DNA from: Marivita sp.
GTDB lineage: Bacteria; Pseudomonadota; Alphaproteobacteria; Rhodobacterales; Rhodobacteraceae
Length of the DNA stretch: 50,840 nt
Reading direction: 5' to 3'
Assembly: GCF_017643905.1 (NCBI RefSeq)
Contig: NZ_JAEPMO010000008.1
Location: forward strand, 1-50,840
The notes beneath the pieces are model-generated. The model did no database searches. It was given only the letters and a program-made list of their open reading frames with translations, and was not told the DNA's origin. Shown here one piece after another: positions 1 to 50,840 of this stretch. The translations under genes were made by a program, and so were the position numbers. Within the stretch, counting starts at the first letter, position 1. Every line of letters starts with the position of its first letter.

Positions 1-60
1 ACAATCACCCCGGAACAATTGGAGCTCTTCGACACCCTCGATATACCAAAACCCGCTTGA
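1..60 (+). CDS. 3' end of an unidentified protein-coding gene (partial)
   Basis: The first 60 bases read without interruption in frame 1 and end in TGA at 58-60, giving a 19-residue tail with the sequence TITPEQLELFDTLDIPKPA. The acidic, Leu/Pro-containing tail looks like the C-terminus of a normal protein, but it is too short to assign. About 160 bases of AT-richer non-coding sequence follow before the convergent stop of the next gene. Given the neighbours it may belong to the same surface-polysaccharide locus, which is only inference. Confidence 0.4.
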   Translation, partial: TITPEQLELFDTLDIPKPA

Positions 61-221
61 TCCCTTCTCGGTAGTCACACAATGGCAGACCTGGCCATAA
101 CAATATCAATCACTTAGACGATTTGCTGTCGAACTTGGCTAAGCCGCGTTCTCGATCTGTGACAGTGCATTCTGTCAAGAATACGTCCGATTTGAGGGGA
201 TTGTTTATCAAATGAAGGCGA

Positions 222-2330
222 TCAGAACCCGAACAGATTGGCTTTCCCGATCGCCTCTTCGATGAAACGGGCCTTATCCTGTTCCGGTTTCCACCCCAAT
301 TCCGTCTTCGGTTTGGTGTTCACGAAGGGCGAAAGATGCGCCCGGCTTTTCCAATCCGCAAGCGAAGGCCGGGTCAACCCACGCCGCCGCAACGCATAGA
401 CCTTCAGCACATGTTTGACCGCATCCGCCGCCCAGAACAGCGTCAGGTTCCCGGTACTGACCCTGATCTTCGCACCCAACGATTTGTGGATCGCATCGAA
501 ATAGCCTTTGCCCGATAGCATCGGTTCCCCGATCAGGTTGTAGCTTTGCCCAACCGCATTCGGGTGTTCGCCCATCAGGATCAAACCCTCGGCCACATCG
601 TCGATCAGGACGAAGGGCAGGATGTTCAACCCATTGCCCCAGATGCGCACAGCGCCCGCGCCATGCCAGCGGCCGATGCCCCAATGCTGCAAAGGTCCGC
701 CATGCCCGACCACGATACCCGGACGCGCGATGACCAAGGGCAATCCATCCCGTCGGTGCATCTCCATCAGCCGTTTTTCGCATTCCGCTTTGGACCGCGC
801 GTACATGTTTCGGTCGCTCATATCGTCCGGGAAGGCCAGGTCTTCGGTGATCTTCTGCTCCGGGGAGGACATGTCATAGCTGGCGATCGTACCTGTATAG
901 ACCAGCCGCTTGACCCCGGCTTCCTGACAGGCCTCGGCAATGCGAACGGCCACACCAACATCATGCTCCAGCGCCTCGTCCCACGTGCCTTCCAGTGACC
1001 GGGCCAGATTGTAGACGACGTCGATGCCTTGCATCGCCTCGACCAACGCCGCCTTGTCGTAGAGCGAGACTCCGACCGTTTCGACCTCGTCTGGCAGGTC
1101 AGGGAAGGGGCCGAAGCGACCCCGACTCAGAACGCGCACATCCTGCCCTTTGGCCACAAGCGCGCGGGTCAGCGCACGACCGATGAACCCGGTCCCGCCA
1201 ATCACCATCGCAGTCGGCTTCGGATCGCGAGTCTTTGCCTTGGGCGGGGCGGCTTTCAACTGATCTGCCGGGATGAGCGCCAACGCCTGATCCAGCGCTG
1301 TCATCACCTTGACTGCGCTCTCGCCCGAGAAGCGCGCATCCGGCGCTTTGTCGGTGCGCAACGCGTCATAGATCGCCGCATCCATCCCCTGAAAGCTCAG
1401 CGCGTAAGGGGATTTGCGGTTCAAGGAAAGCACCTGAGTGAACGTATTGCCAAGCCCTTCGCGCAGGTGCTGCCAAGACAGGTCCAACTTCCGCCGCAGC
1501 GGGTTCAACACCAGATCGGACGCATTCTCGCGTTCGACCACCAGCGTATCCGCAGCAAAATCCAGCCGCGCCCGACCGGACGACCCCCGCAGGGTCAAAG
1601 ACCGGTCGTCAATCGTTTCGACCATGGAAATGGTCAACGTCACATCCACATCCCCGGCCTGCGCCATGATCCGCCACGCCTGATGGCGGGTGTCGTCCCC
1701 CGGCAGATCAACGGGTTTGGACAGATGGACGGACTGGATGTCTGGCACCCCGAAGAGATCGACAATGAAACCCATCAGGTGCGGCCCAAGCTCCAGAAGC
1801 AGGTTCTTTGGCTCGCGCAGCAACCAGATGCCGAATGGTCCCGACCGCAACGGTGCAAGCGGCAGACACCAATGTACCTCGGCCACGGAAACGCGTCCCA
1901 GTTCCCCACGCGCCAACATACCCTTGAGCCGGTCATAAGACGGCAGCCCCATGAAGTTGTGACCGGCATGGAACCGCACACCGTGTTCCTGTGCGACTGC
2001 CTCGATCTCGGCGGTCTCTGCCGCTGAGGTTGCCACCGGCTTTTCCACCAGCACGTGCATCCCGGCCTTGAGGCACTGGATCGCCAGCGGGTGATGCAGA
2101 TGCGGCGGCGTCAGGATATGAACCGCATCGCAGACCTTGGCCTCGATCAGGTCGGCCACGTCCCCAAAGGCCCGCACGCCAAGCCCCTCGGCCAAGCCCT
2201 TGGCTGCAGCCTCGGACGGATCACAAACAGCGGTGATCTCGACCCCATCGGTCGCCCGCAATGCATCCGCGTGCCAGCTTGCGATATACCCGGCCCCGAT
2301 CAGACCAACGCGAATTTTCGAAGACGCCAT
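222..2330 (-). CDS. Gfo/Idh/MocA oxidoreductase fused to SDR-type NAD-dependent epimerase
   Basis: This is a two-domain cytoplasmic enzyme of 702 residues. Residues 1-350 are a Gfo/Idh/MocA dehydrogenase with a Rossmann GAGYIA at 12-17 and the family EKP motif at 96-98. After a Pro/Lys-rich linker (about 360-373), residues 374-702 form an extended SDR domain with GGTGFIG at 378-384 and the catalytic pair Tyr510/Lys514 in YARSK. Both halves look intact, so the protein could carry out two NAD(P)-dependent steps on a sugar or sugar nucleotide; the substrate is unknown. It is the last gene of a leftward operon, 13 bases after the GT2 gene. Each half resembles a separate enzyme further upstream in the same operon (a Gfo/Idh protein and an epimerase), so the fusion may duplicate or succeed those activities. 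Confidence 0.9.
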   Translation of the reverse strand: MASSKIRVGLIGAGYIASWHADALRATDGVEITAVCDPSEAAAKGLAEGLGVRAFGDVADLIEAKVCDAVHILTPPHLHHPLAIQCLKAGMHVLVEKPVATSAAETAEIEAVAQEHGVRFHAGHNFMGLPSYDRLKGMLARGELGRVSVAEVHWCLPLAPLRSGPFGIWLLREPKNLLLELGPHLMGFIVDLFGVPDIQSVHLSKPVDLPGDDTRHQAWRIMAQAGDVDVTLTISMVETIDDRSLTLRGSSGRARLDFAADTLVVERENASDLVLNPLRRKLDLSWQHLREGLGNTFTQVLSLNRKSPYALSFQGMDAAIYDALRTDKAPDARFSGESAVKVMTALDQALALIPADQLKAAPPKAKTRDPKPTAMVIGGTGFIGRALTRALVAKGQDVRVLSRGRFGPFPDLPDEVETVGVSLYDKAALVEAMQGIDVVYNLARSLEGTWDEALEHDVGVAVRIAEACQEAGVKRLVYTGTIASYDMSSPEQKITEDLAFPDDMSDRNMYARSKAECEKRLMEMHRRDGLPLVIARPGIVVGHGGPLQHWGIGRWHGAGAVRIWGNGLNILPFVLIDDVAEGLILMGEHPNAVGQSYNLIGEPMLSGKGYFDAIHKSLGAKIRVSTGNLTLFWAADAVKHVLKVYALRRRGLTRPSLADWKSRAHLSPFVNTKPKTELGWKPEQDKARFIEEAIGKANLFGF

Positions 2331-2343
2331 CCGTCTTTACCTC

Positions 2344-3312
2344 TTACTTGTATTCGATGATGCGCATCTGCGCATTGTTCAGGCGCCGCCAGTGAAAGCG
2401 GATCATGCCGATGACATTCGGAAACTTGGACAAGGTGAGGTACACCGCATGCGCGCGCGCCTCCTCTTTCGGCAAGCCTTCGGCGACCAAGCCACGCGTG
2501 GTTTTCCAATAGGACAGTGCGTAAAGACCGAAAATCAGAACCGGCATCGCGGGCGAAGACAGCGTTCCGACCACAGCCACAATCGGCAGGAGCAACCCAT
2601 AGACCCAGCCGCGCTGCCGTTCGCGCACGAAATAGTCGGGATGCAAATGACCCACCTGCGCAAACCCATGCCCGGTGCGTTCGGCCCGTTTCCACCATTG
2701 GCTAAACCGCATCATGTTTGCATCATGCCCGGCCATCGGCTCGGCAATGCGCACCAGCCGCCACCCCGCCTTGCGCAGCCGCGTGCAGAACTCATCATCC
2801 TCGGCAGCGATCACGCTGGGATTGAACCCACCCACCTCTGCAAAGGCTTCGACACGCACCATCATGTTGCCGGGGCAGGTGAGGATCTCTCCCGCCGGAC
2901 GTGACCACTCGACGTCGAACATCTGGTTGAACACACTCGCATCGCGCCGCATCTCGCGCTGCTGACCGGTGACCAGCGCAAGATCGGTTTCGGACCGCAA
3001 CCTTGCCTCGGCCTTGTCAAGCCAGCCATCGGCCATGATGCAATCACCATCAAGGAACTGCACCACATCGGGCGGATTATCCTCCGCCATCAATGCAGCG
3101 AACCCTTCGTTGCGCGCACGGGCGGCGGTGAAGGGCACGGACATATCGAGCTTGACCACGACGGCCCCTGCCTGTTCCGCATTGACCACGCTTTGGTCGG
3201 TGGAGCCGCTGTCTACATAGACCATGCGCCGCGCCTGTGGCGCGACTGAGGCCAGCGACCGGACCAGTTTCTGCCCCTCGTTTCGCCCGATCAGAACGAC
3301 ATCGACACTCAT
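2344..3312 (-). CDS. Family 2 glycosyltransferase, membrane-associated
   Basis: A GT-A fold glycosyltransferase of 322 residues that should transfer a sugar from a nucleotide donor during surface-polysaccharide assembly. The nucleotide-binding DSGSTD is at 34-39 and the metal-binding DGD at 88-90. A hydrophobic segment near residues 250-285 suggests attachment to the inner membrane. The start overlaps the stop of the upstream GT4 gene by four bases (ATGA), which implies translational coupling within the operon. The donor and acceptor cannot be told from the sequence. Confidence 0.9.
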   Translation of the reverse strand: MSVDVVLIGRNEGQKLVRSLASVAPQARRMVYVDSGSTDQSVVNAEQAGAVVVKLDMSVPFTAARARNEGFAALMAEDNPPDVVQFLDGDCIMADGWLDKAEARLRSETDLALVTGQQREMRRDASVFNQMFDVEWSRPAGEILTCPGNMMVRVEAFAEVGGFNPSVIAAEDDEFCTRLRKAGWRLVRIAEPMAGHDANMMRFSQWWKRAERTGHGFAQVGHLHPDYFVRERQRGWVYGLLLPIVAVVGTLSSPAMPVLIFGLYALSYWKTTRGLVAEGLPKEEARAHAVYLTLSKFPNVIGMIRFHWRRLNNAQMRIIEYK

Positions 3313-4565
3313 GACATTGCCTCTTCTGACGGTCGCAAGTGCGGCACGAGACGGCCTTCGCCATAAGCGACGATCAGCTCCGACAACCAGCGCGCTTCCT
3401 GTGCCGCGTCATACTCCGCGACCACCTTGGCCCGTCCAGCCGCGCCATAGGCCTGACGCAGGTCCGCATCCGACAGCAACGCATCCAGCGCCTTGGCAAA
3501 GGCGTCTACATCGCCCGGCGGCACAAGGCGACCGCTCGCGCCATCTTCGACCAATTCAGGAACACCGGCGATGCGCGTGGTCAGAACGGGCACCTGTGAT
3601 GCCATCGCCTCCATCAACACGACGGGCACACCTTCGGCAAAGCTGGGCAGGACGAAGACATCCGTTTGTGCGAGTTCCTCGGCCACTTCGGCCTGGGATT
3701 TGTATCCCAGAAAGACGATGCGGTCCTGCAAGCCCCGCTTGGCAACCTCCGCTTCCAGCGCTTTGCGGTCCGGCCCGTCGCCGACAAGGCGCAGCGTCAG
3801 GTCAGGGTAGGTCGTGGCCAATCGCGCCACGGCGTCGATCAGGATCGGCACGCCTTTGACGCCGGCCAATCGCCCGACAAAGAGCGCCCGCAAGCCGGTT
3901 CGAACCGGCTTGGGCGCGTACCGGGACGGGTCCACGCCGCAATGCACGATGTGCAACTTGTGCCAATGTTGCGCGTCCGCAAAACACATGAGTTGCGACC
4001 GACAGAAATGGCTGATGCACGACACAAAGGCTGCTCGAGCAGCCTTTTCGTCGATCCGCCAATGGTGCGGCTCGAAAAAGATGTCGGGCCCGTGGATCGT
4101 AAAGCTCCACCGCAGCCCTGACAGTTCACCCGCCAGCATCGCCACCGTGCACGACGCCTTTGCAATGTGGTTGTGCAGATGGGTCACGCCCTCGTCTGCC
4201 AGCTTGTCGGCAAGCACTCCGGCCTCGACGAAATAGATCAGGTTATACAGCCGCCCCTTGATACCTTTCGGTGCGGTCCGCCACGCCAACCCAAGCGCCG
4301 ACAGGTAGCGCCCCGGCGTTTTCATCCACCGCCAATGTGCCTTCAGCGTGGTTTTCGGATTGCGCACCGCGTCCAACACCTTGAACGTGCGCGCATGTTC
4401 CTCGCGCTGTTCCGGGCCGACGAGGTGTTCCGCGCCGGTTGTCCGGATCGAACACGTTAAAACCTCGTGCCCCAGCGCGCGCAGATTGGCGACCTCGCGC
4501 TGGATGAACGTGTCGCTCGCGCGGGGGTATTCGCCGGTCAGATAAGCGATCTTGGGCAGGGTCAT
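3309..4565 (-). CDS. Family 4 glycosyltransferase
   Basis: A GT-B fold glycosyltransferase of 418 residues. The N-terminal half has the EYPRASDTF(I)QRE region typical of GT4 enzymes (about 12-24). The C-terminal half contains FVGRL at 229-233 and an E-x7-E motif (Glu311, Glu319) used in nucleotide-sugar binding. The ATG at 4565 is preferred over an open frame extending to 4724, because it forms an ATGA overlap with the upstream epimerase stop and places the conserved N-terminus directly after the start. The likely role is adding a sugar to a lipid-linked polysaccharide intermediate; the specificity is unknown. Confidence 0.9.
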   Translation of the reverse strand: MTLPKIAYLTGEYPRASDTFIQREVANLRALGHEVLTCSIRTTGAEHLVGPEQREEHARTFKVLDAVRNPKTTLKAHWRWMKTPGRYLSALGLAWRTAPKGIKGRLYNLIYFVEAGVLADKLADEGVTHLHNHIAKASCTVAMLAGELSGLRWSFTIHGPDIFFEPHHWRIDEKAARAAFVSCISHFCRSQLMCFADAQHWHKLHIVHCGVDPSRYAPKPVRTGLRALFVGRLAGVKGVPILIDAVARLATTYPDLTLRLVGDGPDRKALEAEVAKRGLQDRIVFLGYKSQAEVAEELAQTDVFVLPSFAEGVPVVLMEAMASQVPVLTTRIAGVPELVEDGASGRLVPPGDVDAFAKALDALLSDADLRQAYGAAGRAKVVAEYDAAQEARWLSELIVAYGEGRLVPHLRPSEEAMS

Positions 4566-5494
4566 GTCGCAGCCTCCCACGCAGGAGAGGGGTCTGGCAG
4601 AGTGATCCAAGAAGGCAGGTCGAATTTGTAAGTCATGGGCATCAGCCGTTGCCTCAGGACCGGTGCGCGCAACAGGCCGGGCAGACGGGACGCCAAAGGT
4701 GTCAACACGCGCGCGAGGGTCCAAAGAAACCCGAGAGGAAGCGGAAGAACCAGTTTCGGCCAGCCGCTTTCTTGAAGCTTTGCAATCACTTGCCCTCGCG
4801 TCGGCAAAGAGGGATCAACCAGTGTGATCGTGTCCCGAAGCCGATGCGCAGTCGCTCGCACAAGCGCTGCGGCGCATCTTTGGACATGACACATCGGCAA
4901 TGGATCGCCAGACGCAGCGCGGAACAAAGCCGGTCCTGCACCAATGCCCAGATGCGCGTTCCAAAGGTGGTCCGCATCATACACGATGCCCGGCCGTACC
5001 ACCGTGACAGAGTCAATACCGGCCTTTGAAACTAGGCTCTCCTGCTGGGCCTTCGCATCCGAATAGGCATCGCGCGCGGTATCTGTGGTCACAAGCGGTG
5101 TTGTGACGGTCACCGCTGCGCCAATCGCCACTTTGGACGTGTCATACACCGCCAGCGAACTGGCCAGCGTGAGGTGACCAATACCGGCCTTCTTCATGGC
5201 TGCGATCACGTGTTCGGTGCCCGCAAGTGTCAATCGCGCATGATCATTCGCATCGCCGGACATGGCGGCGGCGAGGTGGATGACCGCGTCACATCCCGTC
5301 ATGGCCGATACAAGCGACTCCACGCTGTCCCGTACGGTCAGGTCAACCGAAACGTACGTTACACCCGTACGGTTCGCGCCGATGCGCCTCTGCACTGCCA
5401 CAACCTCCAGCCCCACGTCCAGCGCAGCGTCGACAGTGGCGCTCCCGATGAACCCCGAGGCGCCGGTGATGAGGACTCGTTTCACCGCGCCCAT
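4562..5494 (-). CDS. NAD-dependent epimerase/dehydratase (extended SDR)
   Basis: An extended short-chain dehydrogenase/reductase of 310 residues. The NAD-binding GASGFIG lies at 11-17, directly after the first strand, and the catalytic pair is Tyr144/Lys148 (YSDAK). Enzymes of this family interconvert or reduce nucleotide sugars. Its place between a Gfo/Idh oxidoreductase and two glycosyltransferases supports a role in making an unusual sugar for the polysaccharide. The start overlaps the upstream gene by 13 bases and the stop overlaps the downstream GT4 start by four. Confidence 0.88.
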   Translation of the reverse strand: MGAVKRVLITGASGFIGSATVDAALDVGLEVVAVQRRIGANRTGVTYVSVDLTVRDSVESLVSAMTGCDAVIHLAAAMSGDANDHARLTLAGTEHVIAAMKKAGIGHLTLASSLAVYDTSKVAIGAAVTVTTPLVTTDTARDAYSDAKAQQESLVSKAGIDSVTVVRPGIVYDADHLWNAHLGIGAGPALFRAASGDPLPMCHVQRCAAALVRATAHRLRDTITLVDPSLPTRGQVIAKLQESGWPKLVLPLPLGFLWTLARVLTPLASRLPGLLRAPVLRQRLMPMTYKFDLPSWITLPDPSPAWEAAT

Positions 5495-6609
5495 GGCATT
5501 GGCTCCATCGGATCACAGCGGGTGGTCATGGCTTGTGCGCCAGAGTGTTCGCCCGCGTTCTGCATCGCCAGCTTGACCTCGGTCATGTGCAAGGCAAAGT
5601 CGTTCGACAGGCGGGACGGGCGACCTTCGCGGAGCGCATCCAGCATTTCTGAAGGTCCGAGCATGAAGTTCATCGCAGCCGCGCCCCAGCGTTTGACCTT
5701 GGGATGGGTCTGTTGGCCGAGCTTGATGGTTTTCGGGAAGGGCGATTCCATCAGGCGGCGGCGGATCGTCATGCGTTTGGCAAAGGTGACTTTGGCGGAA
5801 TTGTCCCACGCCGCCTTGCAGGCCAGAACGCCGCCATCGCCGACGATGCGGATCTGGTGATCATGCGGGGCTACGATGGAGCAGGTGAGCCGCGTCATCG
5901 GCCCGTCTTCAAAAAACAGCGTGGCAACCGACAGGTCCGGCGCATATGGCCCGGTGCCTTCCTTGCCGGGAATGGTCTCAGCCGACGCCGCCACCACGGT
6001 GCGCACCGATCCAAACCACGAGATCAGCCAGCCAAGGTAGTAACCCGCGTGTTCGAGCGTACAGCCGACGCGGAATTCATCCTCGAACGGCCAAGGTGCG
6101 CCGGATTCGGAGATCCATTTCTTGTAGGCGGCCTGCGGCACAAACCCGTCGTCCAGTTCGGCATAGATGGCGCGAGGTGTTCCGGCGATACCGGTGCGCA
6201 GCGCATGACCCAAGGTTTGCGCGGCCTCACCCAAGACGCTGCAGGGGGCGGACGCAAGCATCAACCCGGCGGCTTCCGCCTGCGCATGCAAGGCCTTGGC
6301 GTCCTCGACCGTCATAGCCAGCGGCTTTTCGGAATAGGTGTGGCATCCGGCGGCAAGGCTGGCAGAGTTCACTTCGAAATGCGCAGACGGATTCGTGAGG
6401 TTGAGCACCACGCCATCGCGCGGGTGTTGGTCCAGCAATGCGTCCATCGACGCCACTGAGGGCACGTTCCAGAATGTGCAGAACTGCGCCAGACGTTCGG
6501 GGTTCTTGTCGTAAACACCGGCCACGGTGATTTCGTCCATCGCCTGAAGCGACCGCATATAAAGATCGGCCACAAAGCCACAGCCGATGATCGAGACAGT
6601 CCCGTTCAT
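5482..6609 (-). CDS. Gfo/Idh/MocA family oxidoreductase
   Basis: An NAD(P)-dependent sugar oxidoreductase of 375 residues with a Rossmann GCGFVA at 9-14 and the conserved EKP at 94-96. It is the first gene of the leftward polysaccharide operon (this gene, epimerase, GT4, GT2, fusion protein). The ATG at 6609 is chosen; a TTG four codons upstream is in frame but gains nothing. The 265-base gap to the divergent WecG-type gene must hold promoters for both directions. The exact substrate cannot be inferred. Confidence 0.88.
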   Translation of the reverse strand: MNGTVSIIGCGFVADLYMRSLQAMDEITVAGVYDKNPERLAQFCTFWNVPSVASMDALLDQHPRDGVVLNLTNPSAHFEVNSASLAAGCHTYSEKPLAMTVEDAKALHAQAEAAGLMLASAPCSVLGEAAQTLGHALRTGIAGTPRAIYAELDDGFVPQAAYKKWISESGAPWPFEDEFRVGCTLEHAGYYLGWLISWFGSVRTVVAASAETIPGKEGTGPYAPDLSVATLFFEDGPMTRLTCSIVAPHDHQIRIVGDGGVLACKAAWDNSAKVTFAKRMTIRRRLMESPFPKTIKLGQQTHPKVKRWGAAAMNFMLGPSEMLDALREGRPSRLSNDFALHMTEVKLAMQNAGEHSGAQAMTTRCDPMEPMPWAR

Positions 6610-6863
6610 GCCGCGACCCAATAGGATGTGCGACCGTAGGCCGAGGCTCGGACGATACGGAATCGGTTACAGTTCACGGGCTGCTCATGTGCTTCTGTGC
6701 GTCTTTTCGCAGGGCTTAGACCATCCAATCATGGTCATATTTCGACAAACGTCGGGTTTCTCGTGTGTCTTAGGATAATTTTTGCCGGAATGTCTTGATT
6801 TTGCGGCGGCGTGGCCGCGATTTGGCCGCATGATGCATGTAGACATCCCCGAATTGACGAATG

Positions 6864-6869
6864 AGGAGG
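6864..6869 (+). promoter_or_regulatory. Strong Shine-Dalgarno deciding the start of the WecG/TagA-type gene
   Basis: AGGAGG lies five bases before the ATG at 6875. The in-frame upstream candidates (TTG 6782, ATG 6830 and 6833) have no comparable site, and the extra N-terminal residues would not resemble the family. Confidence 0.7.
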
Positions 6870-6874
6870 CGCTT

Positions 6875-7660
6875 ATGCGCTTTTGGGGCGAAGCCTTTGA
6901 CGTGACCGTCAACGTACCCGATTGGGTCGCTCTCGAGCGGCACATCTCTTCGCGTCTGCGCGTTGGTGAAGGGTTTTCACTGGCGACAATCAATTTGGAC
7001 CATTTGGTAAAATTGCGTCAGGATCAACGCTTTCGGGATGCCTACGCCGCGCAGGACCTGGTGGTGGCCGACGGCAATCCCATTGTCTGGATGTCAAAAC
7101 TGGCCGGACGCCCGGTGTCGTTGATCCCCGGCTCTGATGCGATTCTGCCACTGGTGCGGATTGCTGCGGCGCATCGCAAGACGCTGGCCTTGGTGGGAAG
7201 CACGGATGAAACCCTCGCTGCGGCGAAGGCGTATCTCGAACGTGAAGTGCCCGGCACGCAAATTGTCGCAGCGATTGCCCCTCCCATGGGATTCGACCCG
7301 ATGAGTGCTTCGGCCGATGCGGTTCTGGATGCGTTGTCCAAAGCAAAGGCAGACATTGCCTTCCTCGCCCTTGGCGCCCCCAAGCAGGAATTGTTTGCCG
7401 CCTACGGACGAAACAAGCTGCGAAATGTCGGCTTTATCTCAATCGGTGCGGGGCTGGATTTCTTTTCTGGTGCACAAGTGCGCGCGCCCGCTTGGGTGCG
7501 GGCGATTGCGATGGAATGGCTCTGGCGCGCGTTGTCTCAGCCGGCCCGGCTGATCCCGCGCTATGCGAAATGCTTTGCGATCCTGCCGTCGGAAATCGCC
7601 CACGCTTTGAAACTGCGCTATGGGTCTGTTTCCACCCGGCCCGCGCCGGAAGGTGAATAG
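6875..7660 (+). CDS. WecG/TagA/CpsF family glycosyltransferase
   Basis: A 261-residue glycosyltransferase of the GT26 (WecG/TagA/CpsF) family, which adds a sugar such as ManNAcA or ManNAc to a polyprenyl-linked intermediate at the inner face of the membrane. The family signatures seen are ATINLDH near 37-43, VADGNPIVW near 64-72, and a later LGAPKQE. The start follows a strong ribosome-binding site and gives a length near the family norm. It is transcribed divergently from the oxidoreductase/glycosyltransferase operon and most likely serves the same polysaccharide. Its stop lies six bases from the convergent ABC ATPase stop. Confidence 0.9.
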   Translation: MRFWGEAFDVTVNVPDWVALERHISSRLRVGEGFSLATINLDHLVKLRQDQRFRDAYAAQDLVVADGNPIVWMSKLAGRPVSLIPGSDAILPLVRIAAAHRKTLALVGSTDETLAAAKAYLEREVPGTQIVAAIAPPMGFDPMSASADAVLDALSKAKADIAFLALGAPKQELFAAYGRNKLRNVGFISIGAGLDFFSGAQVRAPAWVRAIAMEWLWRALSQPARLIPRYAKCFAILPSEIAHALKLRYGSVSTRPAPEGE

Positions 7661-7666
7661 ACCCGG

Positions 7667-8305
7667 CTAGTCCAACCGATGAACGCGGCCGCCCGCTGCT
7701 TCGGCATCGGCGTGATCATGTGTGACCAGAAGCACCGGCAACCCTTTGGCCCGCGCCTGATCGAACACCAGCGAACGCACCTGATCGCGCCGTTCGGTGT
7801 CGAGCCGCGAGAACGGTTCGTCCAGCAACAACGCCTTCGGCGCAGAAAGCAGCATCCGCATCAGCGCGACACGCGCTTTCTGACCGCCGGACAATGTTTC
7901 GGGGTCACGGTCGGAAAACCCGCCAAGCCCGATATCTTCAAGAGCCGCCGCAATCTGTCGGCCGCGCTCGATCCGGCATTTGACCGAAGCACGCAATCCG
8001 AAGGCAAGGTTTTCGCCCACCGACAGATGTGGGAAAAGCAATTCGTCCTGAAACAGGATACCCACGTGCCGCTGCTCTGGCGCGAGGTTGGTGATGTCGG
8101 TGTCGTTCAGAACAACCCGCCCCTTGGCCTCGAATGCCGGGGCAAGCGTGCCTATGATGTAAGACAGCAGCGTGGATTTACCCGAGCCGCTGGGACCCAT
8201 CACGGTCAACACCTCACCGGGGGCGACGTAATCCGAGATATCGACCAACGTCCGCCCATCCCGGCGGATCATCACATGGTCAAGTGTCAGTCCGGGATCA
8301 GGCAT
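7667..8305 (-). CDS. ABC transporter ATP-binding protein, YnjD-like
   Basis: The ATPase of an ABC importer, 212 residues long. Walker A (GPSGSGKST) is at 37-45, the signature LSGGQ at 138-142 and Walker B LLLDE at 159-163. The ATG at 8305 is chosen because the open frame upstream lies inside the permease gene and adds an Arg-rich, non-family extension. It overlaps the permease stop by eight bases and is the last gene of the substrate-binding, permease, ATPase operon. Gene order, the short ATPase and the fused permease together match the YnjBCD type. Confidence 0.88.
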   Translation of the reverse strand: MPDPGLTLDHVMIRRDGRTLVDISDYVAPGEVLTVMGPSGSGKSTLLSYIIGTLAPAFEAKGRVVLNDTDITNLAPEQRHVGILFQDELLFPHLSVGENLAFGLRASVKCRIERGRQIAAALEDIGLGGFSDRDPETLSGGQKARVALMRMLLSAPKALLLDEPFSRLDTERRDQVRSLVFDQARAKGLPVLLVTHDHADAEAAGGRVHRLD

Positions 8306-10016
8306 GACGCAGCCCCTTGCGATTGCGCCAGACGATGGCGGGAAGAAACAGCGCCAGCGCAAAGGGCAAGAGCGCCAGCGCGGTCTGGCTGAGCGCATAA
8401 ACTGAAATCACCCGCCGGTCACCCCCAGAGGCCAATGCCACGGCTTCGGTCGTCAGGGTTTGCACGCGCCCCGCACCTGCCAAGAGGGTCGGCAGGAATT
8501 GACCGATCGACACTGCGAAGCCTACGGCAGCAGCGGTCAGGATCGGGCGGAGCAGCATGGGCAAACGCACTCGCCAGAGCACACCGTTGCACCCCGCACC
8601 CAAGGCCCGCGCGACATGGCCATAGCGTGCGTCCCACGCGCGGAAGGGATCGGCCAGTGACAGGAACACATAGGGCAGGACGAAGATGATATGCACGGCG
8701 ATCACTGCAGTGCGGTTGCCGTCGATGCCAGTATATATCGCCAAGGTTTGCAGCCCTGTCAGAAAGGCGATCTGGGGCACGATCAGCGGGACATAGAGCA
8801 GCCACAGCGCCCAGCTTCCCGGCCTCAGCCCGTGGCGTTCTTCGGCTTCAAGACAGGCGATGGTCAGCAACAAGGCCACCAAGGTTGCAATCGACGCGAT
8901 GATCAGGGTTTCTGTGATAATGGGCCATAGGTTCATCGCATGGCGCATCCATGTCTTGGCCGTAAACGCACCCGGCAGCAGATCCGGAAAGCTCCAAAGC
9001 CCGGCAAAGGACCACACCAGCAGGCCCAGAATGCCGAACACGATGGCGCTGGCGCTCAGGATCGCGGCGGTCAGGGACACCGCTTTGAAACTGCGTGTGG
9101 CACCGCCCCGGCGGCCCGACGCCACCCAGCGGCGTCCCATATGACCAACCCCGATTTCACCCAAGCGCCACAGGATCAATGCGCCGATCACCAAGGTGAG
9201 TTGCCATACGGCGGCGGCTGACCCGAGAAAGCGCTGTGACAGGTCGGGGTCGTTCATCCACCGCAGGATCTGAACCGCCAGCGTCGGGGGCGTGGTCGGC
9301 CCAAGGATCAGGGACACATCCACTACGGTCATGGAAAACGCGAGCACTGCAAAGACGGGCAGCCTGATCTGCGCATAGACGCGCGGGAAAACCGTCTTGA
9401 ACCACGCCGTAACGGGCGCATACCCGAGGGCCAGAGCCGTATCGCGGGCCTGGCTGGTGCGGATCTGGGTCAGGGCCGCCAGTGTCATCAACAGCAGGAA
9501 CGGCACTTCCTTGACCACCAAGCCGGCAATGAGGGACAGGCCATAGGGGTCTTGCAGGATCAACAGATCAGGCGGTCTGTCCCATCCCGTCAGCCATGGC
9601 GAGGTGGCGCGCGCGATCCAGCCGGAAGGGGCGATCAGGAACGCCAGCCCAAAAGCTGCCGCTGCATGGGGCACGGACAGCAGCGGCGACAGCATCCGTT
9701 CGATGATGCGGAACGCATGGGAACCGCTCCACGCCGCACAGATCAGGGCGACAAGCAGCAGCGACAGACCCGTTGCCACAATCCCGGTGGTGACGCTCAG
9801 AACGCTGGCGCGGGTGATGCCGGGCCAGTCGAACAGCATGGTAAAGGCGTTGAGGCTGATCCCGTCACCGCCCAAAGCGGGCATGTAGCCAAAGGCGGGC
9901 GCAACCGTGCCCAGCAACCCGGCCACTACGGGACCAACCATGATGGCAAGGGTCAGAAGCGGGGCCCATGGCAGAAACCGGGCCCGCGCCGAGGGCGTGT
10001 TGCAGCCTGCGCTCAC
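8298..10016 (-). CDS. ABC transporter permease with two fused membrane halves, YnjC-like
   Basis: An integral inner-membrane permease of about 572 residues made of two tandem binding-protein-dependent transport domains, each with several hydrophobic segments. Such fused permeases occur in the thiamine (ThiP), iron and YnjC groups. The GTG at 10016, seven bases after the substrate-binding gene stop, is the most plausible start; the upstream open frame (to 10193) would overlap the previous gene extensively. No strong ribosome-binding site is seen, so translational coupling is likely. The length resembles YnjC-like proteins; the transported substrate is unknown. Confidence 0.85.
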   Translation of the reverse strand: MSAGCNTPSARARFLPWAPLLTLAIMVGPVVAGLLGTVAPAFGYMPALGGDGISLNAFTMLFDWPGITRASVLSVTTGIVATGLSLLLVALICAAWSGSHAFRIIERMLSPLLSVPHAAAAFGLAFLIAPSGWIARATSPWLTGWDRPPDLLILQDPYGLSLIAGLVVKEVPFLLLMTLAALTQIRTSQARDTALALGYAPVTAWFKTVFPRVYAQIRLPVFAVLAFSMTVVDVSLILGPTTPPTLAVQILRWMNDPDLSQRFLGSAAAVWQLTLVIGALILWRLGEIGVGHMGRRWVASGRRGGATRSFKAVSLTAAILSASAIVFGILGLLVWSFAGLWSFPDLLPGAFTAKTWMRHAMNLWPIITETLIIASIATLVALLLTIACLEAEERHGLRPGSWALWLLYVPLIVPQIAFLTGLQTLAIYTGIDGNRTAVIAVHIIFVLPYVFLSLADPFRAWDARYGHVARALGAGCNGVLWRVRLPMLLRPILTAAAVGFAVSIGQFLPTLLAGAGRVQTLTTEAVALASGGDRRVISVYALSQTALALLPFALALFLPAIVWRNRKGLRHA

Positions 10017-10023
10017 GCCACGC

Positions 10024-11229
10024 CTATTGCGCGACGCCGTACCGGTCGGTCCAGTCTTCCTCGAGCTTGACCATCCAGCTTGGATGCGGCTCTGACAGGG
10101 TCGCGCCCAGCTCTGCCGGGGGCAGCGTGGCAATGCCCAGTTCCAGCGCATCGAACCGCGCACGATCCTCACCGGACAGCTTCGCCAGATCAAGTACGGT
10201 GCCCAGGCCCCACACTTCGGGATCCTGCATCATCGCCTGCGCTTCGGGTGACATCATGAAATTGGCCACCACCATCGCACCCGCCTTGGCGTTTGCATTA
10301 TATGGAATGGCAACAAAGCTGGCATTGCCGATGCTGCCTGCATCCATCACAAAGGTCCGCACTGTATCCTGCAACTGACCATTGGCAATCGCGTTGCTGG
10401 CCTCGTTCGGGTTGAAGCTGATCGCAAGGTCGATCTCGCCATCAGCCATCAACTGGATCTGGCGCGACTCGTTCTGCGGATAGGCGCGGCCCGACCGCCA
10501 GAGCGTCGGTGTCAGACCGTCCATAAAGGTCCAGAAGTCGGCGGTTGCCGCATCGTAATCGGCCTCTTCGACTGGTGATTGCAGGACAGAGGCATCCGGC
10601 ACGAATTCGATCAGGGCTTGCTTCAGGAAAGTGGAGCCAAGGAAGTTCGGCGGCTGCGGATAGGTGAAACGCCCCGGATTGGCAGCGGCATAGGCGGCAA
10701 GGGCCTCCATGGTGGTCGGAGGTGTCTCAAGCCGTGCGATGTCATAATAGAACACCACCTGCGCCATGCCCCACGGTGCCTCAAGCCCGTCGGTCGGCAC
10801 GGTGAAGTCGGACACCACCGCCGGTTTGCCCGCCACATCCACATTCGCCCAGCTCGGGGTCTGTTCAACCCATGGTCCGAACAACAGGTCCTGACGCTTC
10901 ATGGCGGCAAAGTTTTCGCCATTGATCCAGATCATGTCGACGGCCCCGCCTTCATCTTTGCCAGCGGTCTTTTCCGCCAGCACGCGACTCACCGCATCGG
11001 CGGTGTCCGAGAGCTTCACATGCTCCAGCGTGACGCCGTAGTCCTCGTTCACCCGCTCGCCGATCCACGCGATAAAACTGTTGATCGTGTCCGACCCGCC
11101 CCATGCGTTCCAATAAACCGTTTGACCGCGTGCCTCTTCGGTGACGGCAGTCCAATTTGACGGGTCCGGTTCCGCCTGAGCGGCGAAGGCGGTGACAGTG
11201 GCAAGCGTGGCAGCAAGTATGGTGCGCAT
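10024..11229 (-). CDS. ABC transporter periplasmic substrate-binding protein, YnjB-like
   Basis: A secreted binding protein of 401 residues with a clear signal peptide (residues 1-19, cleaved after AQA). The mature protein opens with a GQTVYWNAWGGS strand typical of the type 2 periplasmic binding proteins related to YnjB and ThiB. It captures a solute in the periplasm and delivers it to the permease encoded next in the operon. It is the first gene of this leftward operon, and the 161-base gap upstream should contain the promoter. Identity with the YnjB group rests on overall organisation, and the ligand is unresolved. Confidence 0.87.
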   Translation of the reverse strand: MRTILAATLATVTAFAAQAEPDPSNWTAVTEEARGQTVYWNAWGGSDTINSFIAWIGERVNEDYGVTLEHVKLSDTADAVSRVLAEKTAGKDEGGAVDMIWINGENFAAMKRQDLLFGPWVEQTPSWANVDVAGKPAVVSDFTVPTDGLEAPWGMAQVVFYYDIARLETPPTTMEALAAYAAANPGRFTYPQPPNFLGSTFLKQALIEFVPDASVLQSPVEEADYDAATADFWTFMDGLTPTLWRSGRAYPQNESRQIQLMADGEIDLAISFNPNEASNAIANGQLQDTVRTFVMDAGSIGNASFVAIPYNANAKAGAMVVANFMMSPEAQAMMQDPEVWGLGTVLDLAKLSGEDRARFDALELGIATLPPAELGATLSEPHPSWMVKLEEDWTDRYGVAQ

Positions 11230-11390
11230 GAAGTCTGGTCCTTGGTCCTGTGGGCAGCGCCCGGGTGTCTGGCGTTAAAACCAGCACTACCCTGTTCCGG
11301 TCAAATGACAAACAAGTGTGCAAGATTTCAGTGTACCCCCATGGTTCGGCCCGGTATGGCGGTTTTCGACCTGTTTTTTGAGGCTGACAG

Positions 11391-11996
11391 ATGATCGACG
11401 CTGCCATATTGCCGCTAGTCAAACACGCCATCGACCGCCCAGCCAGGGCGCTTGTCGCGCGGGGGATCAGTGCGGACCAGATCACCATTGTGGGCTTCGG
11501 GATCGGTCTGATCGGAGTTCTGTTGCTGTGGATAGGGCTGTTCTGGGTTGCGCTGGTGTGCCTTGCCCTTAACCGGCTCGCCGATGGTCTGGACGGTGCG
11601 GTTGCGCGTCTGACGACCCCCTCCGACCGCGGCGCGTTCCTCGATATCGCGCTCGACTTTATGTTCTACGGCCTCTTTCCGCTTGGCTTTGCGCTGCATG
11701 ATCCAGGCGAAAACGCTCTGCCCGCCGCCGTGCTGATCTGCAGCTTCATCGGCACCGGATCAAGCTTTCTCGCCTTCTCCATCATCGCCGAAAAACGCGG
11801 GATCACGTCCGACGCGTACCCAACGAAAGGCATCTACTATCTCGGCGGCCTGACCGAAGGCACCGAGACCATCGCACTCTTCGTCGCCATGTGCCTGTTT
11901 CCCGTGGCCTTCCCGTGGTTCGCCTACGCCTTCGCCGCGCTCTGCGCGATCACCACTCTGACCCGCTGGGTGGCGGGGTGGCGGATGTTCGGTTAG
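11391..11996 (+). CDS. CDP-alcohol phosphatidyltransferase family membrane protein
   Basis: An inner-membrane enzyme of 201 residues with about six hydrophobic segments. It carries the family active-site pattern DxxDGxxAR followed by GxxxDxxxD, beginning in RLADGLDGAVAR near residues 62-73. Such enzymes displace CMP from a CDP-alcohol (for example CDP-diacylglycerol) to make a phospholipid head-group ester. The particular acceptor is not evident. It stands alone, divergent from the YnjBCD-type operon and ahead of gpmI. Confidence 0.87.
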   Translation: MIDAAILPLVKHAIDRPARALVARGISADQITIVGFGIGLIGVLLLWIGLFWVALVCLALNRLADGLDGAVARLTTPSDRGAFLDIALDFMFYGLFPLGFALHDPGENALPAAVLICSFIGTGSSFLAFSIIAEKRGITSDAYPTKGIYYLGGLTEGTETIALFVAMCLFPVAFPWFAYAFAALCAITTLTRWVAGWRMFG

Positions 11997-12030
11997 TGTG
12001 CGCCTGATCTTCTTCTCTTTCCAAATATGC

Positions 12031-12056
12031 CGGGGGTCTGGGGGCAGAGCCCCCAG
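12031..12056. terminator. GC-rich hairpin between the phosphatidyltransferase gene and gpmI
   Basis: A perfect 8-bp stem, CTGGGGGC at 12038-12045 and GCCCCCAG at 12049-12056, closes on a three-base AGA loop. An extra CCGGGGG at 12030-12036 could pair alternatively with the right arm. There is no T-run, so it may be a factor-dependent terminator, an intergenic repeat or a leader hairpin. It lies 35 bases after the previous stop and about 110 bases before the gpmI start. Confidence 0.45.
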
Positions 12057-12167
12057 CTGATCGGATCGTGCCTGCGGTTCGATCACACAGCCACTGCGCC
12101 CTCTCCACATCCCGCGCCACCTCTGCTACACCGCGCGCAAGACCGGGCCGAGCAGAGGACACCGTAT

Positions 12168-13685
12168 ATGACCACCCCGAAACCTGTCGTTCTGACCATC
12201 CTCGACGGCTGGGGCCTGCGTGACGATCCAACGGCGAATGCGCCAAAACTGGCCAATACGCCGACGATGGATCATCTCATGGCGACCTGCCCGCATGCGA
12301 CGCTGATCACCCATGGCCCCGATGTGGGCCTGCCCAGCGGGCAGATGGGCAATTCCGAGGTGGGGCATACGAATATCGGCGCGGGCCGGGTGGTGGCAAT
12401 GGACCTCGGCCAGATCGATCTGGCCATCGAAGACGGCAGCTTTTTCGAGAATGCCGCGATCCGTGATTTTGCCAAGGCAGTCAAAGATGCCGGCGGCCGG
12501 GCGCATATCATGGGTGTGGTCTCGGATGGCGGGGTGCATGGCCATATCAACCATATCAAGGCGGCCGTGAAAGCTTTGACGGATCAGGGCGTCGAGGTGG
12601 TTCTGCACGCCATCACCGACGGGCGCGACGTGGCGCCGACCTCGGCCAAGGGGTTTATCGACGATCTTGACGCCAGTCTGCCAAAGGGTGCCAGCATCGG
12701 AACCGTCATCGGGCGCTACTTTGCCATGGATCGCGACACCCGTTGGGATCGCGTGGAACGGGCCTATAATGCGATGATCCTAGGGCAGGGGAACAGTGCG
12801 AACACGGCGGTCCAGGCCGTTTCGGAGGCATACGCCAAAGACCAGAACGACGAATTCATCGAACCCTGTGTGATCGGGGACTACACCGGCCTGAATACAG
12901 GCGACGGTTTTTTCTGCCTCAACTTCCGCGCCGACCGGGCGCGCGAAATCCTTGCCGCCATCGGCGATCCCGACTTCGACGATTTCAAGCGGGAGCAGCC
13001 AGACCTGTCCGGTTTGCTGGGCATGGTGGACTATTCCAAGGCGCATAATGCCTACATGACAACCGCATACCCGAAGCAGGAGATCCGGAACACGCTGGGC
13101 GAATGGGTTGCCAAGCACGGACGCAAACAGTTCCGGCTGGCGGAGACCGAGAAGTATCCGCATGTCACCTTCTTCCTGAACGGCGGGCAGGAGACACCGG
13201 AAGAGGGCGAAGACCGCTACATGCCCAAAAGCCCCAACGTGGCGACCTATGATCTGCAACCCGAAATGTCGGCGGATGAGGTGACAGAGAAATTCGTGGC
13301 CGCCGTCGAGGCAGGGTATGATCTGATCGTCACCAATTACGCGAACCCCGACATGGTGGGCCATACCGGCGATCTGGACGCCGCGATCAAGGCCTGCGAG
13401 GCGGTGGATGCCGGTCTGGGCAAGGTGCTGGCCGCCGTAGAAAAGGCCCGTGGTGCGATGATCGTGACAGCCGATCACGGCAATTGCGAAACCATGGTCG
13501 ATCCTGAAACCGGCGGGCCGCACACCGCGCATACGACGAACCTTGTGCCTGTGGTGCTTTACGGTGGGCCAGAGGGTGCCACGCTCGCCGATGGGCGGCT
13601 GGCCGATCTGGCACCGACCCTGCTGGCGCTGATGGGGCTGCCGCAACCTGACGAGATGACCGGGAAAAGCCTGATCCGCACATGA
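12168..13685 (+). CDS. gpmI: 2,3-bisphosphoglycerate-independent phosphoglycerate mutase
   Basis: A cytoplasmic glycolytic enzyme of 505 residues that interconverts 3- and 2-phosphoglycerate through a phosphoserine intermediate and two Mn ions. Visible signatures are the metal-binding LDGWG (Asp13), the nucleophile Ser63 in MGNSEVGH, and later the DHGN and HT metal-site motifs. The length is normal for the family. The ATG at 12168 follows AGAGGA; the frame is open upstream to 12027, but that stretch contains the hairpin repeat and no conserved sequence. It heads an operon with the envC-like, ctpA and rppH genes, linked by ATGA overlaps. Confidence 0.95.
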   Translation: MTTPKPVVLTILDGWGLRDDPTANAPKLANTPTMDHLMATCPHATLITHGPDVGLPSGQMGNSEVGHTNIGAGRVVAMDLGQIDLAIEDGSFFENAAIRDFAKAVKDAGGRAHIMGVVSDGGVHGHINHIKAAVKALTDQGVEVVLHAITDGRDVAPTSAKGFIDDLDASLPKGASIGTVIGRYFAMDRDTRWDRVERAYNAMILGQGNSANTAVQAVSEAYAKDQNDEFIEPCVIGDYTGLNTGDGFFCLNFRADRAREILAAIGDPDFDDFKREQPDLSGLLGMVDYSKAHNAYMTTAYPKQEIRNTLGEWVAKHGRKQFRLAETEKYPHVTFFLNGGQETPEEGEDRYMPKSPNVATYDLQPEMSADEVTEKFVAAVEAGYDLIVTNYANPDMVGHTGDLDAAIKACEAVDAGLGKVLAAVEKARGAMIVTADHGNCETMVDPETGGPHTAHTTNLVPVVLYGGPEGATLADGRLADLAPTLLALMGLPQPDEMTGKSLIRT

Positions 13686-14812
13686 GGCACCTTGCGCTTC
13701 TTTTCTGCCTAATTGGCGTGCCCCTTTCGGCCCAGACCCCGGCCGAGGCTGCGCGCAGCGCGATGGTACAGTTGGAAGACGCAACAGCCCAGCTTGATGC
13801 AGCCGAGTCCGCGCGGGATCGGGTACGGGCCCTGACCGAGGCCGTGCACGCGTTCGAGACTGGGCTGGCCGCAATGCGCGATGGGCTGCGGGCGGCGTCG
13901 ATCCGCGAAACCGAATTGCGCCGCGATCTTGACGCACGCGATACCGAGGTCAGACGCCTGCTTGCGGCGCTGTCGGCGATTGGCCCGGGTGCGGGACCGC
14001 TGAACTTTGTGCATCCCGATGGCCCCATCGGGACCGCGCGGGCAGGACTGTTGATGGCGTCGATCACGCCCCCGCTCACCGCTGCGGCATCAGACCTGCG
14101 CGCAGATGTGGAAGAGGCAACCGCCCTGCGCCAATTGCAGCAGGACGCTGCGAACACGTTGCAAAATGGGCTGGCCGATATTCAGGCGGCCCGCACTGCG
14201 TTAAGTCAGGCGATGGCCGACCGCACGGATCTGCCGCGCAAATTCACCGAAGACCCGGTCAAGACCGCGCTGCTGATCGCAGCTTCTGAAACGTTGGACG
14301 GGTTTGCGGCCTGGTTGAGCCAAATCTCTGAGAACGAGGCTGATCTTGATCTGCCCGCCGCCAGCAATCGCAAGGGCCGGTTGCCGCTCCCGGTTACCGG
14401 CGAGATCCTGCGCCGGGCGGGCGAGACCGATGCGGCGGGTGTGACGCGACCGGGTGTCCTGATCGCGACCCGGCCTCGCGCACTTGTGACAACACCGGCT
14501 GCGGCGACGATCCGCTACCGGGGGCCGCTTCTGGATTACGGATTGGTCAGTATCCTTGAGCCTGAACCTGATATCCTGTTCGTGTTTGCGGGACTCGACA
14601 CCGTCTTCGGAGAGACCGGTCAGGTGCTGCCAGAGGGCAGCCCGGTCGGTTTGATGGGCGGTCCGGCGGGAGAAACCAACGATATTCAATCACCATCCGG
14701 TGAAAGGGCTGGCGAAGCGCTGTCCGAAACGCTCTATATAGAAGTCAGATTGGGCGACACGCCAGAGGACCCCCTAGGGTGGTTCACACAGGATAAGGGA
14801 AGGACCGAATGA
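13682..14812 (+). CDS. EnvC-like murein hydrolase activator with degenerate LytM domain
   Basis: An exported protein of 376 residues with a signal peptide (residues 1-18, ending in SAQ). Residues 20-230 are rich in Ala/Glu/Arg heptads and probably form a coiled coil. Residues from about 245 to 370 look like an M23/LytM fold (GVLIATRPRALVTTPA region, then a GLD turn), but the zinc-binding HxxxD and HxH residues of active LytM endopeptidases are not visible. That matches EnvC-type activators, which switch on amidases at the division septum without cutting peptidoglycan themselves. It overlaps the gpmI stop and the ctpA start by four bases each. Confidence 0.82.
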   Translation: MRHLALLFCLIGVPLSAQTPAEAARSAMVQLEDATAQLDAAESARDRVRALTEAVHAFETGLAAMRDGLRAASIRETELRRDLDARDTEVRRLLAALSAIGPGAGPLNFVHPDGPIGTARAGLLMASITPPLTAAASDLRADVEEATALRQLQQDAANTLQNGLADIQAARTALSQAMADRTDLPRKFTEDPVKTALLIAASETLDGFAAWLSQISENEADLDLPAASNRKGRLPLPVTGEILRRAGETDAAGVTRPGVLIATRPRALVTTPAAATIRYRGPLLDYGLVSILEPEPDILFVFAGLDTVFGETGQVLPEGSPVGLMGGPAGETNDIQSPSGERAGEALSETLYIEVRLGDTPEDPLGWFTQDKGRTE

Positions 14813-16146
14813 AGAAAGTAGTCATGGCGGCCATGGGCGGCACACTTGCAGGCATCGTGGCCACGACGCAATTCGTGGGTCCGCTGATCGCGCAGGAAAG
14901 CGCGCGCACCACGAATGTGTACGAACAGCTCGACCTGTTCGGGGACATTTTCGAACGCATCCGTGCGCAATATGTCGAAGAAGTGGATGCCGGTGATCTG
15001 ATTGAAGCGGCCATTGACGGCATGCTGACCTCTCTGGATCCCCATTCCAGCTACCTGTCGCCCGACGATGCCGCAGACATGCGGGTGCAGACGCGTGGGG
15101 AATTCGGTGGTCTGGGGATCGAAGTCACCCAGGAAGAAGGCTTTGTGAAGGTCGTATCGCCCATCGACGGCACCCCTGCCGAGGAAGCCGGGATCGAAGC
15201 GGGCGACTTCATCACGCATGTGGATGGTGCGTCTGTATTGGGTCTGACGCTGGATGAAGCGGTCGACATGATGCGCGGTCCTGTCGGCTCTGAAATCATC
15301 ATCACGGTGGTGCGCGAAGGCGAGGCCGAACCGTTCGACGTGTCGATCATTCGCGACACGATCAAACTGACGGCGGTTCGTACCCGCTTGCAAGGTGATG
15401 CGGTGGTCCTGCGTGTGACCACGTTCAACGACCAGACCTACGCCAACCTCGAAGAAGGCTTGGCCGAACAGGTCGAAGCGGCGGGTGGCATGGACAATGT
15501 CGAAGGCATCGTGCTCGACCTGCGCAACAACCCCGGTGGTCTGCTCAATCAGGCGATCCGCGTCAGCGATGCATTCCTCGAAAAGGGCGAAATCGTCAGC
15601 ACCCGTGGCCGCAACCCCGAGGATGGTGACCGCTACAACGCCACGCCCGGCGATCTGGCTGACGGCAAGCCGATTGTCGTTCTGATCAACGGCGGCTCGG
15701 CGTCTGCATCCGAAATTGTGGCCGGTGCGCTTCAGGATCACCGCCGCGCCATCGTCGTGGGCACCAAGTCCTTCGGCAAAGGCTCGGTTCAGACGGTGAT
15801 GCCGTTGCGGGGCGATGGTGCGATGCGTCTGACAACGGCACGGTATTACACGCCGTCGGGTCGGTCGATTCAGGCGCTGGGCGTGTCGCCGGACATCGTG
15901 GTGGCCCAGCCGCGTCGTCCCGAAGCCAGTGCTGAGGACGAGGAGACAAACGCATTGAGCCGGTCCGAAGCCGATCTGCGCGGCAGCCTCGACAATGACA
16001 GCCTGACCGAGGACGAGATTCAGCAGATCGAAGCTGACCGCGCCAAGGCCGAAGCTGCTGCAGCACTGCGTGAAGAGGATTACCAGCTGGCCTATGCCAT
16101 CGACATCCTCAAGGGCCTGACCGCGCTGCAGCCGTCGAAAGAGTAA
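14809..16146 (+). CDS. ctpA: C-terminal processing peptidase, S41 family
   Basis: A periplasmic serine protease of 445 residues with an N-terminal signal or anchor segment (about residues 4-28). A PDZ domain spans about 95-180. The S41 catalytic domain follows, with Ser299 in GGSASASE and Lys324 in SFGKG, the 25-residue Ser/Lys spacing expected of this family. A charged Ala/Glu-rich tail follows the catalytic core. Family members trim C-termini of periplasmic proteins and often regulate peptidoglycan hydrolases, which fits the envC-like gene immediately upstream (ATGA overlap). Confidence 0.95.
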   Translation: MKKVVMAAMGGTLAGIVATTQFVGPLIAQESARTTNVYEQLDLFGDIFERIRAQYVEEVDAGDLIEAAIDGMLTSLDPHSSYLSPDDAADMRVQTRGEFGGLGIEVTQEEGFVKVVSPIDGTPAEEAGIEAGDFITHVDGASVLGLTLDEAVDMMRGPVGSEIIITVVREGEAEPFDVSIIRDTIKLTAVRTRLQGDAVVLRVTTFNDQTYANLEEGLAEQVEAAGGMDNVEGIVLDLRNNPGGLLNQAIRVSDAFLEKGEIVSTRGRNPEDGDRYNATPGDLADGKPIVVLINGGSASASEIVAGALQDHRRAIVVGTKSFGKGSVQTVMPLRGDGAMRLTTARYYTPSGRSIQALGVSPDIVVAQPRRPEASAEDEETNALSRSEADLRGSLDNDSLTEDEIQQIEADRAKAEAAAALREEDYQLAYAIDILKGLTALQPSKE

Positions 16147-16155
16147 GACCATATC

Positions 16156-16180
16156 GCGGCGCGGGGTGTTCCTGCGCCGC
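16156..16180. terminator. GC-rich hairpin after ctpA
   Basis: A 7-bp stem (GCGGCGC at 16156-16162 with GCGCCGC at 16174-16180) lies ten bases past the ctpA stop. Only a short T-rich stretch follows, so it is at best a weak or factor-dependent terminator, or an mRNA-stability hairpin before rppH. Confidence 0.35.
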
Positions 16181-16200
16181 ACGTTTACAAAGGCCCCAGA

Positions 16201-16683
16201 ATGACGCCCGAACAGATTGCCAAGCTGCCCTACCGTCCCTGTGTCGGCGTGATGCTGGTCAATCGTGAGGGAAAGGTCTTTGTCGGCCAGCGGCTCGACA
16301 ACCCCGGCCCGGCTTGGCAAATGCCGCAGGGCGGGGTGGACAAGGGCGAAAGCCCGCGCGACGCGGCGCTGCGCGAGCTGTGGGAAGAAACCGGGGTTCT
16401 GGCCTCTCTCGTCAAGGTCGAGGCCGAAACCAAGGACTGGATACCCTACGATCTGCCGCATGATCTTGTCGGCAAGCTCTGGAAGGGGCGTTATCGCGGT
16501 CAGGAGCAGAAATGGTTCCTGATGCGCTTTAACGGCACCGACGATCAGGTCGATATCGCGACCGAGCATCAGGAATTCAGCCGGTGGCAGTGGATGGCGC
16601 CGGACCAGCTCATCAACAACATCGTGCCGTTCAAGCGGCATGTCTACGAACGGGTGCTGGCGGCCTTCAAGGACCACCTGTGA
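16201..16683 (+). CDS. rppH: RNA pyrophosphohydrolase (Nudix)
   Basis: A cytoplasmic Nudix hydrolase of 160 residues that removes pyrophosphate from the 5' triphosphate end of mRNAs and so opens them to decay. The complete Nudix box, G-x5-E-x7-RELWEETGV, runs from Gly44 to Val66. The size and the flanking YRPCVGVML and WQMPQGG motifs are those of RppH/NudH rather than a general Nudix protein. It follows ctpA in the same direction after 54 bases. Confidence 0.93.
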
Positions 16684-17165
16684 TGAGGTTGGGCGTTGTC
16701 CTTGCGGGCCTGCTGATGGCACTGGCGCAACCTGCCCATGCGCTGAGTTGCGCACCGCCGGATATCGCCCGCGACTTTCAGCGGGCCGCGCAATCCGACG
16801 ACGCCTATATCATCGTCAAAGGCGATCTGTTCTTCGATGAGGCCCAGCTGCCTGACCGCACCGATCTACGCACTTCCCGCAAACGTGACACGAAGGATAT
16901 CGAAGGCTGGCTGGCCGGATATTCCCTCACCAAGGACGGGTTCACCAAGCGGTTCGAACGCGACGTGATCCTGCGGGTGTCCTGCCTTGGCCCTTGGTGC
17001 GGCGGAACAGGGAAAGGCGAGCATCTGGCGTTCCTCAAACAGGAAAAGCTCCAATGGGTTGTGCAGATCAGCCCGTGTCCCGGTATGACATATGCATCAC
17101 CGACCGCCGAACAGGAGCAGAAGGCGCTGTCCTGTTTCCGCGGCGAAGACTGTAGCGCAGACTGA
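16683..17165 (+). CDS. Small exported protein of unknown function
   Basis: A 160-residue protein with a typical signal peptide (hydrophobic LGVVLAGLLMALAQPAHA, residues 3-20) and a mature part holding several cysteines (LSCAPP, VSCLGPWCGG, SPCPG, SCFRGEDC), which suggests disulfides in the periplasm. The ATG at 16683 shares one base with the rppH stop (TGATG), so translation is probably coupled to rppH. I do not recognise a family. The frame is open upstream into rppH, but the signal peptide fixes the start. Confidence 0.8.
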   Translation: MRLGVVLAGLLMALAQPAHALSCAPPDIARDFQRAAQSDDAYIIVKGDLFFDEAQLPDRTDLRTSRKRDTKDIEGWLAGYSLTKDGFTKRFERDVILRVSCLGPWCGGTGKGEHLAFLKQEKLQWVVQISPCPGMTYASPTAEQEQKALSCFRGEDCSAD

Positions 17166-17192
17166 TAAGATCAGTTCGAATGGGAACATGCG

Positions 17193-18050
17193 ATGCTTTG
17201 TAAAATCGGTGAGGTCGAAGTCTGGAGACTGCTTGACCTACATGGTCCCTTCATGACGCCCGATGCGCTTTTCCCGACTGCGGGGCCGGATGTTGCCGAG
17301 GTGATGGAGAGCCATGTACCCGGCTCGATCTGCAAATCCACAGGCTGCCTGATCCTGCCGATTCAAGGGTTCCTTCTGGTCACTCCGACCCATCGGATTC
17401 TCGTCGACAGTTGCGTTGGCAATGATAAAACCGTTCCTGCCTTTCCAGACTGGCACCAGCGGTCAGACGGGCGGTTCTTGGCATCGCTCCATGCGGCGGG
17501 TCTGACCGTCGATGACATCGACTACGTATTGTGCACGCACCTGCACACCGACCATGTGGGTTGGAACACGCGGCTCGAGGATGGTCGTTGGGTTCCCACG
17601 TTTCCCAAGGCGCGTTACCTCATACCCGCCGCCGACGAAGCGTTCCACAAGGACCGGATGAGCGATCTTTACACCGAAAGCGTCTTGCCTGTGATCGCCG
17701 CTCGTCAGGCCGAGATGGTGCAGACGGGGCATATGCTTGGCGATCACGTGACCCTTGTCCCGACGCCGGGGCATACACCGGGTCATGTCTCGGTTCAAAT
17801 CCGGAGCGGCAGCCGCGAAGCGATCATCACCGGGGATGCCCTGCATTCTGCGGCACAGTGCTGGCATCCGGAATGGCATTTCAAGTTTGATGCAGATGCA
17901 AAACAGGCGGTCGAGTCCCGCCGCTTTCTGCTGCAAACTGCGGCTGAGGCAGAGTGCCTTGTGCTTGGAAGCCATTTCACGCTTCCCTCGGTGGGGCGGG
18001 TGTTCGCCGAAAAGGACGCGTTTCGCTGGACCGATCTGTCAGAGCTTTGA
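17193..18050 (+). CDS. MBL-fold metallo-hydrolase
   Basis: A metallo-beta-lactamase-fold hydrolase of 285 residues with the metal-binding HLHTDH at 116-121 and the later PGHTPGH and TGDALH motifs that supply the remaining ligands. No signal peptide is seen, so it should be cytoplasmic. The N-terminal layout resembles lactonase-type or quinolone-type MBL proteins, but the substrate cannot be assigned. It follows the small exported protein in the same direction and converges on the transglutaminase-like gene, 13 bases away. Confidence 0.87.
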   Translation: MLCKIGEVEVWRLLDLHGPFMTPDALFPTAGPDVAEVMESHVPGSICKSTGCLILPIQGFLLVTPTHRILVDSCVGNDKTVPAFPDWHQRSDGRFLASLHAAGLTVDDIDYVLCTHLHTDHVGWNTRLEDGRWVPTFPKARYLIPAADEAFHKDRMSDLYTESVLPVIAARQAEMVQTGHMLGDHVTLVPTPGHTPGHVSVQIRSGSREAIITGDALHSAAQCWHPEWHFKFDADAKQAVESRRFLLQTAAEAECLVLGSHFTLPSVGRVFAEKDAFRWTDLSEL

Positions 18051-18063
18051 TGGCCCTGCGAGA

Positions 18064-18840
18064 CTAGGCCTGTGTTACAGACACGCTCTGCGCAACAAAC
18101 TCCGCCTGACCAAAGATGTTGAGGAACGCCACGGCTGCCGCATCCGCACCGACACCGATCCGTGCAATGTCGGCTGACGTCCCCATGCCTGTGGGATCGA
18201 CAAGGTGCCAGCCGCCGTCCAGATATACCTCTGCCACCGCATGGAAATCAGGCGGGGTCACACCCGGCGCAAAGACGCTGGCAAAGCGCGCGGGGATTGT
18301 CGCAGCGCGGGCCAATGTCACCAGCACATGCGCATAATCGCGGCAGATGCCCTGCCGCTGAACAAAGCTGTCCAGAGCGGTGGTCTGCGCGTTGCTGACG
18401 CCCGGCACATACTGGAACGACCGCTCGATCCAGTCGCGCATCGCGGTGATCTGTGCGCCGCCTGAAAGATGCCCGAACTCGGCTGCAACGAAGGTCTGGA
18501 ACTCGTCCGAAGGGCAGTAGCAGGATGGCATCAGGTATCGCACCGTATCACCGGGCAACCGATGCGGAGGCACCGCGTCAAGCAGGCTGAGATCCAAAGA
18601 CGCGCGGTCGATCCGGACTTCTGCGCGATAATCGCACCGGAAAAGACCATCGGCCCGCAGCCAGATGCGATCGCCCACTCCTTCGTCGGCAGCGACGCGG
18701 GCGAAATCGCTGACATCGGAAAAGTCGATTTGCGCATTTTGGACAGGCTGATCCGGCAGATGTGCGGCCTCGATTTGCAGCAGCAGGTCAGTGGGTCTGG
18801 ACAGCTGGTATTCCAGATGCACGTCGATGTTCAGGATCAA
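18064..18840 (-). CDS. Transglutaminase-like cysteine protease family protein
   Basis: A 258-residue protein with a bacterial transglutaminase-like N-terminal domain (about 1-110) followed by a transglutaminase-like core. The catalytic triad is visible as Cys166 (GICRDYAH), His200 (DFHAVAEVYL) and Asp215 (VDPT). Such proteins act as peptidases or amide-hydrolysing enzymes rather than true crosslinkers. There is no signal peptide, so it is predicted to be cytoplasmic. The substrate is unknown. Confidence 0.88.
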   Translation of the reverse strand: MILNIDVHLEYQLSRPTDLLLQIEAAHLPDQPVQNAQIDFSDVSDFARVAADEGVGDRIWLRADGLFRCDYRAEVRIDRASLDLSLLDAVPPHRLPGDTVRYLMPSCYCPSDEFQTFVAAEFGHLSGGAQITAMRDWIERSFQYVPGVSNAQTTALDSFVQRQGICRDYAHVLVTLARAATIPARFASVFAPGVTPPDFHAVAEVYLDGGWHLVDPTGMGTSADIARIGVGADAAAVAFLNIFGQAEFVAQSVSVTQA

Positions 18841-18900
18841 GGGCGCTCTCCCATTGGGCTCTACGCCCTTTAGGCCCGCGCTGTGTCTTGCACAAACACT

Positions 18901-19677
18901 CTATTCGTCAAACGCGGCCCTGTGACGAATAAATGGGGTGATGGAGGCTCTGTCGCTGCGCAACTGACCCGTTCCGTCGAAATCATCATCCCTATTGAAA
19001 CGCAGTCTGGGCCGCGTGGAAAACCCGGCCATGATGTCTGTTTGTGCACCCAGCGCTGCGGTCAGGCGGTTGACCAACTGTGTTTCGCGGTCGCCCCGGT
19101 GATAGCCATGCACACCATGCACCACGACAGGCTCCAGCACGTCGAACCCCAAGTAGCGCAGGGTATAAGCAGCGGGCCACAACAGAAGGCGAATATCGCC
19201 TTCCTTCCCGTTATATGCGCTTTCAGCAGCGTTCGACCCGGTGGTCACACACATCAGCGCTTGTTTGCCCCGGCACATGCCCCTGTCGAACCGGGCGTCG
19301 ACATCGTGCAGTGCACCATGCTGGGATGCGCGGTCGAACCAGCCTTTCAGGATGGCGGGCGGGGCAAACCACCAAAGTGGGAAGTGCAGGACCATACGGT
19401 CGGCTTGCTTGATCTTGTCGACCTCTGCCCCTACGTCTTTCGGAGTTGACCCGGCATCGGCCGCGCGTTCCTGCGCCTTGAGCGGATCAAAGGGCGTGTC
19501 CTCGGGCCAGTCCCCATAGTGTGCCGCCCGTTCCACAGGATCGAATCCCATCTGGCACAGATCCGACCGCAGAACCGTGTCACCCTGCGCCAAGGCTGCC
19601 GCCTCGGTCGCATCCGACCACGCGCCATTGAATGAGCGCCTGTCGGGATGCGCGAGGACGATCAAGGTTGTTGGCAT
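18901..19677 (-). CDS. NAD(P)H-dependent oxidoreductase, flavodoxin-like fold
   Basis: A flavoprotein of 258 residues of the NQO1/KefF-like group. It starts with IVLAHPDRRSFNG (FMN/FAD phosphate region) and contains the FPLWWFAPPAILKGWFDR signature (about 99-116) used to bind flavin and stack the nicotinamide. Such enzymes reduce quinones and other electrophiles by two electrons. The C-terminal 60 residues exceed the minimal fold. It is a single gene, 60 bases downstream of the transglutaminase-like gene's start and running the same way. Confidence 0.85.
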   Translation of the reverse strand: MPTTLIVLAHPDRRSFNGAWSDATEAAALAQGDTVLRSDLCQMGFDPVERAAHYGDWPEDTPFDPLKAQERAADAGSTPKDVGAEVDKIKQADRMVLHFPLWWFAPPAILKGWFDRASQHGALHDVDARFDRGMCRGKQALMCVTTGSNAAESAYNGKEGDIRLLLWPAAYTLRYLGFDVLEPVVVHGVHGYHRGDRETQLVNRLTAALGAQTDIMAGFSTRPRLRFNRDDDFDGTGQLRSDRASITPFIRHRAAFDE

Positions 19678-19732
19678 ATCTCGGGCCTTTCGCCGAAGGG
19701 GCAGGGATCACACCACCGTTTCGGAGTTCAGC

Positions 19733-21076
19733 CTAGCGCAGTTTCTTGAGGATGTTCAAAGAGGCGTATCCATCGGGGATATCGCCAATGGACGTTTGGA
19801 ACGCCCGCACGGCGTTGATGGTCAATGGCCCGATCTTTCCGTCGATCTTCTGGGTGTCAAACCCCTTGGCGCTCAGAAGACGCTGCATTTCGATCCGCTC
19901 GTCAAAAGTCAGCGCCCGGTCCTCGCGCGGCCAATCTGACCGGATCGGACCAGCACCAGTGATCCGGTCGCTCAGATGCCCAACCCCGATCACATAGGCG
20001 TCGGCGGTGTTGTAGGTTTCGATCACGTCGAAGTTCTTGAAGATCAGAAAGGCGGCCCCCTTGGCACCCGCTGGCAAAAGGACCGAGGCAGACCCATGGT
20101 CCGGGACCGCTTTGCCATCCAGATCTACGATCCCGATCTGCGTCCACTCCGAAGGCATGCGCAGGATGTCCCGGTTGGCCAGCGTGTAGTCAAAGCCTTG
20201 CGGGATGCGCACCTCGACGCCCCAGGGCATGCCTTTGATCCAGCCGTTCTTCGCAAGGTAATTCGCTGTTGACGCCAGCGCGTCGGCGGGATCGTCCGAC
20301 CAGATGTCGCGCTTGCCATCGCCGTCGAAATCCACAGCAAGCGATTGATACGAGGTCGGGATGAACTGTGTATGCCCCATCGCCCCGGCCCAACTACCTT
20401 TGAAATTCGCAAGGCGCACATCGCCGCTTTGCAGGATCTTCAGGGCTTCGATCAGTTGCTCCTCGAAGAAGTCGCTGCGCCGCGCGTCATAGGCCAAAGT
20501 GGCCAAAGACCCGATCACCGGGTTCGACCCCCGGAAGGTGCCATAGGCCGATTCTAGGCCCCAGATCGCAACAATCACATCCTTGTCGACGCCGTATTGT
20601 GCTTCGATCCGGTCCAGCAATGCATCGTGTTTGCGCAGCGCCGCCTTGCCATTGTTGACCCTCGCGTCAGACGCGGCACTGTCGAGGTAATCCCAGATCG
20701 TCTTGGTAAATTCCGACTGGTTGCGGTCACGGCGGATCACGTCGGCATCGTATTGCACACCGGCGAAGGCAAGGTCGAACACATCGGCCGAAATGCCCTG
20801 CCGCAGGGCGCGGGCGCGGAAGCCTTTGATCCAGTCCTCGAACCCGGATTGGGTGGCGGCGGGAACAAGCACTTCGGGTGTCGACGTCACCGCAGGCCGC
20901 AAGGCCGGGCGCAGGGAATTGCGCGGTGCGGTGACCGACACCAGCGACACGGCGCTGCGGCTGACTTCGCTGTCGGTGGAGGATCGGCTGGCGGGACGGG
21001 TGGTGTCGTCGCCCGTCTGTGCCGGGGCCATGGACCCCGTCATTGCCAATACCGAGGCGATCACCAGATACCGCAT
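19733..21076 (-). CDS. Lytic murein transglycosylase, MltB type, with peptidoglycan-binding domain
   Basis: An exported enzyme of 447 residues that cleaves glycan strands with formation of 1,6-anhydro-muramic acid. A signal peptide (1-20) is followed by a low-complexity Ser/Thr/Pro linker to about residue 75, then the MltB-type catalytic domain with Glu175 in IWGLESAYG and the MGHTQFIPTSY motif further on. A PG_binding_1 domain (about 385-447) with the IDGKIGPLT core forms the C-terminus. No lipobox cysteine is seen, so it should be soluble in the periplasm. Confidence 0.92.
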   Translation of the reverse strand: MRYLVIASVLAMTGSMAPAQTGDDTTRPASRSSTDSEVSRSAVSLVSVTAPRNSLRPALRPAVTSTPEVLVPAATQSGFEDWIKGFRARALRQGISADVFDLAFAGVQYDADVIRRDRNQSEFTKTIWDYLDSAASDARVNNGKAALRKHDALLDRIEAQYGVDKDVIVAIWGLESAYGTFRGSNPVIGSLATLAYDARRSDFFEEQLIEALKILQSGDVRLANFKGSWAGAMGHTQFIPTSYQSLAVDFDGDGKRDIWSDDPADALASTANYLAKNGWIKGMPWGVEVRIPQGFDYTLANRDILRMPSEWTQIGIVDLDGKAVPDHGSASVLLPAGAKGAAFLIFKNFDVIETYNTADAYVIGVGHLSDRITGAGPIRSDWPREDRALTFDERIEMQRLLSAKGFDTQKIDGKIGPLTINAVRAFQTSIGDIPDGYASLNILKKLR

Positions 21077-21154
21077 GTCTTCAACCCCTGCTGCTCGTGT
21101 CCGTTTGCCGGACTTTTCTCAATCCTAGCGCGACCCGGGCTTTTTGCGAAGGGA

Positions 21155-21862
21155 TCAAAAGCGCACCAAGCGGTCTCTTGCCGCTTCATTGAGATTGTCG
21201 AGGTAGGTCTTGAGCAACGGCACCCGTCCTGGGCGGAACGAACGGTCGGTCACGTGCAGGTCCGACATGCGATCCAACCGGAACGCCCGGTAGTCATCGC
21301 GTGTGAGGCACCACGCCAGCAGACAATGCGATTGATCGAAGAGCATGATGCTCAGCGGTTTCACCTCGCGTTGAGTGGATGCGCCGTTTTTGTCAGTATA
21401 GGCAAAGCCGACGATCCGTTCGTCCCAACAGGCCTCGCGCAAGGTGCCTGAATCAATTGCGGGCAGGGCAGGCGGATGGAACCGGTGCGCCACCAGAACC
21501 GAATGGCGCAGCCGGTGCGCCTGCCGCTCTGGCAGTCGCGCGCGCAGCTTGGTCAAGGCGCTCCGGGCCGCGTCGGCCAGTGCCGGGTCACCCACAGCGG
21601 CCACCTCGCGAAGCCCAAGCACAAGCGCTTCGAGTTCGTCATCCTTGAAACCGAGCGGAGGCAGATGCGCGTCCTCGATCAGGGTGTAGCCAAACCCCGC
21701 TTCCCCGTCGATCACGGCGCCAAGTTCGCGCAGCGTGTCGATGTCGCGGTAGAGCGTGCGCGGGGACACGCTGGTCGCATCAGCCAACTGCGCCGCTGTC
21801 ACAGGGGCGGGCAGATTGCGCAGGGCTTGCATCAATTGGAACAGGCGATGGGTGCGGCTCAT
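21155..21862 (-). CDS. YafY-type transcriptional regulator, HTH-WYL
   Basis: A regulator of 235 residues. The N-terminal helix-turn-helix (about 1-60, with VSPRTLYRDIDTLRELG as recognition part) precedes a WYL domain (about 130-235), which usually senses a small ligand or nucleic acid. It is transcribed divergently from the GST-like gene with a 99-base gap, so autoregulation and control of that gene are likely. The signal sensed is unknown. Confidence 0.9.
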   Translation of the reverse strand: MSRTHRLFQLMQALRNLPAPVTAAQLADATSVSPRTLYRDIDTLRELGAVIDGEAGFGYTLIEDAHLPPLGFKDDELEALVLGLREVAAVGDPALADAARSALTKLRARLPERQAHRLRHSVLVAHRFHPPALPAIDSGTLREACWDERIVGFAYTDKNGASTQREVKPLSIMLFDQSHCLLAWCLTRDDYRAFRLDRMSDLHVTDRSFRPGRVPLLKTYLDNLNEAARDRLVRF

Positions 21863-21961
21863 ATCCCGAGCTTTCTACTATGCCAAACTTTCTACAGCAT
21901 GCTGACAAAAACTGATAGTGTGCCGCGCTACTTCTGAAGCAGCACTGACTTGGAGACCCAA
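21863..21961. promoter_or_regulatory. Divergent control region between WYL regulator and GST-like gene
   Basis: This 99-base gap holds a direct repeat CTTTCTAC (21871-21878 and 21888-21895, 17 bases apart) and, touching the second copy, a perfect palindrome CAGCATGCTG (21895-21904). Both are candidate operator elements for the WYL regulator. No convincing -35/-10 pair could be fixed by eye. Confidence 0.35.
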
Positions 21962-22684
21962 ATGCTCACACTCATCACCTATCCAGAAGGCTTTGACGAA
22001 CCCAGCCTCAGCCCGTTCTGCGTCAAGTCCATGATCCAGTTGGACATGTCGGGCGAAGACTGGCGGCCCGAATACGCAAATACGCCCTCAGAGGCCCCGA
22101 TTGGCCGTCTGCCTGCGCTGCGCACACCGGAAGGCGTGATCCCGGAAAGCGGGTTCATCCAGACCTATCTGGAAAAGCGCGGTGCGGAATTCTATCCCGG
22201 ACTGTCGTCCAAGGACAGGGTGCTGGGTCATGCCCTGATCCGCATGATCGAGGAACATCTGCGCGTCGCTGTTGCGCATGATCGGTGGTTGGATGATCGG
22301 TGCTGGGCCAAGCTGGTGCCCTTGGCCTTCGGCAGTATTCCGTCTCCGATGCGCCCCTTCATCGCCAATATGGTGCGGCGGCAGGTGCGGAATGGCCTGA
22401 AAGGGCAGGGTTTTGCCCGAATGACAGAGGACCACCGCATGCAATGCGTGACCCCGGACCTTGACTGTCTGACCGACCTGCTTTGGGACAAAAGCTTCCT
22501 GCTGGCCGATCATCCGACAGCCCCCGACACGATTGCAGTGCCGGTGCTCAGCATGTTGGCCGGGTTGCCCGCGGATACCGCGATCCGTCGCGCTGTGCGG
22601 GGGAATGAAACGCTGATGGGTTATATCCAGCGCGGACGTGCTACGCTCTATCCGAAATTCACCCGTTCCGCCGCTGCCGCGTGA
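21962..22684 (+). CDS. Glutathione S-transferase-like protein
   Basis: A 240-residue protein with a thioredoxin-like N-terminal half (LTLITYPEG ... SPFCVK, then IGRLPAL and ESGFIQTYLE) followed by a helical domain, as in GST/metaxin-like proteins. The Ser/Cys in SPFC is the likely catalytic position. The ATG at 21962 follows GGAGA; a TTG four codons earlier is in frame but would overlap that site. The last nine codons (FTRSAAAA region) are encoded by the left copy of the 29-bp repeat. A strong terminator follows. Confidence 0.82.
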   Translation: MLTLITYPEGFDEPSLSPFCVKSMIQLDMSGEDWRPEYANTPSEAPIGRLPALRTPEGVIPESGFIQTYLEKRGAEFYPGLSSKDRVLGHALIRMIEEHLRVAVAHDRWLDDRCWAKLVPLAFGSIPSPMRPFIANMVRRQVRNGLKGQGFARMTEDHRMQCVTPDLDCLTDLLWDKSFLLADHPTAPDTIAVPVLSMLAGLPADTAIRRAVRGNETLMGYIQRGRATLYPKFTRSAAAA

Positions 22685-22686
22685 CC
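22658..22686 (+). repeat. Left copy of 29-bp direct repeat (attL-like)
   Basis: It begins TTCACCCGTTCCGCC and ends GCGTGACC, and is identical to 23816-23844. Similarity continues for 12 more bases to 22698 with three mismatches, then stops. The bases to its left are GST coding sequence unrelated to those left of the other copy. Confidence 0.85.
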
Positions 22687-22713
22687 GTGTGTTTGGTCGT
22701 TTGGTTCCAAAAG

Positions 22714-22748
22714 TGGGCGGCACTTAAGCGCCGCCCATCCTATTTTTC
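22714..22748 (+). terminator. Intrinsic terminator after GST-like gene
   Basis: An 8-bp stem (TGGGCGGC 22714-22721, GCCGCCCA 22730-22737) closes an eight-base loop and is followed by a T-rich run TATTTTT at 22741-22747. On the opposite strand the hairpin is followed by CTTTT, so it may also work leftward. Confidence 0.8.
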
Positions 22749-23026
22749 GTTTGAGTCCGTTCAACCGCCGACGCAAAGCCAAACAGACTTCGCTTTCAGT
22801 ACCCGCTACTTACTTGGGCCAGCCGCGCCAATGAGCGCGGACATGCTCGACGCAACCGAACCGACGACGCCGATAGCGCCTGATCCACAAATGCTTACGC
22901 ATGCCCTTCTCCTTATGGTGAAGAGGGTTTCACTTGATGCGGCCGGATGTTTGTGGAATACTAGAGGTGCTAGTCGGTAGTTATCCATGGGTATCTGCCC
23001 GCGGTTTTTACTGCCTTTATTAGGGG

Positions 23027-23060
23027 AGCCAGGCCGATTGGTCTGGCTTTTCCCGTTTTA
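23027..23060 (+). terminator. Stem-loop resembling an intrinsic terminator inside the element
   Basis: AGCCAGGCC (23027-23035) pairs with GGTCTGGCT (23040-23048), with one G-T pair, around a GATT loop; TTT, CCCG and TTTTA follow. No gene ends just upstream, which suggests a non-coding transcript or an attenuator. Confidence 0.5.
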
Positions 23061-23061
23061 A

Positions 23062-23097
23062 GGTCTTTCGCGTTGGGCAGCGTCAGCGCGAAAGACC
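23062..23097. repeat. 11-bp inverted repeat
   Basis: GGTCTTTCGCG (23062-23072) and CGCGAAAGACC (23087-23097) are perfect inverted copies with a 14-base loop. It lies 13 bases after the terminator-like stem, and the two may belong to one structured RNA. Confidence 0.6.
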
Positions 23098-23121
23098 CCG
23101 GCCTCTTCTCATACCTACCTC

Positions 23122-23133
23122 CGTAGTACTACG
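23122..23133. promoter_or_regulatory. 12-bp perfect palindrome, possible operator
   Basis: CGTAGTACTACG is a perfect palindrome. Its CCGTAGTAC half recurs at 23788-23796, just inside the right end of the element. It could be a binding site for the winged-helix-like protein encoded at 23287 or for an outside recombinase; both ideas are inference. Confidence 0.3.
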
Positions 23134-23286
23134 ACGGTTCCCCGTCTGCATACAGAATACTGCAACTGTAGGCCCCGTGCAAGGCTGTGACCCGGGAAAA
23201 AGTTCGGTTCTGTATGTTCCGTAATTCAACTCTTGTTGTTTCGGCTTACATCTCGTGATAAGCGTTGTTTACAAGGGGAGATTGCT

Positions 23287-23793
23287 ATGAATGCTATTGG
23301 AAAACTTCAGGCTGAGCGTCAAAGGCTGGTGGAGCGACTGGACCAAATTGACAACATATTGCGTCAGTATGAGGAGCTACAGCGTATGGCTGAAAGCTAT
23401 TTTCTGGCTGATGAGACACCTGAAAATACGTCAATGGCGCGTACCGATTCGGATTCAATGCAGGCCAGCGAAGTTCAGAATTACTACATTCGTAATCGTG
23501 TGATGCCGGGCTTTCGTAGGCAAAAGACGCCTATGCAAGAATTTGAAAACATAGTGATTGAAATTCTGTCTGACGCGGATGCCCCGCTTGATCGAAGCGA
23601 TCTCTATACTGCGTTAACGGAGCGTGACGTGGTAATCGGGAGTCCAGATATGAACTCCGACCTCAACACACTGTCGGCACGTATGTCGCGCATGAAGGAG
23701 AAAGTCGTTAATGTAAGCGGCTTTGGATATTGGCTGAAAGATCGAGCCTTTCCGCCCGGAGGATACGACCCGGATGACGAAGTTGAGCCGTAG
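23287..23793 (+). CDS. Winged-helix-like protein with N-terminal coiled coil (cargo of the element)
   Basis: A 168-residue protein of unknown function. Residues 1-40 form a charged heptad-like helix (KLQAERQRLVERLDQIDNIL), a likely dimerising coiled coil. Residues 95-155 resemble a winged-helix domain of the type seen in restriction- and chromatin-linked HARE-HTH or similar wHTH proteins (APLDRSDLYTAL, then LNTLSARMSR, then GFGYWL). The ATG at 23287 follows AAGGGGAG. GC content and codon use are lower than in the neighbours, supporting recent acquisition. It is the only plausible gene in the direct-repeat-bounded segment. Confidence 0.78.
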   Translation: MNAIGKLQAERQRLVERLDQIDNILRQYEELQRMAESYFLADETPENTSMARTDSDSMQASEVQNYYIRNRVMPGFRRQKTPMQEFENIVIEILSDADAPLDRSDLYTALTERDVVIGSPDMNSDLNTLSARMSRMKEKVVNVSGFGYWLKDRAFPPGGYDPDDEVEP

Positions 23794-23815
23794 TACCTAC
23801 TTGGACTTACTATCC

Positions 23816-23844
23816 TTCACCCGTTCCGCCGCTGCCGCGTGACC
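23816..23844 (+). repeat. Right copy of 29-bp direct repeat (attR-like)
   Basis: It is identical to 22658-22686. On the minus strand it encodes the last eight residues and stop of RNase R. The 14 bases to its left (after the 23793 stop) belong to the element. Confidence 0.85.
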
Positions 23845-26105
23845 TTGCGCTTGGTCTTGGCGTCTTTCTTCTTGGCCTTGGCCACTTTGCGCTTGGGTCC
23901 ACCCTTGCCCTTGGGGCGTGTCCCGCGCCCCATGCGGCCTTTGCCGGATCCGCTTGGCAACTCGGCGTCCTGAAGCGTCAGCAGTTCCAGACCTATGCCC
24001 CCGGTGACAGGCGCGGCCTCGACCAGTTTCACGGTCACACGCTGGCCCAGACCGATCATCACGCCAGTGTCAGACCCCATCAGAGTCCCGGCGTCGGCGT
24101 CGAAATGGAAGTACTCGTTGCCCAGCGACCGGATTGGGATCAGCCCGTCAGCGCCAGTTTCGTCCAGCTTCACGAAGACCCCAAACCGCGCGATGCCGCT
24201 GATCCGACCGGTGAATTCGGCCCCGACCCGGTCCGACAGAAAGGCGGCGAGATAGCGGTCGGTGGTATCCCGTTCGGCCATCATCGACCGGCGTTCCGTG
24301 TCGCTGATATGCTGCGCGGTGGCTTCAAGTCGGTCGATATCTTCAGGCGACAGCCCGTCATCGCCCCAGCCATGGGCCTTGATCAGGGCGCGGTGAACGA
24401 TCAGATCGGAATAGCGCCGGATGGGCGATGTGAAATGCGCGTAGTTCTGTAGCGCAAGGCCGAAATGCCCAAAGTTCTCCGGGTTGTAATACGCCTGCGT
24501 CATGGACCGTAGCGTGGCGAGGTTGATCAATTCGGCCTCGTCTGATCCTGCCGCATCATGCAGCAGACGATTCAGTTGCGCGGTCTTGAGCACCTGCCCC
24601 TTGGCCAGCGTCAGACCCGCTGCCTCGGCAGTTTCGCGAAGCGACTCCATTTTCTCGGGCGGCGGTTCCTCGTGCACCCGGAACAGCAGCGGCGTGCGTT
24701 TGGCGATCAGCGTTTCGGCAGCCGATACATTGGCGAGGATCATGAACTCCTCGATGAGCTTGTGGGAATCCAGACGGTCGGCAAAGTTGACCGACTGAAC
24801 CGTCCCATCCTCGGCAAGCACGATTTTGCGTTCCGGCAGATCAAGGTCCAACGGCTGGCGCCGGTTGCGGGCCTCGCGCAGGGCTGCATAAGCGGCGTAA
24901 AGCGGGCGAATGATCTCGGACACAAGCGGCGCAACCTTGTCGTTCGGGTTGCCATCCATGGCAGCCTGAACCTCTTGGTAGTTCAGCGACGCGACCGACC
25001 GCATCAACCCGCGCTGAAAGCTGTGGCTGAGCTTGTTGCCATGCGCGTCGATCACCATGCGCACCGCCACACAGGCCCGCGGCACCCCTTCGTGCAGCGA
25101 ACACAGATCGCCAGACAGACGGTCGGGCAACATCGGCACCACGCGGTCTGGGAAATAGCTGGAATTGCCGCGCTTGCGCGCCTCTTGGTCGAGCGCAGAT
25201 CCAGAGGTCACGTAATGGGCCACATCCGCGATGGCGACCCAGATCACGTGGCCGCCCTCGTTCTTGGGATCATCGTCGGGGTACGCCAGACACGCATCGT
25301 CGCGGTCGCGGGCATCTATCGGATCGATGGTGATCAGCGGCATGTCCCGCATGTCGGTCCGACCCGAAAGGCCGGCCGGTTTCATCGCGTCCGCCTCGGC
25401 AATCACGTCGTCGGGGAAACTGTCGGGGATGCCGTGCTGGTGAATCGCGATCAGCGACACCGCGCGCGGGGCAGATGGGTCACCCAGCCGTTCGATGATC
25501 CGCGCACGTGGCAGGCCCATGCGCCCGGCGGGTCCGGCCTGTTCCGCCTCGACCAATTCGCCATCCTTGGCCCCGCCCGTCGCGTCTGGCGCAACCATCC
25601 ATTCCTTGTCCGACCCTTTGTCGATCGGCTTGATCCGCCCGCCTTCCGAGGATTTGGCAAAGATGCCCACCACTTTGCGCGGGTTCGAGCCGATGCGACG
25701 GATGAGCCGCGCCTCGTAATTGTGGTCTTCTTCATGCACCACCTGCAGGCGCGCAAGGATACGGTCGCCTTCGCCTAAAGCGGGGTCCGAGGCGCGCGGG
25801 ATCACGAGGATGATCGGCTCTACCCCTTCGCCGTGCCATTCCAACGCACGGGCATAGAGATCGCCGTCCGGCGTCGGTGCCTTCACTTGCAACACGCTCA
25901 CGGGCGGCAAACGATCCGGGTCGCGGTAGGTCTTCTTGCGCTTTTCAAGATGACCTTCGGCCTCCAGCTCTTTCAGCAGGCGCTTGAGGTCGATCCGCGC
26001 GGCACCTTTGATGCCAAAAGCTTTGGCAATGTCGCGTTTCGCGGTGAGGGTCGGGTTGGCGGCAATCCAGTCGAGAATGTCCGCCTTGGTCGGCAATTTG
26101 CTCAT
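23817..26105 (-). CDS. rnr: Ribonuclease R
   Basis: A processive 3'-5' exoribonuclease of 762 residues that degrades structured RNA. In order: N-terminal winged helix (1-60), cold-shock-type RNA-binding region (about 75-210), the RNB catalytic domain beginning with DPIDARDRDD at 261-270 (Asp261, Asp267, Asp269 and Asp270 as metal ligands), an S1 domain (about 640-720) and a Lys/Arg-rich tail. Length and order are normal for RNase R. The tail's final residues come from the right copy of the 29-bp repeat, yet the tail still reads as a typical basic extension, so the gene appears undamaged by the insertion. Confidence 0.95.
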   Translation of the reverse strand: MSKLPTKADILDWIAANPTLTAKRDIAKAFGIKGAARIDLKRLLKELEAEGHLEKRKKTYRDPDRLPPVSVLQVKAPTPDGDLYARALEWHGEGVEPIILVIPRASDPALGEGDRILARLQVVHEEDHNYEARLIRRIGSNPRKVVGIFAKSSEGGRIKPIDKGSDKEWMVAPDATGGAKDGELVEAEQAGPAGRMGLPRARIIERLGDPSAPRAVSLIAIHQHGIPDSFPDDVIAEADAMKPAGLSGRTDMRDMPLITIDPIDARDRDDACLAYPDDDPKNEGGHVIWVAIADVAHYVTSGSALDQEARKRGNSSYFPDRVVPMLPDRLSGDLCSLHEGVPRACVAVRMVIDAHGNKLSHSFQRGLMRSVASLNYQEVQAAMDGNPNDKVAPLVSEIIRPLYAAYAALREARNRRQPLDLDLPERKIVLAEDGTVQSVNFADRLDSHKLIEEFMILANVSAAETLIAKRTPLLFRVHEEPPPEKMESLRETAEAAGLTLAKGQVLKTAQLNRLLHDAAGSDEAELINLATLRSMTQAYYNPENFGHFGLALQNYAHFTSPIRRYSDLIVHRALIKAHGWGDDGLSPEDIDRLEATAQHISDTERRSMMAERDTTDRYLAAFLSDRVGAEFTGRISGIARFGVFVKLDETGADGLIPIRSLGNEYFHFDADAGTLMGSDTGVMIGLGQRVTVKLVEAAPVTGGIGLELLTLQDAELPSGSGKGRMGRGTRPKGKGGPKRKVAKAKKKDAKTKRKVTRQRRNG

Positions 26106-26153
26106 ACGACTCAGGTAGCACGCGCATCGGGTCGCGTCATGGCGAAAGTCACG

Positions 26154-26582
26154 TCAGGTGTCGAAGCGGAGCTGCATCATGCGATGACTGATGCCTGCGT
26201 CGTCAAACACCTCGCCATAGGCGGTGAAGCCCAGTTTTTCGTAAAAGCCCAATGCATCGATCTGTGCACCAAGGGCAGCACGGGTGATGCCGGGCATGTC
26301 CCGCAGGACGCCCAACGTCTCGCGCATCAGGGCTGACCCAATTCCGTTGTCGCGCAACTCACGCAAAACGCAAACGCGCCCAATCTTGCCGGTGTCCCCT
26401 TTGACCACGATCCGCGCCGCGCCAACCGGCGTGCCTTTGTCTGTTGCCAGCAAATGAATTGCAGTCGCGTCAAGTTCGTCACGCTCCAATTCGACAGGAA
26501 CGCTCTGTTCCTGAACGAACACCGTATACCTGATCGCATAGCATTCGGTCGGGTCCGCGACCTTCGAAACCGTCACGGTCAT
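26154..26582 (-). CDS. GNAT family N-acetyltransferase
   Basis: A 142-residue acetyl-CoA-dependent acetyltransferase. The acetyl-CoA loop appears as [16 protein letters not shown] (about 70-85, Q/R-x-x-G-x-G/A pattern), and the C-terminal [22 protein letters not shown] stretch is typical of the ElaA-like branch. The substrate is unknown. It is translationally linked to dapE by a four-base overlap and lies downstream of it in the same transcript. Confidence 0.88.
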
Positions 26583-27727
26583 TGCGCGAAATAGTCCTGA
26601 AGGATGCGGGTGTAGATCGCCTTGAGCTGCACAATCTGCGCCACCTCAACGCGTTCATCGACCGCATGCATCGTCTTGCCGACAAGGCCGAATTCGACCA
26701 CCGGGCAATGGTTTTTCACAAACCGCGCGTCCGACGTGCCGCCGGTTGTGGACAGTTCCGGTGTCACACCGGTTTCCGCCTCGACCGCCTTAGCCACGAG
26801 ATCGGACAGCGGCCCCGGTGGGGTCAGGAATGCCTCGCCTGAAATCTTGATCTTCACCTCGGTCTTTGTGCCGAATTCGGCATCTACCTTGGCGGCTTCG
26901 TCGCGGAGCCAGTAAGAAAGGCCCTCTCCTGTGTGGATGTCGTTGAAACGGATGTTGATGCAGGCCCGCGTCTCTGCAGGGATCACGTTCGTTGCCGCAT
27001 TGCCGGTGTCGATTGTCACCACCGCTAAAGTCGAGGCATCGAAATGGTCAGTCCCGGTGTCCAACTCGTGCGAGGCCAGACGGTCCATCAACCGCGCCAC
27101 CGCGGGCATCGGGTTCAGGGCGCGGTGCGGATAGGCGGAATGGCCCTGTTTGCCAGTCACCGTGAACCACGCGTTCATCGACCCGCGTCGCCCGATTTTC
27201 ATCATCTGACCCATGTGATCCGGGCTGGTGGGTTCGCCAACCAGACACACGCTCATCTGCTCATCATGGGTTTCCATCCAGTCGAGCAACGCCATCGTGC
27301 CGTCAATCGCACCGCCCTCCTCGTCGCCAGTAATTGTCAGGATCACCGCGCCGTCCGGGGGTGTGTCGCGGACGAAATCCACCGCAGCTGCCGCAAAGGC
27401 AGCGACCCCCGATTTCATGTCGGTGGACCCGCGCCCATACATCATACCGTCTTTGATCTCGGCCCCGAAGGGCGGCATCGACCACGCGTCCGGATTACCC
27501 AGCGGCACGACATCGGTGTGCCCGTTGAAGCCGAAAGTCCGGGCATGGCCCTTGTCGCCCCAACGGGCAAACAGGTTGGACACCCCACCCCGATCGACGC
27601 GGGTGCAAGTGAACCCGGCACCCTCCAGCAAGTCTTGCAGCAAGACCAGCGCGCCACCTTCTTCGGGCGTTACCGAGGGGCAGCGCACAAGCGCTGCGGT
27701 CAGGTCTACGGGATCGGTCGGTGTCAT
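26579..27727 (-). CDS. dapE: Succinyl-diaminopimelate desuccinylase
   Basis: A dinuclear zinc hydrolase of 382 residues that converts N-succinyl-LL-diaminopimelate to LL-diaminopimelate in lysine and peptidoglycan synthesis. M20 metal ligands and catalytic residues are visible: His70 and Asp72 (GHTD), Asp103 (GSTDMKSG) and Glu136/Glu137 (GDEEGG). The length matches DapE rather than ArgE. It starts a short leftward transcript with the GNAT gene, and its DapD partner is encoded 4 kb away. Confidence 0.94.
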
Positions 27728-28001
27728 CGGATTTGCCCTCTGTTCAGTGCCTGACCTTGGCTAACGTCAACTGCCGGCAGAGGCAAATGTGACGAAAAGG
27801 ACTCAATTGCCGCCTGTCCTTTTGGTTTCGATGCTATCGAAAGAATGACACATCCACTCTCTTTCGTATTAACTATTGAGCAACAAAGATAAAAATGGCT
27901 CGAGGCAGAGCAGCAGTCAGTCCACGGGGTCGGCACGGTGAAAACATCGGTCGATCAGTCATCCGTGTCTGGAACATGCCTTGGGTCTCATCGAGGCAAA
28001 A

Positions 28002-29573
28002 ATGGCAACAGGCGCCGAGCTTACATACAATACAGGTGCCAGCGCGCTTGCGATGGCAAACGCGATCTTTGGATCGGGCGTCACAGTTGTGGGCGCCAGC
28101 TACAGCGGTGACAGCAGGGCTTCCGCGATCTACAGCAACGGCGATGCCTTGGCTCCGGGTGTCACACCGTCGGATACAGGCGTCATCCTGTCGACCGGAC
28201 AGGTCACAGCATTTACCCAAAGCAGCGGTGACCCCAACCGCAGCGGGTCGACGACGACGAGCAACTTTGGTCAGAACAACAACCCTGATTTCAACGCGGC
28301 CGCCGGGACCAGTACGTTCGACGCCACATATCTCGATATCGACTTTATTCCCGAAAACGACGTGATGACGATGCGCTTCGTCTTCTCGTCCGAGGAATAC
28401 CCGGAATTCACAAACTCGATCTATCAGGATTTCGTCGGCGTCTGGATCAACGGCCAACAGGTCGACATCGTTGCCGGCGACGGGGATGTTGACCCGGCGA
28501 ACCTCAACACGACCGCGAACATCAACCTGTTTAAGGACAACACGGGCGACGACTACAACACCGAAATGGACGGGTTTACCGTCACCCTCACGATGACAAT
28601 GCTGGTCAATCCCGGCGAGGTGAATTCGATCCGGATCGGGATCGCCGATGTGGGTGATGCGAACTACGACTCGAACCTTTTGATCGCCGCGGACTCGGTA
28701 CAGACCGAACTTGTTGCACGGTCCGACATCGTGAGCATGTTCACGAACCGGACCAAGGTTCTGGATGTCCTCGACAACGACATCAACCTGACCGGCGGTG
28801 TCATGTTCATCACGCATATCAACGGTATCGCCGTCAGCGTGGGTGACAGCGTCACGCTGGGCACCGGTCAGGTCGTCACGCTGAACGCCGATGGCACGCT
28901 GTCGGTGACCTCGGATGGCGATTTTGAAACTGTCAACTTCACCTATGATGTCGCAAGCAGCACTGGCGAAATCGACACCGGCTTTGTAACGATCGCAACG
29001 GTGCCCTGTTTCGTGGCAGGCACTCTGATCGAAACAGAGCTTGGTCCCCGTCGTGTCGAAGACCTGCGCCCGGATGATCTGGTCTGGACGATGGATCACG
29101 GCTTGCAACCGCTGCGCTGGAGCGGCCAGCGCACTGTCGCGGCCGTTGGCGCGTTTGCACCCGTGCGTGTGGCGGCAAGAACATTCGGCAACCACGGCGC
29201 ATTGATGCTGTCGCCTCAGCACCGCATTCTGGTGCGCGATCCTCTGGCGGATCTGGTGTTTGGTACACCCGAAGTGCTTGTCGCCGCCAAGCATCTGGTC
29301 AACGGGCGCACCGTACAGACCGTAGAGGGCGGCACCGTCACCTATGTGCATCTGCTGTTCGATCAGCACGAGATCATCCTGTCCAACGGCTTGGCGACCG
29401 AAAGTTTCTTGCCCGGTCCACAAACGCTCGACGCCTTTGAAGAGGACATCATCGAAGAGATCGTGAGCCTTTTTCCCGAACTCGATCCCGAAACAGGCCA
29501 GGGCTATGGCGTTGCAGGCCGCCAGATCCTCAAGAAACACGAAGCGCAGATGTTGTTCGGAGCCGCCGCATGA
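28002..29573 (+). CDS. Choice-of-anchor L protein with C-terminal Hint domain
   Basis: A probable surface or secreted protein of 523 residues without a classical signal peptide. Residues 1-235 match the choice-of-anchor L pattern (GVTPSDTGVILSTG, FVFSSEEYPEF, GVWINGQ, EMDGFT, YDSNLLIAADSVQT). Residues 245-332 are a cadherin/VCBS-like repeat with a VLDND core. Residues 334-470 are a Hint (hedgehog/intein-like) domain with catalytic-type Cys336 (PCFVAGT) and the block-B-like His407 (SPQHRIL). Such architecture suggests self-cleavage or covalent attachment after type I-like export, which is inferred. The ATG at 28002 is chosen over a TTG seven codons earlier. It overlaps the next gene by four bases. 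Confidence 0.88.
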   Translation: MATGAELTYNTGASALAMANAIFGSGVTVVGASYSGDSRASAIYSNGDALAPGVTPSDTGVILSTGQVTAFTQSSGDPNRSGSTTTSNFGQNNNPDFNAAAGTSTFDATYLDIDFIPENDVMTMRFVFSSEEYPEFTNSIYQDFVGVWINGQQVDIVAGDGDVDPANLNTTANINLFKDNTGDDYNTEMDGFTVTLTMTMLVNPGEVNSIRIGIADVGDANYDSNLLIAADSVQTELVARSDIVSMFTNRTKVLDVLDNDINLTGGVMFITHINGIAVSVGDSVTLGTGQVVTLNADGTLSVTSDGDFETVNFTYDVASSTGEIDTGFVTIATVPCFVAGTLIETELGPRRVEDLRPDDLVWTMDHGLQPLRWSGQRTVAAVGAFAPVRVAARTFGNHGALMLSPQHRILVRDPLADLVFGTPEVLVAAKHLVNGRTVQTVEGGTVTYVHLLFDQHEIILSNGLATESFLPGPQTLDAFEEDIIEEIVSLFPELDPETGQGYGVAGRQILKKHEAQMLFGAAA

Positions 29574-30649
29574 GTTGGTTTGCGCTTTTGGATTGCGAAA
29601 AGCGCGCGCCATGGCTGCGCGAAGAGGTTGAGGACATCCTTGACCGAAGACCTCGCGCCTGTGTTCCACAAGGGTCGATCGTTCTGGAAACCCGACTGTC
29701 CCCGGATGGGCGCCCCCAGACACTTCTCAGCTACAAGCGTGAAGGCACCCAGGTTTGCAGCTTTTCGCTGATGTCCACGCCTCACGGCAGCCTTGTCCTG
29801 GTCATTGCCCAAGGCGAAGACGTGGTACACGAGGTGGTCGAGCGCGGTCGCGAGGCGCGGACCGATACGTTGCAGGTGACGATCAGCTGGGACGTAGAAA
29901 AACAACTCGGGCGCATGGTCGTCGCACGCCCTGAAACCGAACATGTCCTGATCCAGCACTTTGTCATGAAACGTGCTCCGTTGCTGGCCGACCTCGTCGC
30001 ACTGGCCCACCCCAAGGGCCTGACAGAGATCGACCCAGATGTGATTTTCGTGGCGCTGTCTACGGACATTGAACCCGTTGGCCCCATGCCGACGCTGGCG
30101 CCATCTGTCCCCATCGAAACGGCGCAAGGTGTGCGTCTGGCCATGACGCTACAACAGGGCGACGTGGTGCGTTCGGCAAATGGCAAGCTGGTTCCGGTGC
30201 TGCATGCTGTATCGCGCACTGTCCCGGCGCTGGGCTCGTTCCGTCCGGTGCGCTTGCGGGCGCCCTATTTCGGTCTCACGCAGGATGTGGTGGTGTCGCG
30301 GCACCAGCGCCTCTTGGTCAGCGGCCCCGAGGTCGAATACCTGTTTGGCCGCGAACAAGTGCTGATCCCCGCTTCGGCTCTGGTCAATGGCTATGCTGGT
30401 CACTTCGAACCGGCCCCGCGCTTTGTCACCTATCATCAGGTGCTCTTGCCGCATCATGACGCGGTTCGAATTCCGGATGCCGCCTTGGAAACGCTCTATA
30501 TCGGCCGGATGCGGCGCGACAAGGCGCTGTATTCGGCGTCAGTGCTCAGCGACCTGTCCCGCGCTCTCCTGCCCGAGCATCACCGTGCCGGATACCAGGT
30601 GCTGCGCGCCTTTGAGGCCATCACGCTAGCCGAGGCGCGCGCCGCTTAA
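29570..30649 (+). CDS. Hint-domain-like protein lacking the nucleophilic cysteine
   Basis: A 359-residue protein whose start overlaps the stop of the upstream Hint protein (ATGA). Residues 1-150 form a beta-rich domain I do not recognise. Residues 181-310 align by eye with the Hint domain of its neighbour: IETAQGVRLAMTLQQGDVV for IETELGPRRVEDLRPDDLV, and SRHQRLLV for SPQHRILV. The preceding Cys-Phe-x-Ala-Gly is missing, so splicing or self-cleavage chemistry at that site is not expected. It may act as a partner, chaperone or regulator of the active protein, or be a decayed paralogue. The stop overlaps a convergent gene by four bases. Confidence 0.75.
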   Translation: MSWFALLDCEKRAPWLREEVEDILDRRPRACVPQGSIVLETRLSPDGRPQTLLSYKREGTQVCSFSLMSTPHGSLVLVIAQGEDVVHEVVERGREARTDTLQVTISWDVEKQLGRMVVARPETEHVLIQHFVMKRAPLLADLVALAHPKGLTEIDPDVIFVALSTDIEPVGPMPTLAPSVPIETAQGVRLAMTLQQGDVVRSANGKLVPVLHAVSRTVPALGSFRPVRLRAPYFGLTQDVVVSRHQRLLVSGPEVEYLFGREQVLIPASALVNGYAGHFEPAPRFVTYHQVLLPHHDAVRIPDAALETLYIGRMRRDKALYSASVLSDLSRALLPEHHRAGYQVLRAFEAITLAEARAA

Positions 30650-30996
30650 TCCCGGTCTTCATCGCCGAAATACGGCGTAACCTGTGCCACGATCACGGCG
30701 TTTTCATCCAGCGCCTTTTGCATCAGTTCGATCTCATCGGCTTCGATCTCGTGGCCCTGTTCATTGCGCTCTTCCAAGGTGCCGTAGCCGGTCACGTCCA
30801 GCGGTGCCATGTCCGCCTGTTTCAGGATCGCCACGGTTTCGCGCACCGCTTCGGCTTCGTCGACGCCGGACGCGTAGCACATCAGCGCCGCCCCCGTGGC
30901 TCCTTTGGGCAGGCCATCGCCAGACTTGCGACCGACCTCGACCACAAGGGTGTAAACCGCATGCGGTTTTTTGGGTTTCTTTGGGGTATCGCTCAT
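30646..30996 (-). CDS. Small conserved-looking protein of unknown function
   Basis: A 116-residue acidic, cytoplasmic protein with a Lys/Pro-rich start (SDTPKKPKKPHAVYTLVVEVGRK) and helical, Glu-rich remainder. Composition and codon use look native. The ATG at 30996 is preferred to an upstream in-frame start at 31035, because the conserved-looking domain begins here. I do not recognise a family. It converges on the Hint-like gene and diverges from the rhodanese gene. Confidence 0.7.
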   Translation of the reverse strand: MSDTPKKPKKPHAVYTLVVEVGRKSGDGLPKGATGAALMCYASGVDEAEAVRETVAILKQADMAPLDVTGYGTLEERNEQGHEIEADEIELMQKALDENAVIVAQVTPYFGDEDRD

Positions 30997-31109
30997 TCTG
31001 CGGCCTGTCTGATCAATGTGCCCCGCATCTGCCACGAAACCCGCTGCGCGTCGAGGGTTGTTGCCGCGCCATTGCTGGTCATACTGCCGGGCAAACAGGG
31101 AGGGACGAT

Positions 31110-31505
31110 ATGAAATCGGTCAAAGACATGGTGGCAGCCGCGAACGAAGTGGTCGATCACGCGCCCGCATCCGAGATGATGGAGCTGCATGGCCAAGACG
31201 GGGTAACTTTTGTCGATCTGCGCGATCCGCGCGAGTTGGAACGTGAAGGTATGATCCCCGGTGCGTTCCACTGCCCGCGCGGCATGCTGGAATTCTGGAT
31301 CGACCCGGACAGCCCCTATGCCAAGCCGCAGTTACAGACCGGCAATCGGTTCGTCTTCTATTGCGCGTCAGGCTGGCGATCCGCCCTGTCGGCGAAAGTC
31401 GCGCAAGAGATGGGGCTTGAGAATGTCAGCCACATCACCGACGGGTTCGGGGGCTGGAGAAAGGCGGGCGGCCCTGTTGGTGAGAAGCCCGCCAAGACAA
31501 CGTAG
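31110..31505 (+). CDS. Rhodanese-like domain protein
   Basis: A single-domain rhodanese of 131 residues. The active-site loop is CASGWRS with Cys85 as persulfide carrier, and FVDLRDPRELEREGMIPGA (34-52) is the usual N-terminal signature. It probably moves sulfane sulfur to an unidentified acceptor in the cytoplasm. The ATG at 31110 follows GGGAGGGA; the frame is open upstream through the divergent gene but without family sequence. Confidence 0.88.
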   Translation: MKSVKDMVAAANEVVDHAPASEMMELHGQDGVTFVDLRDPRELEREGMIPGAFHCPRGMLEFWIDPDSPYAKPQLQTGNRFVFYCASGWRSALSAKVAQEMGLENVSHITDGFGGWRKAGGPVGEKPAKTT

Positions 31506-31532
31506 GGTGCGTGCTGGCACGCACCGCCGCGA

Positions 31533-32360
31533 TCAATCGCGCAGCAGCTCGTTGATACCGGTCTTGGACCGCGTCCGCTCGTCAACCCGCTTCACGATCA
31601 CCGCACAATAGAGGTTGATGCCGTTCTTCGACGGCATCGACCCGGCCACCACGACCGAATAGGGCGGCACTTCGCCGTACATCACTTCGCCGGTTTCGCG
31701 GTCGACGATCTTGGTCGATTGGCCGATGAAGACGCCCATACCCAGAACCGAACCTTCGCGCACGATGCAGCCCTCGACCACCTCAGACCGCGCCCCGATA
31801 AAGCAGTTGTCTTCGATGATGGTCGGACCGGCCTGCATCGGCTCCAGCACGCCGCCGATACCCACGCCACCCGAAAGGTGCACGTTCTTGCCGATCTGCG
31901 CGCAGGATCCCACGGTCGCCCATGTGTCGACCATCGTTCCCGAGTCAACATAGGCCCCAAGGTTCACGAAAGACGGCATCAGCACCACACCCGGCGCGAT
32001 ATAGGCCGACTTGCGCACCACACAGTTCGGCACCGCGCGGAAGCCTGCCGTGCGCCACTCGGTGTCGCCCCAGCCCTTGAACTTGCTGTCGACCTTGTCC
32101 CACCAGCCGCCGCCCTGCGGGCCGCCGTCCTGCTGTTCCATGTCCTTGATGCGGAAGCCAAGCAGCACGGCCTTCTTGGCCCACTGGTTCACATGCCAGC
32201 TGCCATCCTCCTGCTTTTCGGCAACCCGCAAAGACCCGCTGTCCAGCGCGTTCAGCGTATCTTCAATCGCTTCGCGGGTTTCCCCGCCGGTGGACGGTGT
32301 GATCGTATCGCGCGCGTCCCACGCGGCTTCGATGGCTGTTTCCAGGCTGGTGATGTCCAT
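31533..32360 (-). CDS. dapD: Tetrahydrodipicolinate N-succinyltransferase
   Basis: A 275-residue enzyme that transfers succinate from succinyl-CoA to tetrahydrodipicolinate in the succinylase branch of lysine/diaminopimelate synthesis. The C-terminal two thirds show the left-handed beta-helix hexapeptide pattern (for example [22 protein letters not shown] and [15 protein letters not shown]). The ATG at 32360 has a good GGAGG site and gives the standard family length. An upstream in-frame start at 32417 adds non-conserved residues. DapE, its next-but-one pathway partner, lies nearby. Confidence 0.95.
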
Positions 32361-32555
32361 GATGGCCTCCTCGCTGTTCGGTCGATGCTCCTTAAGCAAT
32401 CGCAGGGCTGGGGGCAACGACGCGTTTTGTCGGGTGTCTCAGCAAGGTTCTGGGCCTACCCCAAGCAAGAAAAGCTTGTGCAGTCTCCAATGCGCGGTAA
32501 TCTGCCAACATTCTTTGTTCAGACTTTTTGCACAAACTAATTTTGAAGGCCAAAT

Positions 32556-33641
32556 ATGCCACTTGAGCACCTTACTTGTTCCGTTGGTTTAGGCGGATTG
32601 AATTTCCCCAACGATTTGAGGGAAGTCCGCTTTCTCATTGACATGCATCTCTTCGGGAATTCGCGGTTTCGCGATGCGTGTTCGTCAGCTGGCCTGTTGA
32701 ATATCGACGGGCTTACGCTGCAGACAGATCCGGATCCAACGACTGCAGCAATGACTGGAAGCGCTGTTGTTCAGTTTCAGAACAAGATCATGCGATGGTC
32801 AACCGACCGCTGTGACGGCCGAGTCGATCCCAAGGGAAAAACCTGGACCGCTCTGACGGGTGCTGTGGGAGGCGGAAACATTGCTCCCACAGACGTGACA
32901 TCGGCGCTTCCCGCAATTGGCGATGCGCTTTCCAACGTTGGCTTCAAGGCATTCAATCAGGGCACGTACAAAACCCAAACTCTAGGCTACAAAAGCAAGG
33001 GCAAGGACGTCACCATTTCACAGCAGGGCTGTTTTCTGTGCACGATGACGATGGCTGCCACGGGCATTGGTCGACCGACGTCTGTTTGGCCGTCTGGAGT
33101 GTTGGCAAAGGACCTTACTCCGGTACATGCAAACGACATTGCCAAGAACAACCAATGCTACACTCCGAATGGGCTAAATCCATTTAAACTTGCGCCGCTG
33201 CTTGGCATGAAAATCCGGCGGTTCGGACCAAACGGAGCGAATGACGGGGATGAGCCATTGCCCGCAGATCCGGTGGCACAGGTCGATGGTCATATCGGAT
33301 CTGGCGGCGTCGTCGCGGCACATGTCGACTACAAAGACAAGCAATCGGACGATTTCACGCGCGGCGATCATTGGGTTTTGATTACCAACAAAGCGTCGGA
33401 TGGCGCGTTCAGAGGCTACGACGCCTTGGACCCATCAGGCGGTGCGACAATGGGTATGAGCAAGAACCTTGCCGTTAATCCGCGCGAGCTGGGCTACTTT
33501 CGCAAATGGCTTGAGGACTACAACTTCAAATACCTCAAGGGATATCTGTTCGGCATACCGTCGCCTGCCTCAACCATTGAAAGGCAGGGGTTTCAGAAGA
33601 ATTATCGCATGGTTCGCTATTGTCTTTTGTCTCGGTCCTGA
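32556..33641 (+). CDS. Orphan protein: peptidoglycan-binding-like N-terminus and C39-like cysteine peptidase domain
   Basis: A 361-residue protein without a signal peptide. Residues 8-100 match the pattern of peptidoglycan-binding-like domains found in some exported hydrolases and type VI effectors (GGLNFPNDLREVRFL, then DGLTL, VVQFQNKI, and DGRVDPKGKTW). Residues 150-335 resemble a papain-like C39 peptidase: Gln156/157 and Cys159 in SQQGCFLCTM, His272 in GDHWVLIT and Asp292 in ALDPSGG. It may cleave peptides or peptidoglycan cross-links. It is flanked by housekeeping genes and looks less GC-rich than they do. The assignment rests on motif reading only. Confidence 0.7.
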   Translation: MPLEHLTCSVGLGGLNFPNDLREVRFLIDMHLFGNSRFRDACSSAGLLNIDGLTLQTDPDPTTAAMTGSAVVQFQNKIMRWSTDRCDGRVDPKGKTWTALTGAVGGGNIAPTDVTSALPAIGDALSNVGFKAFNQGTYKTQTLGYKSKGKDVTISQQGCFLCTMTMAATGIGRPTSVWPSGVLAKDLTPVHANDIAKNNQCYTPNGLNPFKLAPLLGMKIRRFGPNGANDGDEPLPADPVAQVDGHIGSGGVVAAHVDYKDKQSDDFTRGDHWVLITNKASDGAFRGYDALDPSGGATMGMSKNLAVNPRELGYFRKWLEDYNFKYLKGYLFGIPSPASTIERQGFQKNYRMVRYCLLSRS

Positions 33642-33665
33642 AGTGACCCGGCGTTTAGGAGGACG

Positions 33666-34584
33666 TCATGGAAACTGCGGCTCCGGCGCGATGTTCCCAC
33701 CACAGACCAGAACCGCCACGCGTTCGCCGGGGGCCGGCACGTAAGCGCCTGACATCAGGGCGGCAAGCGCGGTGGCCCCCGCCGGCTCGACCAATTGCCG
33801 GTGCGCGTTCCACAGTGCCTGCTGCGCCTCGATGATCGCGCCATCAGGAACACGCACGCTTTCGACACCGCCATCCTTGGCCAGATCAAAACAGATGTGT
33901 CCGATCCGCCGCGCACCCAGTGCATTCGCCGCGACACCCGACACGGCAACATCGACCGGCGCGCCGGTCTCAAGCGCCGCGTGCAGCGCGCACGAGGTCA
34001 TCGGCTCGACCGCGACAACCTTGCGTCTGTCGCCCAGCCACGCCAGCGCTCCGGCAATCAGCCCTCCGCCCCCCAACCGCAATCAGCACCGTGTCCGCAT
34101 CCAGACCTTGCCGTTCCCATTCCGACATCACCGTGCCCTGACCAGAGACGGTCAGCGGTGCGTCATAGGCGTGGATCTGCATCGCACCGCTTTCCGATGC
34201 TTCGCGTTCGGCCAGTTCAAGCGCGTTGGCATATTCACCGGGCACAACAGTCAGTTCGGCCCCCGTGCGCTGGATCAGCCCGATCTTGGCCGGACCTGCG
34301 ATCTCGGGCACAAAAATCCGCGCCCTGTGCCCCAACTGGCTGGCCGCAAACGCCACCGCTGCGCCGTGATTGCCCCCGGATGCGGCCACCACACCGGCTT
34401 CCGGCACATCCGCCGCCAGCAGCGTGTTGAACGCACCCCGACATTTGAAACTGCCTGTATGCTGCATCTGCTCGAGCTTGAGCGCGATGTCCCGGCCGAA
34501 GGCCGCGCTGCTCAGCACCGGCGTTTCCACTATATGGCCGGTGATCCGCGCTTCTGCCGCTTTGATGTCGTCCTGCCATTGCAT
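33666..34584 (-). pseudogene. Threonine/serine dehydratase (PLP fold II) with a single-base frameshift
   Basis: The 5' part encodes about 170 residues of a tryptophan-synthase-beta-family enzyme, including the PLP lysine motif GSFKCRGAFN and the SGGNHG phosphate loop. The frame then breaks at a run of six G (C at 34069-34074 on the given strand). With five G the reading continues as AVGGGGLIAGALAW into the 3' part, which has VVAVEP and ends in VLVCGGNIAPEPQFP. Repaired, the protein would be about 305 residues. It is either a recent null mutation, a phase-variable tract or a base-calling error. Confidence 0.85.
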
Positions 34585-34656
34585 GGCGTCGCCTCTCTGG
34601 TCACTTTGAGCCGGACGCTATAGGTCTGACAGCAGGCGAACAAGGAAGTGATCCAC

Positions 34657-35499
34657 ATGAAAGACCATCGCAACAGCCCGTTTCGTGATGCTGGCCTTGA
34701 CCGCAGCGCGGCCCGGCATGTGCCGGACACGGCTCAGACGCGTTCCCCGGCGTACAGGCTGGCTTTTGCGGATGATGAATTCCTGTGCCGCGAGGAACTG
34801 CGCCCGGTGCGGTTGCAGCTTGAACTTCTCAAGCCGCAGCTGATGCTCGACGAGCACCAGATCGAAAGCACGGTCGTTCTGTTCGGGGGGGCCCGCATCC
34901 CGCGCCCGGCCGAGGCAGACAAGGCGCGCACCAAAACCTTGGCGGACCTGTCGCATTTCTACGAAGAGGCGCGCAGCTTTGCCCGGCTGATGACCCGCAA
35001 ATCCATCGACAGCCAAGGCCGCGAATTCGTCGTTGTCACAGGTGGCGGCCCCGGCGTGATGGAGGCCGGAAATCGCGGCGCGGCTGAGGAGGGTGGCAAG
35101 TCCATCGGCCTCAACATCGTGCTGCCGCATGAACAGGCCCCGAACGAATACGTCACGCCCGAACTGTGCTTCAACTTCCACTATTTCGCGATCCGCAAGA
35201 TGCACTTCCTGATGCGCGCCCGTGCGATCTGCGTCTTTCCCGGCGGGTTCGGCACCTTGGACGAGATGTTCGAATCTCTCACCCTGATCCAGACGGGCCG
35301 CATGCAGCGCGTGCCGTTCCTGCTGTTTGGGCGTGCCTTCTGGGAGAAGATCATCAATTGGGACGCGCTTGCAGACGCGGGCACGATCAGCCCTGAAGAC
35401 CTCGATCTGTTCCGCTTTGTCGAAACCGCCGAAGAGGCGGCCGGGATCATCGAGAATTGGGCTCCCGCGCCCGCCCGGTCGGATATTCCCGGTCGCTGA
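34657..35499 (+). CDS. LOG-family (TIGR00730-like) Rossmann-fold nucleotide hydrolase
   Basis: A 280-residue protein of the LOG family, whose members release cytokinin-type bases from nucleoside monophosphates or hydrolyse nucleotides. The diagnostic motifs GGGPGVMEAGNRG (129-141) and PGGFGTLDE (195-203) are both intact. It has an N-terminal extension of about 70 residues compared with minimal LOG proteins. The ATG at 34657 lies eight bases after AAGGAAG; a GTG three codons upstream would sit on that site. Its last 53 bases overlap the convergent downstream gene. Confidence 0.9.
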   Translation: MKDHRNSPFRDAGLDRSAARHVPDTAQTRSPAYRLAFADDEFLCREELRPVRLQLELLKPQLMLDEHQIESTVVLFGGARIPRPAEADKARTKTLADLSHFYEEARSFARLMTRKSIDSQGREFVVVTGGGPGVMEAGNRGAAEEGGKSIGLNIVLPHEQAPNEYVTPELCFNFHYFAIRKMHFLMRARAICVFPGGFGTLDEMFESLTLIQTGRMQRVPFLLFGRAFWEKIINWDALADAGTISPEDLDLFRFVETAEEAAGIIENWAPAPARSDIPGR

Positions 35500-37510
35500 C
35501 CGCTGCCATCCCCGGCGGTGTCGAGAACAGCCGGAACCCGACACGTTCCCACAGCAGCGTCCAGACGCGCTGATCTGTGAAGTAGTGACTGTGTCCACCA
35601 TCACCGACACAAAGGTCATTGCCCGGCGGGATGCCCGTCGTACCGATCGTCTGACCGACATAGTCCTTTGTCCGGTAAAGATTGTGCCAGACCAAGTCTT
35701 CCGAAATGTCCCTGCGCGTCAGCGGATAATTCTCGGGGAAATATTCCTCGTAGATATGCGAAATCGGTGACCCCATCGTGATCAGGCGAATCCGCCTCGG
35801 CAGCGTGGGGTCTGTTGCGGCCAACCCCGGCATCAAACGCTGCAAGGATCGCGCGGCGACCACAGTTCCCTGTGAATGGCTGATCACTGTGATCCTGTCG
35901 GGGGCCAGCGCGTTCAGCATGAACAGGAACACCCTGTCGAACCGCGCTTCGATCAGTGCACGGCGGGGGTAATTCCCTTCGCGCTCATCCGCTGGCACCG
36001 TCCATTTGCATTCCGCCCTAACCAGATACACGATCACGTCGCGCGCCACACCCAATGCTGCCGCAACCGTTTCATTGAAATTGTAGATCAACAGCGCCAC
36101 CCCAAGCGCGATGGTGATCGACAGGGTGCGGAACGGCGCAAAGGGATTGGCGGCCTGCGAGTTTCCAGAGATGTCGCCGCCAAGGATCAGGATCAGCACC
36201 AGCGCCACCGGAAAGATCACGAGGATCACCCGCACCCAATTGTTCACGATCACCCGTGCGCCCGCAAAATAGGCCAGCACTGCGGCTGCAATCGTCAACA
36301 GCATGAAGGCCACCGAAATCGCCAGCGTTCCCACCGCTTGCTCCATGTGCAGGCATAGAAGACCAAAGGCGGTCTGCCCATCGCTGGTCATCTGGGCAAG
36401 GGACGGAGCATCCCCAAGCGACGCAACCAGCGCTGCGCAATTGGCATGTGTGCGGTCGAACTGACCCAGAAGCTGTTGCAAAACGAGCCAGAAGCCCGTC
36501 GTGAAGACGGACCAGAACATCAGCATCGCACCACAGACAGACGGATAAATGATGCGCTTGGGCGTGTCCTTGAACCCGACCAGAGACACCACGACCAACA
36601 GCGCCGCAAGCACCCAGAGCAGCCCCATCGCGAAGATGTTCACCTCGATGAAACAGGACAGGCTGTCGATCCCGAAATCCTGCGCCACCGGCACCGCATC
36701 GCCGAAGGCATCGGGCAGGGCGGCAAAGGCCGCGCAGCCCTTGCTTTGCGACGTAAGCGTGTCAGGCAGGGCCGCGAAAACGGATTGAAACTGTGCCCTC
36801 ACCGCGTCGGCCGCAAACACGCTCAACGCTAGCAGCAGCGCCGCGAGCCCGGACCAGACCAGCACCCCCCGCCGGAACACGGTCATGAGAAACCGGGGAT
36901 TCCTCGCACCGATATGTTTCAGATAGGCCCATAGGCCGACACCCAACCCGACATTGGCCACCAGAACCGACAGGTAGCCGACGCCGGGCAGGTAATCATG
37001 CCCCAGAACCAGAATCGTGCCCACCAACAGCATCGCATTGATGACCGCGATCCCACCGTAGAACATCCAGTTGAAGAAATGCACCAGACCCCGGTCGAAC
37101 AGAGAGGTCTTGGTGTTCTCGACATTGTCCATCGCGACATAGCCAAGGCCGAGAATCAGTTTCAGCAGATCGAGAATCGTTGCGATGGCGCCCTTCGGCG
37201 CGGGGGACAGATCGGACCAGTGGACCTCGGCAAAGACGGCGCGTTGCTGACCATGGCCTGCCGGTTCCAACGTGTGCGTGTGACAGGTGAACACTGGCTG
37301 GACCGGGTCGTCGCTGCCTTCTGCGAAGTTCTGTTCCGTGAGCGTAAGATGCGAGGATTGCACCGATATCGGGGCCTCGGCAAGATCAGAGACAGGGCGT
37401 GACGGGTGCCGGGCAATCGCTCCGGCAACAACTTGATCGACGGTTTCCCCACAGGATTGTTCGCCGATCCCGTGAACCACGAGGATGAGGTGCGTTTCTG
37501 AATGTGACAT
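35447..37510 (-). CDS. Membrane protein with C-terminal alpha/beta-hydrolase (lipase-like) domain
   Basis: A 687-residue protein. The N-terminus reads like the start of an alpha/beta-hydrolase (LILVVHGIGEQ, 7-17). The middle (about 140-490) contains roughly six to eight hydrophobic segments. The C-terminal third holds the nucleophile elbow SHSQG (Ser546), a helix-strand pattern with MGSPISH, and His640 in DGGHSHYF. One hydrolase fold therefore seems interrupted by a membrane block, implying a lipase, esterase or signalling hydrolase held at the inner membrane. The substrate is unknown. The 3' end overlaps the LOG gene by 53 bases tail-to-tail. Confidence 0.78.
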   Translation of the reverse strand: MSHSETHLILVVHGIGEQSCGETVDQVVAGAIARHPSRPVSDLAEAPISVQSSHLTLTEQNFAEGSDDPVQPVFTCHTHTLEPAGHGQQRAVFAEVHWSDLSPAPKGAIATILDLLKLILGLGYVAMDNVENTKTSLFDRGLVHFFNWMFYGGIAVINAMLLVGTILVLGHDYLPGVGYLSVLVANVGLGVGLWAYLKHIGARNPRFLMTVFRRGVLVWSGLAALLLALSVFAADAVRAQFQSVFAALPDTLTSQSKGCAAFAALPDAFGDAVPVAQDFGIDSLSCFIEVNIFAMGLLWVLAALLVVVSLVGFKDTPKRIIYPSVCGAMLMFWSVFTTGFWLVLQQLLGQFDRTHANCAALVASLGDAPSLAQMTSDGQTAFGLLCLHMEQAVGTLAISVAFMLLTIAAAVLAYFAGARVIVNNWVRVILVIFPVALVLILILGGDISGNSQAANPFAPFRTLSITIALGVALLIYNFNETVAAALGVARDVIVYLVRAECKWTVPADEREGNYPRRALIEARFDRVFLFMLNALAPDRITVISHSQGTVVAARSLQRLMPGLAATDPTLPRRIRLITMGSPISHIYEEYFPENYPLTRRDISEDLVWHNLYRTKDYVGQTIGTTGIPPGNDLCVGDGGHSHYFTDQRVWTLLWERVGFRLFSTPPGMAAVSDREYPTGRAREPNSR

Positions 37511-37749
37511 GTGACCAAAAAAGGTTCGTGCTTAAATGCCGATCAGGGTACGCCGCTGGCAGGGTTCCGACAAGAAAATTCGCAAAAACGCTCTCAGCCG
37601 CGTCTGAATGGTCGTGGCAATCGCGCGAAAAGCCTGTGACAATCGCCCTGTGCAACACCCTTTCGCAGACGCAGCAACTCCTGTAAGAGCCACGCTCAGT
37701 CCAGCAGCCGGATACGACACCGGAGGCTGGCAAGTGAAAGGAGAGCCAA

Positions 37750-38772
37750 ATGGGCTACAGAGTCGTCGTTGCAGGCGCCACCGGTAATGTGGGCCGCGAA
37801 ATGCTGAACATTCTGGCCGAGCGCCAGTTCCCCGTTGACGAGATCGCCGCGCTTGCGTCGCGCCGGTCGCTTGGCACGGAGGTCAGCTTTGGCGACAAGA
37901 CGCTGAAGACACAGGATCTCGACACGTTTGATTTCACGGGCTGGGACATCGCCCTGTTCGCCATCGGCTCCGACGCGACCAAGAAATACGCGCCGATCTC
38001 TGCCAAGGCAGGCTGTGTGGTGATCGACAACTCGTCGCTCTATCGCTACGACCCGGACGTTCCGCTGATCGTGCCGGAATGCAATGCCGACGCGATACAC
38101 GGCTATTCCAAGAAGAACATCATCGCCAACCCCAACTGCTCGACTGCGCAGATGGTTGTCGCGCTCAAGCCGCTGCACGACCGCGCCCGTATCAAGCGCG
38201 TTGTGGTCAGCACCTACCAGTCCGTGTCCGGCGCGGGCAAGGAAGGCATGGACGAGCTTTGGGACCAGACAAAGGCGGTCTACAATCCGGTGACGGATGT
38301 GCCTCCTGCCAAGTTCCAGAAGCAGATCGCCTTCAACGTGATTCCGCAGATCGACGTTTTCATGGAAGACGGGTCGACCAAGGAAGAATGGAAGATGATG
38401 GTCGAGACGAAAAAGATCCTCGACCCGTCGATCAAAGTCACGGCCACCTGCGTGCGGGTGCCGGTCTTTGTGGGCCACTCCGAGTCGATCAACATCGAAT
38501 TCGAAGATCATCTCGACGAAGACGAGGCCCGCGATATCCTGCGCGAAGCGCCGGGCATCATGGTGATCGACAAGCGCGAACCGGGTGGCTACGTGTCGCC
38601 GATCGAATGTGTCGGCGACTATGCGACCTTCATCAGCCGCATCCGTCAGGACAGCACCATCGACAATGGCCTGAACCTCTGGTGCGTGTCCGACAACCTG
38701 CGCAAAGGCGCTGCCCTGAACGCGGTTCAGATTGCCGAAGTGCTGGGCCGGGAAGTCCTGAAAAAAGGCTGA
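37750..38772 (+). CDS. asd: Aspartate-semialdehyde dehydrogenase
   Basis: A cytoplasmic enzyme of 340 residues that reduces aspartyl phosphate to aspartate semialdehyde, the branch point to diaminopimelate, lysine, methionine and threonine. The NADP-binding GATGNVG is at 9-15, catalytic Cys130 lies in NPNCST, and a later VGHSE supplies the active-site histidine. AAAGGAGAG precedes the start. A strong intrinsic terminator follows. Together with dapD and dapE it makes three diaminopimelate-route genes within 12 kb. Confidence 0.96.
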   Translation: MGYRVVVAGATGNVGREMLNILAERQFPVDEIAALASRRSLGTEVSFGDKTLKTQDLDTFDFTGWDIALFAIGSDATKKYAPISAKAGCVVIDNSSLYRYDPDVPLIVPECNADAIHGYSKKNIIANPNCSTAQMVVALKPLHDRARIKRVVVSTYQSVSGAGKEGMDELWDQTKAVYNPVTDVPPAKFQKQIAFNVIPQIDVFMEDGSTKEEWKMMVETKKILDPSIKVTATCVRVPVFVGHSESINIEFEDHLDEDEARDILREAPGIMVIDKREPGGYVSPIECVGDYATFISRIRQDSTIDNGLNLWCVSDNLRKGAALNAVQIAEVLGREVLKKG

Positions 38773-38788
38773 CGGTTTCACAGCTTTC

Positions 38789-38823
38789 AAAAAAGGCGCC
38801 GCACAATTGCGGCGCCTTTTTTT
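38789..38823 (+). terminator. Intrinsic terminator of asd
   Basis: GGCGCCGC (38795-38802) pairs with GCGGCGCC (38809-38816) around ACAATT, flanked by an A6 run before and a T7 run after (38817-38823). The A/T flanks can extend the stem, and it should work in both directions. Confidence 0.92.
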
Positions 38824-38978
38824 ATGCGCGCACCGCGTCGCGATGCAGTGCGCCGCTTGTTTCCAAACGTGGCCATGATCCACGGAATGGTCTTTATTCT
38901 TCTTATTGCTGCCTAAAAATCGGTCAGTTCGCCCCGTATGCATCCTTAGTTGTGCATAGAAGAAAGCGGGTCGGTATC

Positions 38979-39743
38979 ATGTCTGAAACTGAAATTCCCT
39001 TGCTCTTCGAGAAGGGTCCACTGCGGATCAGATATCTCGAAGGTGATGGGCCCGATCTTGTTGTGAGCTTTTCTGGCGTCGGCAAGAAAAGGAACATCGA
39101 ACCCCCACCCGAATTTCCCGGCATCGCATCGGCTGGCCGTCAGAACCATGTGCTGTTCGTCAGTGACAAGTCGCGAAGCTGGCTCAATGCCGATGGGATG
39201 GCCGATCAAATCCTGTGCTGCATCCGGGCAACGGCTGAACATGTGAACGCCGAGCGTGTTATCGCAATCGGCAATTCGATGGGTGGCACCATGGCGTTGC
39301 ACCTGTCGCGCTTCTTCGACTTCGAACGTGTGATCGCGTTTACCCCGCAATTTTCTGTGCGGTCCGAAGAGGTGCCGGAAGAAGATCGCTGGTTCTACTT
39401 CAGAAAGCAGATCAAGACGTTTCATTTTCCGAAAGTCGAGGCTTTGCGGCCCAACGCGACCAAGTATTACATCTTCCACGGCGACGAAAAACGCGAGCTG
39501 GCCCATGCTCTGCGGTTTCCAAACGCACCGGGCATTTCGCATTACATCATGCCGGAAACCGACCATAACGTCGCTGCAAAGCTCAAGGATCGCGGCCTCT
39601 TGGCCCCGATGGTGCAGAATCTGATCGGTGGACAGCCGCGAAAATTCCGACGCCAAGTGGAAGACCTCGGCGGTATTCCGATCCTTCGGTTCACCCCACC
39701 AGCCGCGATTGGTCCAGCGCAAAACTTCGCTGCGATCCACTGA
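38979..39743 (+). CDS. Alpha/beta-hydrolase family protein
   Basis: A 254-residue cytoplasmic protein. The nucleophile elbow is GNSMGG with Ser100, and a late TDHNVA motif offers the catalytic histidine. An oxyanion-type FSGVG is at 31-35. The ATG at 38979 begins the conserved part; the same frame is open back through asd on the same strand, but that stretch is out-of-frame asd sequence. Substrate and pathway are unknown. An unusual double hairpin follows the stop. Confidence 0.8.
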   Translation: MSETEIPLLFEKGPLRIRYLEGDGPDLVVSFSGVGKKRNIEPPPEFPGIASAGRQNHVLFVSDKSRSWLNADGMADQILCCIRATAEHVNAERVIAIGNSMGGTMALHLSRFFDFERVIAFTPQFSVRSEEVPEEDRWFYFRKQIKTFHFPKVEALRPNATKYYIFHGDEKRELAHALRFPNAPGISHYIMPETDHNVAAKLKDRGLLAPMVQNLIGGQPRKFRRQVEDLGGIPILRFTPPAAIGPAQNFAAIH

Positions 39744-39768
39744 TAGGCGCGTCCCGTTTTGAACATGT

Positions 39769-39802
39769 CCCGCGCTGGCGAATACCAGCGCGGGTATTCG
39801 CC
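39769..39802. other. Two overlapping, mutually exclusive 10-bp hairpins
   Basis: Stem A pairs CCCGCGCTGG (39769-39778) with CCAGCGCGGG (39785-39794) around CGAATA. Stem B pairs GGCGAATACC (39777-39786) with GGTATTCGCC (39793-39802) around AGCGCG. Both are perfect, and they share bases, so only one can form fully at a time. No T-run follows either. Confidence 0.7.
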
Positions 39803-39943
39803 ATGCCTGAACAATGCTCACGGAACCCAACCGTCTGTTGCGTGTTCTTCACACAAAGGAGCGGTTCTTTTGGCTGCCCCATTCTTGCCGCAATTGGCTC
39901 GCACCCTTTTTGGATGCGTTAGGATATAGTGAAGGTGCCCCCG

Positions 39944-40270
39944 ATGGCAGTACAATCCATTCCGTTCTCGACAGAAACAACGTCCGGCATGCCCGTGCCT
40001 CTCGACAGTGAAACAGCGATGCTTCTGCGCACGGTTCTCTTGCCGCACTTCGAACGCGCGACAAGCTGGGGTGATCTCTGCGCCCGTCTGGCCTCCAAAG
40101 GCTACGAAATTACGTTCCGCAACGGCCATCTTGTTCTTGCAGACGAAAGCGGCAAGCCCGTCTGTACCGGGTCAATGATCGGGTCTCCGCTGGCACGACT
40201 GGCCGAACGGCTTGGTCGGCCCAAGCTGCGGACCGATTGCACCGGCGCATGTGCCACGCTGCAGAACTGA
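39944..40270 (+). CDS. Small protein of unknown function
   Basis: A 108-residue cytoplasmic protein. A GAAGG site precedes the ATG at 39944; a GTG five codons earlier is the alternative. The central part (LLRTVLLPHFERATSWGDLCARLASKGYEITFRNGHLVLADE) reads like a compact helix-plus-hairpin domain. The family is not recognised. It ends immediately next to the convergent carbonic anhydrase stop, with no spacer. Confidence 0.65.
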   Translation: MAVQSIPFSTETTSGMPVPLDSETAMLLRTVLLPHFERATSWGDLCARLASKGYEITFRNGHLVLADESGKPVCTGSMIGSPLARLAERLGRPKLRTDCTGACATLQN

Positions 40271-40921
40271 TCAGACGGGGTAGAAGTCCCGGCTTTTGGG
40301 ATCAAAATATTCCAGACCGCCTTCACCGATATCGGTCCACAGACCGTGCAGCGTCAGCAAGTCCTTTTCGACAGCCTCGCGGATGAACGGGAAGGTCATC
40401 AAGTTCTCCAGTGACACGATCACCGCTTCCTTTTCAAGCGCGCGAACTTGCCCCTCGGGTGTGTTCGTCGCCTTGACCCGCTCATAGCCAGGTCGCAGAA
40501 TATCCATCCAGCGCCCAACAAAGCTCGACTGTTCTTCAAGATGCGGCGCATTGCCGGAACACATGTCAAGGCAGCCCTGAACCCCACCGCAATTCGAATG
40601 TCCGAGCACGATCAGATGGGCGACGTTCAGTGCCGTCACGGCATATTCCACCGCAGCAGATGTGCCGTGGTGGTCGCCATCGGGCTCGTAGGGCGGCACA
40701 AGGTTCGCGATATTCCGGTGGATAAAGAATTCGCCCTGATCCGCGCCAAAGATGGACGTTACATGCACCCGGCTGTCGCAACAGGAAATCACCATCGCCC
40801 GCGGGCGCTGCCCTTCGGTCGCCAGACGTTTGTACCACGCGCGGTTGTCCGAATAGGTCGTGGCTTTCCAGCCTTGGTACCGTTGAATGAGATACGCGGG
40901 CAGCGGCTTCGCGGCGTTCAT
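40271..40921 (-). CDS. Beta-class carbonic anhydrase
   Basis: A zinc enzyme of 216 residues that interconverts CO2 and bicarbonate in the cytoplasm. The ligands are visible: Cys47 with Asp49 and Arg51 (C-x-D-x-R), and His108/Cys111 in GHSNCGG. The ATG at 40921 is preceded by GGAGGATTTC. An in-frame extension to 41068 would have no ribosome-binding site and would cross the divergent promoter region. Length is normal for the family. Confidence 0.94.
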   Translation of the reverse strand: MNAAKPLPAYLIQRYQGWKATTYSDNRAWYKRLATEGQRPRAMVISCCDSRVHVTSIFGADQGEFFIHRNIANLVPPYEPDGDHHGTSAAVEYAVTALNVAHLIVLGHSNCGGVQGCLDMCSGNAPHLEEQSSFVGRWMDILRPGYERVKATNTPEGQVRALEKEAVIVSLENLMTFPFIREAVEKDLLTLHGLWTDIGEGGLEYFDPKSRDFYPV

Positions 40922-41066
40922 GAAATCCTCCGCCTCTAGGGTCGTCGTTCCCAGCGGGATACGTGGAATTTGAACGGAATTCGAGAGAAAAACCGCAGCG
41001 AGCTTACCAATTGGCAAGACTGCTCTGCAAGAGTGCGCTTCGGGTCGGGGTGAGAAAGGATTTAAC

Positions 41067-41450
41067 ATGATGCAGAAGATCTCGGTCTTGCATCCGCGCG
41101 ATACCGCATATTTCGACGAAGAAACGCTGAACGGTCTGAGCCGTGATCTGGGTCAGTCCGTTGCCGAAAACATCCTGTGCCGCGCGCTGGAAGATATTGC
41201 GGCACGCTTCGTCGTGATCTGTGACGAATACACGACTGGCAATCATCCTGCCTTACGCAAGTCGGTTCACGCGATCATCCCGATGGCGGATCAGATCGGT
41301 CTGCGGGGTTTGGCTCAGATCGGGCGGGATGTCGTCGCCTGCGTCGACACGGGCGACCCCGTGGCGCTTGCTGCGACGCTGTGCAGGTTCCTGCGCTCGG
41401 GTGAAATGGCGATGGCCTATGCCGATATGGGCTTCGATCTGTCTCTGTGA
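41067..41450 (+). CDS. Hpt-like four-helix protein (tentative)
   Basis: A 127-residue helical protein. LRKSVHAIIPMADQIGLRGLAQIGRDV (from about residue 63) resembles the phosphorylated-histidine helix of Hpt domains, with His68 in the expected position before a small-residue turn. The usual Hpt consensus H-x-x-K is not met exactly, since Ile/Pro follow. It may be a histidine phosphotransfer or inhibitory helical protein, or something unrelated. It has AAAGGA before ATG and stands divergent from the carbonic anhydrase gene. Confidence 0.6.
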   Translation: MMQKISVLHPRDTAYFDEETLNGLSRDLGQSVAENILCRALEDIAARFVVICDEYTTGNHPALRKSVHAIIPMADQIGLRGLAQIGRDVVACVDTGDPVALAATLCRFLRSGEMAMAYADMGFDLSL

Positions 41451-41509
41451 TTCCGCTTGCAGCGCCTGTGCAAGGGCGTACCTTCTTTACATCGGAGAAG
41501 GGGAATTCC

Positions 41510-42895
41510 ATGACTATCGCACTCGCGCCTGCGGGCACTAAAGCTTTGCCAATCCACGTTCTGGGCACAGAGGATGTCGCCCTCTGGGCGGGGCAGCAAA
41601 GCGACCGCATCCGCACCTGGGTCGAAGCCAGCACGTTCAAGGGCAACATCGGAACGGCGTTGATGATCCCCGACGACGCCGGCCACCCCGCGATGGCCTT
41701 GGTCGGCTACGGGACACCCGCTTCGCGCAAACGCGACCGATTTACCCTTGCAGCGGCGCTTTCGAAACTTGCACCCGGCACCTACCGTATCGAAAGCGGT
41801 ATCGACGCGGATCACCTTGAGCAGGAATCGCTGGGTTGGCTCTTGGCCAGCTACAGCTTCAACCGGTACAAGGACCACCCGAAAGAGCATCCGTCGTTGG
41901 TCACACCCGAAGGTGTCGATGCCGACCGGGTTTCGATCATGGCAGAGGCGGAATTTCTCACCCGCGACCTGATCAACACCCCGGCCTCTGACATGGGTCC
42001 GGCAGAGCTTGAATCCGCTGCGCGCGGCTTGGCTGACAAACACAAAGCCAAGATCACGGTTATAACCGGCGACGCGCTGCTCAAGGAAAATTTCCCGATG
42101 ATCCACACCGTGGGCCGCGCCTCCGATCGCGCACCCCGGCTGATCGATATGTCCTGGGGCAATCGTGGCCCGAAGATCACGCTGGTGGGCAAAGGCGTCT
42201 GTTTCGACACAGGTGGACTGAACCTCAAACCTGGCAGTTCGATGGGCCTTATGAAAAAGGACATGGGCGGCGCAGCCAACGTTCTGGGTCTCGCCCATAT
42301 GATCATGGCCTCGGGACTTGAGATGCGCCTCCGCGTCCTGATCCCGGCGGTTGAAAATTCCGTCAGTAGCAACAGCTTCCGCCCGCAGGACATCCTGACC
42401 TCGCGCAAGGGCCTCACGGTTGAGATCAACAACACCGACGCCGAAGGCCGTCTTGTGCTGGCGGACGCACTGGCCCTCGCCTCCGAAGGCGAACCGAACC
42501 TGATCGTGTCGATGGCAACTTTGACGGGCGCGGCCCGTGTTGCCGTGGGCCCAGACCTCGCGCCCTATTACACCGATGACGATGTCGCGGCGACCTCGCT
42601 TGATCTTGCCGCGCGGCGCATGGCCGATCCCGTCTGGCGCATGCCCTTCCATGAGCCTTACGAGGCCATGATCGAACCCGGCATTGCGGATCTCGACAAC
42701 GCGCCCAAGGGCGGGTTCGCGGGCTCCATCACGGCAGCACTTTTCCTGCGTCGCTTCGTCAACGCGCAAGACCGCTACATCCATTTCGACATTTATGGCT
42801 GGCAACCCAGCGCCGCTCCGGGAAGACCGAAAGGTGGCGCGTTGCAAGGGGCGCGCGCGCTCTTTGCGGCATTGCCGGACATGATGGATCTATGA
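41510..42895 (+). CDS. M17 family leucyl aminopeptidase
   Basis: A two-zinc aminopeptidase of 461 residues. The catalytic and metal residues are all present with the spacing of E. coli PepA: Lys228, Asp233, Lys240, Asp251, Asp310, Glu312 and Arg314 (the last three in NTDAEGR). The ATG at 41510 is preceded by AAGGGG; the in-frame ATG at 41447 overlaps the previous gene. It should recycle peptides in the cytoplasm. The NlpC/P60 gene starts within its stop (ATGA), so both are probably made together. Confidence 0.94.
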   Translation: MTIALAPAGTKALPIHVLGTEDVALWAGQQSDRIRTWVEASTFKGNIGTALMIPDDAGHPAMALVGYGTPASRKRDRFTLAAALSKLAPGTYRIESGIDADHLEQESLGWLLASYSFNRYKDHPKEHPSLVTPEGVDADRVSIMAEAEFLTRDLINTPASDMGPAELESAARGLADKHKAKITVITGDALLKENFPMIHTVGRASDRAPRLIDMSWGNRGPKITLVGKGVCFDTGGLNLKPGSSMGLMKKDMGGAANVLGLAHMIMASGLEMRLRVLIPAVENSVSSNSFRPQDILTSRKGLTVEINNTDAEGRLVLADALALASEGEPNLIVSMATLTGAARVAVGPDLAPYYTDDDVAATSLDLAARRMADPVWRMPFHEPYEAMIEPGIADLDNAPKGGFAGSITAALFLRRFVNAQDRYIHFDIYGWQPSAAPGRPKGGALQGARALFAALPDMMDL

Positions 42896-43770
42896 CCGAC
42901 AGGCGCACGCTCTGGTCTACTGCCGCAGCAGGCGAGATCGCGCAGATCTGTGCGCAACACGGTCTGGAGCGGGTCGCCCCAGAGGTCAGGCGGATTGCTC
43001 AACCTGTCGCCGATCTCTGCGTGTCACCAAAAGGGGCGCGGGACCGCCAGATGTTGTACGGTCAGGGCTTCACGCTCCATGCCATGTCAAACGAGGGGTG
43101 GGCGTTCGGCGAAACAGTGGCAGATCGCTATTCAGGCTGGATCGAGCTGTCGCATTTGGAAAACCAAACGGACGCCGCACCAACCCATCGGATCACCGCG
43201 GCAACATCTTATGCGAAATCCACGGAAGGCCTGAAAACACCGGGACAGGTGACGCCCTTGTCCATGGGCTCTGAACTGGTGGTTGCGGAAGACATGGACG
43301 GATGGTCGCGTGTTGCTTGGTCAAATAAACAGGACGCTTGCGAATGGTTCGTGTCGTCCCTTCACCTCGCCCCGATCAATTCAATAGAGACCGATCCCGT
43401 CACCATCGCCGAACGCCTGCTCGGCACGCCCTATCTCTGGGGCGGCAACTCTGCCTTTGGCATCGACTGTTCCGGCCTCGTTCAAATCGCCTGCCACGCC
43501 TGCGGCATCCCCTGTCCCGGTGACAGCGATCAGCAAATGGCGCAACTGGGGGAAACCCTTGATCCCGGCACACCACCTCAACGCGGCGATCTGCTGTTCT
43601 GGAAAAGCCATGTCGGCTGGATCGCAGACCCGGACACGCTTCTGCACGCCAACGCCTATGCGATGTCTGTCACCCGCGAGCCGCTGCAAGCGGCCATCGA
43701 CCGGATCGCAGCGCAGGGCGATCAGGTCCTCCGCCACGCCCGCTTGACCCCCGGCAAAAAAGGCGTCTAA
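42892..43770 (+). CDS. NlpC/P60 family cysteine peptidase with SH3-like regions
   Basis: A 292-residue protein. Residues 45-160 look like two bacterial SH3-type segments (ending in WIELSHL and WFVSSLHL). Residues 165-285 form an NlpC/P60 domain with Cys193 (GIDCSGLV), His240 (KSHVGW) and His252. Such enzymes cut gamma-D-Glu-diaminopimelate bonds. No signal peptide is seen. With the coupled aminopeptidase this suggests turnover of murein peptides inside the cell, a pairing common in alphaproteobacteria. Confidence 0.92.
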   Translation: MTDRRTLWSTAAAGEIAQICAQHGLERVAPEVRRIAQPVADLCVSPKGARDRQMLYGQGFTLHAMSNEGWAFGETVADRYSGWIELSHLENQTDAAPTHRITAATSYAKSTEGLKTPGQVTPLSMGSELVVAEDMDGWSRVAWSNKQDACEWFVSSLHLAPINSIETDPVTIAERLLGTPYLWGGNSAFGIDCSGLVQIACHACGIPCPGDSDQQMAQLGETLDPGTPPQRGDLLFWKSHVGWIADPDTLLHANAYAMSVTREPLQAAIDRIAAQGDQVLRHARLTPGKKGV

Positions 43771-43798
43771 TCGCGACATCTTTTCCGGAGCCTTCCCT

Positions 43799-45043
43799 AT
43801 GCAAGCCCGCGCCTCCATTTTCAACCCCGTGCTCATCGGCGGGTGCATCATCATCCTTGTGTCCTTCGCGATCCGCGCCAGTTTTGGCGTGTTCCAGATT
43901 CCGATTGCCGAGGAGTTCGGCTGGCTGCGTGCCGAGTTCTCGCTCGCGCTGGCGATCCAGAACCTCGCCTGGGGCATCGGGCAGCCGCTCTTTGGGGCGC
44001 TGGCCGAAAAGATCGGCGACCGGAAGGCGATTGTTCTGGGGGCACTCACCTATGCCGCGGGTCTGGTGTTGTCATCCTTTGCCGTCACGCCGACCGCGCA
44101 TCAATTCTACGAAATCCTCGTTGGTTTTGGCGTTGCAGGCACCGGCTTTGGCGTCATCCTCGCCGTCGTGGGCCGGGCCAGTTCCGATGAAAACCGCTCC
44201 ATGAGCCTTGCCATCGTCACCGCTGCAGGCAGCGGCGGGCAGGTTTTCGGCGCGCCGCTCGCGGAATGGTTGCTGACCTTCCTGAGCTGGCAAACGGTGT
44301 TCCTCTGCTTCGCCGCGTTCATCCTTGCAATGTTGCTTGTATTGCCCTTTATGCGCTCGCCCACGCCACCAGCAACCAAGGCCGAACTTGAGGAAAGCAT
44401 GGGCACGATCCTTGTCCGTGCCTTCCGCGACCCGTCCTACACGCTGATCTTCCTGGGCTTCTTCAGCTGCGGATATCAGCTGGCCTTCATCACCGCGCAT
44501 TTCCCGGCTTTCGTGACCGAACTTTGCGGCCCGATCCAACCGGGCGGCGTGCTCCACTCGATCGGGATCACCACCACCTCGGCGCTGGGCGCGATATCGA
44601 TTTCGCTCATCGGGTTCATGAATATCGTCGGCACCCTGACCGCAGGCTGGGCCGGCAAACGCTTTACCAAGAAATACCTGCTTGCAGGAATCTACACAGG
44701 CCGCACGATCATTGCGGCCCTCTTCATCATGTTCCCGATCACACCGACATCTGTGCTCCTGTTCTCGGCGGCGATGGGTAGTCTTTGGCTGGCAACAGTG
44801 CCGCTCACATCGGGGGTGATCGCGCATATCTACGGGTTGCGTTACATGGGCACGCTTTATGGAATCGTGTTCTTCAGCCACCAATTGGGCAGCTTCATGG
44901 GTGTGTGGCTTGGGGGCCGGATGTACGATCTTCACGGCGATTACACGCTGGTCTGGTGGATCGGTGTCGGCGTCGGAGCCTTCAGCGCGCTGGTGCACCT
45001 GCCCATCCGCGAGAAACGCCAACCCGTCCCGCTAGCCGCCTGA
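43799..45043 (+). CDS. Major facilitator superfamily transporter
   Basis: An inner-membrane transporter of 414 residues with about twelve hydrophobic segments and a cytoplasmic loop near residue 200. The RASFGVFQIPIAEEFGW start is typical of the oxalate/formate antiporter-like MFS branch, which transports carboxylates. The ATG at 43799 follows the NlpC gene by 28 bases. The substrate is unknown. Confidence 0.88.
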   Translation: MQARASIFNPVLIGGCIIILVSFAIRASFGVFQIPIAEEFGWLRAEFSLALAIQNLAWGIGQPLFGALAEKIGDRKAIVLGALTYAAGLVLSSFAVTPTAHQFYEILVGFGVAGTGFGVILAVVGRASSDENRSMSLAIVTAAGSGGQVFGAPLAEWLLTFLSWQTVFLCFAAFILAMLLVLPFMRSPTPPATKAELEESMGTILVRAFRDPSYTLIFLGFFSCGYQLAFITAHFPAFVTELCGPIQPGGVLHSIGITTTSALGAISISLIGFMNIVGTLTAGWAGKRFTKKYLLAGIYTGRTIIAALFIMFPITPTSVLLFSAAMGSLWLATVPLTSGVIAHIYGLRYMGTLYGIVFFSHQLGSFMGVWLGGRMYDLHGDYTLVWWIGVGVGAFSALVHLPIREKRQPVPLAA

Positions 45044-45048
45044 CAGGG

Positions 45049-45090
45049 GCGCGTTTCGGTCAACCGAAACGCGCGATGCGACGACGCATC
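45049..45090. terminator. Tandem hairpins between convergent genes
   Basis: An 11-bp stem (45049-45059 with 45064-45074; core CGCGTTTCGG/CCGAAACGCG, TCAA loop) is followed at once by GATGCG/CGCATC (45075-45080, 45085-45090; ACGA loop). They lie between the MFS and ornithine-cyclodeaminase-family stops and probably end transcription both ways, although no T-run is present. Confidence 0.55.
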
Positions 45091-45101
45091 GTCCCCCGGC
45101 C

Positions 45102-46019
45102 CTACCGGTTTCGCCAGCGGTCCAGAATGTAGCGGCTGACCATCAGGTCCAGATGCGCCCCGCCGCCATTCTTGAACACCGTGATTTCATCGTCTGACCG
45201 TCGTTCGAATGCGCGCAGATCATAGTAATCCGCGACGATGTCACCCTCGCGGATGACCCCCCGCGCAATCGGATCCTTGATCTCCCCGATATGCCCGACA
45301 GTCGTATCTCGCGAATCCACGAACAGCCGCCCCTGCGCCAGTACAGCGTCATCCGCCTCTCGCATGTCGGGCCTATATGCGCCGATCAGGTCCACATGGG
45401 CACCGGGCCGCAGCCAATCCCCCCGCAAGACAGGCGCGGTCGACATGGTGGCACAACTGACGATATCGGCCCGCCCCACGGCATCAGCCAAGTTGTCCAC
45501 CGCCGTCGCATGCGCGAACTGTTCCGCCAAGTCCCGCGCCTTCGCACCCGTCCGGTTCCAGATCAGAAACCGCGCCTCTGCAAACGCCGCCGAATACGCC
45601 TCGATCAGAGACCGCGCGACTGTGCCCGCTCCCACGATCAGGATCACAGAACTGTCCGCACGCGCCAGCCGCCTCGCCGCAAGCAGGCTGTCCCCGGCGG
45701 TTTTCCATTTGGTCACGAGGTGAAAATCGACAATCGCCTCCAGCGTGCCGTCGACATCGGAATAGACCGACACCCCACCATTCACCGCAGGTTTCCCAAG
45801 ACCGGCATTGCCCGGAAAGATCGTCGCCGATTTCACGGCTAGCCCAAGCCCGTCGATCCACGCCGCCCGGTTCAAAAGCGTGTCGCCCCCGCGATAGAGA
45901 AAACTGTCCGTGATCTCGGCTTTGGGCAGGTCATGCCCCGCCGCCATCGCATCGGTCAGGCCGATCCAGTCCAGCTGCGCCTCACCGTCCGCAAAGGGGA
46001 TGATCTCGGGTGTTGTCAT
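45102..46019 (-). CDS. Ornithine cyclodeaminase/mu-crystallin family protein
   Basis: A 305-residue NAD(P)-dependent enzyme with the Rossmann VGAGTVARSL (about 130-139) and the family's early VKSATIFPGN and late GAYRPDMREAD segments. Members act as ornithine cyclodeaminases, ketimine reductases or alanine/2,3-diaminopropionate-related dehydrogenases; which applies cannot be read here. The ATG at 46019 follows GGGAGAGG. It lies downstream of the DUF188, fghA and AEC genes and may share their leftward transcript. Confidence 0.88.
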   Translation of the reverse strand: MTTPEIIPFADGEAQLDWIGLTDAMAAGHDLPKAEITDSFLYRGGDTLLNRAAWIDGLGLAVKSATIFPGNAGLGKPAVNGGVSVYSDVDGTLEAIVDFHLVTKWKTAGDSLLAARRLARADSSVILIVGAGTVARSLIEAYSAAFAEARFLIWNRTGAKARDLAEQFAHATAVDNLADAVGRADIVSCATMSTAPVLRGDWLRPGAHVDLIGAYRPDMREADDAVLAQGRLFVDSRDTTVGHIGEIKDPIARGVIREGDIVADYYDLRAFERRSDDEITVFKNGGGAHLDLMVSRYILDRWRNR

Positions 46020-46040
46020 CGCTGCCTCTCCCATCAAGTC

Positions 46041-46502
46041 CTAGCGCGGCACATCCTGCGCCGCCGCCCGCATCTCACGTTCCAGCGCATCCAGAAACCG
46101 CGACCGATCCGCCTTGGAAAACGGTTTGCCACCGCCTTGCCGGAAGGGATCGGCGGCACGCAGATCCGCCATCAGGTCGCGCGTCGCCAGCACCTGCCCG
46201 ATATTGCGGGCATCCAACCGCTCGCCAGTGTGCTTAAGCACCCGTGCGCCATTCTCGACACAACGCGCCGCCAGCGGAATGTCCCCGGTGATCACGACAT
46301 CGCCGGGTCCGGCCCGCTCCGCGATCCACATATCGGCCACGTCCGGTCCGTCGGGCACCACGACCACCTCGACAAACGGGTTCTCCGACATCCGCAGCCC
46401 GCCGTTTGACACCAGATACATCTGCGCCTTGTGTCGCGTCGCAACCCGCTCTGCCTCGGCCTTCACCGGACAGGCGTCCGCATCGACGAAAACCCGCGTC
46501 AC
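46041..46502 (-). CDS. YaiI/YqxD (DUF188) family protein
   Basis: A 153-residue protein of the widespread DUF188 family, with its N-terminal VDADACPVK and central TGDIPLAAR motifs (PIN-like fold in structural terms). The biochemical role is unknown. It begins with GTG at 46502 and overlaps the fghA stop by four bases (GTGA), so translation should be coupled. Confidence 0.9.
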
Positions 46503-47329
46503 AGCCCCAGCGCGTCTGCATGAAACGCGATGTGATCGGGAATGAAGGTCGAGACAAAGAAATACGAATGGTCGTAGCCCTTTTGCATCCGGAACACGCC
46601 GTCCTGACGTCGCGCCGCCATCGCGTGGCTCAATGCCTCTGGCTTGAGCAGGTCAAGGAACTGATCAGACGCACCCTGATCCACCAGCACCGGTCCATCA
46701 AACCCAACCGCCTGCATCTGCACCGTTGCGTCATGCTTGGCCCAAGTGCTTTCATCCGCCCCCAGATAAGCACCCAGCTGCTTGCGGCCCCAATCGCTCT
46801 GGCTCGGATTGGCAATCGGCGCAAAGGCCGACACCGAGGCAAACCGCCCCGGATTCGCCATCGCAATCGTCAGCGCGCCATGACCGCCCATCGAATGCCC
46901 GGTGATCGCCTGCCGATCCAGATCGACGGCGAACGCCTTGCCCAACAGCGCAGGCAATTCCTCGGCCACGTAATCCCACATCCTGAAATGCGGCGTCCAA
47001 GGGTCTTGCGTCGCGTTCACATAGAACCCCGCGCCCTTGCCCAGATCATAGGCGTCGTCATCCGCCACCGCGTCTCCACGCGGGGAAGTATCTGGGAACA
47101 CCACCGCCATGCCGGCCTCGGCAGCAAAGCCCTGCGCCGCCGCCTTGGTCATCGCGTTCTCATGGGTGCAGGTCAGCCCCGACAGGTACCACAGAACCGG
47201 CACCGGCCCGTTCTTGGCTTGCGGCGGCAGAAAGAGCCCGAAGGTCATGTCGCAGCCACAGGCGTCCGACGAATGTCGGTACACGCCCTGCACCCCTCCG
47301 AAACAGGTGTTCTCTGATACGGTTTGCAT
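46499..47329 (-). CDS. fghA: S-formylglutathione hydrolase
   Basis: A serine hydrolase of 276 residues that releases formate from S-formylglutathione in glutathione-dependent formaldehyde oxidation. The nucleophile Ser146 is in GHSMGGHG, and DHSYFF near the C-terminus carries the catalytic histidine. AAAGGAAG precedes the ATG at 47329; an in-frame start seven codons earlier would overlap the AEC gene. No glutathione-dependent formaldehyde dehydrogenase is visible in the window. Confidence 0.93.
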
Positions 47330-47342
47330 CGCGCTTCCTTTC

Positions 47343-48269
47343 CTAAACAAGAACCTGACTGATCACGTAGGACACGGTCACGATGCTGACCGTGGTCGAG
47401 ATCAGGATAGCGGCAGACACCCGTTGCGGCGCCACCTTGTAATGCTGGGCCAAGATGAACACGTTGCCCGCCACTGGCAAGGACGCGGCGGCCACCACCA
47501 CACCCGCATTGTAGGGGTCAGCCGGAAACAGCACGTAAACGCCAAGCGCCACAGCCGCCGGGTGTATGATAAGTTTGCAGAAACTCAACCATCCCGCGAC
47601 GTTCAGCCGCTCAGCCGATTTGCTGGCCAAGGAAGCTCCGATGGCGAACAACGCGCCGGGTGTCGCGGCAGCCCCAAGGATGGACAGGAATTGATTGACC
47701 GGCTGGGGAATCGGCGCGCCGGTGGCAGACACCATGAACCCCGCCACGATCGACACGATCATCGGGTTTTTCAGCAGCCCCATACCCACCGTCTTGAAGA
47801 TGCGCATCGACATGCGCCCTTCGCGCGATCCCACCACAAGGATGACGATCAGCGAAGAAAACACCACGAGGTCGATGGTCAGAACAAGCAGGATCGGCCC
47901 AACCGCCTCTTGCCCCATCAAGAGCGCCAGCATCGGCACACCCAGAAACCCGGTGTTTCCAATCGCGGCGACCTGACCTTCGAACGCCGCTGTTTCGGTG
48001 TTCATGCCGCGCAGGAAAGCGACCGCCATGCCAACACCGTAAACAAAAGCGGTGCCCCAGAGATACCCCGCCGCGATCCGCCAGTCGAAAATCTCGGCCA
48101 GAGACAGGTTCGCCGAAAAGCGAAAGATCATCGCGGACAGGGCAAAGTAAAACACGAACTTGGTCAGATAGGCGGTCGCTTCCTCGGTGAAGAACCCGGT
48201 CTTGCCCGCGCCGTAACCTACGGCGATCAAGGCGAAAAACGGCAGGGTCTGAAGGAAGATGTCCAGCAT
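47343..48269 (-). CDS. AEC (auxin efflux carrier) family transporter
   Basis: An inner-membrane transporter of 308 residues with about ten hydrophobic segments, split by a short cytoplasmic loop near residue 155, and the family's NTGFLGVPM motif (105-113). Bacterial members move organic acids such as malate or malonate; the substrate here is unknown. It lies 13 bases upstream of fghA in the same direction and probably leads that transcript. Confidence 0.9.
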   Translation of the reverse strand: MLDIFLQTLPFFALIAVGYGAGKTGFFTEEATAYLTKFVFYFALSAMIFRFSANLSLAEIFDWRIAAGYLWGTAFVYGVGMAVAFLRGMNTETAAFEGQVAAIGNTGFLGVPMLALLMGQEAVGPILLVLTIDLVVFSSLIVILVVGSREGRMSMRIFKTVGMGLLKNPMIVSIVAGFMVSATGAPIPQPVNQFLSILGAAATPGALFAIGASLASKSAERLNVAGWLSFCKLIIHPAAVALGVYVLFPADPYNAGVVVAAASLPVAGNVFILAQHYKVAPQRVSAAILISTTVSIVTVSYVISQVLV

Positions 48270-48370
48270 ATGTGCCGTGTTACCATGCAGACGGGCGGGG
48301 TCAATCTCGACAGGGTTCTGTTAACCACCTATATTTAGACTAGGCGTGTATTCCTGTTCGGGACGCTTCA

Positions 48371-48532
48371 ATGACACTGCAAGAACAATCCATTGCCGAC
48401 GACAAGATGCGCGCGGAAATCGCGAAGCTTGTCGCTGAAACCTCTGAAATCAACCAGAACATGAAGTATCGCTTCTGGGTCTTGATGGCGGCTTACGTCA
48501 GCGCGATGGGTATTCTGTTCAAGTTTTTCTGA
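48371..48532 (+). CDS. 53-residue single-span membrane protein
   Basis: A short gene with typical high-GC codon use. It encodes a charged amphipathic helix (DDKMRAEIAKLVAETSEI, about residues 10-27) followed by one C-terminal hydrophobic segment (FWVLMAAYVSAMGILFKFF) and TGA. The charge pattern predicts a cytoplasmic N-terminus and membrane-anchored tail. A GGGA sequence lies 8-11 bases before the ATG. The function is unknown; it lies alone between the AEC gene (divergent) and mutL. Confidence 0.7.
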   Translation: MTLQEQSIADDKMRAEIAKLVAETSEINQNMKYRFWVLMAAYVSAMGILFKFF

Positions 48533-48591
48533 CGGAAAAGCATCCCGAAACCCCATAGAAGAATCGCGCGCTGCATGCTACATCTCGTGGC

Positions 48592-50436
48592 ATGAACTCT
48601 CACGCACCCAATATACGCGCCTCAATTCAACTGCTTGAGGAAAGCGCGATCAACCGCATTGCTGCGGGTGAGGTGGTTGAGCGTCCGGCATCAGCGGTCA
48701 AGGAACTGGTGGAAAACGCCATTGATGCCGGGGCGACGCGTATCGACGTCGCCATCGCTGACGGTGGCAAGACTTTGATCCGTGTCACCGATGACGGTTG
48801 CGGTATTCCCCCCGAAGACCTGCCGCTCGCAATCGCCCGCCATGCGACGTCCAAGATCGACGGGTCTGACCTACTCAACATCCACAGCTTCGGGTTTCGC
48901 GGCGAAGCGCTGGCATCACTTGGGTCTGTGGGTCGCCTGACCCTGACCAGCCGGGCCGAGGGTCATGATGCTGCTGAACTGTCGGTCACGGGCGGCAAGA
49001 CCGAGCCGATCAAACCCGCCGCTCTGTCGCGCGGCACCGTCGTCACATTGCGCAACCTCTTCTTCGCCACACCCGCGCGGCTGAAATTCCTCCGCTCGGA
49101 CCGCGCCGAGATGCAATCGATCTCGGATGTCCTAAAACGCCTCGCGATGGCGGAACCTTCGGTCAGCTTTACCCTGCGCGATGTGTCCGGCGGCGGCGAA
49201 GGCCGTGTGACTTTCCGCGCCGATGCGGTGACGGGCGATCTGTTCGACGCTTTGAGGGGTCGGTTGACCCAAGTGATGGGTCGCGAGTTCACCGACAACG
49301 CCGTCACAATCGACGCGGATCGTGAAGGTGTGCGACTCACTGGACTGGCAGGTCTGCCCACCTATTCGCGCGGTGCTGCGGTGGCGCAGTTCCTTTTCGT
49401 CAATGGGCGCCCTGTGCGAGACAAACTTCTGATTGGCGCATTGCGCGGGGCCTATGCCGATTTCCTCAGCCGCGACCGTCATCCGGCTGTGGCGCTCTTC
49501 ATCGACTGCGACCCGCACAAGGTGGATGTGAACGTGCACCCGGCGAAGTCCGAAGTGCGCTTCCGCGACCCTGGTCTGGTCAGGGGCCTGATCGTGTCCG
49601 CCCTGCGCCACGCCTTGGCCGAGGCAGGACACCGTGCCTCCACCACAGTCGCGGGGGCAACGCTCGGCGCGATGCGACCCGAGGCCCCGCAAGGCCAACC
49701 GCGCATCTACCAGATGGACCGCCCGAGTCTCGCTGCGAAACAAACGGCCTACGCCATGCAGTCGCCCGGTTTCGCAGACATGCAAGCCACCTATTCCGGG
49801 CGCGTTGTCGAGGTCGAGGAGGTCTCGGAAGAGATCGCCGATACCCCACGCGAACACCGACCGCTCGGCGCCGCGCGGGGGCAGGTACACGAGAACTACA
49901 TCATCGCCCAGACCGAAGACGGGATTGTCATCGTCGACCAACATGCCGCGCACGAGCGTCTGGTCTATGAAAAGCTCAAAGCCCAGATGGCGCAAAATTT
50001 CGTACCGGCCCAGGCGTTGTTGATCCCGGATGTGGTTGAGATGAGTGAAGGTGACAGCGCCCGGCTGCTGGACATTGCCGATGATCTGACCCGCATGGGC
50101 CTGACCATCGAACCCTTCGGAAGCGGTGCAGTAGTGGTGCGGGAAACCCCTGCCATTTTGGGAGAGGTCAATTCCGATGCCCTGCTGCGCGATATCCTTG
50201 ACGAACTTGATGACCAAGGCGAGGCGCGCGCGGTGCAGGACCGGATCGAAGCGATCCTCAGCCGGGTGGCGTGCCATGGCTCCATCCGGTCGGGCCGTCA
50301 GATGCGGGCGGAAGAGATGAACGCTCTGCTGCGCGAGATGGAGGCAACCCCCTATTCCGGCCAGTGCAACCATGGCCGACCCACCTATGTCGAACTGAAA
50401 CTCAGCGACATTGAAAGACTGTTTGGCCGCACATGA
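48592..50436 (+). CDS. mutL: DNA mismatch repair protein MutL
   Basis: A 614-residue mismatch-repair ATPase. The N-terminal GHKL domain (1-340) shows ENAIDAG, DDGCGI and GFRGEAL. The C-terminal domain contains the latent endonuclease motif DQHA-x2-E-x4-E (Asp449 to Glu460), with ACHGSIRSG and CNHGRPT further on. The endonuclease motif fits organisms without MutH, where MutL itself makes the nick. The stop overlaps the rmuC start by four bases. Confidence 0.96.
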   Translation: MNSHAPNIRASIQLLEESAINRIAAGEVVERPASAVKELVENAIDAGATRIDVAIADGGKTLIRVTDDGCGIPPEDLPLAIARHATSKIDGSDLLNIHSFGFRGEALASLGSVGRLTLTSRAEGHDAAELSVTGGKTEPIKPAALSRGTVVTLRNLFFATPARLKFLRSDRAEMQSISDVLKRLAMAEPSVSFTLRDVSGGGEGRVTFRADAVTGDLFDALRGRLTQVMGREFTDNAVTIDADREGVRLTGLAGLPTYSRGAAVAQFLFVNGRPVRDKLLIGALRGAYADFLSRDRHPAVALFIDCDPHKVDVNVHPAKSEVRFRDPGLVRGLIVSALRHALAEAGHRASTTVAGATLGAMRPEAPQGQPRIYQMDRPSLAAKQTAYAMQSPGFADMQATYSGRVVEVEEVSEEIADTPREHRPLGAARGQVHENYIIAQTEDGIVIVDQHAAHERLVYEKLKAQMAQNFVPAQALLIPDVVEMSEGDSARLLDIADDLTRMGLTIEPFGSGAVVVRETPAILGEVNSDALLRDILDELDDQGEARAVQDRIEAILSRVACHGSIRSGRQMRAEEMNALLREMEATPYSGQCNHGRPTYVELKLSDIERLFGRT

Positions 50437-50840
50437 TCCAGATCGGTGATCTTGTCCTCGACTTGAGCGATCCGGTCGTCCTGCTGGCTCTTGGCTTGGG
50501 TGGGCTGGTTTTTGTGCTGCTCGTCATGTCCCTCCTGTCCGCCCGTCGCGCTGCGAAACTGAGCGAGCCGTTGGTCTACCAGCTGGCCCAAGTCGGTCAG
50601 CGGGTGCAAAGCCTGAGCGATGGGCAGGAACGACTGTCGGGTGGCCTGCATCATGTCAGCGAAGCACAGGCGCAAAGCCAGACCGCGATGCTGCAATTGA
50701 TGGAGCGGCGTCTGGCGCAGGTGCAGGAGCAGATGAACGAGAACCTGCACGGCTCCGCCCGACGCACGGCGCAATCGCTGGGGGATCTCCAGCAGCGACT
50801 CCAGAGCATCGACAAGGCGCAGGAGAACATCACCAAGCTG
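50433..50840 (+). CDS. rmuC: DNA recombination protein RmuC, 5' part (truncated by window end)
   Basis: The first 136 codons show an N-terminal membrane anchor (VVLLALGLGGLVFVLLVMSLL, about 15-35) followed by a long Gln/Glu-rich coiled coil, as in RmuC proteins. The nuclease-like domain lies beyond the window. The ATG overlaps the mutL stop (ATGA), which suggests co-translation of the two DNA-maintenance proteins. Confidence 0.8.
   Translation, partial: MIQIGDLVLDLSDPVVLLALGLGGLVFVLLVMSLLSARRAAKLSEPLVYQLAQVGQRVQSLSDGQERLSGGLHHVSEAQAQSQTAMLQLMERRLAQVQEQMNENLHGSARRTAQSLGDLQQRLQSIDKAQENITKL

Follow-up and report, generated by a model that had tools for sequence, protein, structure and literature searches.

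The question raised by this locus is how 1.1 kb of DNA (22687-23815) came to lie between two copies of a perfect 29-nt direct repeat, at the point where a gene for a GST-like protein and the convergent gene for RNase R (rnr) share their last codons. The window referred to below is the whole stretch of DNA analysed, 50,840 bases, from the genome labelled G000. In the initial annotation the insert was described as a non-autonomous integrative element using the rnr 3' end as attachment site. The reading preferred here is that the insert is probably a small, recombinase-less integrated element at the rnr 3' end, resembling a CIME and carrying what appears to be phage- and defence-linked cargo. CIMEs (cis-mobilizable elements) are described in passages of PMC5704250 as decayed ICEs or IMEs that keep their att sites. 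The features of the region are collected in the table.

Table. Coordinates and evidence for the features at and around the insert (window positions)
Feature	Position	Strand	Description	Evidence
GST-like gene	21965..22684	+	final codons within left repeat	GST_N_4 E 5e-17, other GST models
Left repeat copy	22658..22686		extends to 22698 with 3 mismatches	
Stem-loop, G+C-rich	22713..22738	+	terminator-like; outer (left) module end	
30-aa basic ORF	22810..22902 (with stop codon)	-		matches phrog_21154
Promoter-like TTGATG-17-AATACT	22934..22962	+	position conserved in L023	by eye
Structured RNA candidate	22939..23052	+	helix 22939-22957/22984-23002, then terminator hairpin 23023-23052	
Inverted repeat	23062..23097		14-nt arms, 8-nt loop; between RNA and 168-aa gene	
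168-aa gene	23287..23793	+	N-terminal long helix and C-terminal winged helix	homologues, predicted structure
Right repeat copy	23816..23844		extends to 23856 with 3 mismatches	
rnr (RNase R)	23817..26105	-	final codons within right repeat	RNB E 7e-98, S1, CSD2

The 29-nt repeat is the longest exact direct repeat of the window and extends rightward to 41 nt with three mismatches, while the leftward match ends immediately. The longest exact direct repeat was at most 15 nt in 200 dinucleotide shuffles of the region 22000-24600 and at most 18 nt in 30 shuffles of the whole window, which rules out a chance origin. The left copy supplies the C-terminus and stop codon of the GST-like protein and the right copy those of RNase R; the coordinates and reading frames agree with the initial annotation in this respect. 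It also holds, as proposed there, that a single repeat copy, the other being deleted with the insert, would leave the two convergent genes overlapping by 26 bp (22659-22684). The three mismatches right of the core are present as described, but the crossover within the repeat to which they had been ascribed is not their only explanation, and drift of a tail freed from selection accounts for them equally well. The GST-like protein takes its C-terminus from the strand antisense to the rnr tail, an arrangement such as an earlier insertion might have produced by fusion.

The site was compared across 17 genomes of the genus, including G000, and rnr is present in every one. The GST-like gene is found next to rnr in 10 of them. 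Eight of these (G002, G004, G005, G011, G012, G013, G015 and G016) have a single repeat copy with overlapping GST and rnr 3' ends, which is the empty site that had been predicted, and two (G000 and G001) have an insert between the genes. In the seven genomes that have no GST-like gene at this place, rnr is adjoined by a transglycosylase-like gene (six genomes: G003, G007, G008, G009, G010 and G014) or by a transporter-like operon (an ABC transporter, in G006), as read by eye from translations. A block made up of a YafY-like regulator and the GST-like gene (window 21155-22684) adjoins rnr in 10/17 genomes and another gene does so in 7/17. The window's insert is of foreign origin, judging from its GC content (0.509 against 0.609 in the rest of the window, the lower value having been correctly annotated), the absence of its gene from the other 16 genomes of the genus, and its homology to a locus of another genus (L023, described below). 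Among the same 17 genomes no larger integrative form was found at rnr. In the family search no adjacent duplication of the rnr tail was found beyond G000, with weak sensitivity (any match in only 79 of 394 genomes); second rnr-tail matches in G278, G302, G413 and G422 lie on other contigs, are weak (E 1e-4 or worse) and are not adjacent duplications. The last 82 nt of rnr (window 23816-23897) are 94-96% identical among G000, G012 and G013, against 80-85% upstream, and this high identity may reflect either constraint or exchange of tails through past insertions and excisions.

The second filled site is informative about the process of insertion. In G001 (locus L024) the GST-like gene and rnr are separated by 1277 bp of DNA (L024 5388-6664) unrelated to the window's insert, encoding a 367-aa DUF1963 protein (E 2.1e-8) and found in no other of the 17 genomes. 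Relatives of this protein occur in 11/325 family genomes, the best at 39% over part of the protein. The rnr tail of G001 is duplicated imperfectly over 82-84 nt (70/82 identities), and the sister of G001 in the rnr tree, G011, has an empty site. Compared with G011, the GST-side tail copy shows 5 differences in nt 1-84 and is unrelated from nt 85, and the rnr-side copy shows 12 differences in nt 1-83 and 7 in nt 84-300 (Fisher p 9e-4). Clear sites place the switch of this rnr-side copy between nt 83 and nt 139, and a single weak site narrows it to nt 83-86. The foreign-like tail resembles those of congeners, being 77/82 identical to G013 and 76/82 to G014 and G012. Because of this pattern of differences from G011, the native-like tail of G001 appears to have stayed with the GST-like gene and the foreign-like tail to have arrived with the insert, both switching near nt 83; G001 has in this way a replacement gene end supplied by the element and a displaced native end. 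One reciprocal crossover would account for both tail copies, and two unlinked events would require a coincidence. The rnr tail of the window itself shows no clear mosaic, the repeat copies being identical over 29 nt and the tail conserved across the genus (identity over nt 1-82 is 96% between G000 and G013 and 94% between G000 and G012). The stop codon of the DUF1963 gene abuts the left tail copy in L024.

With its unrelated insert, G001 is the second case of insertion at this junction. The rnr 3' end is therefore a recurrent target of insertion in the genus, receiving a single gene in one case and a module in the other. The part of the initial annotation that made the rnr 3' end an integration point is supported by the G001 insert and its reciprocal switch; the designation attachment site is still putative. 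G001 offers a readable crossover point. Short islands that have no recombinase are hard to recognise, and the rnr site permits a comparison of empty with filled states.

The insert of the window corresponds nearly exactly to one conserved module, beyond which it extends by no more than about 26 nt at its left end and about 22 nt at its right end. It had been described as carrying one gene, which needs correction: beside the 168-aa gene there are a conserved 30-aa ORF (minus strand, 22813-22902) and a conserved structured RNA. Stem-loops similar to that at the outer (left) end are located at the same place in L023 and in G405 (read by eye in G405). The absence of a recombinase was correctly noted, as neither the 168-aa protein nor the 30-aa peptide matched any recombinase or transfer family; no integrase was found near either end of the 1.1-kb insert, and no integrase fragment was noted in it. 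Identity as an IS or DDE transposon was rejected, there being no inverted repeat pair joining the insert ends and no transposase match.

In an alignment of five sequences, the long helix of the RNA candidate together with its terminator hairpin comprises 33 pairs, with 93.3% of cells paired; 10 pairs are changed on both sides, and none of 500 shuffles scored as high. In an inner fold that competes for these bases, both sides have changed in 6 pairs, and 1 of 500 shuffles scored as high. Four of the five aligned sequences had served to propose the long helix in the first place, which biases the slide control towards it, and the alignment is small. MFE folds of single sequences gave the long helix in L023 (z -8.9), L097, L145 and L098, and the inner fold in the window (z -3.4). 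The inner fold is also favoured by the putative promoter, which would start the transcript inside the long helix, in conflict with the covariation of that helix; this promoter-like sequence was below threshold and not reported in a promoter scan. No Rfam family matched at gathering threshold in window 22000-24600 and four relative loci, where only below-threshold matches were obtained. A model of the RNA gave matches in 163/374 genomes of the family at E<=0.01, only three of them above 75 bits (G355, G000 and G405) and the remainder at most 38.2 bits. Seven weak matches were inspected and resembled ordinary terminator hairpins near gene ends, and a clear homologue of the 30-aa peptide was present only at the three strong loci among 30 checked; only G355, G000 and G405 were counted as real relatives of the RNA.

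The 168-aa product is predicted to be a coiled-coil/winged-helix protein, that is, to have a DNA-binding fold. The AlphaFold2 model, made from two sequences, has a pLDDT of 74.1 and a pTM of 0.48, and the best Foldseek matches to it are winged-helix domains, none at E<=0.001. The gene has a pN/pS of 0.33 relative to L023. The product belongs to no Pfam family, and assignment to a known family was rejected, the matches in Pfam, PADLOC and NCBIfam being weak only; those to Csx1 (E 0.0028) and PhoB (E 0.0056) are taken as chance or as a generic winged-helix signal. In PHROGs it matches phrog_4665 (E 9.3e-5), with no stretch passing alone. Relatives of the protein were found in none of the viral contigs, plasmids and phages searched. 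The 30-aa ORF is preceded by a purine-rich, ribosome-binding-like stretch (by eye) and has homologues in L023, L097 (G604) and L098 (G607). All four intact peptides match phrog_21154, a phage protein family of unknown function (E 1.2e-6 for the window, and 5.7e-6, 2.1e-6 and 0.0012). Between the window and L023, pN/pS is 0.42 in the frame of this ORF against 0.81-1.63 in the other five frames. The peptide gave no useful match in plasmids and phages, which is weak evidence with so short a query.

Relatives of the module were found, whole or in part, elsewhere in the order Rhodobacterales. The window and L023, from a MAG of Actibacterium (a member of this order), share 67% DNA homology across 22810-23772, in coding and noncoding parts alike, and the 168-aa homologue of L023 is 65% identical; L023 was the sole such locus in the contig collection searched. 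Homologues of the 168-aa protein were counted in 2/61, 2/394 and 7/390 genomes, each count including the window's own genome; G355 and L023 appear to be the same genome. G405 (L145 9072-9171) retains the RNA, but its small ORF is interrupted at codon 3 and the 3.1 kb compared there contain no relative of the 168-aa gene; in L099 (G667) and L040 (G048) the larger protein is present with no clear small ORF or RNA. The initial annotation had anticipated relatives with an integrase nearby, and two are known now: in L023 about 150 bp separate the end of the module from a tyrosine integrase gene, and in L098 the distance to another such gene is about 1.3 kb. Other neighbours are a MerR-type protein, phage tail genes and a McrC-type protein (McrC by Pfam) in L023, a phage exonuclease-type protein in L098, a serine recombinase and McrB- and McrC-like genes (by eye) in L099, and, also by eye, a transposase, an MT-A70-like methyltransferase and an endonuclease-like gene in L097 and restriction-modification-like and transposase genes in G405. 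From these neighbourhoods the cargo is taken as phage- and defence-linked. It is a conserved RNA-protein module that is listed under a function in no library searched, and it adds a conserved RNA and two protein families, both uncharacterised, in the vicinity of restriction and phage genes. As a guess from the neighbourhood, it most likely acts as an accessory in regulation or defence, where expression would be under the control of its RNA and winged-helix protein.

The proposal that the 29-bp repeat is a recombinase attachment core found no direct support. Five donor-type loci match the rnr tail exactly over 13 nt at most, an exact-pattern scan of viral contigs found neither module nor rnr-tail DNA patterns, and the repeat in G001 ends at nt 82-84 instead of nt 29. 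The insert DNA had no match in plasmids and phages. When G355 was searched for a sequence that could serve the L023 integrase region as att partner, 41 mostly short matches were returned, the best non-self match being 30 nt (E 0.002), and they gave no interpretable partner.

For the integrated element preferred here, the following course may be suggested. A circular or otherwise carried DNA would have borne a short copy of the rnr tail, which would have recombined with the chromosomal rnr tail by one reciprocal crossover, the recombinase acting in trans or having since been lost. Entry would have been at the junction where the final codons of the two convergent genes coincide. With a tail copy supplied by the element, neither gene would lose its end, and the insertion would be harmless. 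The insertion was presumably done by a site-specific recombinase, with the window's 29-bp repeat as the crossover zone. Against the integrative reading count the lack of a recombinase in the insert and of one identified in trans, and the difference in repeat length between the two insertions (29-41 nt in the window, 82-84 nt in G001), which speaks against one fixed core. The initial annotation as a non-autonomous integrative element was largely right and is partly supported, by insertion at a site empty in eight relatives, by the second insert and by the integrase-linked relatives, the repeat as attachment core being putative.

A prophage or integrative element of larger size may once have occupied rnr and then lost its integrase and other genes, so that the cargo persisted between the former att sites. 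Such a remnant would be one form of the integrated element, not its opposite, and is regarded as possible though rather unlikely. The homologous modules beside integrase and phage genes in L023 and L098 speak for it; however, the insert is almost exactly the conserved module, with little more than the short flanks given above and no integrase fragment noted, and no relative was found to have an integrase at rnr.

The main rival, to which a somewhat lower likelihood is assigned than to such a remnant, is homology-assisted illegitimate recombination of linear donor DNA, with no site-specific recombinase involved. The rnr tail of a relative, together with a different neighbouring gene, would have recombined within rnr, and the other end of the donor DNA would have been joined at random within the resident tail, of which a stub would remain beside the GST-like gene. 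Such a route is consistent with the lack of a recombinase in both inserts, with the unequal length of the repeats, with the congener-like foreign tail of G001, and with the variation of rnr neighbours in the genus (a transglycosylase in six and an ABC transporter in one of the seven GST-less genomes). It would, however, make a coincidence of the agreement in G001 between the end of the stub (nt 84) and that of the foreign tail (nt 83-86), although the right switch is loosely bounded. Moreover, no examined congener has either insert beside rnr (n=17, the carriers apart), and both inserts lie at the same few nucleotides of the gene end. A simple tandem duplication or an assembly error is very improbable: the genome is a 274-contig assembly, but the insert is surrounded by normal flanks within a contig of 50,840 bases, it is intact, a homologous module occurs in other genera, and G001 shows a comparable event. 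A tandem duplication was rejected since it would not bring foreign DNA.

A more far-reaching proposal, which is speculative and held with little confidence, is that the roughly 120-nt two-fold RNA, the divergent basic protein of about 30 aa and the coiled-coil/winged-helix protein form a mobile unit of a type not described before. This unit would travel among phages, defence islands and chromosomes of Rhodobacterales, would be able, with no recombinase of its own, to insert at the rnr 3' end through the host tail as crossover zone, and would represent a new regulatory or anti-phage system.

Several known systems resemble the locus in part. Islands at dusA are said to be integrase-bearing and to integrate in a protein-coding gene. 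Integration at a gene end or start, an intact gene and direct repeats are features in which they are similar to the window's insert. Islands at tRNA 3' ends (PMC11476347) show the same likeness, having direct repeats and a target gene that stays intact although the island integrates at its end. Both the dusA and the tRNA islands carry an integrase, unlike the window's insert. CIMEs, as far as characterised in passages of PMC5704250, have cargo between two att-like repeats at a host gene end and no integration or transfer genes; the last point holds for the 168-aa and 30-aa products, and the 29-bp direct repeats and empty sites fit retained attL and attR, the att role of the repeats being putative. 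However, the window's insert is only 1.1 kb long and holds one module, and no parent ICE or IME was found at rnr in the 17 genomes of the genus. The H47 island of E. coli, in the portion of PMC5426353 that concerns it, is a small island with direct repeats at its flanks that excises between them with no recombinase of its own, excision having been demonstrated by PCR. Its repeats, in contrast, are 148 and 144 bp long and imperfect, and its target and cargo are different. No report of insertion into rnr or the RNase R gene came up in the literature search, where 'rnr' in one paper stands for ribonucleotide reductase, and such a report may exist elsewhere.

Morons of phages are compact units with their own promoter-like and terminator signals, inserted between genes. 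The window's insert is likewise a compact unit with promoter-like and terminator signals between genes, but it lies on a chromosome and is flanked by repeats of a host gene. As a separate observation, relatives of the 168-aa protein are located near McrBC-type restriction genes in L099 and L023.
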